In this document: piece after piece, positions 1-64,000 of the stretch
Layout of the letters: each line of letters opens with the position of its first letter
Numbering within the stretch: position 1 is the stretch's first letter
NCBI RefSeq assembly: GCF_002952055.1
Contig: NZ_CP021255.1
Span: forward strand, 2,426,001-2,490,000
From: Desulfobulbus oralis
GTDB lineage: Bacteria; Desulfobacterota; Desulfobulbia; Desulfobulbales; Desulfobulbaceae
Length of the DNA: 64,000 bases
Reading direction: 5' to 3'
Notes under the pieces: model-generated
Told to the model about the DNA's origin: nothing
What the model saw: only the letters and a program-made list of their open reading frames with translations
Databases searched by the model: none
Position numbers and translations under genes: made by a program

Positions 1-7
1 TAGCCAT
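1..7 (-). CDS. start of the next gene after fusA (probably a second tuf), cut by the window edge
   Basis: Only the first codons are present: ATG GCT A, read on the minus strand. An AGAGG ribosome binding site sits at 16-20, eight bases upstream of the ATG. The complete tuf gene in this window also begins ATG GCT A, and str operons commonly run rpsL-rpsG-fusA-tuf. That makes tuf the best guess, but seven bases cannot prove it. Confidence 0.35.
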
Positions 8-44
8 TCTGAATACCTCTTTCAGAAAATCTTCTTTCCACCCA

Positions 45-2117
45 TCAGACCACGCCCCGGATCTTTTGAATTATCGCTTCTGCTCGCCTTGCGGGGACTT
101 CGGCGAACTCGCTGAATTGCATGCTGAAGGTCGCCCGGCCCTGGGTACTGGACCTGAGTTCCGTCGAGTAGCCGAACATCTCGGCCAGAGGGACCTTGGC
201 ATCAACGACCTGTACGCCTTTGCCGGCGTCAAGACTGAGGATCTGAGCTCCCTTCCGATTCAGATCATTGATCACATCCCCCAGATATTCATCCGGAGTT
301 ATAATCTCAAGCCGCATTATCGGCTCCAGCAACACCGCAGCAGCCTCGGCAGCAGCCCGGCTGCACGCCACCGTGGCAGCAATGCCAAAAGCCATCTCCG
401 TGGACTTTTCCTCGTCGTAGGAACCGCCCACCAACAGGGCCTTCACATCAATCAGGGGATAACCAACCAGGGGGCCGGACTCCAGGCTGTCCAGAACAGC
501 TTTCCGTATAGCCTCAAGGTAGAGTGCGGGAATTTCCCCCTCGTCAACCAAAATCTCAAAGCTGTTACCCTGACCTTTCTCGCCTGGAACCAGCTCGATT
601 TTTACGTGCCCGTACTGCTCTTTGCCCCCGAGCGGAGTCTCGAACCGCTCTTCAGCCTGTGCCGGGCGCGTTATGGATTCCCGGTAGGAAACCTGCGGCT
701 CGCCCACATTCGCCTCGACCTTGAACTCGCGGGCCAGCCGGTCCACAACAACTTCAAGATGCAGCTCACCCATCCCTGAAATGATCGTCTGACCGGTATC
801 CTCACTGACCGAAACACGAAAACCGGGATCTTCCCTGGCAATTTCGGCCAGACTTTTTTTCAGACGTTCTTCATCCGCCTTGGTTTTGGCTTCTATGGCG
901 ATACCAATCACGGGCTCGGGAAAGGCGATATTTTCCAGGACAATACTGTCGTCCGCCTCACAGAGCGTGTCCCCTGTCCGAGTAAATTTCAGCCCAACCA
1001 CGGCCCCGATCTCACCAGCCCCGAGCTGCCGCACCTCCTCGCGTTTGTTGGCATGCAGCTTCAACAGCTTGGACAGCTTCTCCGTCTTTTTCTGGCGCGG
1101 ATTGAAGAACTTCTGTCCAAGTCCCAGCACGCCGGAGTAAACGCGAACAAAGGCCAGACTGCCGACAAAGGCATCACTTTGCAGCTTAAACACCAGGGCA
1201 CTCAGTTTTTCTTTCGGATCAGCCCTGCGCAGCACTCTTTGCCCCTGAGGCCCCATCCCCTCCACTGGTGGAATATCCAGGGGGGAAGGCAAATAACGAA
1301 CGACCGCATCAAGCAGGGGCTGAATCCCCTTGTTCTTGAAGGCGGATCCGCACAGCACAGGGACAAGTTTCAACGCCAGAGTAGCCTTTCTCAAGGCTGC
1401 ATGAATCTCATCAGGACTGATTTCCTGATCGCTGAGATATTTCTCCATGAGCTTCTCATCAAAGTCGGCCAACTTTTCGAGAAGCTGCATTCTGGCGGCC
1501 GATGATGCATCCCGATAGGCATCGGGGATAGGTTCTTCCAGCACTGTCTGCCCCAAGGACTCTTCCGTGAAGCGCAGAAGGCGCTGTGCAGGCAGATCAA
1601 TTACCCCAAAAAAGACGTCCTCGCTGCCAGCGGGCAGCGTAATCGCAACCGGCGACGCCCCCAGCCGGCGCTCCATTTCGGCGATACATCCTGTAAAGGA
1701 TGCACCCACCCGGTCCATCTTGTTTACAAAGGCGATGCGGGGCACATGATACTTGTCCGCCTGGCGCCATACCGTCTCGGACTGCGGCTCGACGCCACCG
1801 ACAGCACAGAACACGGCGACAGCACCATCCAGAACCCGCAGACACCGCTCGACTTCGACAGTGAAGTCTACATGCCCGGGCGTGTCTATAATATTGATCT
1901 GATGATCCGCCCAAAAGCATGTCGTTGCAGCAGAGGTAATGGTAATCCCCCTCTCCTGCTCCTGTTCCATCCAGTCCATGACCGCCGTTCCGTCATGAAC
2001 TTCTCCCAACTTGTGTGAACGCCCGGTATAAAAGAGAATACGCTCAGTGCTTGTCGTTTTTCCGGCATCGATATGGGCCATGATGCCGATGTTGCGAATT
2101 TTCCCGAGCGATTCCAT
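45..2117 (-). CDS. fusA: translation elongation factor G
   Basis: EF-G is the GTPase that translocates the ribosome after peptide bond formation and helps recycle ribosomes with RRF. The 690-residue length is normal. The N-terminal G domain has the P-loop AHIDAGKTT, the switch I region [10 protein letters not shown], the G3 motif DTPGH and the G4 motif NKMD. The C-terminal domains IV and V follow, ending in RGVV. It is the last complete gene of the str operon, downstream of rpsL and rpsG, with another gene starting about 38 bases after its stop. The sequence is the canonical EF-G type, not the divergent EF-G2 paralog. The ATG at 2117 aligns with the family start. Confidence 0.98.
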
Positions 2118-2237
2118 CTATGTCACACTTTCTCGCCGTCTGCCGACTCATAATACGCAAACCGCCTTGGATAAACGAAGAGCGAAGCTCTATACTCAGG
2201 CCTGTTCCCGACGTCAAGAAGCGTGTACTGCGTCCTG

Positions 2238-2711
2238 CTACCATCGGTAATGGGCGAAGGCCTTGTTGGCTTCGGCCATTTTGTGGGTATCGTCCTTCTT
2301 TTTGACGGCCTGCCCACGATTGTTATAGGCGTCCAAAAGCTCTGCCGCCAGCTTGTCGGACATGGACTCACCGGAGCGCCCCTTGGAGTAGTTGATAATC
2401 CAGCGTATGGCCAAGGCATTACGCCGTTCGGGCCGCACTTCAATCGGCACCTGATAGGTAGCGCCACCCACACGACGGCTCTTCACCTCGACCTTGGGCC
2501 GCACGTTTTCCATGGCCTCCTCAAAGACCGCAAGCGGCTCCTGGTCGGCCACCTTGCTCTTGATGATGTCCATGGCGTCGTAGAACAGCCGGCGCGCCAC
2601 CGTCTTCTTGCCCTCGCACATCAGACTGTTGGTAAACTTGGAAACAAGCACCGAATTAAAACGTGGGTCCGGAGCAACGGAGCGCCTGTCCAGTACCTTC
2701 TTTCTTGGCAT
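2238..2711 (-). CDS. rpsG: 30S ribosomal protein S7
   Basis: S7 is a primary 16S rRNA binding protein that organises the head of the 30S subunit and lies near the mRNA exit channel. At 157 residues it has the usual length. It starts [10 protein letters not shown] and carries the conserved [12 protein letters not shown] segment near residue 80. It lies 24 bases after rpsL, so the two are cotranscribed and probably translationally linked. In E. coli S7 represses its own str operon, but I saw no S7-binding structure here that I could defend. Confidence 0.98.
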
Positions 2712-2735
2712 GATCCTACCTTCTACCGGAAAATT

Positions 2736-3107
2736 TTATTTTGGCCGCTTTGCGCCGTACTTGGAGCGACCCTGATGGCGATTGCTGACGCCCAAGCTGT
2801 CCAGCGTACCCCGAACGATGTGATAGCGGACACCGGGCAGGTCTTTGACGCGCCCCCCGCGGATCAGCACGACCGAGTGCTCCTGCAGGTTGTGTCCGAT
2901 GCCAGGAATATAGGAGGTAACCTCAATGCCGTTGGTCAGGCGCACGCGGGCAACCTTACGCAAGGCGGAGTTCGGCTTCTTGGGCGTCGTGGTATAGACG
3001 CGCACACAGACCCCGCGCTTCTGCGGGCAGTTTTGCAGTGCCGGAGAGCCGGAACGTCGGCTGAGCTGCTTTCTCCGGTTACGGACAAGCTGATTGATGG
3101 TTGGCAT
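2736..3107 (-). CDS. rpsL: 30S ribosomal protein S12
   Basis: S12 sits at the decoding centre and influences accuracy. The protein is 123 residues if the ATG at 3107 is used. That start gives the family N-terminus [10 protein letters not shown] and has an AAGGAG ribosome binding site eight bases upstream. A start six codons further out would add non-homologous residues. The motifs [13 protein letters not shown] and [14 protein letters not shown], where streptomycin-resistance changes map in other bacteria, both keep the wild-type lysines. It is the first gene of the str operon, just downstream of a good promoter. Confidence 0.98.
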
Positions 3108-3161
3108 GCGGCAACTCCTTCTCACTCAAGAGCCTTACCTGCTCTCAAATAATCGCAAATG

Positions 3162-3183
3162 AAAAATTACGTTAAAAACGTAA
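3162..3183 (-). terminator. A+T-rich hairpin with T run between rpoC and rpsL
   Basis: On the minus strand TTACGTT and AACGTAA form a perfect 7-bp stem with a TTT loop, followed at once by five T. The stem is A+T-rich, so termination may be partial. It starts at about the expected transcription start of the rpsL promoter, so it could end part of the rpoBC message, form a 5' hairpin on the str message, or both. Confidence 0.5.
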
Positions 3184-3190
3184 GCCGGTA

Positions 3191-3219
3191 TTTATAAAGT
3201 ATAGCGACGGGAAATGCAA
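3191..3219 (-). promoter_or_regulatory. sigma-70-type promoter for rpsL-rpsG-fusA
   Basis: Minus-strand -35 TTGCAT (3214-3219) and -10 TATAAA (3191-3196) are separated by exactly 17 bases. Predicted transcription starts near 3184, about 77 bases before the rpsL ATG. The same two hexamers with the same spacing occur before qmoA. Confidence 0.6.
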
Positions 3220-3227
3220 GCGCTTTT

Positions 3228-7322
<4,095 letters not shown>

Positions 7323-7381
7323 GGTTGGCACCTCTATCTTGTGAACACCAATGGTTTTGCCGACCTGACAGCGGAACGCCG

Positions 7382-11458
<4,077 letters not shown>

Positions 11459-11562
11459 ATTCCCTCTCAGCACAATTTTTCTGTCAGCGGGCAAAAAGAA
11501 AACAGTATCGAAAAAACAGAAAGATACAACAAGAATTGGGGCTCACGGATTTGGTTCGTCGA

Positions 11563-11617
11563 TGCAAACACACAAACGCTATAGGGCCAGCAAGCCCTAT
11601 AGCGTTACCTGTTTGCA
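11563..11617 (-). promoter_or_regulatory. long imperfect hairpin between rplL and rpoB (attenuator or RNA-processing site)
   Basis: Perfectly complementary 13-base arms at 11575-11587 and 11594-11606 enclose a six-base loop. A second 7-bp stem (TGCAAAC at 11563-11569 with GTTTGCA at 11611-11617) closes outside a small internal loop. No T run follows on the minus strand, so it is not a simple intrinsic terminator. E. coli has an attenuator and an RNase III site at this same place, which lowers rpoBC relative to L7/L12. A similar role here is inferred. Confidence 0.6.
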
Positions 11618-11626
11618 GTCAATACA

Positions 11627-11641
11627 CCGGAGAATCTCCGG
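11627..11641 (-). other. small hairpin just after rplL
   Basis: CCGGAG and CTCCGG form a 6-bp stem with a three-base loop, 14 bases after the rplL stop. No T run follows on the minus strand. It may protect the rplL 3' end or work with the larger hairpin downstream. Confidence 0.35.
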
Positions 11642-11655
11642 CCTTGGCATGCGTA

Positions 11656-12042
11656 CTACTTGATTTCAACCTTGCCGCCAGCGGCTTCAATCTGCTTCTT
11701 GATAGCCTCGGCCTCATCCTTGCTCACGCCTTCCTTGATGGGGGCGGGAGCCCCCTCGACCAGATCCTTGGCCTCCTTCAGACCAAGAGTGGTAACAGCC
11801 CGGACTTCCTTGATCACCTTGATTTTCTGATCACCGGCATCGGCCAAAACAACGGTAAACTCGGTCTGCTCCTCAGCAGCCGGAGCGCCCGCGCCATCAC
11901 CAGCAGGCGCAGCTGCAGCAACGGCCACGGGAGCGGCTGCGGAAACGCCAAACTTGTCCTCCAGCTCCTTGATCAGCTCGGAGAGCTCAAGGACGGACAT
12001 ATTGGAGATAAATTCAATTACTTCTTCCTTGCTTACAGCCAT
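11656..12042 (-). CDS. rplL: 50S ribosomal protein L7/L12
   Basis: L7/L12 forms the multicopy ribosomal stalk that recruits translational GTPases. With the ATG at 12042 the protein is 128 residues, starting [11 protein letters not shown], with an AGGAG ribosome binding site. The three-part layout is clear: an N-terminal dimerisation helix to about residue 35, an Ala/Gly/Pro hinge to about 58, and a C-terminal domain with [20 protein letters not shown]. It follows rplJ by 59 bases. Higher stalk-protein output relative to RNA polymerase is presumably set by the hairpin downstream. Confidence 0.98.
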
Positions 12043-12101
12043 GGTCTTTCCTCCTGAAACATTCGGTTGCACGAAAGGTCGTCAAACGACCAATCACTGA
12101 A

Positions 12102-12626
12102 TCACTGATTTTCCTTCTGCTCTTTGACTGCAGTCAACGCATACAACAACTTCTGGGGCACGGCGCTGAGTACCCGGACAAAACTGGTGGGAACCGCAGA
12201 CATGGTGCCAAGCAGTTTGGCCAAGAGCTGCTCGCGGCCCGGCAGTTTGGAGAGCGCCAGCAACTCGGCCTCGCTGATCCGCTTCCCTTCCAGATCGGCC
12301 GCCCTGATGGCAAAGGTCTCAGCAAACTCCTTGGCAAAGGCGGCCACCACCTTGGCTGGGCCCACCTGCTCATCAAAGCCAAGGGCCACCATCGTAGTGC
12401 CGGTCAGCGTATCGCTCAGGTTTTCGTAGGGCGTATCCCGGACTGCGATACGCAGGAGGGTATTTTTGGCAATCTGCACCTGCGCATCTTGCTCGCGAAG
12501 GTTTTTACGCAGCTTTTCCAGCTCGGAAACCTTCAGCCCCCGATTCTCGAGTACCATGGCGATTTTGGCCCTGGCAAACGAGCCCTTCAATCCGCTGACT
12601 ACTTCGTTTTTCTGGTTACGATCCAA
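12102..12626 (-). CDS. rplJ: 50S ribosomal protein L10
   Basis: L10 anchors the L7/L12 dimers to 23S rRNA. It has 174 residues and the typical N-terminal region with motifs such as MVLENRGLKVSELEKLR and IAKNTLLRIA. The start codon is TTG at 12626, with a strong AGGAGG six bases upstream, so the rare start is well supported. In many bacteria L10 (or the L10-L12 complex) binds its own leader and represses translation. A matching leader lies upstream here. Confidence 0.97.
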   Translation of the reverse strand: MDRNQKNEVVSGLKGSFARAKIAMVLENRGLKVSELEKLRKNLREQDAQVQIAKNTLLRIAVRDTPYENLSDTLTGTTMVALGFDEQVGPAKVVAAFAKEFAETFAIRAADLEGKRISEAELLALSKLPGREQLLAKLLGTMSAVPTSFVRVLSAVPQKLLYALTAVKEQKENQ

Positions 12627-12699
12627 TGTAGGCCTCCTGTTGCAAACGGGAGCCAGTCAAAAAGAGCAGAATAGAAAGACAATGGCCGAATGCATCAGA

Positions 12700-12770
12700 C
12701 TCCGGCCTGGCCTCGGCAGGTGGCGCTCTATGCAACCATTAAACCTAGGTGCCTGCTGTCTTTGACCTTC
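12700..12770 (-). promoter_or_regulatory. L10 leader (autoregulatory element for rplJ-rplL)
   Basis: In the 209-base gap before rplJ the minus-strand RNA contains an AGACAGCAGGC arm (around 12751-12763) and a later GCCACCTGCCGAGGCC arm (around 12709-12724). These pair through GCAGG/CCTGC. The loop-side CCTGCCGAGG is the conserved signature of bacterial L10 leaders, as I recall the family. I infer binding of L10 or L10-L12 and feedback on translation. An Rfam L10 leader model (RF00557) search would settle it. Confidence 0.6.
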
Positions 12771-12835
12771 CCCAAAAAATGAACTCCTCAAACTATGCAA
12801 ACGGGCTCCGCCTCAGCGCGCAGCCCGGTGAAAAC

Positions 12836-13546
12836 CTAGGCCGCCTTGATCCGGCCGCGCACATGCAGGGGATCGATCTTGATGCCAGGCCCCATGGTGC
12901 TGGACAGGGAGATGGCCCGCAGATAAACGCCCTTGCTCGTTGCCGGCTTGAGCTGAATGAGCCTGTCAATCAAGCTCAGAATATTCTCCTGCAACTTCTC
13001 GCTGCCAAAGGACACCTTGCCGACAACCGCATGAACGATGCCAGCCTTGTCAACACGGAAATCCATCTTGCCTTTCTTTATTTCCGCCACCACCCGTGCG
13101 ATGTCAAAGGTGACAGTGCCAAGCTTAGCATTGGGCATCAGATTGCGCGGCCCCAAAATCCGGCCAATCTTGCCAACCTCACCCATCATGTCCGGCGTGG
13201 CGATGGTTTTGTCAAAATCCAGCCACCCCTCCTTGATTCGGGCAATCAGCTCATCGGAACCGGCAAAATCCGCCCCGGCATCCAGCGCTTCCCTTTCTTT
13301 CTCGCCTTTTGCGAAAACCAGCACTCTGGCGCTCTTGCCGGTGCCATGCGGCAGGATCACGCTGGAACGCACCATCTGATCCGCGTGGCGCGGATCAACG
13401 CCCAGGCGCACCGCAATATCCACCGATTCATCGAACCTGGCGCATTTGAGCTTGACCACCAAATCTGCCGCCTCGTTCAGATCATAGAGCCTTGAACGCT
13501 CAATTCCCGCAGCAGCATTTCTGTACAACTTGCCATGTTTGGGCAT
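12836..13546 (-). CDS. rplA: 50S ribosomal protein L1
   Basis: L1 forms the mobile stalk near the E site of the 50S subunit. The 236-residue protein begins MPKHGKLYRN and shows the family motifs RLGVDPRHADQMVR and VLPHGTGK near residues 50-70, and GRILGPRNLMPNAKLGTV in the middle. It is the second gene of the rplK-rplA pair, 63 bases after rplK. In E. coli L1 represses this operon by binding the mRNA, but I could not identify the site here. Confidence 0.98.
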   Translation of the reverse strand: MPKHGKLYRNAAAGIERSRLYDLNEAADLVVKLKCARFDESVDIAVRLGVDPRHADQMVRSSVILPHGTGKSARVLVFAKGEKEREALDAGADFAGSDELIARIKEGWLDFDKTIATPDMMGEVGKIGRILGPRNLMPNAKLGTVTFDIARVVAEIKKGKMDFRVDKAGIVHAVVGKVSFGSEKLQENILSLIDRLIQLKPATSKGVYLRAISLSSTMGPGIKIDPLHVRGRIKAA

Positions 13547-13609
13547 TGGAATCTCCTTTTCTCCCTGTCATTGCCCAATGGCAGCAACACAGGTACCAAC
13601 GAAGTTAAG

Positions 13610-14035
13610 TTACTGCACTACTGTTATACCGCAGCTTCTGGCCGTGCCCTCGACGATGCGCATGGCCTGTTCAATACCATAGGCATTCAGGTCGGCCATC
13701 TTGGTTTGCGCGATCTCGCGGATTTTTTCCCGACTCAACTCAGCCACGCGTTCCTTTTTCGGATTGCCGGAGCCCTTGGCCAGCCCCGCCGCCTTCAGCA
13801 GAAGGACCGATGCGGGCGGCGATTTGGTAATAAACGAGTAGGAGCGATCCGCATAAACCGTAATAATCACCGGGATTACGGTATCCCCCAAGGCCTGCGT
13901 CTGCGCATTGAAGGCCTTGCAGAAATCCATGATATTCACCCCATGCTGACCCAGGGCCGGGCCAACTGGCGGCGATGGATTCGCCTTGCCTGCCGGAATC
14001 TGCAACTTGATATATGCCTGAATCTTTTTCGCCAT
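13610..14035 (-). CDS. rplK: 50S ribosomal protein L11
   Basis: L11 is part of the GTPase-associated centre and the thiostrepton binding site. At 141 residues it is the standard length. It starts [20 protein letters not shown], with the proline-rich [15 protein letters not shown] near residues 25-40 and a C-terminal rRNA-binding domain. It lies 26 bases after nusG, so secE-nusG-rplK-rplA are probably cotranscribed. Confidence 0.98.
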
Positions 14036-14061
14036 GACTTGCTCCTAAAAGACAGCCAGCG

Positions 14062-14625
14062 CTAGCTTTTGCTTACCTGGATATACTCCAGTTCCACCGG
14101 GGTGGAACGTCCAAAAATGGTCACTATGACCCGCACTCTGCCCTTATCGGGATAAACCTCATCAATTTCTCCCTGAAAATTGGCAAAGGGCCCATCAGTC
14201 ACCCTGACCTGATCACCCACATTAAAGATAATTTTGGGCTTGGGCCTGCTGCTGCCCTCTTCGATGCGACCGATAATTTTTTCGGCCTCTTCGTCAGTCA
14301 GAGAAGGAATTTTCTTATAAATTTCACTGTCATTACCGGCACTGCTCATATTCACGCCCACAAAGCCGGTTACCCGCATTGTTTCCTGAACTGTGTGCCA
14401 GGAATACTGCGTCATCTCCATATTGACCAGGATATACCCGGGGAAAAACTTCCGCTCCGAGGTCTTGCGGGAGCCCTTGACCATCTCCACCACCTGCTCG
14501 GTGGGGATAAGGATGTCGCCGAAAAGCTCTTCCTGATGCGCCGCCTTGATCCGCTCTTCCAGGGAAGACTTGACCTTGCGTTCAAAACCGGTATGCGTAT
14601 GGACAATGTACCATTTTTTTGCCAT
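14062..14625 (-). CDS. nusG: transcription termination/antitermination factor NusG
   Basis: NusG binds RNA polymerase, couples it to the ribosome through S10 and recruits Rho. The protein has 187 residues. The N-terminal NGN domain begins MAKKWYIVHTHTGFE and includes KFFPGYILVNM. The C-terminal KOW domain carries GDQVRVTDGPFANFQGEIDEV. The start has the usual position 15 bases after secE. No insertion is present between the two domains. Confidence 0.98.
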   Translation of the reverse strand: MAKKWYIVHTHTGFERKVKSSLEERIKAAHQEELFGDILIPTEQVVEMVKGSRKTSERKFFPGYILVNMEMTQYSWHTVQETMRVTGFVGVNMSSAGNDSEIYKKIPSLTDEEAEKIIGRIEEGSSRPKPKIIFNVGDQVRVTDGPFANFQGEIDEVYPDKGRVRVIVTIFGRSTPVELEYIQVSKS

Positions 14626-14640
14626 GGACAGCCCCCACGC

Positions 14641-14925
14641 TCAAATCGTGCCAAAATTCAGGATAAAGGTCACCACCTTGCCCAACAGCAAATCAACCGA
14701 TCCCAGGAAAAAGGAAAGAAACATGACCAGAACCAGCACAAAGCAGGTCAGGCCGGCAGTTATCTTTTTTGCCGGCCAGACAATTTTCTTGAACTCGGCA
14801 AAAACTTCATGGAGGAACTGGCTTATGGCAGTTGGGGTGAAAGCGGAACGCTCACTCGAATCATCCACTGTTTTACCGGAATCTGTCCCCGAATTTTTCC
14901 CTTTATTTATTTTCCTTGCGGCCAT
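14641..14925 (-). CDS. secE: preprotein translocase subunit SecE
   Basis: SecE stabilises SecY in the inner-membrane Sec channel. The ATG at 14925 gives 94 residues starting MAARKINKG. It is the short single-helix form: a charged N-terminal half, an amphipathic helix (FLHEVFAEFKKIVWPAKK) and one C-terminal transmembrane segment rich in Val, Leu and Phe. A GGAGAAG ribosome binding site lies upstream of the chosen ATG. The tRNA-Trp - secE - nusG order is typical. Confidence 0.95.
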   Translation of the reverse strand: MAARKINKGKNSGTDSGKTVDDSSERSAFTPTAISQFLHEVFAEFKKIVWPAKKITAGLTCFVLVLVMFLSFFLGSVDLLLGKVVTFILNFGTI

Positions 14926-14979
14926 GAGAAGAGCTTCTCCCTCCAGCTGAATCTTACTCAAAGACCTCGCATGCATTCA

Positions 14980-15055
14980 TGGCAGGCCAGGAGGGACTCG
15001 AACCCCCAGCCCTCGGATTTGGAGTCCGATGCTCTACCATTAGAGCTACTGGCCT
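14980..15055 (-). tRNA. tRNA-Trp (anticodon CCA)
   Basis: A full cloverleaf is visible on the minus strand: acceptor AGGCCAG/CTGGCCT, anticodon loop CTCCAAA, and T arm with GGTTCGAGTCC. The 3' CCA is encoded. It sits seven bases after rpmG and before secE, the usual place for tRNA-Trp in this cluster. Confidence 0.95.
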
Positions 15056-15061
15056 GCACAA

Positions 15062-15211
15062 TCACTTGGTTTCCTTGTGGAGCGTATGCTCCCGGCAAAA
15101 GGGGCAATATTTCTTGAGCTCCAACTTTTGCGGGAGGGTCTTTTTGTTTTTGGTGCTTGTATAGTTACGATGCTTGCATGTCTGGCAAGCAAGAATAATG
15201 TTGTCTCTCAT
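15062..15211 (-). CDS. rpmG: 50S ribosomal protein L33
   Basis: This 49-residue protein was found by reading the gap between tuf and tRNA-Trp. It begins [20 protein letters not shown] and ends HTLHKETK. The pairs C9/C12 (CQTC) and C36/C39 (CPFC) form the four-cysteine zinc site of the zinc-binding L33 type, which implies a zinc-replete form. L33 lies in the 50S subunit near the E site. The tuf-rpmG-tRNA-Trp-secE order is common, and the stop is seven bases before the tRNA. Confidence 0.95.
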
Positions 15212-15233
15212 TTTGCGCCCCGCCAGAGTAGCA

Positions 15234-15257
15234 GTAGCCGGGCCTAGGCCCGGCTAC
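15234..15257 (-). other. 24-base perfect palindrome between tuf and rpmG
   Basis: The arms GTAGCCGGGC and GCCCGGCTAC flank CTAG, which is itself self-complementary, giving 12 bp per side at the DNA level. No T run follows in either direction, so it is not a standard intrinsic terminator. It may be an RNA-processing or stability hairpin separating the abundant tuf message from rpmG. Confidence 0.5.
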
Positions 15258-15315
15258 CCTTAGAAATCAAAACCAGCCGCCATCTTCTAGAGGAACCGGC
15301 TCGAGAGCTGCCGCC

Positions 15316-16506
<1,191 letters not shown>

Positions 16507-16564
16507 TTCATGTCTCCCTGGACAATGTTCACGTTTCAATCGACCTTGTGCGATTGATAAAAAA

Positions 16565-16639
16565 TGGAGCCCACGATCGGACTTGAACCGATGGCTTCCT
16601 CCTTACCAAGGAGGTACTCTACCACTGAGTTACGTGGGC
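16565..16639 (-). tRNA. tRNA-Thr (anticodon GGT)
   Basis: Acceptor arms GCCCACG/CGTGGGC, anticodon loop TTGGTAA, T loop GGTTCAAGTCC and encoded CCA are all present. It is the tRNA nearest tuf, matching thrT in the E. coli arrangement. Confidence 0.95.
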
Positions 16640-16667
16640 CTGTCTTCAAAATTGCCTGTCTGAAAAC

Positions 16668-16742
16668 TGGAGCGGGAAACGAGACTCGAACCCGCAACCC
16701 TCAGCTTGGAAGGCTGATGCTCTACCATTGAGCTATTCCCGC
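16668..16742 (-). tRNA. tRNA-Gly (anticodon TCC)
   Basis: Acceptor arms GCGGGAA/TTCCCGC pair fully. The anticodon loop is CTTCCAA, the T arm contains GGTTCGAGTC, and CCA is encoded. It is third in the four-tRNA run upstream of tuf. Confidence 0.95.
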
Positions 16743-16771
16743 TTTACTGTTGTCCACTCCAGACCTTGGCC

Positions 16772-16856
16772 TGGTGGAGGGGGGAGGATTCGAACCTCCG
16801 AAGGCTTCGCCGGCAGATTTACAGTCTGATCCCTTTGGCCGCTCGGGAACCCCTCC
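16772..16856 (-). tRNA. tRNA-Tyr (anticodon GTA)
   Basis: At 85 bases it has the long variable arm expected of a bacterial tRNA-Tyr. Acceptor arms GGAGGGG/CCCCTCC, anticodon loop CTGTAAA and an encoded CCA are present. Confidence 0.95.
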
Positions 16857-16922
16857 ACTTACCCAACAAACAAGCGCAAAGGTGCTTTTTGCCCTTTTTA
16901 CGCCAAGAATGCAATAAAAAAA

Positions 16923-16998
16923 TGGAGCTGGCGATGGGACTTGAACCCGCAACCCCCTGATTACAAATCAGGTGCTCTGCCAGTTGAGCTACGCCAGC
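16923..16998 (-). tRNA. tRNA-Thr (anticodon TGT)
   Basis: Acceptor arms GCTGGCG/CGCCAGC, anticodon loop TTTGTAA, T arm GGTTCAAGTCC and encoded CCA are present. It is the first gene of the tRNA-tuf transcription unit. Confidence 0.95.
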
Positions 16999-17060
16999 CC
17001 TGAATTTGGTGCGTTTCCTACCGTATAGCCCAGGAAAAAGCAAGCCCTATCTCTGCCGAC

Positions 17061-17091
17061 AAAAAAACCGGAGGCCTCGCAGCCTCCGGTT
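17061..17091 (-). terminator. intrinsic terminator of the qmoABC operon
   Basis: On the minus strand a G+C-rich stem (AACCGGAGGC with GCCTCCGGTT) with a short loop is followed by a seven-T run. It lies about 30 bases after the qmoC stop and isolates it from the tRNA-tuf unit. Confidence 0.85.
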
Positions 17092-17119
17092 GCATGCCAG
17101 CCTGAAGCGCAGTGCCGTC

Positions 17120-18328
17120 CTAGCTGTTCAGGGGATTCTTTGCATAGGCAGATTTGCGGTACAGGTCAAAGGCATAGGCCTCTGTCCGGTATACAAGATG
17201 CGCGAACTTGCTGTACGGCAGGTACAGGAACATCATGGCAACCGAAACCAGGTGCCAGAAATAGAAAAAATAGCCGGGCAGCGGCAGATGGACCAAGCGG
17301 AGCAGTTCGGCACCCAGGCCGGTCACGCCGACCGCCGCAATGATCCAGATATAGAACCAGTCATAAAAGGTGTACCGGGCCTTGCCGGCATCTTCCATCT
17401 TCTTGCGATTCTGCCACAGCACCACGATGCCGTAAATCATGGCGACTGCCGCAATGTTCGCCAGCCACTTGACCGGATTCAGCATCGAAATGGGCCCGTG
17501 CAGCGAAGGAAAGACGATGCCGAAGACATCGTTCTTGATCACCGAATAGCAGGTCACCATGAACAGGCCGATAAAGGCCAGCATCAGCGGTTTGTGCCCG
17601 CGGATCCGGTCATTGTTCTCTTTGCATTCGTCAAAACGTTTGTGCTGCACGATTTCGACAATCGAGGGCCACAGGAACTCTTTCAGAAACTGACCAAGCG
17701 TGGGGCGGTAGGCGACGGTCTCCCGAGGCAGCGACTGGGCCATGCCCCTCCATAGGGTTACCGTGCCTTTGTAAAAAGACCACACCGCGATCGCCAGAGC
17801 GGCCAGCATGAACATATCAATGAACATGACGTTTCTATCCAGATACCGCCAGTCCCAGTGACCGAAGAAATGCTGATAGCCGGCTGTTGCGAATTCCTGC
17901 GCACTGGGCAGATGCATGCCGCCGGAAATCAGCCACAGCAGCAGGACGACGGTTGCCGGAATGGCAATCAGCTTCCACAGGTTATCCTGGGAAGCGCACA
18001 TCCGGGCCAGAAACTTCGGCCAACCCAGCTCGGCGTACACATAGGCGCGCACAGCGCCCATGACATCGCCCGGCCGCGCGCCGCGGGGGCACATGGCCGT
18101 ACAGTCCCCGCACTGATGACACAAAAACACATTGGGATCGTTGACCAGCTTATCCTTCAGGCCCCACTGGGCATAAATCATTTCCCGGCGGGGAAAGGGG
18201 CTGCCATCGGTTGACAGGGGGCAGGCGACGGAACAGGTGGCGCACTGATAACACTTCTTCAGCGCATCGCCACCAGCCTCCTTGAGTGAAGCGATAAATT
18301 GACGATCCGGCTGCACGTTAATTGACAT
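17120..18328 (-). CDS. qmoC: quinone-interacting membrane-bound oxidoreductase subunit QmoC
   Basis: QmoC is the membrane anchor of the QmoABC complex, which passes electrons from menaquinol toward AprAB during sulfate respiration. The 402-residue protein has a soluble N-terminal half with two four-cysteine [4Fe-4S] motifs, CYQCATCSVACP near residue 30 and CHQCGDCTAMCP near 80. About six hydrophobic segments of a NarI/HdrE-like cytochrome b domain follow, with histidines suited to heme b ligation. The start at 18328 has a GGAGGAG site. It ends the operon before a strong terminator. Confidence 0.95.
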   Translation of the reverse strand: MSINVQPDRQFIASLKEAGGDALKKCYQCATCSVACPLSTDGSPFPRREMIYAQWGLKDKLVNDPNVFLCHQCGDCTAMCPRGARPGDVMGAVRAYVYAELGWPKFLARMCASQDNLWKLIAIPATVVLLLWLISGGMHLPSAQEFATAGYQHFFGHWDWRYLDRNVMFIDMFMLAALAIAVWSFYKGTVTLWRGMAQSLPRETVAYRPTLGQFLKEFLWPSIVEIVQHKRFDECKENNDRIRGHKPLMLAFIGLFMVTCYSVIKNDVFGIVFPSLHGPISMLNPVKWLANIAAVAMIYGIVVLWQNRKKMEDAGKARYTFYDWFYIWIIAAVGVTGLGAELLRLVHLPLPGYFFYFWHLVSVAMMFLYLPYSKFAHLVYRTEAYAFDLYRKSAYAKNPLNS

Positions 18329-18432
18329 GGGCTCCTCCTCTGACGAGCAGTATTGTTCTCATACCTGAATATTTTATGGGGCCCGGGGCTGGCGGACAAC
18401 ATAAGCGGCAGCCCCGGGCAGTACACGTCCGA

Positions 18433-20685
18433 TCAGAAGCCTTTGAAGGGGTTGGGCCCCATGGCAACGATCTCTTCAACAAATTCGTCAATGATTGCCG
18501 GGACTTTGTCGTAGTCGGAAATGGCGACCTGACGCACGGCGCAGCGCTCCGGCTCAAGGCCCAAGGTGCCCAGCGTCTCACCGATGTTCTCCATACGGCG
18601 GTTGGCAATTTCCGAACCTTTGGCAAAGTGGCACTGATAATCGTCGCCGTACTTGCAGCCCAGAAGCAGTACGCCGTCCATGCCGGAAGACATGGCATCC
18701 TTGATCCAGACCATGTTGACCGAGCCCAGGCAGCGTACCGGGATGAAACGCACCAGCCTGTTCAGCTTACTGCGGCGCATGCCCGCCATGTCGAGGGCCG
18801 GGTATGCGTCGTTTTCACAGACAAACACGGCGATGCGCAGTTTTTCCTCGTCGTCGTCCGGCACTTCTATGGACTTGACCATGGAGCCAATCATATCGAT
18901 GTTGTAATCGGCAAAGCCGATGATGCGCTCCGGACAGGCACCCATGCAGGTACCGCAGCGCCGGCAGCGGGTCGGGTTGGGCAGGGGCGTGCCCTTCTCG
19001 TCGTCGTCCAGCGCGCCGAAGGGGCATTCTTCCGTGCAGCGTTTGCACTGGGTGCAACGTTGAAAGAAGAAATCCGGAAAGCTCATGTCGCCGGAACGCG
19101 GGTGCACTGCGACGCCGCGATTGGTGGATTCGATGCACTGGATCGCCTTCAGGGCCGCGCCGGCGGCGTCGTCCATGGTCTCCTCCATGGTCTCCGCCTT
19201 GCGGACGCCGCCGCAGGCATACACGCCGGTGCGCCGGGTTTCGTAGGGGAAGCAGACAAAATTGGAGTCCGCATAGCCGTCGAAGAGATCCAGGTCGATC
19301 AGTGCCGGCCCCTGACGATAGGCCAGATTGACTTCAGGCTGGTTCAGCGTGGTCGGCACCATGCCGGCGGCCAGAACGACCATGTCCACGTCAATGTGCA
19401 GCTCATCGCCCAAAAGGGTATTTTCCACAGTAACCGTGGCCCCTCCGCCGCAGGCCTCGACCTTGGTCACCTGCCCCTTGGTCAGGAAAACGCCGTCCCT
19501 GTTCTGCATGGCCTTGTAGTACAGCTCGGCATGGCCGGGGGTACGCATGTGCTGATACAGGATATAGGCCTGACCGTCCGTCGGATGATCCTCGATCACG
19601 TAGTTCGCCTGCTTGAGGGCCACCATGGAGGTGACCGCGTTGCAGTAGGGGAAATCCTCGTCCCCGTCCTTGCCGCCGGGGCTTTGCACAAAGGCCACCC
19701 GGGCCGGCACCTGGCCGTCCTTCGCCAGCTTTTCGAACTCGGCATTGGTGACCACGCACTTGATGGCGCCATAGCCCAGATGCTCGTACCCCTGGATCTT
19801 GGCGGGCGTCCAGCCGGTAGCCAGCACCACGGCCCCAAAGAGTTCGCCTTCCGGATTCAGTTCGGTGTACGGCCTGAGGCCCTTGTTCGGATCCTCCAGC
19901 TCGCCCTTGGCAATCAGGTCCTGCTGGTCAACGGTGACCCGGGCAGGGGCATCCCACTCGGACTGCTGGCCGGTCTTCTTGTAGGTGACGTTGAATTTGC
20001 CCGGCGCGCCGGCAATACGGGCGACTTCCGTGCCAGTTTTGACCGTGATCCGCTCATTGCCGCTCACCTCGGCAACCAGCTTGCCGATAGAGGGCTCTTC
20101 CAGTTTGTCATAGGGGTAGGCCGTGGGGAACATCTTGCGCCAGCCCAGCGCCTTGCCGCCCAGCTTGTCGTCCTTTTCCACCAGGGTCACTTCATAGCCG
20201 GCAGCAGCCGCCTCGCTGGCTGCCGTCAGGCCGGCAATTCCACCGCCCAGGACGAGAATCCTTTTGGAAATGCTTTCCAGCCGGTACGGTTCGGGCAGTG
20301 CGGTTTTCTGCGCCCGGGTGACCGCCATGCGGACATAGTCCGAACCCAGTTCCTGCAGGAATTCGTCCACCTTGCCGTCTTCGGGTTTGTCGCCGGCAAT
20401 CCAGGCGACCTGCTCGCGCAGATTACCGCGCACGGTGATGACGCCCGCTCCGAAATCAAACTCCTTCTGCATAACCCGGGGTGAGCAGCCGCAGATGACC
20501 ACCGTGTTGACGTTCTTTTCCTTGATATCCTGCTCGATCAGGGCACGCCCCTCAGCGCCGCAGAGGCAGGGATGAGACTGCATCGCAATGCCGGTTTCAT
20601 CGGCAACCGACTTCAGGCCATCCACGTCCAAAACTTCACCGATGCCGCATCCCGTGCAGAGATACGCTCCATATACCTTATCCAT
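18433..20685 (-). CDS. qmoB: quinone-interacting membrane-bound oxidoreductase subunit QmoB
   Basis: QmoB is a soluble HdrA-like flavoprotein of the Qmo complex. The 750-residue protein starts with a cysteine-rich segment (LCTGCGIGEVLD, HPCLCGAEG, CGCSP). A dinucleotide-binding motif VLGGGIAGLTAASEAAAAGY near residue 150 binds FAD. A double [4Fe-4S] ferredoxin motif, CTQCKRCTEECP and CRRCGTCMGACP, lies around residues 540-590. The C-terminal 130 residues resemble the MvhD/FrhD iron-sulfur subunit (CLGSVNM, LLGCKYGDDYQCH). It lies 13 bases after qmoA. Confidence 0.95.
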   Translation of the reverse strand: MDKVYGAYLCTGCGIGEVLDVDGLKSVADETGIAMQSHPCLCGAEGRALIEQDIKEKNVNTVVICGCSPRVMQKEFDFGAGVITVRGNLREQVAWIAGDKPEDGKVDEFLQELGSDYVRMAVTRAQKTALPEPYRLESISKRILVLGGGIAGLTAASEAAAAGYEVTLVEKDDKLGGKALGWRKMFPTAYPYDKLEEPSIGKLVAEVSGNERITVKTGTEVARIAGAPGKFNVTYKKTGQQSEWDAPARVTVDQQDLIAKGELEDPNKGLRPYTELNPEGELFGAVVLATGWTPAKIQGYEHLGYGAIKCVVTNAEFEKLAKDGQVPARVAFVQSPGGKDGDEDFPYCNAVTSMVALKQANYVIEDHPTDGQAYILYQHMRTPGHAELYYKAMQNRDGVFLTKGQVTKVEACGGGATVTVENTLLGDELHIDVDMVVLAAGMVPTTLNQPEVNLAYRQGPALIDLDLFDGYADSNFVCFPYETRRTGVYACGGVRKAETMEETMDDAAGAALKAIQCIESTNRGVAVHPRSGDMSFPDFFFQRCTQCKRCTEECPFGALDDDEKGTPLPNPTRCRRCGTCMGACPERIIGFADYNIDMIGSMVKSIEVPDDDEEKLRIAVFVCENDAYPALDMAGMRRSKLNRLVRFIPVRCLGSVNMVWIKDAMSSGMDGVLLLGCKYGDDYQCHFAKGSEIANRRMENIGETLGTLGLEPERCAVRQVAISDYDKVPAIIDEFVEEIVAMGPNPFKGF

Positions 20686-20698
20686 TGACCCAGCCTCC

Positions 20699-21952
20699 TT
20701 AACGCGCGATCTGAATGGCTTTCATGGCAGCCGCCGTGGACGACTGGCCGCTGGTATAGACGTCCACAGCCGATTTGGCACAACCGGCAGCGATCATGCC
20801 CTTTTCAGGCTCGGACACGACAAAGCCGTTGCCGTCCATCGTCAGTCCGAGGACTTGACCAGCCGGCCCGAGTGCGGGCTGCATGCCGGTGGCGAGGATG
20901 CACAGATCGACCTTCCGATTGATCTTGCTGCCGCCCAGGGCATCCTCGGCGGAAACCGTGACGCTGCCATCGCTCTCGGCCAGGATACTGGCGACCTTGC
21001 CCTTGATGAAGGTCGTGTTGGGGTCCTCCATGAACTTTGCGCGGAACTGCTCGTACTTGCCCGGTGTGCGCAGATCAATGTAAAAAACATAGATCTTGGC
21101 CTCCGGATACTGGGCGCGAATGTAGGAGATCTGCTTGAATGTGGCGATACAGCACACATAGGAGCAATGGTGGAGATGGTTCTCGTCACGGGAACCTGCA
21201 CACTGGACAAAGGCGAAGGATTGCGGCTCCTTGTTGTCGCCCGGGCGCAGCAGCCTGCCCCTGGTCGGGCCGTTGGGCGCGACCAGACGTTCCATCATCA
21301 TGTTGGTGATGATGGCCGGAGAGGTGTTGAAGCTGAGCTGTGTCAGTTTCGCGGGATCATAGGGATTCCATCCGGTTGCCCACACGATGGCAGCGACCTG
21401 CAAGGTAAAGGTTCTGGGTTGCATGTCCAGTTCCACCGCATTGTATTTGCAGGCCGCCTTGATGCTCTCCAGAGTTTTTTCGGAGCAGGCGTCCCTGTCC
21501 AGCACAAAGCGACGGGGATAGGCCATTTCATGGGGCAGGCGCACCGCCTTGACCTTGTTCATGCCGAAGTTGAAGGGGTCGTCGACCTCTTCCGGGCATG
21601 CGGCCGCACAATCGCCGCAGGCCGTGCAGTTGGCGTTGATGTAGCGGGGAGCCGTTTCCAGCTTGACCTCGAAGTTGCCGGGTTCGCCCGAGACCGAGAC
21701 AACCCTGGTCAGCGTGTAGGTCCTGATCCTGCGGTTGTCCTTCAGACGTTTGAAGTTGATCTCCAGCCCGCATGTCGGGGGACAGAGTTTGGGAAAATAT
21801 TGGTTGAGCTGTGCGACCCGCCCACCCAGGTAGGCATTTTTTTCGACAAGAAAAACCTCTTTGCCGACTTCGGCTGCTTCCAGGGCTGCGGTCAGTCCAC
21901 TGATACCGCCACCCACAACCAAAACCGCACCGTTGCCTGCAGTGTCACTCAT
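20699..21952 (-). CDS. qmoA: quinone-interacting membrane-bound oxidoreductase subunit QmoA
   Basis: QmoA is the smaller HdrA-like flavoprotein of the complex that links the quinone pool to APS reductase. The 417 residues include an N-terminal FAD motif, VVGGGISGLTAALEAAEVG, then CTACGDCAAACP as one [4Fe-4S] site, and a second flavoprotein signature ATGMQPAL near the C-terminus. The conserved cysteines CSYVCC match HdrA-type proteins. It is first in qmoABC, with its own promoter about 60 bases upstream and a strong terminator beyond that separating it from aprA. Confidence 0.95.
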   Translation of the reverse strand: MSDTAGNGAVLVVGGGISGLTAALEAAEVGKEVFLVEKNAYLGGRVAQLNQYFPKLCPPTCGLEINFKRLKDNRRIRTYTLTRVVSVSGEPGNFEVKLETAPRYINANCTACGDCAAACPEEVDDPFNFGMNKVKAVRLPHEMAYPRRFVLDRDACSEKTLESIKAACKYNAVELDMQPRTFTLQVAAIVWATGWNPYDPAKLTQLSFNTSPAIITNMMMERLVAPNGPTRGRLLRPGDNKEPQSFAFVQCAGSRDENHLHHCSYVCCIATFKQISYIRAQYPEAKIYVFYIDLRTPGKYEQFRAKFMEDPNTTFIKGKVASILAESDGSVTVSAEDALGGSKINRKVDLCILATGMQPALGPAGQVLGLTMDGNGFVVSEPEKGMIAAGCAKSAVDVYTSGQSSTAAAMKAIQIAR

Positions 21953-22010
21953 GCCAGACCTCCTCGTACTGCTGGTATTTAAAAAGGTGATTGCCGGTAA
22001 AAAGCATAAC

Positions 22011-22039
22011 TTTATAAAATCACTTCATTTGCAATGCAA
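22011..22039 (-). promoter_or_regulatory. promoter of qmoABC with a palindrome over the -35 box
   Basis: Minus-strand -35 TTGCAT (22034-22039) and -10 TATAAA (22011-22016) are 17 bases apart. The predicted start is near 22004, about 50 bases before qmoA. The -35 box lies in a perfect inverted repeat TTGCA-T-TGCAA (22029-22039), which could be an operator half-site pair. Confidence 0.6.
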
Positions 22040-22063
22040 CTCAAATCAAAAAGCCGCCCGCAT

Positions 22064-22100
22064 AAAAAAACTCCAGACTCCACATAGGAGTCTGGAGTTG
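22064..22100 (-). terminator. intrinsic terminator of aprBA
   Basis: A perfect stem of about 13 bp (AACTCCAGACTCC with GGAGTCTGGAGTT) with a five-base loop is followed on the minus strand by a seven-T run. It begins about 30 bases after the aprA stop. Confidence 0.9.
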
Positions 22101-22129
22101 ACACACTGCACTTCAAAGCGGGAGCAGTC

Positions 22130-24145
22130 TTAAATCCACGGCTCCGTCTCAATGATGTTGATGCACTTGACCTTCTCGCACTTCCACTCCTGAGTTTTGG
22201 GGTCAAAGGTGGAGTTGACGAAGCACTTCCAGTTCTCGTCATCGCAGGTCGGATAATCGGAACGATAGTAGAAGCCCGGATAACGGGATTCCTTGCGGAA
22301 CTCGATGTGCCGGATGTGGGTTTCAACGCACCAGATGCGGTGATAGTTTTCCCATGCACGAAGCAGCTCGTGCAGGTCGCCGGCAGCCATCTTGTCCGCA
22401 TCTTCACGCAGGAGCCTGAGCAGGTCCAGGCAGATGTTCAGCAGTTTGCCGGAGGTCATGTAATAGGTGGCCACACCGCCGCCGTACTCGTCCGTGGCCT
22501 TCATCAGGCGCATCATCAGACCGGCAGGCTTGCAGTAGTTCGGATTGACATCCGCTGCCGTGGAGGCGCCCTCAAACTGATGATACCGCTTGACCGGCGC
22601 ATAAATCATGTCGGCCAGCTCCTGGGGCGTCTGGGCCAGTTCGGGCTTGAAGTCCTTGTGATCGCGGCAGTAACGGACCATCTGCTTGGCGGCGAGGCGA
22701 CCCTCTGCATGGGAACCGGAGGAGAACTTGTGCCCAGAGGCACCCACGCCGTCGCCGGCGGTGAACAGACCGTCAACCGTGGTCATGCGGTTGTAGCCCC
22801 ACTTGTACTGATGCGAACGCGGGCCATCGACTTTGGGCACCCAGTCCTCTTCGGGGCCGGAAGTCCAGATGCCGCAGCAACCGGAGTGGGAACCCAGCAT
22901 GTAGGGTTCGGTCGGCATAATTTCGGAGCCGATCTTTTCCGGCTCAATGTTCATGCCAGCCCACAGACCGGCCTGGCCAACGGACATATCCAGGAAGTCT
23001 TCCCAGGCCTCGGATTCGAGGTGTTTCCAGAACTTCTTGATCTCCTTGTCGTCCTTGCCGGCTTCCTTCTGGGCATCCAGAAAGGCCTTCAGGGCCACGT
23101 CGGTCGCCATGTAGATCGGGCCGCGACCAGCCTTCAGTTCTTCCAGCATCAGGTGGTTGCGCAGGCAGGTCGGGGTAACCGGAGACTGGCCGTAGGGCAT
23201 GTACTTGGCCAGCTCTGCCTTGGCAAAGTCGCCGCTGGCATAAAACTCTCCCAATCCATTCTGCACCTTGGCCTTGAACAGCAGGAACCAGGCGCCGACC
23301 GGGCCATAGCCATCCTTGAAACGGGACGGGGTGAAGCGGTTCTCCATCATGGTCAGCGTGGCGCCGACCTGGGCGCACATGGTGTAGGTGGAACCGGCGT
23401 TCCACACAGGATACCAGGCACGGCCCTTGCCTTCACCGGTGGAGCGCGGGCGGAAGATGTTGACCGCACCGCCGCAGGCCACCAGAATGGCCGTGGCCGT
23501 GAAAACATGCACCTTGTTCTCACGGGTGGAGAAGCCAACCGCACCGGCGATGGTGTTGTCCCTGTTCTTGTCCAAAAGCAGCTTGACGATGAAGATGCGC
23601 TCCAGAATATTCTCTTCGCCCAGGGCCTTCTTGGCCGGCTCGGCTACGATCGGCTTGTAGGACTCGCCGTTGATCATGATCTGCCATTTGCCGGTACGTA
23701 CCGGCTGGCCGCCCTCACGCAGGGTCTTGGCCGGAGCGGCGCCATTCAGGTTGCTGCCGTCTTCGGCACGCTTCCAAACGGGCAGACCCCACTCCTCGAA
23801 CAGCATGACGGACTCGTCGACGTGGCGACCCAGATCGTAGATCAGGTCTTCGCGGACAACACCCATCAAGTCGTTACGCACCATCTTGACATAGTCTTCG
23901 ATGGCATTCTCGCCAATATAGGTGTTGATGGCGGAAAGACCCTGGGCAACAGCGCCGGAGCGCTCCAGTGCGGACTTGTCGACCAGAATGATCTTCATAT
24001 CGTCCGGCGCCCATTTCTTGATCTCAAAGGCGGCGCCGCAGGCAGCCATACCGCCGCCGACGATCAGCACATCACACTTGTGCTCAACAATTTCCGGATT
24101 GTCTACGGCCTCGATCTCGCCCTTCGGTTTATTCGGTAATGCCAT
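22130..24145 (-). CDS. aprA: adenylylsulfate reductase subunit alpha
   Basis: AprA is the FAD subunit that reduces adenosine 5'-phosphosulfate to sulfite and AMP in the cytoplasm. At 671 residues it fits the dissimilatory family. It has an N-terminal FAD motif VLIVGGGMAACGAAFEIKKW, the flavoprotein segment ERSGAVAQGLSAIN, and the conserved YMLGSHSGCCGIW and GDGVGASGHKFSSGSHAEGR stretches. It lies 62 bases after aprB and is followed by a terminator. The close Qmo genes fit the direction of sulfate reduction rather than sulfur oxidation. Confidence 0.97.
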   Translation of the reverse strand: MALPNKPKGEIEAVDNPEIVEHKCDVLIVGGGMAACGAAFEIKKWAPDDMKIILVDKSALERSGAVAQGLSAINTYIGENAIEDYVKMVRNDLMGVVREDLIYDLGRHVDESVMLFEEWGLPVWKRAEDGSNLNGAAPAKTLREGGQPVRTGKWQIMINGESYKPIVAEPAKKALGEENILERIFIVKLLLDKNRDNTIAGAVGFSTRENKVHVFTATAILVACGGAVNIFRPRSTGEGKGRAWYPVWNAGSTYTMCAQVGATLTMMENRFTPSRFKDGYGPVGAWFLLFKAKVQNGLGEFYASGDFAKAELAKYMPYGQSPVTPTCLRNHLMLEELKAGRGPIYMATDVALKAFLDAQKEAGKDDKEIKKFWKHLESEAWEDFLDMSVGQAGLWAGMNIEPEKIGSEIMPTEPYMLGSHSGCCGIWTSGPEEDWVPKVDGPRSHQYKWGYNRMTTVDGLFTAGDGVGASGHKFSSGSHAEGRLAAKQMVRYCRDHKDFKPELAQTPQELADMIYAPVKRYHQFEGASTAADVNPNYCKPAGLMMRLMKATDEYGGGVATYYMTSGKLLNICLDLLRLLREDADKMAAGDLHELLRAWENYHRIWCVETHIRHIEFRKESRYPGFYYRSDYPTCDDENWKCFVNSTFDPKTQEWKCEKVKCINIIETEPWI

Positions 24146-24207
24146 TGTCTGTTCTCCTTGTATTCTTCAGTGAGCTGGAAAGCGATCAGTGGAATCCGCA
24201 AACAAAA

Positions 24208-24636
24208 TCACTTCGCCAACTTGGTCGGCTGGGGCAGTTCCTTTTCCAGGAACAGGGTATTGTCGTCCAGATTGCCGCCTTTCTGTCCGCCGTACTCGTT
24301 GGCAGCGCCTTCGGCCGTGGTGCGGATCGGGAACTTGAAGCGTTTGATATTGCCGTTTCTGAATTTGACAGTCCACATGATATCCGCAGAGCTGCGCATC
24401 GGGTGTACCTGGCCGCCCATCGGGACGAAGTCATCATAACCGCGAACGAGGATTGCGCCCTGCGGGCAGATCTTGACGCAGGAATAGCACTCCCAGCAGG
24501 CATCCGGCTCCTGATTGTAGGCCTTCATTTCGGCCTTGTTCAGCACCATCAGGTCGTTCGGACAGATGTACATGCAGGCGGTTTTGTCGCCGCCCTTGCA
24601 GCCGTCGCACTTTGCAGGATCTACGTAACTTGGCAT
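24208..24636 (-). CDS. aprB: adenylylsulfate reductase subunit beta
   Basis: AprB is the iron-sulfur subunit that feeds electrons to the AprA flavin. The 142-residue protein starts MPSYVDPAKCDGCKGG. It shows two [4Fe-4S] motifs: C-x2-C-x8-C-x3-C with the extended spacing typical of AprB (CDGCKGGDKTACMYICP), and CWECYSCVKICP. The C-terminal tail, which wraps around AprA in known structures, is present and ends LPQPTKLAK. A GAGGAGG ribosome binding site precedes the ATG. It is first in the aprBA operon, behind a long structured leader. Confidence 0.97.
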   Translation of the reverse strand: MPSYVDPAKCDGCKGGDKTACMYICPNDLMVLNKAEMKAYNQEPDACWECYSCVKICPQGAILVRGYDDFVPMGGQVHPMRSSADIMWTVKFRNGNIKRFKFPIRTTAEGAANEYGGQKGGNLDDNTLFLEKELPQPTKLAK

Positions 24637-24825
24637 TCAACTACCTCCTCACTTGGTTTTATCAGTTGATGACTCCCAACCCGGTCGTCATTTCCCTTGC
24701 GGGCATTCCCGCCTGCATAGTCCGGTTTCCGGAAAAGCAAGAAAAAAGCCCGTCTTGCTTGAACTTTTTTGCAAGGAACCGATCTGGGCCAAGGCCAGCG
24801 CACCTGCCCCGGCTCTGTTCTGTCT
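24637..24825 (-). promoter_or_regulatory. long structured 5' leader of aprBA
   Basis: About 190 bases between the likely transcription start and aprB hold no gene. Minus-strand RNA could fold several small hairpins: GCGGG/CCCGC at 24699-24712 and TCCGG/CCGGA at 24721-24733. At 24735-24770 there are two interleaved arm pairs, AAAAAAG with CTTTTTT and AAGCAAG with CTTGCTT. The order a-b-a'-b' allows either an H-type pseudoknot or two exclusive hairpins. No known riboswitch family was recognised. Confidence 0.4.
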
Positions 24826-24854
24826 CGTTTAATTTGTCCGCCAAAGTATGTCAA
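24826..24854 (-). promoter_or_regulatory. candidate promoter of aprBA
   Basis: Two consensus -35 boxes TTGACA occur in tandem on the minus strand, at 24863-24868 and 24849-24854. The nearer one has TAAACG 17 bases downstream (24826-24831) as a weak -10. The exact -10 choice is uncertain, but no other strong pair exists in the gap before aprB. Confidence 0.4.
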
Positions 24855-24916
24855 GAAAAAATTGTCAAAACAGGGCTGAACAGTAAAACTTGAAAAAAGT
24901 ATCAAAAGAAAAGATA

Positions 24917-24958
24917 AAAAAATCGGGGGGATTTTCGGGCCAGGGCAGACTGCCCGGC
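24917..24958 (-). terminator. terminator after ftsK
   Basis: Directly after the ftsK stop the minus strand has a hairpin GGGCA-GTC-TGCCC (extended by GCC/GGC). A second small stem AAAATC/GATTTT then leads into a seven-T run. It separates the rib-nusB-ftsK run from the apr promoter. Confidence 0.6.
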
Positions 24959-27430
24959 TCAGGTGTTTTCGACATCCTCAGCGCAGTGCGAACGCACCAG
25001 CACTTCTCTGGGTCTGGAGCCGTCAGCCGGCCCCACAATACCCTCACGCTCCATGAGTTCGATCATGCGGGCCGCCCGGTTGTAACCCACCCTGAGGCGC
25101 CGCTGCACCATGGAGATCGAGGCCACGCCGGTTTCCGTGACCACGGCCACGGCCTCGTCGTACTTCTCGTCGTATGCCTCGTCCTCGACTGGCGGCGCGG
25201 CCTGTTCGGGCTCTTCCTCCATGTCCTGCAGCACGCTTTCGTCGTACTCGGCCAGGCCCTGGCTCTTCAGATAGTCCACCAGGCGCTCGGTTTCCTGTTC
25301 GGAAATGAAGGCCCCGTGAATTCGCTGGAGCTTGGCCGCACCCGGCGGCAGAAAGAGCATATCGCCCATGCCCAGCAGATGTTCGGCCCCGGAGCCGTCC
25401 AGAATGGTACGGGAATCCACCTTGGAGGACACCTTGAAGGAGATGCGGGTGGGGAAATTCGCCTTGATGAGACCGGTCAGCACGTCAACCGAGGGCCGCT
25501 GCGTAGCCAGAATGATGTGCATCCCGGCGGCCCGGGCCATTTGCGCCAGCCTGGCGATGGAGGTCTCCACGTCCTTCGAGGCCACCATCATCAGATCAGC
25601 CAGTTCATCCACGATGATGACGATATAGGGCAGCGGCTCATCCGCCACATCGTTGTAGGATATGAAGGACTTGACCCGGCGCTCTTCAAGGAGGCGGTAG
25701 CGGCGCTCCATCTCGCGCACCGCCCAGAGCAGCGCCCGGCTCGCCATCTTGGCTTCCACCACCACCGGATGCAGCAGATGGGGGATGTCGTCATAGACCG
25801 AGAGCTCAATGCGCTTTGGGTCGATCATCAAAAGCCGCACTTCATCCGGCCGGGCGCGGAAGAGAATGGAGGCGATGAAGGCGTTGATGGCCACCGACTT
25901 GCCGGCGCCGGTTGCACCGGCAATGAGCAGATGCGGCATCCGGGCCAGATTCGCGACCACCGGCCGGCCCACCACGTCAAAGCCCAGGGCCAGAATCAGC
26001 TTGGAGCGGGCGCTCTGATACTCGTCGGCCAGCAGGATATCGCGCAGATACACGGTGCTGCGCACCGGGTTGGGAATTTCGATGCCGATCGCGACCTTGC
26101 CCGGAATGGAGCCGGCGACTCGAACCCGGTCCACCTTGAGCACCATCGCCAGATCGTCGGCCAGGGACACCACCCGGCTGATTTTTACGCCAGGGGCCGG
26201 CGAGAACTCGTAGGTGGTGACCACCGGGCCGGGGGAAATGCCGACCACCTCGCCCTGCACGCCAAAGGCCTGGAGCTTTTCCACCAGAATATTGCTGACC
26301 CTGTAGTAGTGCTCCTGATCCAGGCCGGTCTCGGCATGCGGATTTTCATCCAGAAGCTCGAGGGAGGGCAGGACAAAATCATCATAATTTCTGGCCGGGG
26401 CAGGTTGCGGCGGCTCCGGCCGGGCATTGACCACGGGGCGCTGCCGCACAGGCCCTGGCAGGGCGTTCCCCTCTTCGGGCCCATCCTCATCGCCCACCTC
26501 CAGCGCCTCTTCGTCGCCAGCCTCGAGGTCCCGGATCTCGGCCTTTGGCTTGACGGCAGAAGGCTCCTCATCCGCGTATGCATCGCCCAGGTCTTCGTCT
26601 TCCTCAGGCTGCCCTGCCTCAGGCTGCCGCTGGGGCTGCTCCCGAGCGGGTTCCGGCGTCCCCTTCCAGATGCCGCTCCAGGGCGCGGCCTCCCCAGCTT
26701 CCGCTTCGGCAGCAGTCTGCTGTTCGGCCGCCGCCGCGGGGGGTGCCGGCCTGCGGCAACCCAGCATCTCGGCATCTTCCGGAGACAGGGCGGGACGCCG
26801 CCTGGGCTCCGGACTGCGCCCGGAACCCGTGGGCCGCTCCGGCTCGGCCTTTGCCTGTTCCGCTCTTCCGGATGAGGCCCGCCGCCTGTTGGGCCGGCTG
26901 AAACGCAGGGCAGACAGGGAAAGGCGCATGGCCGCCATCAGGGACACGATCCCGAGCAGGACCAGCGCCATGACCGTGCCGGCCGTGCCAAGCAAGGCCG
27001 TGCAGAACTGCCAGATCAGCGCGCCCAAATAACCGCCGGGCCTGAGCGCCTGCGCCGCGCCCACGCCGGGAAAGGCCCCGAAAAGGCCCGACGAAGCCAG
27101 GGCTATGCCGCTCATGCCCGCCAGCAGATGGGGCAGCCGATGTTCGCATGTCCTGCCCCGAATCACCCGGATGGTCCGCACCACCAAAAGCGCCAGCGGC
27201 AGAAAGGCGGTCAAACCGAAAAAGGAGAGCAGATAGTGGGCGGTGTAGAAGCCCAAAACGCCGCACCAGTTGTCATGCGGCTCCTGCATATGGGACTGGG
27301 CGCCAAAAAGCGGCAGGAGGTAACTGGTCAGACTGAGCAGGAGCAGCAATGTGCAGAAAAGGAAGAGCAGCGAGGCAAGCTCGTAGCGGCGTCCCGCCCT
27401 TCCGGGCTGGCTTGAGGCCAAGGCATCCAT
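24959..27430 (-). CDS. ftsK: DNA translocase FtsK/SpoIIIE
   Basis: FtsK is a septum-localised motor that pumps chromosomal DNA and helps resolve dimers at division. With the ATG at 27430 it has 823 residues; a TTG three codons upstream is the alternative. The N-terminal 200 residues hold about four transmembrane segments (for example ASLLFLFCTLLLLLSLTSYL). A Pro/Ala/Glu-rich linker runs to about residue 350, then the RecA-like motor with Walker A LIAGATGAGKSVAINAF and Walker B YIVIIVDELADL. The C-terminal gamma winged helix (ISMVQRRLRVGYNRAARMIE) reads KOPS-type sequences in known FtsK. It is last in a long operon. Confidence 0.95.
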   Translation of the reverse strand: MDALASSQPGRAGRRYELASLLFLFCTLLLLLSLTSYLLPLFGAQSHMQEPHDNWCGVLGFYTAHYLLSFFGLTAFLPLALLVVRTIRVIRGRTCEHRLPHLLAGMSGIALASSGLFGAFPGVGAAQALRPGGYLGALIWQFCTALLGTAGTVMALVLLGIVSLMAAMRLSLSALRFSRPNRRRASSGRAEQAKAEPERPTGSGRSPEPRRRPALSPEDAEMLGCRRPAPPAAAAEQQTAAEAEAGEAAPWSGIWKGTPEPAREQPQRQPEAGQPEEDEDLGDAYADEEPSAVKPKAEIRDLEAGDEEALEVGDEDGPEEGNALPGPVRQRPVVNARPEPPQPAPARNYDDFVLPSLELLDENPHAETGLDQEHYYRVSNILVEKLQAFGVQGEVVGISPGPVVTTYEFSPAPGVKISRVVSLADDLAMVLKVDRVRVAGSIPGKVAIGIEIPNPVRSTVYLRDILLADEYQSARSKLILALGFDVVGRPVVANLARMPHLLIAGATGAGKSVAINAFIASILFRARPDEVRLLMIDPKRIELSVYDDIPHLLHPVVVEAKMASRALLWAVREMERRYRLLEERRVKSFISYNDVADEPLPYIVIIVDELADLMMVASKDVETSIARLAQMARAAGMHIILATQRPSVDVLTGLIKANFPTRISFKVSSKVDSRTILDGSGAEHLLGMGDMLFLPPGAAKLQRIHGAFISEQETERLVDYLKSQGLAEYDESVLQDMEEEPEQAAPPVEDEAYDEKYDEAVAVVTETGVASISMVQRRLRVGYNRAARMIELMEREGIVGPADGSRPREVLVRSHCAEDVENT

Positions 27431-27452
27431 ACGGAACAAGTGCGATCAGGAC

Positions 27453-27896
27453 CTAGGAAAGTGCCGGTCTGGCGCCCTGCATGCCGTCCAGAATCCCGTT
27501 GATAAAGGACACCGAAGCGGCAATGGAGTAGCGCTTGGCGATTTCCAGCGCCTCGTTGATGGCCACCTGGGCCGGCACCTCGTCACAGAAGCGCAACTCA
27601 TAGGCGGCAATGCGCAAAATGGCCCGGTCAACCATGGGCATGCGCTCCAGCCGCCAGTTGTGCGAACGGGCCGCAATCTGGGCGTCCAGCTCGGCCAGAC
27701 GCTGGCACACGCCACTGGCGAGTGTCCGGGCATAGGGCAAGGCCGCCCGGCTGCCTGGCATGCCCACGGCAAAGTGTCGGCCAAAGGCGTCAAAGGCCGC
27801 GGCCGCCTCCGCTTCCGTCATGTTCAGTCTGCCCAGCATGTCACAACTGAAGAGGAACTGGAGCGCCAGCTCGCGGGCGATGCGTCGTGGTCCCAT
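27453..27896 (-). CDS. nusB: transcription antitermination factor NusB
   Basis: NusB binds boxA RNA with S10 and supports rRNA antitermination. The 147-residue protein begins MGPRRIARELALQFLFSCDM, matching the family start. It shows the conserved MVDRAILRIAAYEL and VAINEALEIAKRYS segments, ending near FINGILDG. It lies 15 bases after ribH, the widespread ribH-nusB pairing. Confidence 0.96.
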   Translation of the reverse strand: MGPRRIARELALQFLFSCDMLGRLNMTEAEAAAAFDAFGRHFAVGMPGSRAALPYARTLASGVCQRLAELDAQIAARSHNWRLERMPMVDRAILRIAAYELRFCDEVPAQVAINEALEIAKRYSIAASVSFINGILDGMQGARPALS

Positions 27897-27911
27897 ACTG
27901 CGTCGGCAAAA

Positions 27912-28388
27912 TCAGCTGGCCGCGTCCAGGCCGTCCAACAGGTTGGCCATCTCCAGTGCCGCCACCGCCACATCCGCGCCCTTGTTGCCCGCCTTGGCAC
28001 CGGCACGCTCAATGGCCTGTTCAATGGTGTCGGTGGTGAGCACCCCAAAGAGAATCGGCACGCCGCTGGCCAGCATCACCTGGGCCACACCCTTGGCCAC
28101 CTCGCCCGCCACATAGTCGAAATGGGGGGTAGCGCCGCGAATCACCGCGCCCAGGCACAGCACGGCGTCATAGCCGCCGGATCTGGCCATCTTCTGCGCA
28201 ACCAGAGGAATCTCGAAGGCGCCGGGCACACGGGCCACCACGATGTCGTCCGGGTTCACCCCGGAACGGGTCAGGGCATCCAGTGCGCCGGCCAGGAGCT
28301 TTTCCGCAATAAAGGAATTGAAACGGGCGACCACAACTGCAATCCTGCGGCCGTCGCCCCTCAGGGCGCCTTCTATATACTTCGTCAT
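27912..28388 (-). CDS. ribH: 6,7-dimethyl-8-ribityllumazine synthase
   Basis: RibH condenses the ribitylamino pyrimidine with 3,4-dihydroxy-2-butanone 4-phosphate in the penultimate riboflavin step. The 158 residues include the substrate-binding [12 protein letters not shown] near residue 22, VPGAFEIPL near 55, and the [16 protein letters not shown] region with the catalytic histidine. [16 protein letters not shown] follows. It lies 24 bases after ribE, so the last two pathway enzymes are made together. Confidence 0.97.
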
Positions 28389-28412
28389 TTCCGCCTCCTG
28401 GAAAACATTGTC

Positions 28413-29060
28413 TCAAAAAAAACCATGCTCGGCCAGAAAGGCCGCATCCAGCCTGCTGCCCGGCTGGTTTGTCTGCCCGGCCAGCAGTTTTTCCACATAT
28501 TTGCCGATAATGTCCACCTCTATGTTCACCGTGTCGCCCACTGTCAAAAGACCCAGCACGGTTTCCTGCAGGGTGTGGGGAATGACGGCCACGGAAAAGC
28601 CCGTCTCGGAGCAGTCGTTCACGGTCAGGCTGACGCCGCTGACGGCAATCGAACCCTTGGCCACCACATAGCGGCTCAAATGCCTGTCCAGAGCAAAGGT
28701 GAACAGGGTGAAATCGCCCAGGGCCCGGCGCTTCTGCACCCGGCCCATGCCGTCAATGTGGCCGCTCACCAGGTGCCCGCCCAACCGGTCAAGGGGCCTG
28801 AGCGCCCGCTCCAGATTGACGCGGTCGCCCACGCGCAGGCCGCCCAGACAGCTCCGGTCCAGGGTTTCCGGCGACACGTCGGCAGAGAAGCGGCGCGCCT
28901 CGATGTGCCGTGCTGTCAGGCAGACGCCGTTCACCGCGATGGATTCCCCTTCCCTGGGATCATCCAGGGAAAAGTCCGGCACCACGGTCAGCACCGCGCC
29001 GCCGCCAGCCGTGCGGCGCTCCACAATCGTACCCAGCCCCTGAACAATGCCGGTAAACAC
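28413..29060 (-). CDS. ribE: riboflavin synthase, alpha chain
   Basis: Riboflavin synthase dismutates two lumazines to riboflavin. The protein is 215 residues starting at a GTG (29060) that reads (V/M)FTGIVQGLG, the family N-terminus. It is built of two repeated lumazine-binding domains: GESIAVNGVCLTA in the first and KGSIAVSGVSLTVND in the second, about 95 residues apart. Only three bases separate it from the upstream TPR gene, so it is translated from the same polycistronic message. No FMN riboswitch lies directly upstream. Confidence 0.96.
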   Translation of the reverse strand: MFTGIVQGLGTIVERRTAGGGAVLTVVPDFSLDDPREGESIAVNGVCLTARHIEARRFSADVSPETLDRSCLGGLRVGDRVNLERALRPLDRLGGHLVSGHIDGMGRVQKRRALGDFTLFTFALDRHLSRYVVAKGSIAVSGVSLTVNDCSETGFSVAVIPHTLQETVLGLLTVGDTVNIEVDIIGKYVEKLLAGQTNQPGSRLDAAFLAEHGFF

Positions 29061-29063
29061 TTA

Positions 29064-29684
29064 TCAGTCCCGCTCCAGCGCCACGGCCTTCTGCCGCAGC
29101 TCTTCGGCCATGCGGGCATGCCTGAAATTCTGGTGGATGCCCGCTGCCGCCCGGTAGGAGTCGGCGGCCTTGGCCCGCTCGCCCTGCGCCAGATACGCCT
29201 CAGCCATATGTTCCAGCGTTTCCACCGCGCCCTTGGGATTTTTCATCAGACGGTAGTGCTCCAGCATGTCATCCAAAATCGCAAGCGCCCGGTCGAGCTG
29301 GCCCAGCTTGCGGCAGCACTGCATCATCTTCTTGTTCAGGGCGAGCTGGGAAAAGCTGTCATCCTCCTCCACGCAGATCCTGTAGGCCCGCTCGTAGTTG
29401 GCGAGCGCCATCCCATACTCTTCCCTGCCCATGCAGGCGTCACCCAGCCGGTCTGAGGCATTGGCCATGCCTGCCCGGTCGCCCCGGTCTTCATAACCGT
29501 GCATGGCGTTGTGAAAGCCCATGGCAGCCCGGGCGTAATCGCCCCGCTCCAAAAAGCCCCTGGCCTCCAGGTACTCCAGATAGACGGGATCGTCGGGATC
29601 CCTGTTCTCTTCAACCCGCCTGTCCGGCATGGGGCCAAGACTCGAAAGCGGCTGCAAATGTTCGGGCGCCTTGTTGGCTGTCAT
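29064..29684 (-). CDS. TPR-repeat protein of unknown function
   Basis: The ATG at 29684 overlaps the stop of the HEAT-repeat gene by four bases (ATGA), so the start is well fixed and implies translational coupling. The 206 residues have a disordered N-terminus with many Pro and Glu to about residue 45. At least four tetratricopeptide-like helical pairs follow, for example GFLERGDYARAAMGFHNAMH, LGDACMGREEYGMALANYER and EAYLAQGERAKAADSYRAAA. No signal peptide or membrane segment is seen. TPR proteins are scaffolds; the partner is unknown, but the adjacent HEAT protein is the obvious candidate. Confidence 0.85.
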   Translation of the reverse strand: MTANKAPEHLQPLSSLGPMPDRRVEENRDPDDPVYLEYLEARGFLERGDYARAAMGFHNAMHGYEDRGDRAGMANASDRLGDACMGREEYGMALANYERAYRICVEEDDSFSQLALNKKMMQCCRKLGQLDRALAILDDMLEHYRLMKNPKGAVETLEHMAEAYLAQGERAKAADSYRAAAGIHQNFRHARMAEELRQKAVALERD

Positions 29685-30826
29685 GATTGTTCTTCCTGAT
29701 GAATGAGTTGAAGCGCTTCTTCCGCGAGCTGCGCCACGGTAGTGGCGGTGAGGCCGCCCCTGTCCGGCACCATGACCGGCGTGGGATCGTGGGTCAGGCC
29801 CATGATCTGCAGCCCCGCCTCCCTGGCGCCGATACGGCCCAAAAGCCGCAGGGCGAGAGCGCGCAGCACCGGATCCTTGTTGGCCAGCACCGGGAACAGC
29901 GAATAAAAGGGCAAGGCGCGAATCGTGTCGGGCCGCTTGTCCGCAATTTCGGCCAGACCCCACAGCACCGCCTCCCGGGTACCGGGGTCGCCCATGTAGG
30001 GGAAAAGATGGCGGGCAAAAGCCCCGTAAATGTCCGGCCGGTTGGCAATAATGGCGCCAATGGCCTCCACCATGCCCCAGGAGGAGGAGGCGGAATCGGA
30101 GGCCGACTCGAAGAGCCGGTGCAGCAGATCCGCCACCGGGCCCGGGTCGAGGCTGGCGCCCGCGCCGCAGACCTGCCCCAGAATCCAGGCGATTTTGTAG
30201 CGCTCGCCCGCCTCCGGCGTGTAGAGCAGCCGCTGCAGGAAATGCAGGGTGCGGTGGTCGTCCAGGTAGAGGGCAACGAGCGCCTCCACGTCGCCTGCCC
30301 GCACCAGCCGCTGCACACCCGCCTTGTCGGCCCGTTTCTTCTGCCGTTTCGGATCCAGCCTGGGCGGTGGCGGCACATGCGCTCCCGCCGGCACCGCCCG
30401 CGGGGCTGTCTCCGGTTGCGCACCAGCGCCATGGGCCCTGGCAAAATGGGCCGCCAGTTCGGCCAGGCCCCTGTGCAGACGCACGAAGAACAGCACGCCA
30501 CGCACCGCACGGCCATCCAGAAAGCGCTCTGGAACAACCTGATGCGTCACCTCGTCATAGTTGTCGAGCTGGCCGGTCAGGTAGTCGTCTTCCGGCAGCA
30601 GATCCCAGGCCAGATCCCAGTTGCCGCCGCAGGCGTTGACCAGGCACTCCACCATGGCCGCGCCCACGTTGTGGCCCGTGGTCTCGGACACATACACCGC
30701 CCCGCATTCACAGCGGCCCAGGGGGAATTCCCGCATGCTCCGCTCCTGTGCATAGCCGGGCCGGCCCACGCTCATGCCGCAAAAGGGGCACCAGGGTCTG
30801 AGCGGCTGTTCCTTCGCCGTGCTCAT
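29681..30826 (-). CDS. zinc-ribbon and HEAT-repeat protein of unknown function
   Basis: This 381-residue protein has an N-terminal treble-cysteine motif, C13-PF-C16 and C39-E-C41, which looks like a small zinc ribbon. A conserved-looking segment around residues 45-125 includes GNWDLAWDLLPEDDYL. A basic, Pro/Ala-rich linker then leads into HEAT-like helical repeats from about residue 200 (YKIAWILGQVCG, SSSWGMVEAIGAIIANRPD, REAVLWGLAEIADKRPDTI). It recalls a HEAT-repeat family I remember from Desulfovibrio (DVU0298-like); that link is unverified. Both neighbours are TPR genes overlapping it by four bases at each end, so the three products may form one assembly. Function is unknown. Confidence 0.8.
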   Translation of the reverse strand: MSTAKEQPLRPWCPFCGMSVGRPGYAQERSMREFPLGRCECGAVYVSETTGHNVGAAMVECLVNACGGNWDLAWDLLPEDDYLTGQLDNYDEVTHQVVPERFLDGRAVRGVLFFVRLHRGLAELAAHFARAHGAGAQPETAPRAVPAGAHVPPPPRLDPKRQKKRADKAGVQRLVRAGDVEALVALYLDDHRTLHFLQRLLYTPEAGERYKIAWILGQVCGAGASLDPGPVADLLHRLFESASDSASSSWGMVEAIGAIIANRPDIYGAFARHLFPYMGDPGTREAVLWGLAEIADKRPDTIRALPFYSLFPVLANKDPVLRALALRLLGRIGAREAGLQIMGLTHDPTPVMVPDRGGLTATTVAQLAEEALQLIHQEEQS

Positions 30827-31458
30827 TGCAGAGCCTTGGCCTTCAATCCATCACTGAAACGGGGATCCACGCTGTAACCCAGTTCCCGCGCGCGCTCCAG
30901 ATGGTGCAGGGCCTCCTGGTATGCCCCGCTGAAGTACAGCGCCACCGCCAGATTGTTGTGCGCCATGCCCGAATCCGGGTCCAGCTCGACGGCCTGCCGG
31001 GCGGCCTGCACCGCCTTGGCGTCTTCCTGCTGCATGGTGTAGGCCGAGGCCAGATTCAGCCAGGCGGTAATCAGCCTGGGGTCGATTCTCGTGGCCTGTT
31101 CATAGCTCTCGATGGCCTCGGCCGCATGCCCCCGCTGCTGTTCGATCAGGCCGATATTCACCAGGGCCTCGGCCATGGTCGGAGAAATCTTCAGCGCCCG
31201 GCGATTCAGCTCCAGCGCCCGGTCATAGTCGCCGCGGCCAAAATAGATGGCGCCCAGATTGACGATGCTCTCCATGGACTGGGAATCAATCTCGATAGCC
31301 TTTTCCAGCTCGCGGATGGCATCTTCGCTGCGGCCTGCCCGCAGGTAGATCAGACCCAGCATGTGATGGGCCATGACATTGTCCGGCTTTTCCGCCACAA
31401 TCTTTTCCTGCTCCGCAATAACATCCTGAATATTCGATTCTTTTACTGCCTCTGCCAT
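30823..31458 (-). CDS. TPR-repeat protein of unknown function
   Basis: The 211-residue protein is almost entirely tetratricopeptide repeats. About five are visible from residue 20 on, such as AHHMLGLIYLRAGRSEDAIR, NLGAIYFGRGDYDRALELNR, NIGLIEQQRGHAAEAIESYE and NNLAVALYFSGAYQEALHHL. No signal peptide is present. The start ATG has an AAGGA site nine bases upstream. Its stop overlaps the start of the HEAT-repeat gene (ATGA). It is the first of the three unknown genes, 38 bases after ribF. Confidence 0.85.
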   Translation of the reverse strand: MAEAVKESNIQDVIAEQEKIVAEKPDNVMAHHMLGLIYLRAGRSEDAIRELEKAIEIDSQSMESIVNLGAIYFGRGDYDRALELNRRALKISPTMAEALVNIGLIEQQRGHAAEAIESYEQATRIDPRLITAWLNLASAYTMQQEDAKAVQAARQAVELDPDSGMAHNNLAVALYFSGAYQEALHHLERARELGYSVDPRFSDGLKAKALQ

Positions 31459-31496
31459 CTCGTTTTCCTTGCGGGATTTGTTTCTCTGTTGTCGCC

Positions 31497-32447
31497 TCAG
31501 ACCAGTCTGTCCCGTCCCTCTTCCCGGGCCAGCACCCGCCGGGCCACGGTGATGTCCTTTTTGATCTGCCGGACCAGGGCCTCCGCATCGTCGAACCGCC
31601 GTTCTTCCCGCAGGTGCCTGAGCAGATCGATACGCAGCGGCCTGCCGTAAATGTCGGCCTTGAACTCGAAAATATGGGTTTCCGCCACCACGGTCTTTTC
31701 ACCAAAGGTCGGATTCCTGCCGATATTGGAGATGCCGCCGTAGCGCCTGCCGTCATAGATGACCTGGGTCACGTACACGCCCCGCCTGGGGCAGAGGTCG
31801 TCCTCCAGAATGCGGAGATTGGCGGTCGGAAAGCCCAGGACCTGCCCGCCGCGCTGCCGGCCATGCTGCACCTCGCCCCGAATCTGGTAATAGCGGCCCA
31901 GAAGCGTGCGCACATCCCGCATCTTGCCCTCTGCCACCAGAGTGCGGATAACCGTGCTGGAGACCAGCCGGCCCTGCATGTAAAAGGCCGGCACCACCTC
32001 CACGCTAAAGCCCCTGGCCGCGCCCTGGGCCTCGAGAAACGCCGCATTCCCGACCCGATTCCTGCCCATGGCGTAGTCGTAACCCACCACGAGATCGGTC
32101 ATGCCGAGCCGCTCCAGAAGGATTCGGTTGACAAAGTCTTCCGCACTGGTGGCAGCCATGGCCCGGTCAAAGGGCACGATCAAGAGCTCATCCACACCCG
32201 CCCGCTCAATCAGCTCGATTTTCTGTTCCGTGCTCGAAATGAGGCGGATGCCTTTGGGGCTCAGCACCTTCAGGGGATGGGGCTCGAAGGTGACGGCAAG
32301 GCTGATGCCGCCTGCAGCCCTCGCCCGGGCGACGACCCGGGCAAAAAGCTGCTGGTGGCCCAGGTGCACGCCATCAAAGTTGCCAATGGTCACATAGATC
32401 CGGGCGGGCCGGGGAGCCAGTTGCCCGGGGCTGGTATAAATTTTCAT
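31497..32447 (-). CDS. ribF: bifunctional riboflavin kinase / FAD synthetase
   Basis: RibF phosphorylates riboflavin to FMN and adenylylates FMN to FAD. The ATG at 32447 gives 316 residues starting MKIYTSPGQLA; a longer reading adds no homology. The N-terminal nucleotidyltransferase domain has TIGNFDGVHLGHQQLF near residue 22 and VVGYDYAMGRNRVG near 120. The C-terminal kinase domain has GRQRGGQVLGFPTANLRI, then YVTQVIYDGRRYGGISNIG and ending with ETHIFEFKADIYG. It makes the cofactors needed by the flavoproteins AprA, QmoA and QmoB encoded nearby. Confidence 0.96.
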   Translation of the reverse strand: MKIYTSPGQLAPRPARIYVTIGNFDGVHLGHQQLFARVVARARAAGGISLAVTFEPHPLKVLSPKGIRLISSTEQKIELIERAGVDELLIVPFDRAMAATSAEDFVNRILLERLGMTDLVVGYDYAMGRNRVGNAAFLEAQGAARGFSVEVVPAFYMQGRLVSSTVIRTLVAEGKMRDVRTLLGRYYQIRGEVQHGRQRGGQVLGFPTANLRILEDDLCPRRGVYVTQVIYDGRRYGGISNIGRNPTFGEKTVVAETHIFEFKADIYGRPLRIDLLRHLREERRFDDAEALVRQIKKDITVARRVLAREEGRDRLV

Positions 32448-32525
32448 GCCCTGTCTGCTGCCGGAAAAATGCGGAATGCGCTTGTCCGCGTTTCTTCTAC
32501 CCTGTTTCCGGCAAAGTGGCAATAT

Positions 32526-33554
32526 TCATGCTTTGATGAATTTCCGGCACTGATAATAATCCAGATACCAGTCCACAAAGCGCTGCACACCGGTTTCTAT
32601 GGGCGTATCCGGCTGAAAACCGGTGTCGCGCACGAGTTCGCCCGCATCGGCCCAGGTGGCTGGCACATCACCCGGCTGCATGGGCAGGAAGTTCTTCTCC
32701 GCCTTGCGGCCCAGGCAGTCCTCCAGTACCTCGATGTAGCGCAGGAGCCGCTCCTTCCTGTTGTTGCCGATGTTGTAGACGCGCCAGGGGCAATAGCTGG
32801 TGGCCGGGTCGGGCGTCTGGCCGCTCCATTCGGGATTGGGCGCCGGCAACCTGTCCATCACCCGGATCACGCCTTCGACAATATCGTCTATGTAGGTGAA
32901 ATCCCTTTCCATATCGCCATTGTTGAAAACATTGATGGGCCGGCCTTCCAAAATGGCCCTGGTAAAGAGAAAGAGGGCCATGTCCGGTCTGCCCCAGGGG
33001 CCATAGACCGTAAAGAAGCGCAGCCCGGTCGCGGGCAGGCCAAAAAGGTGGCTGTAGGTATGGGCCATGAGTTCGTTCGCCTTTTTCGAGGCCGCATAGA
33101 GCGAAACCGGATGATCCACGTTGTCGTGCTCGGAAAAGGGCATCTTCGTGTTCGCGCCGTACACCGAGCTGGACGAGGCAAAGACCAGATGCCTGACCCC
33201 GGTATTGCGGCAGCCTTCCAGAATGTTGCCGAAGCCGACCAGATTGGTGTCCACATAGGCGGCCGGGTTGATCAGCGAATGGCGCACACCCGCCTGGGCC
33301 GCCAGATTGACCACCACGTCGAAGCGGCCATCTGCAAAGAGCCGGGTCATGGCCTCGCGTTTGGCCATGTCTTCCTGCACAAAGGTGAAGGCCCTGTGCG
33401 GCAGCAGCTCGGAGAGCCGGTCGCGCTTCAACTGCACCGAATAGTAGTCGTTCAGGTTGTCCAGCCCCACCACCGTCCGGCCTGCCGCGAGCAGGCGCTT
33501 GCTCAGGGCATGGCCGATAAAGCCGGCTGCGCCGGTCACCAGAATTTTCTGCAT
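32526..33554 (-). CDS. NAD-dependent epimerase, probably UDP-glucuronate 4-epimerase
   Basis: This extended short-chain dehydrogenase would interconvert UDP-glucuronate and UDP-galacturonate for surface polysaccharide. The NAD motif [19 protein letters not shown] follows the start, [16 protein letters not shown] is typical of the CapI-like group, and the catalytic Ser/Tyr-x3-Lys set is SSSSVYG and [21 protein letters not shown] and [13 protein letters not shown] complete the family pattern. I set the start at the internal ATG 33554 ([11 protein letters not shown]), with a GGGGAG site about nine bases upstream, giving 342 residues. The reading frame is open upstream into tatC, so a fused product is possible. 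Confidence 0.85.
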
Positions 33555-34480
33555 CCTCTGCTGCTCCCCATCCTGCCCGGATTGCTGCTGTTCCTGTATC
33601 ATCTCCGCCTGTTTCGCTCCTGAGCTGTCCTGATTCATCGTTCTCCTGTCCTGCACCGTATGCGGCTCCACTGCCGCGGTTTCCCCGAGCGTGCCCGTGG
33701 CCGGCACTTCCTGCCCCTTCTCCGCCGTCGAGCCGCCAAAGCCCCGGAAGGGTTTCCGGGCAAAAATCGCCACCGCCCAGATGCTGACCTCGTAGAGCAG
33801 CATAATCGGCAGGGCCATGAGGCACTGATTGATCGCATCCGGGGTCGGCGTCAGGATGGCAGCCGCCACAAAGGCGATCAACACCGCATATTTCCGGTTT
33901 CTCGCCAGCAAGGCCCGGTTCACAAGCCCCACCTTGCCCAGAAAAACCATGAGCACCGGCAGGTCGAAAATCAGGCCAAAGGCCAGAAAGAGCCTGAGTG
34001 CCAGCGAAAAATATTCCTCCACCGCCGGCATGGCCACCAGCCACTCGTTGGCATAGCCGATAAGAAAGCGGAAAACCGGGGGAAAGGCGATAAAATAGCC
34101 GAACACCGCGCCGCCGGCAAAACACAGGCTCGCCACCAGCGTAAAGGGCAAAAGCACCCGTTTTTCATGGTGATAGAGCCCCGGCGCGACAAAACGCCAG
34201 ATTTGCAGCGAAATAACGGGACTGGCGCAGACAATGGCCGCGGTGAGGGCCAGCTTCAGGTAAAAAAAAACCCCGCCTGATAGGAGGTGAAGATCAGGCT
34301 CTGCTGTCCGGGCAGCACCCTGAGGAGCGGCTTCAGAAACCAGGCGGACAGCTCTTCGGTCACGGTCGAGAGCAGGACAAATGCGACCAGAACCGCTGCC
34401 AGGGAAATCATCAGACAGGAACGGAGCTCTGCCAGATGCGAGGTCAAGGGCTGTTGTTCAAATTTTTCGCTTGCGCTCAT
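33555..34480 (-). pseudogene. tatC: twin-arginine translocase subunit TatC, interrupted by a frameshift at a nine-T run
   Basis: TatC is the receptor of the Tat pathway, which exports folded cofactor proteins. The first 74 codons (34480 to 34256) give [14 protein letters not shown] and one transmembrane helix, then hit a stop just after nine consecutive T (34262-34270 on plus as A). The other TatC helices continue in the -1 frame: [35 protein letters not shown] and [12 protein letters not shown]. One extra T, or a -1 slip, would restore a TatC of about 250 residues. The C-terminal part then runs without a stop through a Gln/Glu-rich linker into the epimerase. A promoter lies upstream, so expression with slippage, a sequencing error or true loss all remain possible. 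Confidence 0.85.
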
Positions 34481-34510
34481 GACAGTTCACTTAAATTGAG
34501 AGGGTGCCCC

Positions 34511-34539
34511 TTTGTACCGTATCCGGCGGCCAATGTAAA
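34511..34539 (-). promoter_or_regulatory. promoter of the tatC-epimerase-ribF operon
   Basis: Minus-strand -35 TTTACA (34534-34539) and -10 TACAAA (34511-34516) are separated by 17 bases. Predicted transcription begins near 34504, about 25 bases before the tatC ATG. The ribosome binding site before that ATG is weak. Confidence 0.45.
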
Positions 34540-34599
34540 CGCCCGTATCGCCCGATCCGTTCCAAAGCTGCGGCAGGGCCGGGAGCAGCGCGATATTGT

Positions 34600-34627
34600 T
34601 TGACTTCTCCCTGACCTTGGCTATACC
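34600..34627 (+). promoter_or_regulatory. promoter of the two-component pair
   Basis: Plus-strand -35 TTGACT (34600-34605) and -10 TATACC (34622-34627) have a 16-base spacer. Predicted transcription starts near 34634, about 37 bases before the response regulator ATG. It is divergent from the tatC promoter about 60 bases away. Confidence 0.5.
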
Positions 34628-34670
34628 ATTTGCCGATCTTCCTGCACTGTTTTTGTCCCGGGGGTTAAGC

Positions 34671-36170
34671 ATGGCGTCCATTCTCGTGGTTGACGACGAA
34701 CTCAGCATGCGCGAGTTCCTCACCATTTTTCTCGAAAAACTGGGCCACTCGGTCATCAGCGCCGCAAACGGCGAGAAGGCCATGGTCATGGCCCAGGAGC
34801 ATCCGGTGGATCTGGTCATCTCCGACATCAGGATGCCGGGCATGAGCGGGCTGGATCTGCTGGCCCGGCTGAAAGCGCAGAAGCCGGAGCTGGCCTTCAT
34901 CCTGATCACCGCCTTCGCCTCGCCGGAAGATGCCGTTCTGGCCATGAAAAACGGCGCTTTCGACTACATCACCAAGCCCTTCAATGTGGATGAAGTGCGG
35001 CGTATCATCCAGGCTGCACTGGAGAAAAAACAGAGCCAGGCCGCGGAGCCGATCGATGATTTTCCGGAAATCATCGGCCAAAGCCCGGAGATGATGAAGA
35101 TCTTCGACCTGATCAAACGTGTGGCCCCAACCCCGGCCAACGTGCTGATCTACGGCGAATCCGGAACCGGCAAGGAGCTGGTGGCCCAGGCCATTCACAA
35201 CCGCTCGCAGGTGGCGAGAAAGCCCTTTGTGCCCATCATCTGCAGCGCCATTCCGGAAACCCTGCTGGAGAGCGAACTCTTTGGCCACGTGAAAGGCTCC
35301 TTTACCGGCGCCATTGCCGACAAGCCGGGGCTTTTCCAACTGGCCAGCGGCGGCACCGCCTTTCTGGACGAAATCGGCGAACTCACCCCGCTGATTCAGA
35401 CCAAGCTTCTGCGGGTACTGCAGGAACGGGAGTTCATGCCGGTCGGTTCAACCAAAACCGTGCAGCTCAACGCCCGCATCATCACCGCCACCAACCGCAT
35501 CCTGGAGCAGGAAATCATTGCCGGCAATTTCCGGGAAGACCTGTACTACCGGCTGGCCGTGGTGCCCATCCGCCTGCCCTCGCTCCGCGAGCGGGCAGGC
35601 GACATCCCGCTCCTGGTGGATTATTTCCTGAAAAAATACTCGGAGCGCCTGGGCACGCCCATGCCACCCATGTCGTCCTACGGCATGGAGGTGCTGATGC
35701 AGTACGATTTCCCGGGCAACGTGCGGGAGCTGGAAAACATCATCGAGCGCGGCGTGGCCATGTCCAGCTCCAACATCATCCTGCCCGACAATCTGATTCT
35801 TTCTTCCCACCGCAGGAAGCAGAACAGTGCAGCCACTACGGCAGCGGCCGCCCTGGAGCCGGCCAGTCCCACAGCGCCGGAACCGGCCAGGCCAGACGCC
35901 GCCCGGCCCGACCTTGGCAGCGGGCCGGCGGCAGGGGCCGGAGCCGGCCATAGCCCAGCGGACAAGCCGGAGCAGGAGATTTTCCTGGCCGCCCACAGTG
36001 AGGCCGAACTCTACGAGCGCGGCCTGGACGAAGTGCTGGAGCAACTGGAGCGCCGCCTCATTCTGCACGCCCTGGCCAAGGCGGACAACTCGAAGACCAG
36101 GGCGGCTGAACTGCTGAAACTGAGCTTTCGCAGTCTGCGCTACAAAACAAAAAAGCTGGGCATCGACTGA
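34671..36170 (+). CDS. sigma-54-dependent response regulator (NtrC/PilR family)
   Basis: The 499-residue protein is a bacterial enhancer-binding activator. The receiver domain (residues 1-120) has the acidic pair VVDDE, the phosphorylated aspartate in VISDIRMPGMSG and the conserved lysine in ITKPFN. The AAA+ domain shows Walker A YGESGTGKELV and FLDEIGEL. The sigma-54 contact loop reads GSFTGA instead of the usual GAFTGA. An Ala/Pro-rich linker leads to a C-terminal Fis-type helix-turn-helix (KTRAAELLKLSFRSLRYK). The ATG at 34671 has a GGGGGT ribosome binding site. A histidine kinase gene follows 29 bases later. Target genes are not in the window. Confidence 0.93.
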   Translation: MASILVVDDELSMREFLTIFLEKLGHSVISAANGEKAMVMAQEHPVDLVISDIRMPGMSGLDLLARLKAQKPELAFILITAFASPEDAVLAMKNGAFDYITKPFNVDEVRRIIQAALEKKQSQAAEPIDDFPEIIGQSPEMMKIFDLIKRVAPTPANVLIYGESGTGKELVAQAIHNRSQVARKPFVPIICSAIPETLLESELFGHVKGSFTGAIADKPGLFQLASGGTAFLDEIGELTPLIQTKLLRVLQEREFMPVGSTKTVQLNARIITATNRILEQEIIAGNFREDLYYRLAVVPIRLPSLRERAGDIPLLVDYFLKKYSERLGTPMPPMSSYGMEVLMQYDFPGNVRELENIIERGVAMSSSNIILPDNLILSSHRRKQNSAATTAAAALEPASPTAPEPARPDAARPDLGSGPAAGAGAGHSPADKPEQEIFLAAHSEAELYERGLDEVLEQLERRLILHALAKADNSKTRAAELLKLSFRSLRYKTKKLGID

Positions 36171-36199
36171 AGCCCGCACATCTCCCCCGAGAAGACGCC

Positions 36200-37921
36200 A
36201 TGAATGCCTTTTTCACCCAGCTCTTCCGCCCCGTGGTGGACAGCGAAGCGGCCACCAGAAAACATCTGCTCTGGTGGATGCTGCTCCGGCTCCTGCTGAT
36301 GAGCGTCCTCTGCATCACAGCGGCCCTGCTGCGTGACCGGAGCAACAATCTCATTATTCCGCCCCTGCCGCAAACGAGCTTCTTCCTGCTGGCGCTCTGC
36401 CTTTTTTCCATCGGCTCGGCCTTCCTGCTGCAGAAGGCGAACTTCAAGGGCCGGAAGCTCAAGGCCTTTGTCCTCGCCCAACTCTGGGCCGATGCCCTGT
36501 TCGTGGCCTTTTTCGTCTACGCCACGGGCTGCAGCTTCTCGAACTTCACCCCGCTCTTCATCCTGCCCATCATCACGGCCGGTCTCATTCTCTACAAACC
36601 GGGCAGTCTGATCCTGGCCACGGGCAGCACCTTTCTCTACGCTGCCGTGCTGCTGGTGGAACTGTATGGCCCGCTGCCCGAATATTTTCAGGCCACGAAC
36701 TACCGCAGGCCGGTGCAGCTCCTGATGCTGCTGACACCCTTTGCCTTTTACGGCCTGCTCTTCTTTTTGTCCGCCCTGCTGAGCGGCCAGATGGGCAGCC
36801 GCCTGCACCGCACCCAGCAGGCGCTGCGCAAGACCACCCAGGCCTACGGCCAGTTGGCGCATCTGTACCGCCAGATCTTCAACGACATCAGTACCGGCAT
36901 CATCACCACCGACCCCGCGGGCCGCATCAATTCCTACAACCAGGCCGCAGCCAGCATCACCGGCTGCAAACGGGCACAGGTGCTGGGCGAGCCGCTGGCC
37001 CGCCACTTTTCAGCCATTGCCGACCACCTCTCCGAAAACCAGGGCCGCAGTGTCTGCGACTTTGTCAAGCCGGACGGCGAAGCGATCCGCCTCGGCTATT
37101 CCTGCGCACCGCTCCGCCTCGTGGAGTCTGAGGACAGGGAGGCCGGTCTGGCCAAGGTGATTACGCTGCAGGACATCAGCCGGGTGGAACGCATGGAGCG
37201 GCAGATGCGGGAAGCCGAAAAACTGGCTGCCATCGGCGAGATGAGCGCCATGATCGCCCACGATTTCCGGAACCCGCTGGCCGCCATTTCCGGTTCGGCC
37301 CAGATGCTGTCCATGTCCGCAGACAGCAGCCAGGCCGGCGCCACCAGGGTGACCGCCACGCTGGCAGCCATCATTCTGCGCGAGACCGGGCGCATGGAGA
37401 AGACCATCGCGGATTTTCTCCTCTTTGCCCGGCCGCAGCCGCCGCGGCAGCAATGGTTTCAGCTCAGGCCGGTTCTGGAAGACCAGATTGCACGTTTTCT
37501 GGGGGCGGGCGAGCGCTTTTCGAACCTCACGCTCCAATGGGACATTCCGGTGGACATGCTCTGCTGGGCAGACCAGGGGCAGATTGGAGTCATTGTCCGG
37601 CAGGCGGTGGAAAACGCCTGGCTGGAAGTGCAGGAAAACCAGGCCATCATTCTGATCCGGGCCTTCGTGCAGGAACTGCCCGGAGAGCATAACAGCCTGT
37701 CGCTCGAAGTGTGCGATCAGGGGCCGGGCATTCCAGTGGAACTCAGGGAAAAGGTGTTTGCGCCCTTCTTCTCGCACCGCGCCAAGGGCACGGGCCTGGG
37801 ACTGGCCATTGTGCGCCAGATTGCCCAGCAGCATGGGGGCACGGCGCTGATCGACGAAAGCGAAGACTATCGCTGCATCGTGCGGATCACAATGCCCCAG
37901 CCGAAGATAGCGCCCCGCTGA
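36200..37921 (+). CDS. membrane sensor histidine kinase (PilS/NtrB-like)
   Basis: The 573-residue kinase has about six hydrophobic N-terminal helices (residues 25-200), as in PilS. A PAS domain follows ([20 protein letters not shown]) near residue 235. The H box is [18 protein letters not shown] near residue 355. The ATP-binding domain has an N box QAVENAW, G1 DQGPGIP and G2 [19 protein letters not shown]. It presumably phosphorylates the regulator encoded just upstream. The PilS/PilR pairing in other bacteria controls type IV pili; here that is only an inference from the layout. Its stop lies 35 bases inside the opposing murA gene. Confidence 0.92.
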
Positions 37922-39197
37922 TCCTGTCAATGTGCGCACCCAGGCCCTTGAGCTTGCCGACCATGTTTTCGTAGCCGCGCTCCAGGTGGTAGATGCGGGA
38001 AATTTCTGTCCTGCCCCGGGCGGCCAGGCCGGCAATCACGAGCGATGCCGAAGCGCGCAGGTCGGTTGCCATGACCGGCGCGCCGGAAAGGCTGTTCCGG
38101 CCCTGGCCGCGTACCACGGCCCGCGAACCTTCGATGGTGATGTCCGCGCCCATGCGCAGCAGCTCGGCCACATGCATGAAGCGGTTTTCAAAAATGGTTT
38201 CATGGATGACCGAGGTGCCTTCCGCCAGTGTCATCAGCGCCATGAACTGCGCCTGCAGATCGGTCGGGAAACCGGGATAGGGCCGGGTCGTGATGTCAAT
38301 GCTCTCCAGGGCGCAGCGGCTCAGCCCGCCGTCGTCCGGACAGTACACCAGGAGCATGTCGTCCTGCCCTTCCTCGATCACCAGCCCGCAGTGCTGCAGT
38401 TTGTCGGCAAGGGCGCGCACATGCTCGGGCACGCAGTTTTTCAGCAGCACCCGGCCGCCGCAGGCCGCCACCGCAATCATATAGGTGCCGGTTTCGATGC
38501 GGTCGGGGATCACCGCCGTTCGGGCCGGCTGCAGGCGGGCCACGCCGTGCACCACCAGGCTGTCCGTATCCTTGCCGTCGATGCAGGCCCCCATCCCGTT
38601 GAGCATGTCGATGAGATTGCCCACCTCCGGCTCCCGCGCTGCGTTGTCGATGTGGGTCTCGCCCGCCGCGCAGACCGCCGCCATCAGTACATTCTCCGTG
38701 CCGGTCACCGAGGGCACGTCGAAGTATATGGCGCCACCCTGCAGGGGGCCGGGGGAGCGGGCCTCCACATAGCCCTGTTCAAGGCGGGTCTCGACGCCCA
38801 GGCGCTCGAAACCCTTCAGGTGATAGTCAATCGGCCTGGCCCCGATCGCGCAGCCGCCTGGCAGGGAAACCCGGGCGCAACCCAGCCGGCTGAGCAGGGG
38901 CCCCAGGACCAGGACCGAAGCCCGCATGGTCCTGACCATCTCGTAGGGCGCTTCCGCCCCGCTGAGGACATCGGCATTGATGCGCACCAAGCCGCCGTCC
39001 CGCTCCCAGCGCGCCCCCAGGCTTGCCAGCAGGCCCAGCATGGTGCGGGTGTCACGGAGATCGGGCACGTTCTCCAGCACGTGCTCGCCAGGAGCCAGCA
39101 GGGTCGCCGCCAGAAGCGGCAGGGCGGCATTCTTGGCGCCGCTGATCGGCACTTCGCCATACAGGGGCGAACCGCCTTCGATCACGAGTTTGTCCAT
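37887..39197 (-). CDS. murA: UDP-N-acetylglucosamine 1-carboxyvinyltransferase
   Basis: MurA transfers enolpyruvate from PEP to UDP-GlcNAc, the first committed step of peptidoglycan synthesis. The 436-residue protein begins [16 protein letters not shown] (ATG at 39197; an upstream start three codons earlier is less likely). It shows [16 protein letters not shown]. The catalytic cysteine is near residue 116 in [13 protein letters not shown], so the enzyme should be fosfomycin-sensitive. The C-terminal repeat has [13 protein letters not shown]. Its 3' end overlaps that of the histidine kinase by 35 bases, tail to tail. Confidence 0.97.
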
Positions 39198-39224
39198 GGC
39201 AATCAAAAGGATTCCGGGTCGGCC

Positions 39225-40094
39225 TCATGCGGCTGCACGTGCGGCCAGAACCCGGGAACGGCCGGCCAGATCCGGCAGAATCCGCACATCTTCATAAGAG
39301 GAGGACGCAGTGAACAGGCTGCGCACAGCCTCCGCCTGCGTCGCGCCTATTTCCAGAAACAACCCGGCGCCGGGCCGGAGGAACGGGCCCGCGTTCCGGC
39401 TGATGGCGCTGAGGCAGTCCAGACCATCCGGGCCGCCGAAAAGCGCCGAACGGGGCTCAAAGCAGCCCACCTCGGGCGCCAGTGCGGCCATCTCCCGAGC
39501 CGACACATAGGGCGGATTGCTCACCAGCACATCGTAGCGGGCGCCTGCGGGCAGGGCTGCAAAGCAATCGCCCCGCACAAAGGCGATGCGCTCCGCCACG
39601 CCATGCCGGCGGGCATTTTCGGCTGCCACCCTAAGCGCTGCAGCCGAGCGATCCACAGCCGTCACCCGGCAGCCCAGCTCCCGGGCCAGCACCACGGCAA
39701 TCACGCCGCTGCCCGTGCCCAGATCCAGAGCCTGCCATGAGGCGTCCACCCCGGCGGCACGGCTCGAGGCCAGGGCCTGCTCCACCAGAAACTCGGTCTC
39801 CGGTCGGGGAATGAGCACATCCCGGGACACCGAAAAAGGCAGCCCCCAGAACTCCCGCTCGCCCAGAATATAGGCCAGCGGCTCCCGGCTCAGGCGTCTG
39901 CGGACCAGGGCCGCGAAGCGGGCTGCTGCCCCATCACCGACCGTATCCCGCTCGTGCACGATCAGCCCGGCCCGGTTCAGGCCGAACACATGCTGTGCCA
40001 GCAGTCTGGCCTCCAGTTCCGCACATTCGATCCCGGCCCGCGCAAAGGCAGCCGCACCTTCAGCGACCAAAACGCCAAGAACAGGGCCGGTCAC
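39225..40094 (-). CDS. prmC: peptide chain release factor N5-glutamine methyltransferase
   Basis: PrmC methylates the glutamine of the GGQ motif in release factors RF1 and RF2. The 289-residue protein starts at a GTG overlapping the prfA stop by four bases (GTGA). An N-terminal helical domain has [15 protein letters not shown], followed by the SAM-binding [15 protein letters not shown] and the catalytic VSNPPYVS motif. Coupling to prfA, which encodes its substrate, is the standard arrangement. Confidence 0.97.
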
Positions 40095-41164
40095 AGCCCG
40101 TCCGTCCGGTTCAGGGCCTCGGTCTGGAAATGGGTGGCCAGAGGCAGGAGCACCTCGTCCAGCACGCCTTCCATGAACTGGTCCAGCCTGTACAGGGTCA
40201 GATTGATACGATGATCGGTGACCCGGCCCTGGGGGAAATTGTAGGTGCGGATACGCTCGCTGCGGTCGCCGCTGCCCACCTGACCCCTGCGGTCTTCGGA
40301 GATGCGCTCGTGGCGTTCCTGCTCCAGCTTGTCCAAGAGCCGCGCCCGCAGCACCTGGAGTGCCTTGGCCTTGTTTTTGTGCTGGGATTTTTCGTCCTGA
40401 CAGGTCACCACCATGCCGGTGGGCAGATGGGTGACCCGGACCGCGGAATCCGTGGTGTTCACTGACTGTCCGCCCGGCCCGGAGGAACGGTAGACGTCGA
40501 ATTTGAGTTCATTGGGCTCGATGTGCAGCTCCACCTCGTCAGCCTCGGGGATAATGGCCACGGTCACCGCCGAAGTGTGGATGCGGCCCTGGGTTTCCGT
40601 GTCCGGCACGCGCTGCACCCGGTGCACCCCGGACTCGTACTTGAGGTGCGAATACACCTGAGCGCCGCTGATCTGTGCGATAATTTCCTTGAAACCGCCA
40701 ATGCCCGTGGCGCTGGAGTTCACCACTTCGACCTTCCAGCCCTTGCTCTCGGAGTAGCGGTTGTACATGCGAAAGAGATCCGCCGCAAAGAGGGCTGCCT
40801 CGTCGCCGCCGGTGCCGGCCCGGATTTCCAGAAAGATGTTTTTCTCGTCGTTCGGGTCCCTGGGCAAAAGCTGGATGCGGATGGCCCGCTCCAGTTCTGG
40901 CTTGCGCGCCTCAAGCGCTTCCAGCTCCGCCCTGGCAAGCGAAACCAGTTCCGGGTCTTCCTCGGTCTGCGCCAGCTCGCGGCTGCCGGCGATCTCGGCC
41001 AGCAGTTTTTTGTACTGCCCATACAGTGCGGCCACCCTGGCCACCTGGGTGTGCTCCCGCACCGCGGCGCGGTACTCGTCCTGACGAGTCAGCAGCTCCG
41101 GATCGGCGAGCCGCCGCTCCAGCGCCGACAATTTTTCACCGATATCGGCAAGCTGCTCAAACAT
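40091..41164 (-). CDS. prfA: peptide chain release factor 1
   Basis: RF1 terminates translation at UAA and UAG. The ATG at 41164 gives 357 residues starting [19 protein letters not shown], matching the family; the upstream extension is not conserved. The catalytic GGQ lies in [18 protein letters not shown] near residue 235. The stop-codon anticodon loop region is preserved. It overlaps prmC by four bases and follows rpmE by 66 bases. Confidence 0.97.
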
Positions 41165-41230
41165 GGGCGCAAAAAAAGCGTGACCTGCCCATACCGGATG
41201 GGAACAGGCCACGGCGGATAAACGGGACGG

Positions 41231-41458
41231 TTATTTCCTGCCGGCTGCCTTGGCAGCCAGATGGGCCGCATACTTCTTCTTGAACTTCTCGATACGGCCT
41301 GCAGTATCCACCAGCTTTTGCTTGCCCGTGAAAAAGGGATGGCAGGCAGAGCAGATTTCCACGTGCATTTCCCTGTTGACCGAACCCAGCTCGATCTCGT
41401 TGCCGCAGGCGCAGACCGCCTTGATATGGTGGTATTCCGGATGAATATTCGCCTTCAT
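41231..41458 (-). CDS. rpmE: 50S ribosomal protein L31
   Basis: L31 bridges the ribosomal subunits. The ATG at 41458 gives 75 residues starting [20 protein letters not shown]. Cysteines C16, C18, C36 and C39 mark the zinc-binding form. [20 protein letters not shown] is conserved near the C-terminus. It sits between rho and prfA, a common order. Both L31 and L33 here are the zinc-containing types. Confidence 0.97.
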
Positions 41459-41545
41459 GTTGTCCTCCTCAACGGAAAAAAATCGCGGTAAGCAAGCGCG
41501 CACACATATAAACCAGATGGACTGCTTTGCAAAGTGAAATGCCGC

Positions 41546-42793
41546 CTAACGGTTCATGGCGGCAAAGAATTCCTGGTTGCTCTTGGTTTGTCCCATCTTG
41601 TCCAGGAGAAATTCCATGGCATCCACCGGATTCATCGCGGAGAGCAATTTTCTGAGAATCCAAATGCGGTTCAACTCCTCGGGCGGCAGCAGCAGATCCT
41701 CCTTCCTGGTGCCGGACTTCAGCATGTCAATGGCCGGATACACACGACGATTCGCCATCTTGCGGTCCAGCACGATCTCCATGTTGCCCGTGCCCTTGAA
41801 TTCCTCGAAAATCACCTCATCCATGCGGCTGCCGGTTTCAATCAGCGCGGTGGCGAGAATGGTCAGACTGCCGCCCTCTTCCACATTTCTGGCCGCCCCG
41901 AAAAAGCGTTTGGGCCGGTGCAGGGCATTGGCTTCCACGCCGCCGGAAAGAATCTTGCCGGATGCGGGCGTGACCGTGTTGTAGGCCCGGGCCAGACGGG
42001 TGATGGAGTCCAGCATGATGACCACGTCCTTCTTGTGTTCCACCAGCCGTTGCGCCTTCTGGATGACCATCTCCGCCACCTGAATATGGCGCTGCGGCGG
42101 CTCGTCAAAGGTGGAACTGACTACCTCGGCCCGGACGGTGCGCTGCATGTCGGTCACCTCTTCGGGCCGCTCGTCGATCAAAAGCACAATCAGGATGATC
42201 TCCGGATGGTTGGCGACGATGGCGTTTGCGATCTGCTGCATCAAAACGGTCTTGCCGGTGCGGGGCGGGGCCACGATCAGGCCACGCTGGCCCTTGCCCA
42301 GGGGCGAGGCGATGCTCAACACCCGCATGGAAAGGTTGTCCGGCGTGGTTTCCAGATTGATGCGCTCATCCGGATGGAGCGGGGTCAGGTTGGTGAAGGT
42401 GGTTTTGTTCTTGGCTGCTTCCGGCGGATCGTAGTTGATGCTGTCCACCTTCAGGAGTGCAAAGTAGCGCTCGTTGTCCTTGGGTGAGCGCACCTCGCCC
42501 TCGATGGTGTCGCCGGTACGCAGGTTGAGCCGCCGTATCTGCGAAGGGGAGACATAGATATCGTCCGGGCCGGGCAGATAGTTGTAATCCGGCGCACGCA
42601 AAAAGCCGAAGCCGTCCTGCAGAATCTCCAGCACGCCGCTTCCCCGGAGTTTGCCCTCGTCATCCGCCTGTACCTTCAGAATGGCGAAGATGAGCTCCTG
42701 CCGGGTCATGTTGCTGAAGCCCTCGATATTGAGGGCAGCGGCCATATTGACCAGTTCCTTGATTTTTTTGTTCTTCAGATCGGAGAGATTCAT
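41546..42793 (-). CDS. rho: transcription termination factor Rho
   Basis: Rho is the hexameric RNA helicase that ends transcription on untranslated C-rich RNA. The 415-residue protein begins [19 protein letters not shown]. The N-terminal RNA-binding domain has [20 protein letters not shown] and [16 protein letters not shown]. The motor has Walker [10 protein letters not shown], Walker [16 protein letters not shown], and the R and Q loop regions. There is no clear Shine-Dalgarno before the ATG. Upstream is a 314-base pyrimidine-rich leader. Confidence 0.97.
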
Positions 42794-43107
42794 GGGCAGA
42801 CGGGGCCGCTACAGGCCAAAGGAGAAGGAGAAATGCAGCGCGTCCCGGCGCCACCGCAGGGCAATGGGCCGAAACATGCCGGAACAATACGGCGGCAGAT
42901 GCAAGGGGGCTTGTACGTATTCAAAAGACGGGAACAAGCGGCATGGCAAGGATGCCGGCAGCAGAAATTAACAGAGCGCCGAAAAGATGCGCAGCGGCAA
43001 TGACAGCGATGACAACAGGCAAGTAAAGCTTGCGGGATTGCAAAACAGAAGATCCGCACGAAAGGAGCGCGAAGTGCAAGGGATGCTATTGAATTTGGGT
43101 AGCGCTG
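42794..43107 (-). promoter_or_regulatory. gene-free leader of rho, pyrimidine-rich
   Basis: No plausible gene lies in these 314 bases. On the minus (sense) strand there are long stretches rich in C and T and poor in G, for example around 42899-42936 and 42821-42838. Such sequence resembles Rho loading sites, and E. coli rho is attenuated by Rho in its own leader. No convincing -35/-10 pair or terminator was identified, so the promoter position is unknown. Confidence 0.35.
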
Positions 43108-43713
43108 TCAAGCACTTTCTTGTACCCGTTTCTCCAGCGCTTCACCCAGCCGGACAGCGGCCCGCCGCGTTTCGGCCCAGCTCCCGTTGTTAGCAATCAC
43201 ATAGTCGGCCAGACGCGCCTTTGCGGCCAGATCCATCTGGGCCGACAGCGCCTGCCTGGCCTGTTTGTGGCTTACGTGGTCCCTGCGCACGAGCCGGCAG
43301 AATTGCACGGCCCTGCGGGCATAGACCACCAAAACGGCATCCATGTGCTGCTGCCAGCCTGCTTCGTACAGCAACGGCACCTCCACCAGCACGAGCGGGG
43401 CCCCGCCGCAGCGGGCAATCTCCTCCCGCATGCGGGCCAGCGCCACGGGATGCAGCAGGCTGTCGACCTGCTGCCGCAGCCCGGCATCGGCGAACAGGGC
43501 TGCCCGCAGGCAAGGCCGGTCGATGGCGCCATCCGGGCGCTCGTAGCCGGTCCCAAATGCGGCATGCAGCGCCTGCCAGCCCGGCTGTCCCTGGTCCAGA
43601 AGACTGCGGCAGCAGTGGTCCATATCGACAAGCGGCGCCAGACAATAACTGGCCAGCAGGCGGCTGACGCTGCTCTTGCCGGAGCCGATGCCGCCGGTGA
43701 CGCCCAAAATCAC
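43108..43713 (-). CDS. coaE: dephospho-CoA kinase
   Basis: CoaE phosphorylates the ribose 3'-OH of dephospho-CoA, the last step of coenzyme A synthesis. I place the start at the GTG at 43713, giving 201 residues starting (V/M)ILGVTGGIGSGKSSVSRLL, with the P-loop immediately. A GGGGAGGG ribosome binding site precedes it, and the GTGA overlaps the stop of the upstream pseudouridine synthase gene. The LVDMDHCCRSLL and LVEVPLLYEAGW segments are conserved. A longer reading would extend into the neighbour. Confidence 0.95.
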   Translation of the reverse strand: MILGVTGGIGSGKSSVSRLLASYCLAPLVDMDHCCRSLLDQGQPGWQALHAAFGTGYERPDGAIDRPCLRAALFADAGLRQQVDSLLHPVALARMREEIARCGGAPLVLVEVPLLYEAGWQQHMDAVLVVYARRAVQFCRLVRRDHVSHKQARQALSAQMDLAAKARLADYVIANNGSWAETRRAAVRLGEALEKRVQESA

Positions 43714-44705
43714 GGGGCCCTCCCCAGGCCGCGCAACGCGGCCAGCACAGCCTGCATATCCGGCCAGAGCGGGGCGGTGGCCGTCATTTCCTGGCCACTC
43801 ACCGGATGGGTAAAGGTCAGGCTGCTGGCATGCAGCATCTGCCGGAGTGGACGCACCGGCGCACTGGCTGCCACCCTGCCGCCGTAGAGGGTATCGCCCG
43901 CCACCGGACAGTGCAGGGCAGACATGTGCACCCGAATCTGGTGAGTCCGGCCGGTTTCCAGACCAATTTCGGCCAGGACCCAGCCATTGGCAAAGCGCTC
44001 GACAACACGCCAGTTGGTGGCCGCAAAGCGCCCGTTTTGTTCGCGCACCGCCATCTTCTGCCGCTGCAGCGGATGCCTGCCTATGGGGGCGGTTATGCGT
44101 CCCTGCGCCTCCGCGGGCGAGCGCAGCAAAATGGCGTGATACACCTTGCGCACCGAGCGTTCCTGAAAGGCCGCCATCAGTGCCTGCAGGCACCGCTCGT
44201 TCCTGGCGACCAGAAGCAGGCCCGAAGTATCCTTGTCCAGCCGGTGCACAAGCCCGGCCCGCCCCTCGGCCAGGCCCGGCAGGGTGGCGTAGCGATACAG
44301 AAGACCATTCGCCAGGGTGCCGCTTTTCTGGCCGCTGCCCGGGTGCACCGTCAGACCCGGCGGCTTGCTGAGCAGGAGCAGATCTTCGTCCTCGAAGAGG
44401 ACCTCAAAGGCGATCGGCTCTGGCCTGAGCGCGGACGGTTCGGCAGCAGGCGCGGCAAAGGCAACCCTGTCGCCAGTCTTCAGGCGCAGACCAGCCTTGG
44501 CCGCAGGCTGGCCGTTCACGGAAACCCGCGCCTGCTGTGCCAGCTTCAGAAAAAAAGAACGGGAATGTTCTGGAAAACGGGCGGACAGGAAATGATCCAG
44601 TCGCCAGCCGGCCTCCTGCGGCAGCACCTGGCATTCGGCACCCTGGCCCGGGATACTGCCAGTTGTGGAGGCATCAGGCTGGCCGTCTGGAACCGGGACG
44701 GACAT
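43710..44705 (-). CDS. 23S rRNA pseudouridine synthase, RluA/RluD family
   Basis: The 331-residue protein has an N-terminal S4 RNA-binding domain (RLDHFLSARFPEHSRSFF ... VSVNGQPAAKAGLRL). The RluA-family catalytic motif is HRLDKDTSGLLLVARN, in which the first aspartate is the nucleophile. GRTHQIRVHMSALHCPVAGD follows. The S4 domain and length fit RluD, which modifies helix 69 of 23S rRNA, but RluC-like specificity cannot be excluded. Start and stop overlap both neighbours (TGATG with carD, GTGA with coaE), so all three genes are translationally linked. Confidence 0.9.
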   Translation of the reverse strand: MSVPVPDGQPDASTTGSIPGQGAECQVLPQEAGWRLDHFLSARFPEHSRSFFLKLAQQARVSVNGQPAAKAGLRLKTGDRVAFAAPAAEPSALRPEPIAFEVLFEDEDLLLLSKPPGLTVHPGSGQKSGTLANGLLYRYATLPGLAEGRAGLVHRLDKDTSGLLLVARNERCLQALMAAFQERSVRKVYHAILLRSPAEAQGRITAPIGRHPLQRQKMAVREQNGRFAATNWRVVERFANGWVLAEIGLETGRTHQIRVHMSALHCPVAGDTLYGGRVAASAPVRPLRQMLHASSLTFTHPVSGQEMTATAPLWPDMQAVLAALRGLGRAP

Positions 44706-45184
44706 CAGGAGAAGAGCTGCTCGATCTGGTGGACAACCTCGGCTTCCGCCATCTTGTCCGCCAGAGAAATCTCCTTGGCCAGGAGTTCCATGGCGGTATC
44801 CAGCATCTTGCGCTCGCCGTAGGAAAGTTCCTTGTCGCCGCGCAGCAGATACAGATCCCGCAGAACCTCCGCCACCTCGAAGGCCGATCCCGTCTTGATC
44901 TTGTCCATGTACTCGCGGTAGCGGCGATTCCAGGTTTGGGTGGCCAGCTCCACGTCCCGTTCTTTCAGAATCTCCCAGACCCGTTCGGTTTCCTCCGGCG
45001 AAATGATGCTCCTGAGGCCCACATTCTGGCTCGTGGCTGTGGGAATCATGATGGTCATATCGGTCTTCAGGATCCGCATGACGTAAAAGCTCTGATCCAT
45101 CCCGCCGATGGATTTCGTTTCGATGGCCTCAATCTGCCCCACCCCGTGAGCCGGATATACGGCCATGTCACCTTGCGCAAACAC
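44705..45184 (-). CDS. carD: CarD-family RNA polymerase-binding regulator
   Basis: CarD-family proteins bind the RNA polymerase beta lobe and stabilise open complexes, notably at rRNA promoters in mycobacteria. The 159-residue protein starts at a GTG (45184) with a GAGG site, reading (V/M)FAQGDMAVYPAHGVGQIEA, which is the RNA polymerase-interaction domain. The helical C-terminal DNA-binding domain includes RRYREYMDKIKTGSAFEVAE and LSYGERKMLDTAMELLAKEI. It leads the carD-rluD-coaE unit from a clear promoter. Confidence 0.92.
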   Translation of the reverse strand: MFAQGDMAVYPAHGVGQIEAIETKSIGGMDQSFYVMRILKTDMTIMIPTATSQNVGLRSIISPEETERVWEILKERDVELATQTWNRRYREYMDKIKTGSAFEVAEVLRDLYLLRGDKELSYGERKMLDTAMELLAKEISLADKMAEAEVVHQIEQLFS

Positions 45185-45221
45185 GGCAGCCTCATATTTG
45201 GAAAAAAAGAAAGAATGTTGG

Positions 45222-45249
45222 AATATACCATTTTATATTTTTTTCGCAA
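45222..45249 (-). promoter_or_regulatory. promoter of carD-rluD-coaE
   Basis: Minus-strand -35 TTGCGA (45244-45249) and -10 TATATT (45222-45227) have a 16-base A+T-rich spacer. The predicted start is near 45215, about 30 bases before carD. A small palindrome CGGCATGCCG (45253-45262) sits upstream, between pth and this promoter. Confidence 0.5.
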
Positions 45250-45276
45250 AGACGGCATGCCGCCAGGGGCGCAGTT

Positions 45277-45882
45277 TCATGCCGCACCGCGGCCGTTGAT
45301 GCTGTTCATGCAGGCATCCACCCCCTGGCTGATGAAGAGTTCAAGAGCCTCGTTGACCAGAGGAACGCGCTCGTCCCAGAGCCTGCGCCCGGCCATGCCA
45401 AGGGGCGCGAGCACATAGTCGACAATCCCGGCTTCATCATGGCCGCCCGGCCCAGGCGGCCGACCGATGCCGATACGGATGCGGGCAAAATCACGGCTTT
45501 TCAGATGCTCGATCAGGGAGCGGATGCCATTGTGGCCGCCCGCTCCTCCGCCCCGCATAACCTTGATGCGGCCTGCCGCCAGGTCCAGATCGTCGTGCAG
45601 CACGATGAGGCGGGCCAGAGGGATGTCGAAGTAGTCGAGGTAGCGGCGCACACACAGGCCGGAGTGGTTCATGAAGGTCTGCGGCTTCACGCAGCACAAC
45701 TGGGCACCCCCCAGGCGGCCCTGAGCCGCTTCGCCCTGCATCCTGGCCGCTGCGAAGCGCCAGCCCTGAGCGTCGGCAAAAGCATCCAGAAAATAAAACC
45801 CGGCATTGTGCCGGGTATGGATGTAGCCAGGGCCGGGATTGCCCAGCCCCACCACCAGATATTTGTCCACAGGTTCAGACAA
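45277..45882 (-). CDS. pth: peptidyl-tRNA hydrolase
   Basis: Pth frees tRNA from prematurely released peptidyl-tRNA. The 201-residue protein shows LVVGLGNPGPGYIHTRHNAG with the catalytic histidine and asparagine. VKPQTFMNHSG, LHDDLDLAAGRIKV and GGGAGGHNGIRSL are present. The start is a TTG at 45882 overlapping rplY by eight bases; a GTG four codons later (VDKYLVVGLG) is an equally reasonable start. It follows prs and rplY, the classic prs-rplY-pth order. Confidence 0.95.
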   Translation of the reverse strand: MSEPVDKYLVVGLGNPGPGYIHTRHNAGFYFLDAFADAQGWRFAAARMQGEAAQGRLGGAQLCCVKPQTFMNHSGLCVRRYLDYFDIPLARLIVLHDDLDLAAGRIKVMRGGGAGGHNGIRSLIEHLKSRDFARIRIGIGRPPGPGGHDEAGIVDYVLAPLGMAGRRLWDERVPLVNEALELFISQGVDACMNSINGRGAA

Positions 45883-46432
45883 CCTGCACGCAGACCGTAT
45901 CAGTCTTGCTGCGCATCTCCACGTTGGCAGGCACCGTAATATCCGCAGGGGTCAGCCCCTTGCCGCCCTGCTCGAGCGCCGTAATGTCGGCCTCGATCTC
46001 GTCCGGGATGTCCAGCGGCTTGCCGAAAAGCAGCACCTCACTGACATGAATCTGGAGCTCGCCCCCCAGATCAACGCCCTTGGGCGTGCCGATAAACTTC
46101 AGAGGTACGGCAAACTGGGCCGCTTTTTCCAGATCGATTTCCAGAAAATCGATATGGAGCAAGGCGCCGGTGACGGGATCCTTCTGAATCTCCTGCACCC
46201 TGGCGTGACGAACCCCCTTGCTGTCACCGTTCACAGCCAGATTGATGACCGCATTGCGGCCATGAATGTGGTGCAGGTCCTTGAACAGCCTGGACGTGGC
46301 AAACTGCAGCGCTACCGGCTCCTGCCCGCCGGAGTACACGACCCCTGGCGTATGCTTCTGCATCCGCATCTGCCGCATCGCGCCTTTGCCAAAAACCGTG
46401 CGCTTGTCCGCGCTCATATCCACCTGAATCAT
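45875..46432 (-). CDS. rplY: 50S ribosomal protein L25 (long CTC/TL5 form)
   Basis: L25 binds 5S rRNA. The ATG at 46432 gives 185 residues starting MIQVDMSADKRTVFGKGAMR, with a purine-rich GGAGGAAGGGGG directly upstream. An ATG seven codons earlier would bury that ribosome binding site in the coding sequence. Besides the N-terminal 5S-binding barrel (to about residue 90) there is a C-terminal TL5-like domain (IGTPKGVDLGGELQIHVSEV), so this is the long general-stress-type version. Confidence 0.95.
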   Translation of the reverse strand: MIQVDMSADKRTVFGKGAMRQMRMQKHTPGVVYSGGQEPVALQFATSRLFKDLHHIHGRNAVINLAVNGDSKGVRHARVQEIQKDPVTGALLHIDFLEIDLEKAAQFAVPLKFIGTPKGVDLGGELQIHVSEVLLFGKPLDIPDEIEADITALEQGGKGLTPADITVPANVEMRSKTDTVCVQVV

Positions 46433-46457
46433 ATCCCCCTTCCTCCGGGACAATTAA

Positions 46458-47396
46458 TTATAGAAAGAGACAACTGACCGAATCTTCGTTGTTAATGCGC
46501 CGAATGGCCTCACCCAGCAAATGCCCCACGGACAGAACGGCGATCTTTCCGCAGTGTCTGGCCTTTTCGCCGAGCGGAATGGTATTGGTAACCACCAGAG
46601 ACTTCAGGCAGGACTTTTCGATGCGCTCGATAGCCGGACCGGACAGCACCGCATGGGCGCAACAGGCATGGACTTCCCTGGCCCCGGCATCCAGAAGGAT
46701 CTGCGCACCACCGCACAGGGTGCCGGCCGTATCCACGATATCATCCAGGAGGATGGCCGTCTTGCCCTCGACGTTGCCGATGACCCGCACGGCCTCGCAC
46801 TCATTGGCCTTGTCCCGCCGCTTGTCGATAATGGCCAGATCGACATTCAGTTTCTTGGCACAGGCCCGGGTGCGCTCCACGCCGCCGGCGTCCGGCGACA
46901 CCATGATCACATCGCTGAAACGCTCCCGAATGTACGGCAGCAGCACAGCGGCGCCGTAAAGGTGGTCCACCGGAATATTGAAAAAGCCCTGGATCTGGCC
47001 TGCGTGCAGGTCCATGCACAAAACCCGGCGCGTGCCCACCACCATGAGCATTTCCGCCACGACCTTGGCCGAGATCGGCACCCGGGGTCGCACCTTGCGG
47101 TCCTGCCGGGCATAACCGTAATAGGGCATGACCGCTGTGATCCGCCTGGCCGAAGCGCGGCGCAGGGCATCAACCATGATCACCAGCTCCATGAGATTCT
47201 CGTTGACCGGTGGGCAGGTGGGCTGAATCACGAATACATCCGCACCCCGCACATTTTCCCCGATTTCGACACAGATTTCGCCGTCGGAGAAGCGCTTCAC
47301 CACAGACTGTCCCAGAGGAATGCCCAGGTGATCACAAATCTCTTTCGCCATCTCCGGGTTGGCGTTGCCCGTGAATACCTTCAGTTTCTTCGGCAT
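46458..47396 (-). CDS. prs: ribose-phosphate pyrophosphokinase
   Basis: Prs makes PRPP from ribose 5-phosphate and ATP, feeding purine, pyrimidine, histidine and NAD synthesis. The 312 residues include [15 protein letters not shown], the ATP loop [22 protein letters not shown], the flexible loop with [11 protein letters not shown], and the PRPP motif [12 protein letters not shown]. It follows tRNA-Gln and ispE and precedes rplY, a widely conserved order. Confidence 0.98.
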
Positions 47397-47416
47397 GGCC
47401 CGCTAGAGCAAGAAAA

Positions 47417-47491
47417 TGGCTGGGACGGGAGGATTCGAACCTCCGAGTGCAAGGATCAAAACCTTGTGTCTTACCGCTTGACGACGTCCCA
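47417..47491 (-). tRNA. tRNA-Gln (anticodon TTG)
   Basis: Acceptor arms TGGGACG/CGTCCCA, anticodon loop TTTTGAT, T arm GGTTCGAATCC and an encoded CCA are present. It lies between ispE and prs, where many proteobacteria keep this tRNA. Confidence 0.95.
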
Positions 47492-47526
47492 GTGTTTGCA
47501 TGATCCCAAAATCGACAAAAGCTGGC

Positions 47527-48372
47527 TCAGCCGCTCAAAGGCCGGGTCAGGTAGGTGTGGGCATATATGCCCTGGAAGTGCAGAAAAGCCCTTTTGGCCT
47601 GTTCCCTGTCCGCAAACAGACCGAATACCGTCGCCCCGGAGCCCGACATCAGGGCAGGCTCCGCACCGAGCCCGGCCATCTCGGCTTTCAACTCGCCAAC
47701 CACCGGATAACGCGACACAGTCACCGGCTCCAGGTCGTTGACAAAGGGGCATGACTGCCCCCCGCCTGCAGAACGTTGGAAGCTATCGTCAAGGGCCTGA
47801 CTTGTCAAGTCCAAACTCTGATACACCCATTTGGTGGACACGGAAACACCAGGATGCACCAGCAGCACGGCAGGGCCAACAAGCGGTGCGACCGGCTGCA
47901 GCATCTCGCCCACCCCCCTGGCCAGGGCCGCTGGCGCATCCTGCATGAAGAACGGCACATCCGCGCCCAGGCGCAGGGCCAGAGCGAGCTGTTGAGCCCT
48001 GGGCATCCGCAGGCCGGAGAGGCGCAACAAAGCGCGGAGCGTCGCCGCCGCATCGCTGCTGCCGCCCCCCAGCCCGGCTGCCACCGGAATATGCTTTCTC
48101 AGCGTGATGCGCACGCCGAAATCCGCCCGGGTTTCGGCGAAAAACAGGGCCGCCGCCCGCCAGACCAGATTTTCCGGACCAACCGGCACCGCCCGGCCCG
48201 CACAGACCAGCTCTATGCCCCGGTCAAGGCGCTCGAATGCCAGTTCATCGCAGAACTCCAGCTTCTGCATGCGGCTGTCGAGCAGGTGGTAGCCGTCCGG
48301 CCTTCTCCCCGTGATGCGCAGATGGAGATTGATCTTGGCCGGCGCCTGCAGATGCAGGATCTGCTGCGCCAT
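47527..48372 (-). CDS. ispE: 4-diphosphocytidyl-2-C-methyl-D-erythritol kinase
   Basis: IspE phosphorylates CDP-methylerythritol in the MEP route to isoprenoids, needed here for menaquinone and undecaprenyl carriers. The 281-residue GHMP kinase has an N-terminal PAKINLHLRITGRRPDGYH, the ATP motif IPVAAGLGGGSSDAAATLRA and a C-terminal LMSGSGATVFGLF. The start at 48372 follows the DUF1844 gene stop by four bases, so the two are cotranscribed. Confidence 0.97.
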   Translation of the reverse strand: MAQQILHLQAPAKINLHLRITGRRPDGYHLLDSRMQKLEFCDELAFERLDRGIELVCAGRAVPVGPENLVWRAAALFFAETRADFGVRITLRKHIPVAAGLGGGSSDAAATLRALLRLSGLRMPRAQQLALALRLGADVPFFMQDAPAALARGVGEMLQPVAPLVGPAVLLVHPGVSVSTKWVYQSLDLTSQALDDSFQRSAGGGQSCPFVNDLEPVTVSRYPVVGELKAEMAGLGAEPALMSGSGATVFGLFADREQAKRAFLHFQGIYAHTYLTRPLSG

Positions 48373-48376
48373 GCCC

Positions 48377-48712
48377 TCAGCTCAGGCGCACGTAGTGCAT
48401 TTTCAACTCGTAGAGAACCCGGTCCAGCAGTTCCCTTTCCTCCTCGACCAGATTGCCCAGGGTTTTCGTTTTGAGCAGGGCAATGGTATCGATGGCGTGC
48501 TTGGCCAGTTCCAGATTCCGCTCCTTGCGCCCGGTTTCGGGGTGGGGCAGCTCGCCCATGTGAAACAGGGCCGAGGTGTTGAGGGACAGGATCAGGGACG
48601 AAAAGGTGACCGTGGGCATCACGCAACGGCCAAAGGCGTCTCTGACCTGACCTTCCGGACAGGGGCAGCTTTCTTCTGCCTGCGTTTCGGGCTGGGAGCT
48701 GGTTTCGGACAT
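48377..48712 (-). CDS. DUF1844-domain protein of unknown function
   Basis: The ATG at 48712 gives 111 residues. A disordered N-terminus with a CPCPEGQVRDAFGRC segment is followed by the DUF1844 core: VTFSSLILSLNTSALFHMGE, then KERNLELAKHAIDTIALLKT and a final helix LVEEERELLDRVLYELKMHY. Proteins of this family are small, all-helical and common in Desulfobacterota. Their role is not established. It lies four bases before ispE and divergent from trmL. Confidence 0.85.
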   Translation of the reverse strand: MSETSSQPETQAEESCPCPEGQVRDAFGRCVMPTVTFSSLILSLNTSALFHMGELPHPETGRKERNLELAKHAIDTIALLKTKTLGNLVEEERELLDRVLYELKMHYVRLS

Positions 48713-48899
48713 GATTTTCTCTCTGGAACAGATGGCCAATATGCGATTTTTCAACAGTGGGCGCCCTATGTTAATATCCTTTCCCGCTCCGCGCCACAAG
48801 GAATTGCAGTGCCCGAACAAGGACTTGCCGGGCCGACATCGCTGCGGTACAACAGCCCGGCAATCCGGCAATCCTTTCCCCAAAAAAGAGTGCGCATCC

Positions 48900-49469
48900 G
48901 TGACAGACCGGCAAGCCCACGATTCCCGCTTCCTCTATCCCCTGCACCCAGACGATCCGGCAGACGACAGCAGCGCCTGCCACGTGGTCCTGGTCGAACC
49001 GGAGATTCCGCCCAACACCGGGGCCATCGCCCGCCTGTGCGGCGCCACCGATTCCGTGCTGCATCTGGTGCACCCCCTCGGCTTCAAAACCGATGACAGG
49101 CACCTGAAGCGCGCCGGGCTCGACTACTGGGAGCACGTGCGCATCCGCCACTGGGACAACCTGGCCGCCTTTCTGGCCGCGCAGCCAAAGGCCCGGCTCC
49201 ATCTGCTCACCACCAAAAGCGGGCGGCCCTACACAGCGGCCCGCTTCCGGCCGGGGGACATGCTGGTCTTTGGCCGTGAGACAAAAGGCTTGCCGGAAGA
49301 AATCCTTGCACTATATAGTGATCGCTGCCTGACCATCCCCATGTGCAACCCGCATATCAGGAGCCTCAATCTGGCCATGTGTGCGGGCATCGTGCTCTAT
49401 GAAGCGATCCGGCAGCGGGATGCACACTCTTTTCCAAGCGGAGTCGCAGATGCCAGAACAAGTCTATAA
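48900..49469 (+). CDS. trmL: tRNA (cytidine(34)-2'-O)-methyltransferase (SPOUT family)
   Basis: TrmL methylates the ribose of the wobble nucleotide of certain leucine tRNAs. The knotted SPOUT fold is marked by VVLVEPEIPPNTGAIARLCG, MLVFGRETKGLPEEIL and the SAM loop IPMCNPHIRSLNLAM. The start is uncertain: I use the GTG at 48900 (189 residues) because residues before it show no homology. The core family begins only near the VVLVEP segment. The 3' end overlaps serC by 20 bases. Confidence 0.85.
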   Translation: MTDRQAHDSRFLYPLHPDDPADDSSACHVVLVEPEIPPNTGAIARLCGATDSVLHLVHPLGFKTDDRHLKRAGLDYWEHVRIRHWDNLAAFLAAQPKARLHLLTTKSGRPYTAARFRPGDMLVFGRETKGLPEEILALYSDRCLTIPMCNPHIRSLNLAMCAGIVLYEAIRQRDAHSFPSGVADARTSL

Positions 49470-50529
49470 TTTTTACGCCGGCCCGGCCGTCCTGCCCAAA
49501 CAGGTGCTCAAACAGGCAGCCCTCGATATCGTCGATTTCAACCAGTCGGGCATGGGCATCATTGAAATCAGCCACCGGAGCCAGGCATTCACCGCGGTCA
49601 TTCAGGAGACCGAAGCGCTTATCCGCGAACTCCTGGGCGTGCCCGGGCATTACAAGGTGCTCTTTTTGCAGGGCGGCGCCTCCAGCCAGTTCTTCATGGT
49701 GCCGATGAACCTCCTGCAAAAAGACCGGGTGGCGAGCTATCTCAACACCGGCGTGTGGTCGAACAAGGCCATCAGGGAGGCCCGACTCTTCGGCCAGGTC
49801 GAGGTACCCTACTCCAGCGAAGCGACCGGCTTCACGCGGGTGCCCCAACACGGCGAATACACGGTCAACCCCAAGAGCGAATACCTGTACTTTGTCAGCA
49901 ACAACACCGTCTATGGCACCCAGTTTCACGCAATGCCGGAAACGGATGCCATGCTGGTGGCCGACATGTCCTCGGACATTCTGTCGCGCCCTGTGGATGT
50001 GAGCAGATTCGGCCTGATTTACGCGGGCGCACAGAAAAATATCGGGCCGGCCGGCGTAACCCTGGTCATCATCCGGGAGGACCTCCTGGAACGGGTGAGC
50101 GAAAGCGTGCCCACCATGCTGCAGTACAGGACCCACGCAGCGGCGGATTCCCTGTTCAACACCCCGCCCGTCTTTTCCGTGTACGGCGTGGGGCAGGTCA
50201 TGCGCTGGCTCAGGGACCAGGGCGGCGTGGCGGCCATGGACAGGCTCAGCAAACAGCGCTCCAGCCTGCTGTACGAGGTCATCGACAGCACGGATTTCTA
50301 CCGTGGCCATGCAGAAAAAGCCTCCCGTTCGGCCATGAACGTGACCTTCACGCTGCCCACCAGGGAACTGGAGGAAAAGTTCCTCCGCGAAACCACGGAA
50401 CAGGGCTTTATCGGCCTCAAGGGTCACCGCCTGCTGGGCGGCTTTCGGGCCTCCCTCTACAATGCCTTTCCCCTGGAAGGCGTGGCAAAGCTGGCCGAAT
50501 TTATGCAAGCCTTTGCCCGGAAAAACTGA
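49450..50529 (+). CDS. serC: phosphoserine aminotransferase
   Basis: SerC converts 3-phosphohydroxypyruvate and glutamate to phosphoserine, and also works in pyridoxal phosphate synthesis in some bacteria. The ATG at 49450 gives 359 residues starting MPEQVYNFYAGPAVLPKQVL, with a GCGGAG ribosome binding site. Conserved features are VLFLQGGASSQF near residue 75 and the PLP lysine in YAGAQKNIGPAGV near 197. The C-terminus has GLKGHRLLGGFRASLYNA. It starts inside the end of trmL and ends before a bidirectional terminator. Confidence 0.97.
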   Translation: MPEQVYNFYAGPAVLPKQVLKQAALDIVDFNQSGMGIIEISHRSQAFTAVIQETEALIRELLGVPGHYKVLFLQGGASSQFFMVPMNLLQKDRVASYLNTGVWSNKAIREARLFGQVEVPYSSEATGFTRVPQHGEYTVNPKSEYLYFVSNNTVYGTQFHAMPETDAMLVADMSSDILSRPVDVSRFGLIYAGAQKNIGPAGVTLVIIREDLLERVSESVPTMLQYRTHAAADSLFNTPPVFSVYGVGQVMRWLRDQGGVAAMDRLSKQRSSLLYEVIDSTDFYRGHAEKASRSAMNVTFTLPTRELEEKFLRETTEQGFIGLKGHRLLGGFRASLYNAFPLEGVAKLAEFMQAFARKN

Positions 50530-50586
50530 GCCGGGGGAGCCGATCCAGGCTACCCCTTCCCGGCAAAGCGGTTGCGATGCAAAACC

Positions 50587-50625
50587 AGAAAACCCCAGTG
50601 CCTTTTTAGGGCGCCGGGGTTTTCT
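50587..50625 (+). terminator. bidirectional terminator between serC and ahcY
   Basis: Arms AGAAAACCCC (50587-50596) and GGGGTTTTCT (50616-50625) pair perfectly, with a further GTGCC/GGCGC pairing inside. The A-rich and T-rich outer arms allow termination from both sides, for serC (plus) and ahcY (minus). Confidence 0.7.
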
Positions 50626-50687
50626 GCATGGACTGTCACGGCCAGAGAGGGCCCGGGCCTCAACAGCGTGCGGGCTGTTGTCGTCTG

Positions 50688-51974
50688 TCAATACCTATAA
50701 TAATCGGCCTTGTAGGGGCCGGCCACATCCACGCCCAGGTAATCGGCCTGCTCCGGGGTCAGGGTGGTCAGGTGCACGCCGATCTTGTCCAGATGCAGCC
50801 GTGCCACTTTTTCATCCAGGAGTTTGGGCAGCATGTAGACACGGTTTTCGTATTTGGCCGTCTCACGCCACAACTCGATCTGCGCCAGCACATGGTTGGT
50901 GAAGGAATTGCTCATCACAAAGCTGGCGTGGCCGGTGGCGCAGCCCAGATTGACCAGTCGGCCCTCGGCCAACACGATGATCTTCTTGCCGTCCGGGAAG
51001 ATCACGTGATCCACCTGCGGTTTGATATTCTCCCACGGCAGATCGCGAATGCCGGCGATATCGATTTCCGCATCAAAGTGGCCGATATTGCACACTATCG
51101 CCTCGTCAGGCATGGCCTCCATGTGGGCACGGGTGATAACGCCTGTGTTGCCGGTGCAGGTGACGAAGATGTTGCCGATGGCCGCCACCTCGTCCATGGT
51201 CACCACCTGGTAGCCTTCCATGGCCGCCTGCAGCGCGCAGATCGGATCGATCTCGGTGACCAGCACCCGCGCGCCCATGCCTCTGAGCGCCTGGGCGCAG
51301 CCCTTGCCCACGTCGCCATAGCCGGCCACCACCGCGACCTTGCCGGCAATCATCACATCAGTGGCGCGCTTGATGCCGTCAATCAGGGACTCCCGGCAGC
51401 CGTAGAGGTTGTCGAACTTGGACTTGGTCACCGAGTCGTTGACATTGAAGGCCGGGCAAAGGAGGGCCCCACGGCGCTCCATATCATAGAGCCGGTGCAC
51501 GCCGGTGGTGGTCTCTTCCGAAAGCCCACGCACGCCCTTCAGCAAGTCCTGGTGTTTTGCGTGCATGACCTGGGTCAGATCGCCGCCGTCGTCCAACAGC
51601 ATGTTGGGCCGCCAGCCGTCCGGCCCCATGATGGTCTGTTCAATGCACCACCAGAATTCCTCTTCCTTCTCGCCCTTCCAGGCGAAAGTCGGAATGCCGG
51701 CTGCCACCATGGCGGAGGCGGCGTGATCCTGGGTGGAAAAGATGTTGCAGGATGACCAGCGCAGCTCCGCGCCCAGGTGCACCAGGGTCTCCATCAGCAC
51801 CGCCGTCTGAATGGTCATGTGCAGGCAACCCGCAATGCGCGCCCCCCTGAGGGGCTTTTCCCGCCCGAACTCCTCGCGCAGCGCCATCAGACCCGGCATT
51901 TCGGTCTCGGCAATGGCCACTTCCCTGCGGCCCCATTCGGCCAGCTTCAAGTCGGCTACCTTATAGTCGCTCAT
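50688..51974 (-). CDS. ahcY: adenosylhomocysteinase
   Basis: AhcY hydrolyses S-adenosylhomocysteine to adenosine and homocysteine, removing the product inhibitor of methyltransferases. The 428-residue protein has [18 protein letters not shown] and the NAD-binding [20 protein letters not shown]. The C-terminal segment [19 protein letters not shown] ends in the usual YKADYYRY. It lies downstream of metK on the same strand with a 185-base gap, joining SAM synthesis to SAH removal. Confidence 0.97.
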
Positions 51975-52003
51975 ATTGCTCCTGTGATTGAGATGAAAAT
52001 CAT

Positions 52004-52029
52004 GCCGCCTTCGGCGCTCCGAATGCGGC
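52004..52029 (-). promoter_or_regulatory. hairpin in the ahcY leader
   Basis: About 30 bases upstream of the ahcY ATG the minus strand can form GCCGC/GCGGC enclosing TTCGG-AGCG-CCGAA. No T run follows, so it is not an intrinsic terminator. The sequence does not match the SAH riboswitch signature I know. A TTGACA at 52054-52059 may be a -35 box for ahcY, with only a weak -10. Confidence 0.35.
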
Positions 52030-52159
52030 GTCTGAAAAATTCGGCTCGCCCCTTGTCAAAAGCGTTTTCCCGCAAAGCGCGGCAATGCAGGAGAGCAGGC
52101 ACAAAAGGCCACTCTCCCCAGGCACCTCCGTTCGCTTCCGCGCCACCGCAGACAAAAAA

Positions 52160-53323
52160 TTACAGGCCTGCCGCGCTCTTCAGCGCCTCGGCCTTGTCCG
52201 TACGCTCCCAGGTGAATTCGGGCAGTTCCCGGCCAAAATGACCGTAGGCGGCAGTCTTGCGGTAAATCGGACGCAGGAGATCGAGCTGCTGGATAATGGC
52301 CTTGGGTCTGAGGTCAAAGATCTCGTCAACAATCTGGACCAGCCGGGCTTCCGGAATCCTGCCGGTACCAAAGGTCTCCACATTGATGGATACAGGCCTG
52401 GCAATGCCGATGGCATAGGCCACCTGTACCTCGACCTCCCGCGCCAGACCGGCGGCCACGATGTTCTTGGCCACGTAGCGGCCCATATAGGCGGAGGAGC
52501 GGTCCACCTTGGATGGATCCTTGCCCGAAAAGGCGCCGCCGCCGTGATGCCCCCGGCCGCCGTAGGTATCGACGATAATCTTGCGGCCGGTCAGACCGCA
52601 GTCGCCCACCGGCCCGCCGATGACAAAGCGGCCCGTGGGGTTGATGAAGTATTTGGTGTCCTTGTCCAGCATGGCTGCGGGCAGGGCCGGCTTGATGATC
52701 TCCTCCATCACCCCGGCCCTGATGGTGTCATAGTCCACCTCGGCCGCATGCTGGGTGGACAGCACCACCGCATCGATGCGTTTTGGCCGGCCGTCCATGT
52801 ATTCGACCGTCACCTGACTTTTGGCATCCGGCCTGAGCCAGGACAGCCTGCCGCTTTTACGCACCCCTGCCTGCTGGCGCACCAGATCCTGGGACAGGGT
52901 AATGGGGAGCGGCATGAGGCCTGCGGTTTCATCACAGGCATAGCCAAACATCAGGCCCTGATCGCCCGCGCCCTGATCGAGATCCAGGCCGCTGCCCTCG
53001 TTCACGCCCTGGGCGATGTCCGGCGACTGACGATCCAGGCTGGTCAGCACGGCGCAACTCCGGCTGTCAAAGCCCATGTCCGACGATGTGTAGCCGATAT
53101 CCTCGATGGTCTCACGCACGATCTGCGGAATATCGATCCGGGCCGTGGTGGTGATTTCTCCGGCCACGAGCACCATGCCCGTGGTGACAAGGGTCTCGCA
53201 GGCGACCCGGCCGTATTTGTCCTGGGTTAAAATGGCGTCAAGCACGGCATCGGAAATCTGGTCTGCCATCTTGTCCGGGTGCCCTTCGGAAACCGACTCC
53301 GAGGTAAAAATGTAGTCCGACAT
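52160..53323 (-). CDS. metK: S-adenosylmethionine synthetase
   Basis: MetK makes SAM from methionine and ATP. The 387-residue enzyme starts [20 protein letters not shown]. It carries the [14 protein letters not shown] motif near residue 118, [20 protein letters not shown] and the phosphate-binding [19 protein letters not shown]. The order fits a metK-ahcY transcription unit from the promoter just upstream. Confidence 0.98.
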
Positions 53324-53364
53324 AGGCGCAACTCCAGAGCGCTGAGGTTAAAATGAGAAGACAA

Positions 53365-53393
53365 ACTATATCCAATTCAACAGGCCCTGACTA
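53365..53393 (-). promoter_or_regulatory. promoter of metK
   Basis: Minus-strand -35 TAGTCA (53388-53393) and -10 TATAGT (53365-53370) are 17 bases apart. The predicted start is near 53358, about 35 bases before the ATG. The short leader leaves no room for a SAM riboswitch. Confidence 0.5.
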
Positions 53394-53737
53394 CTGGCTG
53401 GTGAAAAAAAACCGGCAAAAGCGGCGGCAAGACGCTGCTCCCATGACAGGAACCGAGCAGGCGCAGCCCTCTTTATACAGTGACATGACAATGGATTATT
53501 TCCCATGCCGCATGGGCATGCCCCGGCTGAACAGGGGCCGGGAGCCGCTGGAACGGCGTGGGCAGGCAGCGGCAAGGATGGCTCTGGGGCTTTGCCGCTG
53601 CCTTTCATTCGGAAAAATGGGCGGAACTGGCAGGGGAACCCTCGCGATACAGGCAGGGCGGGCGCCTCGTGCCAAAGGCACCGCAGTATGCCAGGGGCCT
53701 TAGAGACATACGCTGCGCCATGAAGCCTGCCCAAGGC
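53394..53737. other. gene-free region with a chain of hairpins between ftsH and metK
   Basis: No credible gene lies between ftsH and the metK promoter. Three inverted repeats follow one another: CATGCC/GGCATG at 53504-53520, CCCGGC/GCCGGG at 53522-53542, and a perfect 12-bp pair (AGGCAGCGGCAA with TTGCCGCTGCCT) at 53564-53603. The last is followed on the plus strand by TTTCATTC, a weak terminator-like tail. A small RNA or an ftsH 3' structure are options. Short readings in both directions have unnatural composition. Confidence 0.4.
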
Positions 53738-55711
53738 TCAGGGCAAAAGCTCTTCCTCCTCCCCGTTCGCAGCATCGCCAGCAATCCCGGCATCCGGGGC
53801 ATTCGCTTCCGCCCTGTTCGTGCTGCCGGACTTCGCCTCCACCCTGACCGGCTTCCCGGCCTGAACCGGGCCTTCGGCTGCCTGTGCAGGCTGTTTCGGC
53901 TCCCAGGGCTCGCCCGGATGCTCGACCTCATGGACAATCCGGATCATGTCATCCAGCACAATGGTTTCCTTGTCCAAAAGCGCTTCGGCTATGGCATTCA
54001 GTGCGGCGCGGTGTTCGGTCAAAAGCTGCGTCACCCTTTCGTTGGCATCCAGAATGATCTGCTTGACCACCGCATCGATCCTGCGGGATGTTTCCTCGCT
54101 GTAGTCGCGGTGCCGGGTGATTTCCCGGCCCAGAAAAATCTGCTCCTCCTTGGTGCCGTAGGCCAGGGGTCCCAGTTCGTCGCTCATGCCCCACTCGCAG
54201 ACCATCTTGCGGGCCAGCTCGGTCGCACGTTCGATATCGTTGCTCGCACCGGTGGTCACATCGTCAAAGACCAGCTTCTCCGCCACCCGGCCGCCAAAGA
54301 GAATGGCGATCTGGGCGAGCAGATAGCTCCTGGAATGGGTATAGTGGTCGTCCTCCGGAAGCTGCATGGTCAGCCCCAGGGCGCGGCCGCGGGGGATAAT
54401 GGTCACCTTGTGGACAGGGTCGGTGCCGGGCAGAAGATAGGCCACCAGGGCATGTCCGGCCTCGTGGTAGGCGGTGTTCTCCTTTTCCTTGGGCGTAATG
54501 ATCATGGACTTGCGCTCCGCGCCCATCATCACCTTGTCCTTGGCCCGCTCCAGAAGCGCGGCATTGATGTCCTCGCGGTTCTCCCGCGCGGCCATGAGCG
54601 CCGCCTCGTTCACCAGATTTTCCAGATCCGCGCCGGAAAAGCCGGGCGTCCCCCGGGCAATGACCGCCAGATCCACATCCGGGGCCAGTTTGGTTTTTTT
54701 GCCGTAAATCGCCAGGATCTGTTCCCTGCCCTTCACATCCGGCACCGGCACCACCACCTGCCGGTCAAAACGACCCGGCCTGAGCAGCGCCGGATCGAGC
54801 ACGTCCGGCCGGTTGGTGGCCGCAATGATGATGACCCCGTCGTTGCCTTCGAAGCCATCCATCTCGACCAGAAGCTGGTTCAAGGTCTGTTCACGCTCGT
54901 CATGTCCACCGCCCAGGCCGGCGCCACGATGGCGGCCAACCGCATCGATTTCGTCGATAAAGATGATGCAGGGCGCGTTCTTCTTGCCCTGGGCGAAGAG
55001 GTCGCGCACGCGGGAAGCGCCCACGCCCACGAACATCTCCACAAAATCCGAGCCGGAAATGGTGAAAAAGGGCACGCCAGCCTCGCCTGCAATGGCGCGG
55101 GCCAGAAGCGTCTTGCCGGTTCCGGGCGAACCGGCCAGCAAAACGCCTTTCGGAATACGGCCGCCCAGGCGGGTAAACTTCTGGGGATCGCGGAGAAAAT
55201 CGATGATTTCCTCGAGCTCGGCCTTGGCTTCGTCAATGCCGGCCACATCCTTGAAGGTCACCTTGACCTCACCCTCTTCCTGCATTCTGGCCCTGGTCTT
55301 GCCAAAGGACAGCGCGCCGCCCTTGCCGCCCATCTGCATCTGGCGCATGAAAAACACCCACACGCCGATCAACAGCAACAGCGGAAACCAGGAAACCAGA
55401 ACCGACATGTACCACGGCATTTCCTTGGGCTTTTCCACGGCAATGTTGACCCGGGCCTTGCGCAGCATGGGAATCAGCTCCGCGTCGCTGGGCGCAATGG
55501 TCTTGAAAGGGCGGCCGTCCTGGCCCAGGCCGGTTATTTCCTTGTCCTGAATGGTCACCTTGGAAATGTCGCCGCTTTCCACATGCGTCCAGAACTCGCT
55601 GTAGGTGATGGACTGGGCCGGCTTGACGGGGCTGTTGACGAACTGGACCATGAAGAGCACGGCCAAAAGAATCATCAGCCACAGGGTCAGCTTTTTGTAA
55701 AAAGTATTCAA
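53738..55711 (-). CDS. ftsH: ATP-dependent zinc metalloprotease FtsH
   Basis: FtsH is the membrane-bound AAA+ protease that degrades misassembled membrane proteins and some regulators. The 657-residue protein starts at a TTG (55711) preceded by GAGAGGA. Two N-terminal transmembrane helices (near residues 9-27 and 104-124) flank a periplasmic domain. The AAA+ part has [19 protein letters not shown] and [17 protein letters not shown]. The zinc site is [11 protein letters not shown]. The C-terminal tail after residue 610 is rich in Pro, Ala and Glu and ends in ELLP. Confidence 0.97.
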
Positions 55712-55805
55712 ACAATCCTCTCAGCAGGGGTTTGCACAACAGAGCCACCCGGCTGGCACCAATGCGGCCGGATGGCACTGGCTGCAATGTAACACGCCTT
55801 GACTT

Positions 55806-59030
<3,225 letters not shown>

Positions 59031-59048
59031 CGTCGTTCTCCTTTTATG

Positions 59049-60167
59049 TCAGCGGGTCTGCCGGATCATCCCGATGAAGCGGGCAAAGAGGTAGCGGGCG
59101 TCGTGGGGTCCTGTGGCAGACTCCGGATGATACTGCACGGAAAAAACAGGCAGTGTCCGGTGCTGCAGGCCCTCCAGGCTGCCGTCGTTCAGGTTCACAT
59201 GGGTCATGGCCACATCTTCCGGGAGCGTGTCCCTGTCCACACAAAAACCTTGATTCTGCGAGGTAATCTCCACCCTGTCCGTGGCGAGATTTTTCACCGG
59301 CTGATTGCCGCCCCTGTGCCCGAACTTCAGCCTGCAGGTTTTGGCGCCCAGGGCCAGGGCGATGATCTGGTGCCCCAGGCAGATGCCGAATATGGGCACC
59401 TTGCCGATGAGCTTTTTCACCTCGTCCTGCACGCCGGCCACGCCGGCCGGGTCGCCCGGGCCATTGGAGAGGAAGATGCCGTCCGGCTGGAGGGCCAGCG
59501 CCTCTTCGGCCTTTGTGCCGGCCGGCACCACCAGGACGCGGCAGTCGTGCTGCAAAAGCAGCCTGAGCTGGCTCCGCTTCACGCCGAAATCATAGACCAG
59601 CACCTTGAAACGGCCCTGCCCTGGACTTTCGGGAAAGGCCCGGCCCGGCTGCGCCCCGTCCCCGGTCCAGATATAGGGCTCCCTGCAGGTGACCAGCGCT
59701 GCCATATCCTGACCCGCCATGCCGGGCCACTGGCGGGCCCGCTCGACCAGGGCTTCGGGCGGCGCCTTGTCGGTCGAGACCACGGCCTTCATCGCGCCCT
59801 GGCTGCGGAGTTTTCTGGCAAGCATCCGGGTGTCAAAGCCCTCCACACCCAATACGCCGAATTTTTTGAGCAAATCAGCCAGGGTTCCGGTGCTGCGATA
59901 GTTGCTAGGGCGGGGCTGATACTGCCGGACCAGAAAGGCCCTGGGATGGAGGGTATCGGATTCCATGTCCTGGGGGTTCACGCCGGAGTTGCCGATGAGC
60001 GGATAGGTCATGGTCACGAGCTGGCCGGCAGAGGAGGGATCGCTCAGGATCTCCTGATACCCGCTCATGCTGGTGTTGAAAACCATTTCCCCCAGCGCCT
60101 CGCCCGCCCCGGTAAAGGAACGGGCCGGAATGATGGTGCCGTCTTCCAAAGCAATGATCGCTTTCAT
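59049..60167 (-). CDS. carA: carbamoyl-phosphate synthase small subunit
   Basis: CarA is the glutaminase that supplies ammonia to CarB. The ATG at 60167 gives 372 residues starting [20 protein letters not shown], with a GAGGAAG ribosome binding site. The N-terminal domain has [19 protein letters not shown]. The class I amidotransferase domain has the nucleophile cysteine in [17 protein letters not shown], and the catalytic histidine is in [19 protein letters not shown] frame extension upstream runs through a terminator hairpin and is not conserved. Confidence 0.97.
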
Positions 60168-60217
60168 GATCTTCCTCGTATGAATGGGCTGCGTCAGGTT
60201 TTCCAGGCGCAGTACAG

Positions 60218-60245
60218 AAAAAACGCGGCCCGTGGCCACGCCGCC
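60218..60245 (-). terminator. terminator-like hairpin 50 bases before carA (attenuator candidate)
   Basis: On the minus strand GCGGC and GCCGC pair around the palindromic GTGGCCAC, followed by six T at 60223-60218. It either ends transcripts coming from waaA and the methyltransferase remnant or attenuates carAB. A short open frame starting ATG AAA AAG at 60261 runs through it, reminiscent of the coupled leader peptides of pyrimidine operons. Confidence 0.55.
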
Positions 60246-60411
60246 TGTTTGGCTTTTTCATGGCTTTTCGGGGCGGCCAGGGCCCCCAGGCGATGCCTGC
60301 TGCCCCACATGACCCGGCGCCCCTTTACCGGCCTTCCTCTCCAAGGACGGGGTTTGGCCCGGCTTCCCGCAAGGCGCGGACCGCTACCAGACCCGGCTTG
60401 TGCAGGCCCTT

Positions 60412-60723
60412 TCATGTCGACTCCTGCGGACGGGATGCTGTGCCTGCCTGTTTGGCGCTTTTCCTGCCCGCGCCGGCAATGGAAAAGGGCTGACAGGAAA
60501 AGCCGGCCAGCAGCGCCTCATGGTGGGGACTGCGTTCACGATCAACCTGGATGATGTCGCCCACACTGGTCTGGCTGTCCGGGAAATTGGCCGCATGGGC
60601 CCTGCGGGCATGGCCGGCCCCTTCGGACGTGTAGACGCACCGGCCGGCCGCAGCCTCAAATCCAAGCCGGATGCCGCCCATACCGGCAAAAAGGTCGATA
60701 AAGGTCAATGCCGGGAAACTCAC
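60412..60723 (-). pseudogene. N-terminal remnant of a DNA cytosine-5 methyltransferase
   Basis: Only about 100 codons remain. Motif I is clear (FIDLFAGMGGIRLGFE), and motif IV reads LLAGFSCQPFSIAGAG, where the usual Pro before the catalytic Cys is Ser. The motif II region (TSEGAGHARRAHAANF) has lost the usual tryptophan after Glu. The reading ends in a stop soon after motif IV, and the remaining catalytic and target-recognition motifs are absent downstream. The start is unclear (GTG at 60723 or a TTG just after). No partner restriction enzyme is visible. Confidence 0.75.
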
Positions 60724-60784
60724 TGCAAACAAAAGGCTGTGATTGGCCGCAAGGGACAGCGGGCGGGCCCGCGCGACGAGCAGC

Positions 60785-62074
60785 TCATAAAAATTCCGCG
60801 GCCACGGCAAGTTGCCGGGCCAGTGCGCCCCGCTGGGAGGCAGCGCAGTCGTGGGCAGCCCGGCAGGCGCGCTCATAGGCATGGGCATCGCGGAGCAGCG
60901 CCCCCACATGGTCCACGAGTGCGGCCATGTCCGCAACCCGAAAGCCGCCGCCGCTCCCGGCGAGCAGGTTGGCCGCATCCTGCCAGTCCCGCGTGTAGGG
61001 GCCGAAATACACCGGTCTGCCCCAGCGTGCCGCCTCCATGAGATTGTGGCCCGAGAGGCGCGGAAGCAGGCTGCCGCCGCAGAAGAGGCAATCGCCTGCC
61101 GCATAGAGGTCGGCCAGCTCGCCCATGGTATCCACCAGGATCACCGGCGCTGTGCGCTTTCCAGCAAGCGCAGAGAGGCGTTGCCAGGCCAGACCGCGTT
61201 CCTGCAGCAGATTTTCCACCTCGGCCAGCCGTTCCAGATGCCGCGGGGCCAGGGCCAGGACAAGCGGGATGGCCCGCTTCCTGCCCAGCTCCTGCCAGGC
61301 CGCGATTAACAGGGCCTCCTCGCCGCCATGGGTGGAGCCGCAGAGCAGAAGCCGCTCCTCTTCCGCAAGGCCCAGCCGCCTTCTGTAAGCGGCCCGGATT
61401 GCCCCTGCCCCGGCTTCGTCAAAGGGGGCGTCAAACTTGAGATTCCCGGTCACCTGCATGCACCCCGCTGCCACACCCAGCGCCCCGAAACGCCGACGAT
61501 CCGCCTCGCCAATCAGGGCCATGCGGCTGAAGCTGCGGAGCACGCCGGCAATCGCCGGCGCCAGCCTCCGGTAACGGCGAAAGGAGCGCTCCGACATGCG
61601 GCCGTTCAAAAGCACAAGCGGCACAGCCCGGGCCGAGAGCGTCGTCAGCAGCAGCGGCCAGAGTTCGGTTTCCAGGCAGATGTACAGCGCCGGCCCGATA
61701 AGATCGATGGCCCGGTTCACGGCCTGAGGCATGTCCAGGGGCGCCATGATGCAGGAGAGGTCGCGCAGGCGCGCCCGGGCCAGTTCATGACCCTGTCTGC
61801 TGGTCACGCTCAACACGTAGCGATACTGCCCGAACTGTTCGCGCAGGGCGGCAAGTAAAACCAGGGCAGCCTGTACCTCGCCCATGGATGCGGCGTGCAG
61901 CCACACGGTCGGCCCCCTGTCGGCCGAAAGCCTTGGGTACAGCCCCAGACGTTCTGGAAACAAATAGGCGCTGCGGCCCGGAAAGGCGGGACTTATCGGC
62001 GCCAGCAGGCGGGCCAGCGGGTACAGGCAGAGGCCTGTCAGGCGGTAGATATCCAGGAGCAGGGAGCGGCGCAC
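60785..62074 (-). CDS. waaA: 3-deoxy-D-manno-octulosonic acid transferase
   Basis: WaaA (KdtA) adds Kdo to lipid IV-A at the inner membrane, so the cell makes LPS. With the GTG at 62074 the protein has 429 residues, the family norm, and an AAGGA ribosome binding site precedes that codon. A GTG 14 codons earlier would overlap the -10 box of the likely promoter. A membrane-associated N-terminus (RLTGLCLYPLARLLAPI) is followed by the GT30 donor domain with WLHAASMGEVQAA, CLETELWPLLL, LLCGSTHGGEE and GGSLLPRLSGHNLMEAARWG. Confidence 0.95.
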   Translation of the reverse strand: MRRSLLLDIYRLTGLCLYPLARLLAPISPAFPGRSAYLFPERLGLYPRLSADRGPTVWLHAASMGEVQAALVLLAALREQFGQYRYVLSVTSRQGHELARARLRDLSCIMAPLDMPQAVNRAIDLIGPALYICLETELWPLLLTTLSARAVPLVLLNGRMSERSFRRYRRLAPAIAGVLRSFSRMALIGEADRRRFGALGVAAGCMQVTGNLKFDAPFDEAGAGAIRAAYRRRLGLAEEERLLLCGSTHGGEEALLIAAWQELGRKRAIPLVLALAPRHLERLAEVENLLQERGLAWQRLSALAGKRTAPVILVDTMGELADLYAAGDCLFCGGSLLPRLSGHNLMEAARWGRPVYFGPYTRDWQDAANLLAGSGGGFRVADMAALVDHVGALLRDAHAYERACRAAHDCAASQRGALARQLAVAAEFL

Positions 62075-62114
62075 ACGCTTTCCTTGGGTCAGGGGCAGGA
62101 AAAAATCCGTGTAC

Positions 62115-62141
62115 ACTATAACCTTGCGGAAAAAAGGTCAA
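62115..62141 (-). promoter_or_regulatory. candidate promoter of waaA
   Basis: Minus-strand -35 TTGACC (62136-62141) and -10 TATAGT (62115-62120) have a slightly short 15-base spacer. Transcription would start near 62108, supporting the waaA start at 62074. Confidence 0.45.
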
Positions 62142-62173
62142 GAAACATGAAAAGGCAGGGCCAACGCGGCTGC

Positions 62174-62203
62174 AAAAAAGGGCGAACCCATTGGCCCGCC
62201 CTT
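62174..62203 (-). terminator. intrinsic terminator after the first ADP-ribosylglycohydrolase gene
   Basis: AAGGGCG and CGCCCTT pair across a loop of about 12 bases, with a run of T continuing directly from the stem on the minus strand. It lies about 20 bases after the stop at 62224 and separates that gene from waaA. Confidence 0.75.
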
Positions 62204-62223
62204 GTGTCCCGCCGGGTGCCGGC

Positions 62224-63168
62224 TCACCACCTGCAGCGGCATGTGAGGGGCTCGGCGCTTTCGTGCGTGCCGGGATGCCAGAGGCCTTCCGCCTCCAGGA
62301 TGCAGGTGGCGGCGGTCATGGCATCCAGAAGCCTGTTATCCAGCCTGGCGAGTCCGGCCACCAGCAGTTCGGGTTCCACAGTGTAATAGGCCTCGGCAAT
62401 CGCGCCGGTGATCGCGGCCTGGGTGTCGCAGTCACCGCCCATGGAAATCGCCAGGCCAAGCGCGTGCCTGAAGCTCGTGCTCTCCAGAAAGCTCACAATC
62501 GCCACCATCACCGAGCCGGGGCAGGTGGCATGGAGCCCGTGCATGGGGCGAAGCGCATCCAGGGTGAAACTCAGATCATAGTGCTTCTGCGCGAATTTCA
62601 GCACATCCCGCTTGCTCCCGCCGGTCTTCAGGAGATAGATGCAGCCGGCCACCACCCCGGTCGCCTCGATGGCCACCGGGTTGTCGTGGGTGGCCGCGGC
62701 GGAGAGCTGGCCCAGAAGCTGGGCCTCTGCCATGGTGGTGGCATACCAGCCGGGGAAGGCCGCCCGCATGGCCGCGCCGTTGCCATAGCTGTTGTAGGCC
62801 TCCAGGGAATCGGAGCTGGCCCAGTCCCAGAAGCGCTTGCCGTAGCCGGCATAAGGATACTGCCGGGCATAGTTCCTGAGCGCCAGGGCCAGTTCCTTTT
62901 TGACCAGGCTCTGGTTCTGCTGCGATGCGGCCAGTCCTGCCCGGCCCACCTTCTCCACCCCGGCCCGCATACCCTCGGCAACGGCGCAGGACAGCACGGT
63001 CTCATCGGTGTAATGACTGTAGGCGCCAATCAACTCCTTTGGAATCGCCTTCTCAAACTTGCCTTCGTGCGTGGAACCGGCAATGTCGCCCAGAGCCGTG
63101 CCGCTCAGGGCCAGGTGGGCGCGTTCAACCCCGGATTCCGGTACCGGTGCGCAGGAAAAGTGGTCCAT
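62224..63168 (-). CDS. ADP-ribosylglycohydrolase family protein (copy 1)
   Basis: The 314-residue protein belongs to the ARH/DraG superfamily of magnesium-dependent hydrolases that remove ADP-ribose. The N-terminal metal motif is GTALGDIAGSTHEG, then YTDETVLSCAVAEG, where most relatives have TDDT. YNSYGNGAAMRAAFPGWYA is strongly conserved. The C-terminal metal motif is SMGGDCDTQAAITG, where relatives usually have GGD-Ser/Thr-DT. ATHDNP replaces the common THNHP. It ends ESAEPLTCRCRW, a tail shared with copy 2. An AGGGGAG ribosome binding site precedes the ATG. No ADP-ribosyltransferase is nearby. Confidence 0.9.
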   Translation of the reverse strand: MDHFSCAPVPESGVERAHLALSGTALGDIAGSTHEGKFEKAIPKELIGAYSHYTDETVLSCAVAEGMRAGVEKVGRAGLAASQQNQSLVKKELALALRNYARQYPYAGYGKRFWDWASSDSLEAYNSYGNGAAMRAAFPGWYATTMAEAQLLGQLSAAATHDNPVAIEATGVVAGCIYLLKTGGSKRDVLKFAQKHYDLSFTLDALRPMHGLHATCPGSVMVAIVSFLESTSFRHALGLAISMGGDCDTQAAITGAIAEAYYTVEPELLVAGLARLDNRLLDAMTAATCILEAEGLWHPGTHESAEPLTCRCRW

Positions 63169-63195
63169 AATTTCTCCCCTGGTACATGAATGAAA

Positions 63196-63213
63196 GGCGG
63201 CCAGCCGGCCGCC
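63196..63213 (-). terminator. weak terminator-like hairpin between the two ADP-ribosylglycohydrolase genes
   Basis: GGCGGCC and GGCCGCC form a 7-bp all-G+C stem with a four-base loop, followed on the minus strand by TTTCATT rather than a pure T run. Partial termination between the tandem copies is possible. Confidence 0.45.
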
Positions 63214-63236
63214 CGTATCCTATCCTCATCTTTTGT

Positions 63237-64000
63237 CTATGCCCGGCTGGTGCGGGGGTCAAGCGAATTGTTCGCACCGGCGCCAGGCTCCTGCCAGGTG
63301 CAGCGGCACCGGAGCGGCTCGGCGCTTTCACGAGTCCCGGGGCGCCAGAGTCCATGCGCCCTGAGCACATGGGTGGCGGAACGCAGGTCTGCCAGCAGCG
63401 CGTCGTCCAGCCTGGAGAGCCCGGCTGCCAAGAGATCCCCCGGGATGGCATAGTAGGCCTCCGCAAGCGACCCGGTAACTGCGGCCAGGGTATCGCAATC
63501 GCCGCCCATGGAAATCGCCAGGCCCAGGGCATGGGCAAAGCTGCTGCTTTCCAGAAAACAGACCAGGGCGACCATCACCGTGCCCTTGCCGGTGATGTTG
63601 CAGGCGTGCACCGGCCGAAGCGCGTCCAGGGTGAAGCTCAGGTCGTAATGGGTACGCGCAAATGCCAGCAGGTCCTTCTTGGCGCCGCCGCTTTGCAAAA
63701 TGAAGATGCAGGCCGCCACCACGGCCGCCGCCTCTTCCGCGTCCGGGTGGTTGTGGGTCGGTCGGGCCGTGAGTGTGCCAAAAAGCTGCGCTTCGGCAAG
63801 GGTTTTGGCATACCAGCCCGCAAAGGCACAGCGCATGGCCGCACCGTTGCCGTAGCTGTGGTAGCCCGCCAACGTGTCGCTTTCCACCCAGCTTCTGAAA
63901 CGGCTGCCATAGCCGGCCTGCGGATAGCGCCGCGCATAGCTTTTGATGGCGCGGGCAAGATCAGCCACCACCTGGGCCTGCATTTCCGGCCTGCAGGACA
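63237..64000 (-). CDS. ADP-ribosylglycohydrolase family protein (copy 2), 5' end beyond the window
   Basis: The open frame runs off the right edge, so only about 254 C-terminal codons are seen. It aligns throughout with copy 1, roughly 60 percent identical by eye: YHSYGNGAAMRCAFAGWYAK, PTHNHPDAEEAAAVVAACIF, HYDLSFTLDALRPVHA and SMGGDCDTLAAVTGSLAEAY. It keeps the family THNHP that copy 1 has changed, but shares the GGDCDT variant. After the common ESAEPLRCRCTW tail it has about 20 extra residues. The N-terminal metal motif lies outside the window. Confidence 0.88.
   Translation of the reverse strand, partial: SCRPEMQAQVVADLARAIKSYARRYPQAGYGSRFRSWVESDTLAGYHSYGNGAAMRCAFAGWYAKTLAEAQLFGTLTARPTHNHPDAEEAAAVVAACIFILQSGGAKKDLLAFARTHYDLSFTLDALRPVHACNITGKGTVMVALVCFLESSSFAHALGLAISMGGDCDTLAAVTGSLAEAYYAIPGDLLAAGLSRLDDALLADLRSATHVLRAHGLWRPGTRESAEPLRCRCTWQEPGAGANNSLDPRTSRA

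Follow-up and report, generated by a model that had tools for sequence, protein, structure and literature searches.

Helical-repeat genes that accompany dissimilatory sulfite reductase genes in Desulfobacterota and Bacillota, with a probable role around DsrAB

Three genes for helical-repeat proteins, called here TPR1, ZnHEAT and TPR2, are very probably linked to the dissimilatory sulfite reductase (dsr) genes. They probably serve the assembly or operation of DsrAB, the sulfide-forming enzyme of sulfate-breathing bacteria that performs the last step of sulfate respiration, rather than vitamin B2 synthesis, because they travel with dsr in two phyla. The genes form a conserved association, in which ZnHEAT and TPR2 are fused in some loci, they are linked to dsr and co-occur with it, and they share the history of DsrA across phyla. 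By conserved linkage to dsrAB and by co-occurrence, which do not hold in every lineage, their products are putative Dsr accessory proteins.

Genes and domains of the trio

The window is a stretch of 64,000 nucleotides from Desulfobulbus oralis, whose genome is a single contig of 2.77 Mb. The first-pass annotation had placed the trio between ribF and ribE with an ATGA overlap at both junctions, which is confirmed, all three open reading frames lying on the minus strand (Table 1). The flanking genes are presumably ribF and ribE, as that annotation named them. The gap between ribF and TPR1 is 38 nt, and at the other end TGA TAA GTG (29066-29058) is read as the TPR2 stop codon, a TAA and the ribE GTG, so that this junction is a 3-nt gap. 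The dsr parts and the trio are dispersed in this genome, with dsrA at 1,019,958, dsrD at 1,022,516, the best-scoring amidase of the CobB family, which we take to be dsrN, at 2,160,735 and the trio near 2,455,000. The aprA gene, identified by a curated model, occupies roughly 22.2-24.1 kb in the window, about 5 kb from the trio.

Table 1. Positions in the window of the three genes, their domains and junctions, and the flanking genes.
Feature	Position	Strand	Remarks
TPR1	30823..31458	-	211 aa; TPR protein
ZnHEAT	29681..30826	-	381 aa; N-terminal zinc-ribbon domain and DVU0298-family HEAT domain
ZnHEAT N-terminal zinc-ribbon domain	30437..30826	-	about residues 1-130
ZnHEAT C13-x2-C16 ... C39-x-C41, putative metal-site cysteines	30704..30790	-	invariant in 39/39 rows
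ZnHEAT HEAT domain	29687..30325	-	about residues 168-380; NCBIfam NF045662
TPR2	29064..29684	-	206 aa; TPR protein
ATGA overlap, TPR1 end and ZnHEAT start	30823..30826	-	
ATGA overlap, ZnHEAT end and TPR2 start	29681..29684	-	
ribF	31497..32522	-	upstream neighbour; lineage-specific context, outside the module
ribE	28413..29060	-	downstream neighbour; lineage-specific context, outside the module

TPR1 is almost entirely TPR (Pfam TPR_1, 121.1 bits, gathering 27.8), and TPR2 is TPR/SNAP-like, matching the Pfam models SNAP (29.8 bits, cut-off 25) and TPR_14 (25.3, cut-off 23.5) and falling just below the cut-off of TPR_12 (30.0 against 30.1). ZnHEAT passes Pfam HEAT_EZ (33.4 bits, gathering 27) and, over residues 171-373, NCBIfam NF045662 (DVU0298_fam; 170 bits, cut-off 75). 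The earlier description of two almost all-TPR proteins and of a zinc ribbon joined to HEAT repeats therefore stands, since the domain models are passed and both cysteine pairs are conserved. In an alignment of 39 class rows C13, C16, C39 and C41 of ZnHEAT are invariant, and so are patches such as D244-S245-A246 and W250-G251. The two conserved cysteine pairs place the N-terminal domain among zinc ribbons, with zinc binding predicted. A stand-alone homologue of this domain (L143) has no Pfam match at E<=0.01, and the N-terminal domain and the HEAT domain are encoded by separate genes in two families (f18 and f62).

Four asparagines of TPR1 occupy like positions in successive repeats and are kept in most of 186 rows, which contain duplicate contigs (N67 in 179, N101 in 186, N135 in 170 and N169 in 184). 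Asparagines of this kind hold the peptide backbone in OGT-like TPR proteins, and asparagine ladders occur in many TPR proteins. A C-terminal motif of TPR1, present in less than half of the rows, was dropped, and assignment of TPR1 to MamA (NF040959) was rejected at 88.7 bits against a cut-off of 200. The NarJ/TorD chaperone family is absent at E<=1 from the complete Pfam match lists of P0001 and P0002, the list for P0003 covering 25 of its 44 matches.

The AlphaFold model of ZnHEAT, built from the 39 class rows, is confident (pLDDT 88.6) and contains the helical-repeat half. A search of solved structures with the single protein returned one designed binder (E 0.5), and the best 60 of 197 matches obtained with alignment A4 are generic ARM/HEAT proteins. 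With the model as query, Foldseek gives no match at E <= 0.001 (best 1.5e-3), and VIA-align scores Z 12.9-15.1 with importin, CAND1, spliceosome and ARM proteins, close to what, by the tool's own guidance, any helical repeat can reach. As folds, HEAT and TPR bind partners in a generic way, and the structural matches are of that kind (importin, CAND1, designed ARM repeats). The predicted model of a natural ZnHEAT-TPR2 fusion, from 11 rows, reaches pLDDT 77.5 and pTM 0.43 and shows no firm domain packing, and therefore no contacts are claimed from it.

Conservation and setting in two phyla

In the window's class, 186 of the 192 genomes have a ZnHEAT match at E<=0.001, a count that takes in at least six weak matches (E 1e-8 to 1e-12) falling short of the full protein, some being HEAT-only. 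Since the order TPR1-ZnHEAT-TPR2 also recurs across the class, the association is far above chance. Among the 39 usable class loci, start codons being chosen by a heuristic, the exact 4-base overlap is found in 6/39 for TPR1-ZnHEAT and in 12/35 for ZnHEAT-TPR2, and a spacing of at most 10 nt, overlaps counted, in 31/39 and 26/35. ZnHEAT and TPR2 form one open reading frame of about 550-590 aa in 11 of 40 loci from the rest of the phylum, which together with the kept order in the class bears out the view of the trio as a unit. Strict coupling of the three genes, from which stoichiometric products had been proposed, is not general: close spacing is frequent, but the exact ATGA is not conserved, TPR2 is often missing and the strand of TPR1 varies, being opposite in 11/40 phylum loci. 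TPR2 is unlabelled in 4/39 class loci, 15/40 phylum loci and 20/20 Bacillota loci, and its absence from these phylum and Bacillota loci makes ZnHEAT-TPR1 the core.

Within the class, rib genes adjoin the trio in 18/39 loci, 17 of which have ribF and ribE on opposite sides. The genes dsrA, dsrB or dsrD adjoin it in 13/39, dsrN only in 2/39, and neither dsrABDN nor rib genes are labelled in 6/39. The usual order of the loci that have no rib genes is <dsrN >TPR1 >ZnHEAT >TPR2 <dsrD <dsrB <dsrA, arrowheads giving direction. The dsrA gene was searched in the 12 class genomes with no or a weak ZnHEAT match and in four genomes whose named loci, described below, are of Bacillota type. Those 12, which have no full ZnHEAT, include eight with dsrA over the cut-off and two with dsrA fragments (G184 and G179); all ten are drafts, so either some dsrA genomes are without ZnHEAT or the gene lies in an assembly gap. 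The remaining two, G116 and G160 (90% and 82% complete), have neither dsrA over the cut-off nor a full ZnHEAT; in the class sample these two alone represent genus g48.

The phylum sample consists of the same 394 genomes searched with the ZnHEAT alignment and with a dsrA model. Outside the class a two-domain ZnHEAT is found in 57 genomes (in G506 interrupted by a contig end), and all 57 have a dsrA match, weak only in G468 and partial in G552. For the 39 of them covered by dsrA coordinates, ZnHEAT is within 5.5 kb of dsrA in 25, far away on the same contig in 3 and on another contig in 11. The genes dsrA, dsrB or dsrD lie beside the helical-repeat genes in 22/40 phylum loci outside the class, and one more locus has dsrN only. 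In 17/40 neither dsrABDN nor rib genes are labelled, two of these (L107 and L123) carrying dsrMKJOP-type genes, which are found in 9/40 loci altogether. In part of the clade with the fused gene the order is dsrMKJOP, then the helical-repeat genes, then dsrABD. The families f39 and f75 keep ZnHEAT mostly away from dsr. The class and phylum locus sets were labelled without dsrMKJOP and K0 references, and a zero there means not labelled; the dsrD label comes from BLAST with one reference, so a missing one says little about whether the gene is absent. For DsrB, DsrM, DsrK, DsrJ, DsrO and DsrP, representative neighbours pass curated models, and for DsrD the Pfam model, while the neighbouring amidase, whose sequence passes CobB models, is called DsrN because of its place.

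No rib gene is labelled beside the helical-repeat genes in the 40 phylum loci outside the class, and the riboflavin link, seen in 18/39 class loci, is therefore lineage-specific. The operon with FMN/FAD synthesis proposed in the first-pass annotation does not extend to the rest of the phylum, and a rib or flavin link is rejected as a general rule, both on these 0/40 loci and on two Moorella genomes that have no aprA over the cut-off.

In a scan over a collection of 84,980 species 320 relatives were obtained, and the best 80 were taken. Among these 80 named loci, 44 have dsrA, dsrB or dsrD, 2 more have dsrN only and 22 have rib genes. Four are of Bacillota type, from Moorella mulderi and Moorella sulfitireducens, a genus which we take to belong to Bacillota, from Desulfotruncus alcoholivorax, which is Bacillota by a taxonomy check, and from one Clostridia MAG. 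In all four, ZnHEAT is convergent to TPR1-dsrD-dsrB-dsrA. The two Moorella genomes with this arrangement have no aprA over the cut-off, and the link to Apr and Qmo that had been suggested is thus rejected for Moorella.

In the class of Desulfotruncus, for which 113 genomes were searched, 52 have a full ZnHEAT and one more a truncated one. The dsrA gene is over the cut-off in 75/113, including 53/53 ZnHEAT carriers (Fisher p 9e-15, the genomes not being independent). The distance between ZnHEAT and dsrA is 2.2-4.0 kb in 50/52 genomes, the other two having the genes on different contigs. TPR1 is downstream of dsrAB in 20/20 ZnHEAT-positive loci, 19 of which have dsrD labelled, and neither dsrD nor TPR1 is labelled in 15 ZnHEAT-negative loci. 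With 57/57 genomes in the rest of the window's phylum and 53/53 in this class having a dsrA match, the phyletic profile proposed earlier shows co-occurrence with dsr, and the genes are not scattered in relatives. Among genomes with dsrA, 22/75 in this class and over half of the 193 in the phylum sample have no full ZnHEAT, so making DsrAB does not require it. The accessible part of PMC10504309 describes two dsrAB copies with different histories in M. thermoacetica, one of them flanked by dsrD.

Shared history with DsrA and neighbouring families

The DsrA tree has 128 rows, reduced from 138 matches by removing those under 350 aa and identical ones, and on it the presence of ZnHEAT needs 3 changes against a shuffled mean of about 35. 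A single clade of all Bacillota DsrA is rejected (AU p 0.0015). Bacillota rows with ZnHEAT nest among Desulfobacterota rows with ZnHEAT in a 49-row clade (support 99), which holds one ZnHEAT-negative Bacillota row (L280 of G584, on a 5.4-kb contig), where the absence may be a draft gap. The other 14 of the 15 ZnHEAT-negative Bacillota rows group with five ZnHEAT-negative Desulfobacterota rows (support 99), and further ZnHEAT-negative Desulfobacterota rows make a separate 17-row clade. The ZnHEAT-negative Desulfobacterota loci (L282-L306) were taken non-randomly from the listed top dsrA matches, about one per family. One row counted as Desulfobacterota, L173, shares its gene order with G642 (L247), a member of the Bacillota class, and was wrongly grouped. 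In the ZnHEAT tree, the 24 loci of the Bacillota clade of the DsrA tree again lie on one side of a branch (support 98); both trees are quick ones with one model. Because the trees agree on this clade and the presence of ZnHEAT follows the DsrA phylogeny, ZnHEAT seems, from these sequences, to have moved together with DsrA between the phyla, in one direction or the other.

TPR1 is broader than ZnHEAT, being present in 16/28 ZnHEAT-negative Desulfobacterota loci, two of the misses being short stretches. In several of these loci it is immediately upstream of dsrA on the same strand, and TPR1 relatives are also beside dsr genes in several lineages that have no ZnHEAT. Three further families are found near ZnHEAT among 79 clustered loci. 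K0, a CxxCxxCC protein (representative 32.2 bits against the Pfam PF03692 cut-off of 23), is near it in 31, K4, a second CxxCxxCC protein, in 10, and K2, with a representative that matches neither Pfam nor NCBIfam, in 14. One K0 query, run without a positive control, gave no match at E<=0.001 in the window's genome. That ZnHEAT, TPR1 and TPR2 together with K0, K4 and K2 form a machine devoted to maturing siroheme sulfite reductase, in which a platform of TPR, HEAT and zinc-ribbon parts would take up DsrA and DsrB and insert siroheme amide and Fe-S clusters, and whose ZnHEAT-TPR1 core was carried between phyla with dsrABD, is a tentative proposal, with the balance somewhat against it.

Role around DsrAB

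To our knowledge, the route of siroheme amide and iron-sulfur clusters into DsrAB has not been worked out. Assembly of DsrAB and loading of its cofactors is the simplest mechanism for the helical-repeat proteins, because a siroheme-pathway amidase and chelator-type cysteine proteins are encoded next to them, and we give such a role roughly even chances. The proteins would form an accessory complex dedicated to DsrAB, with ZnHEAT and TPR1 as its core and TPR2 as a lineage-dependent third part. TPR1 would hold nascent or apo DsrA or DsrB, its asparagine ladder looking suited to an extended peptide, and the grooves of the HEAT repeats may likewise bind extended partners. ZnHEAT, with TPR2 where present, would be the platform for loading siro(haem)amide, the product of DsrN, and iron-sulfur clusters, and the CxxCxxCC chelator-type proteins encoded nearby would assist the loading in many species. 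Some members of the window's class house the unit in a rib operon instead of the dsr locus. We infer the mechanism, including direct binding to DsrAB, the step at which this client is served and the ligands of the grooves, from gene neighbourhood and fold.

The complex could instead act on the working Dsr machine, as its scaffold or as a regulator of its activity, and would, for example, dock DsrAB-DsrC onto the membrane complex DsrMKJOP or gate DsrAB. Docking suits helical repeats, the genes lie between dsrMKJOP and dsrABD in one clade, and DsrD, the usual neighbour, is termed an allosteric activator of DsrAB in the part of PMC13047784 that was seen. A docking scaffold for the running enzyme thus fits nearly as well as cofactor loading. 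We consider it less likely, since many Desulfobacteria-type and Bacillota loci have ZnHEAT-TPR1 and dsrABD with only dsrMK or no dsrMKJOP within the stretch examined, and the DsrN and CxxCxxCC neighbours point toward cofactor handling.

TPR and HEAT are common bacterial repeats, and f39 and f75 have mostly lost the linkage to dsr and kept ZnHEAT, as general housekeeping genes that hitch-hike near dsr might. Such hitch-hiking is quite improbable, because it hardly explains the co-occurrence, the near-complete linkage in the second phylum and the agreeing trees. A service to flavin or flavoprotein (Apr/Qmo) biogenesis, which the adjoining rib genes in the class and the nearby aprA of the window's genome would favour, is barely credible, given the phylum loci free of rib labels, the two Moorella carriers that lack aprA over the cut-off and the other class members that carry the genes in the dsr locus.

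Among known systems, the DVU0298 family (NF045662) matches the HEAT half of ZnHEAT at the score given above; its model covers the HEAT domain only and its name gives no function, whereas ZnHEAT adds the zinc ribbon and sits with TPR genes. DsrD, DsrN and DsrMKJOP share gene clusters with these proteins but differ from them in domains. NarJ/TorD-type proteins are dedicated chaperones of respiratory metalloenzymes, which hold the enzyme until its cofactors are inserted. They would work alike, but the architecture here is HEAT/TPR. PBS lyase HEAT/NblB-like proteins have HEAT repeats that act around tetrapyrroles. One homologue matches NblB weakly (20.6 bits against a cut-off of 300) and HEAT_PBS is at 11.2 bits against 20.9; with scores so far below the cut-offs, the kinship to bilin lyase-like proteins is one of the shared repeat only.

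In its abstract, a 2005 paper by Mussmann (J. Bacteriol.) reportedly speaks of new hypothetical proteins that are conserved in dsr clusters, and some of the genes treated here may be among them. No account of the genes was found in the open literature, most subscription papers being outside that scope. They are not named in the accessible parts of PMC10504309, PMC13047784 and PMC10591310, nor found in those of PMC8528874, PMC2702500 and PMC2901600. Open literature on DVU0298 and DVU1197 gave nothing useful, the sole mention of DVU0298, in a table that lists genes for carbon monoxide dehydrogenase, being probably a digit swap. Within the literature covered, the set is novel: conserved, unnamed partner genes that are inherited with certain branches of DsrAB in Desulfobacterota and Bacillota. 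They offer targets for deletion, might supply additional components when DsrAB is produced heterologously, and add to the markers of dsrABD clusters.

Separate N-domain and HEAT-only genes

The two parts of ZnHEAT, the zinc-ribbon N-domain and the DVU0298-family HEAT protein, are also encoded as separate genes. No dsr gene, of dissimilatory sulfite reductase, is labelled around the stand-alone N-domain genes listed in the table, and the one such protein that was checked against Pfam had no match. A HEAT-only DVU0298-type protein is found close to dsr genes in 4 of 20 loci sampled from the Bacillota class (L248, L250, L255, and L263). The gene order of L173, whose record is titled Deltaproteobacteria, is that of genome G642 (L247) of this class, and the title looks wrong.

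Recurring features at ZnHEAT and dsr loci
Feature	Locus and coordinates	Length	Family
Stand-alone N-domain genes	L143:8461-8826; L144, L145, L147, L148	~115-130 aa	taxonomic families f18, f62
K2	L110:7435-8583; 13 other loci	~380 aa
K0, CxxCxxCC protein	L130:8751-9362; 30 other loci	~200 aa	Pfam PF03692
K4, second CxxCxxCC protein	L122:4856-5512; 9 other loci
Small Cys-rich protein beside dsrN	L049:2423-2917; other loci

Neighbours of the dsr genes

In lineages without ZnHEAT, the TPR protein TPR1 is encoded adjacent to dsrA, upstream and on the same strand (L282, L286, L292, L294, L295, and L296). L150 (G207) carries a dsrABDN-MKJOP supercluster, at the end of which a gene resembling TPR1 and one for the N-domain on its own lie divergently. 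K2, whose representative matches neither Pfam nor NCBIfam, follows ZnHEAT in many loci and is close to dsrA in some lineages that lack ZnHEAT (L284, L290, L291, L293, L305, and L306). In the window's class, recurrent neighbours of dsrN include the small Cys-rich protein, which has no family match, and, in L049 and other loci, a gene that we take to be alanine racemase-like.

CxxCxxCC proteins near ZnHEAT

K4 occurs in the clade with a fused ZnHEAT-TPR2 and in the relatives of that clade. K0, for which a search with one query gave no match in the window's genome, recurs in the vicinity of ZnHEAT, often with dsrABD also close by, and is a candidate further partner.
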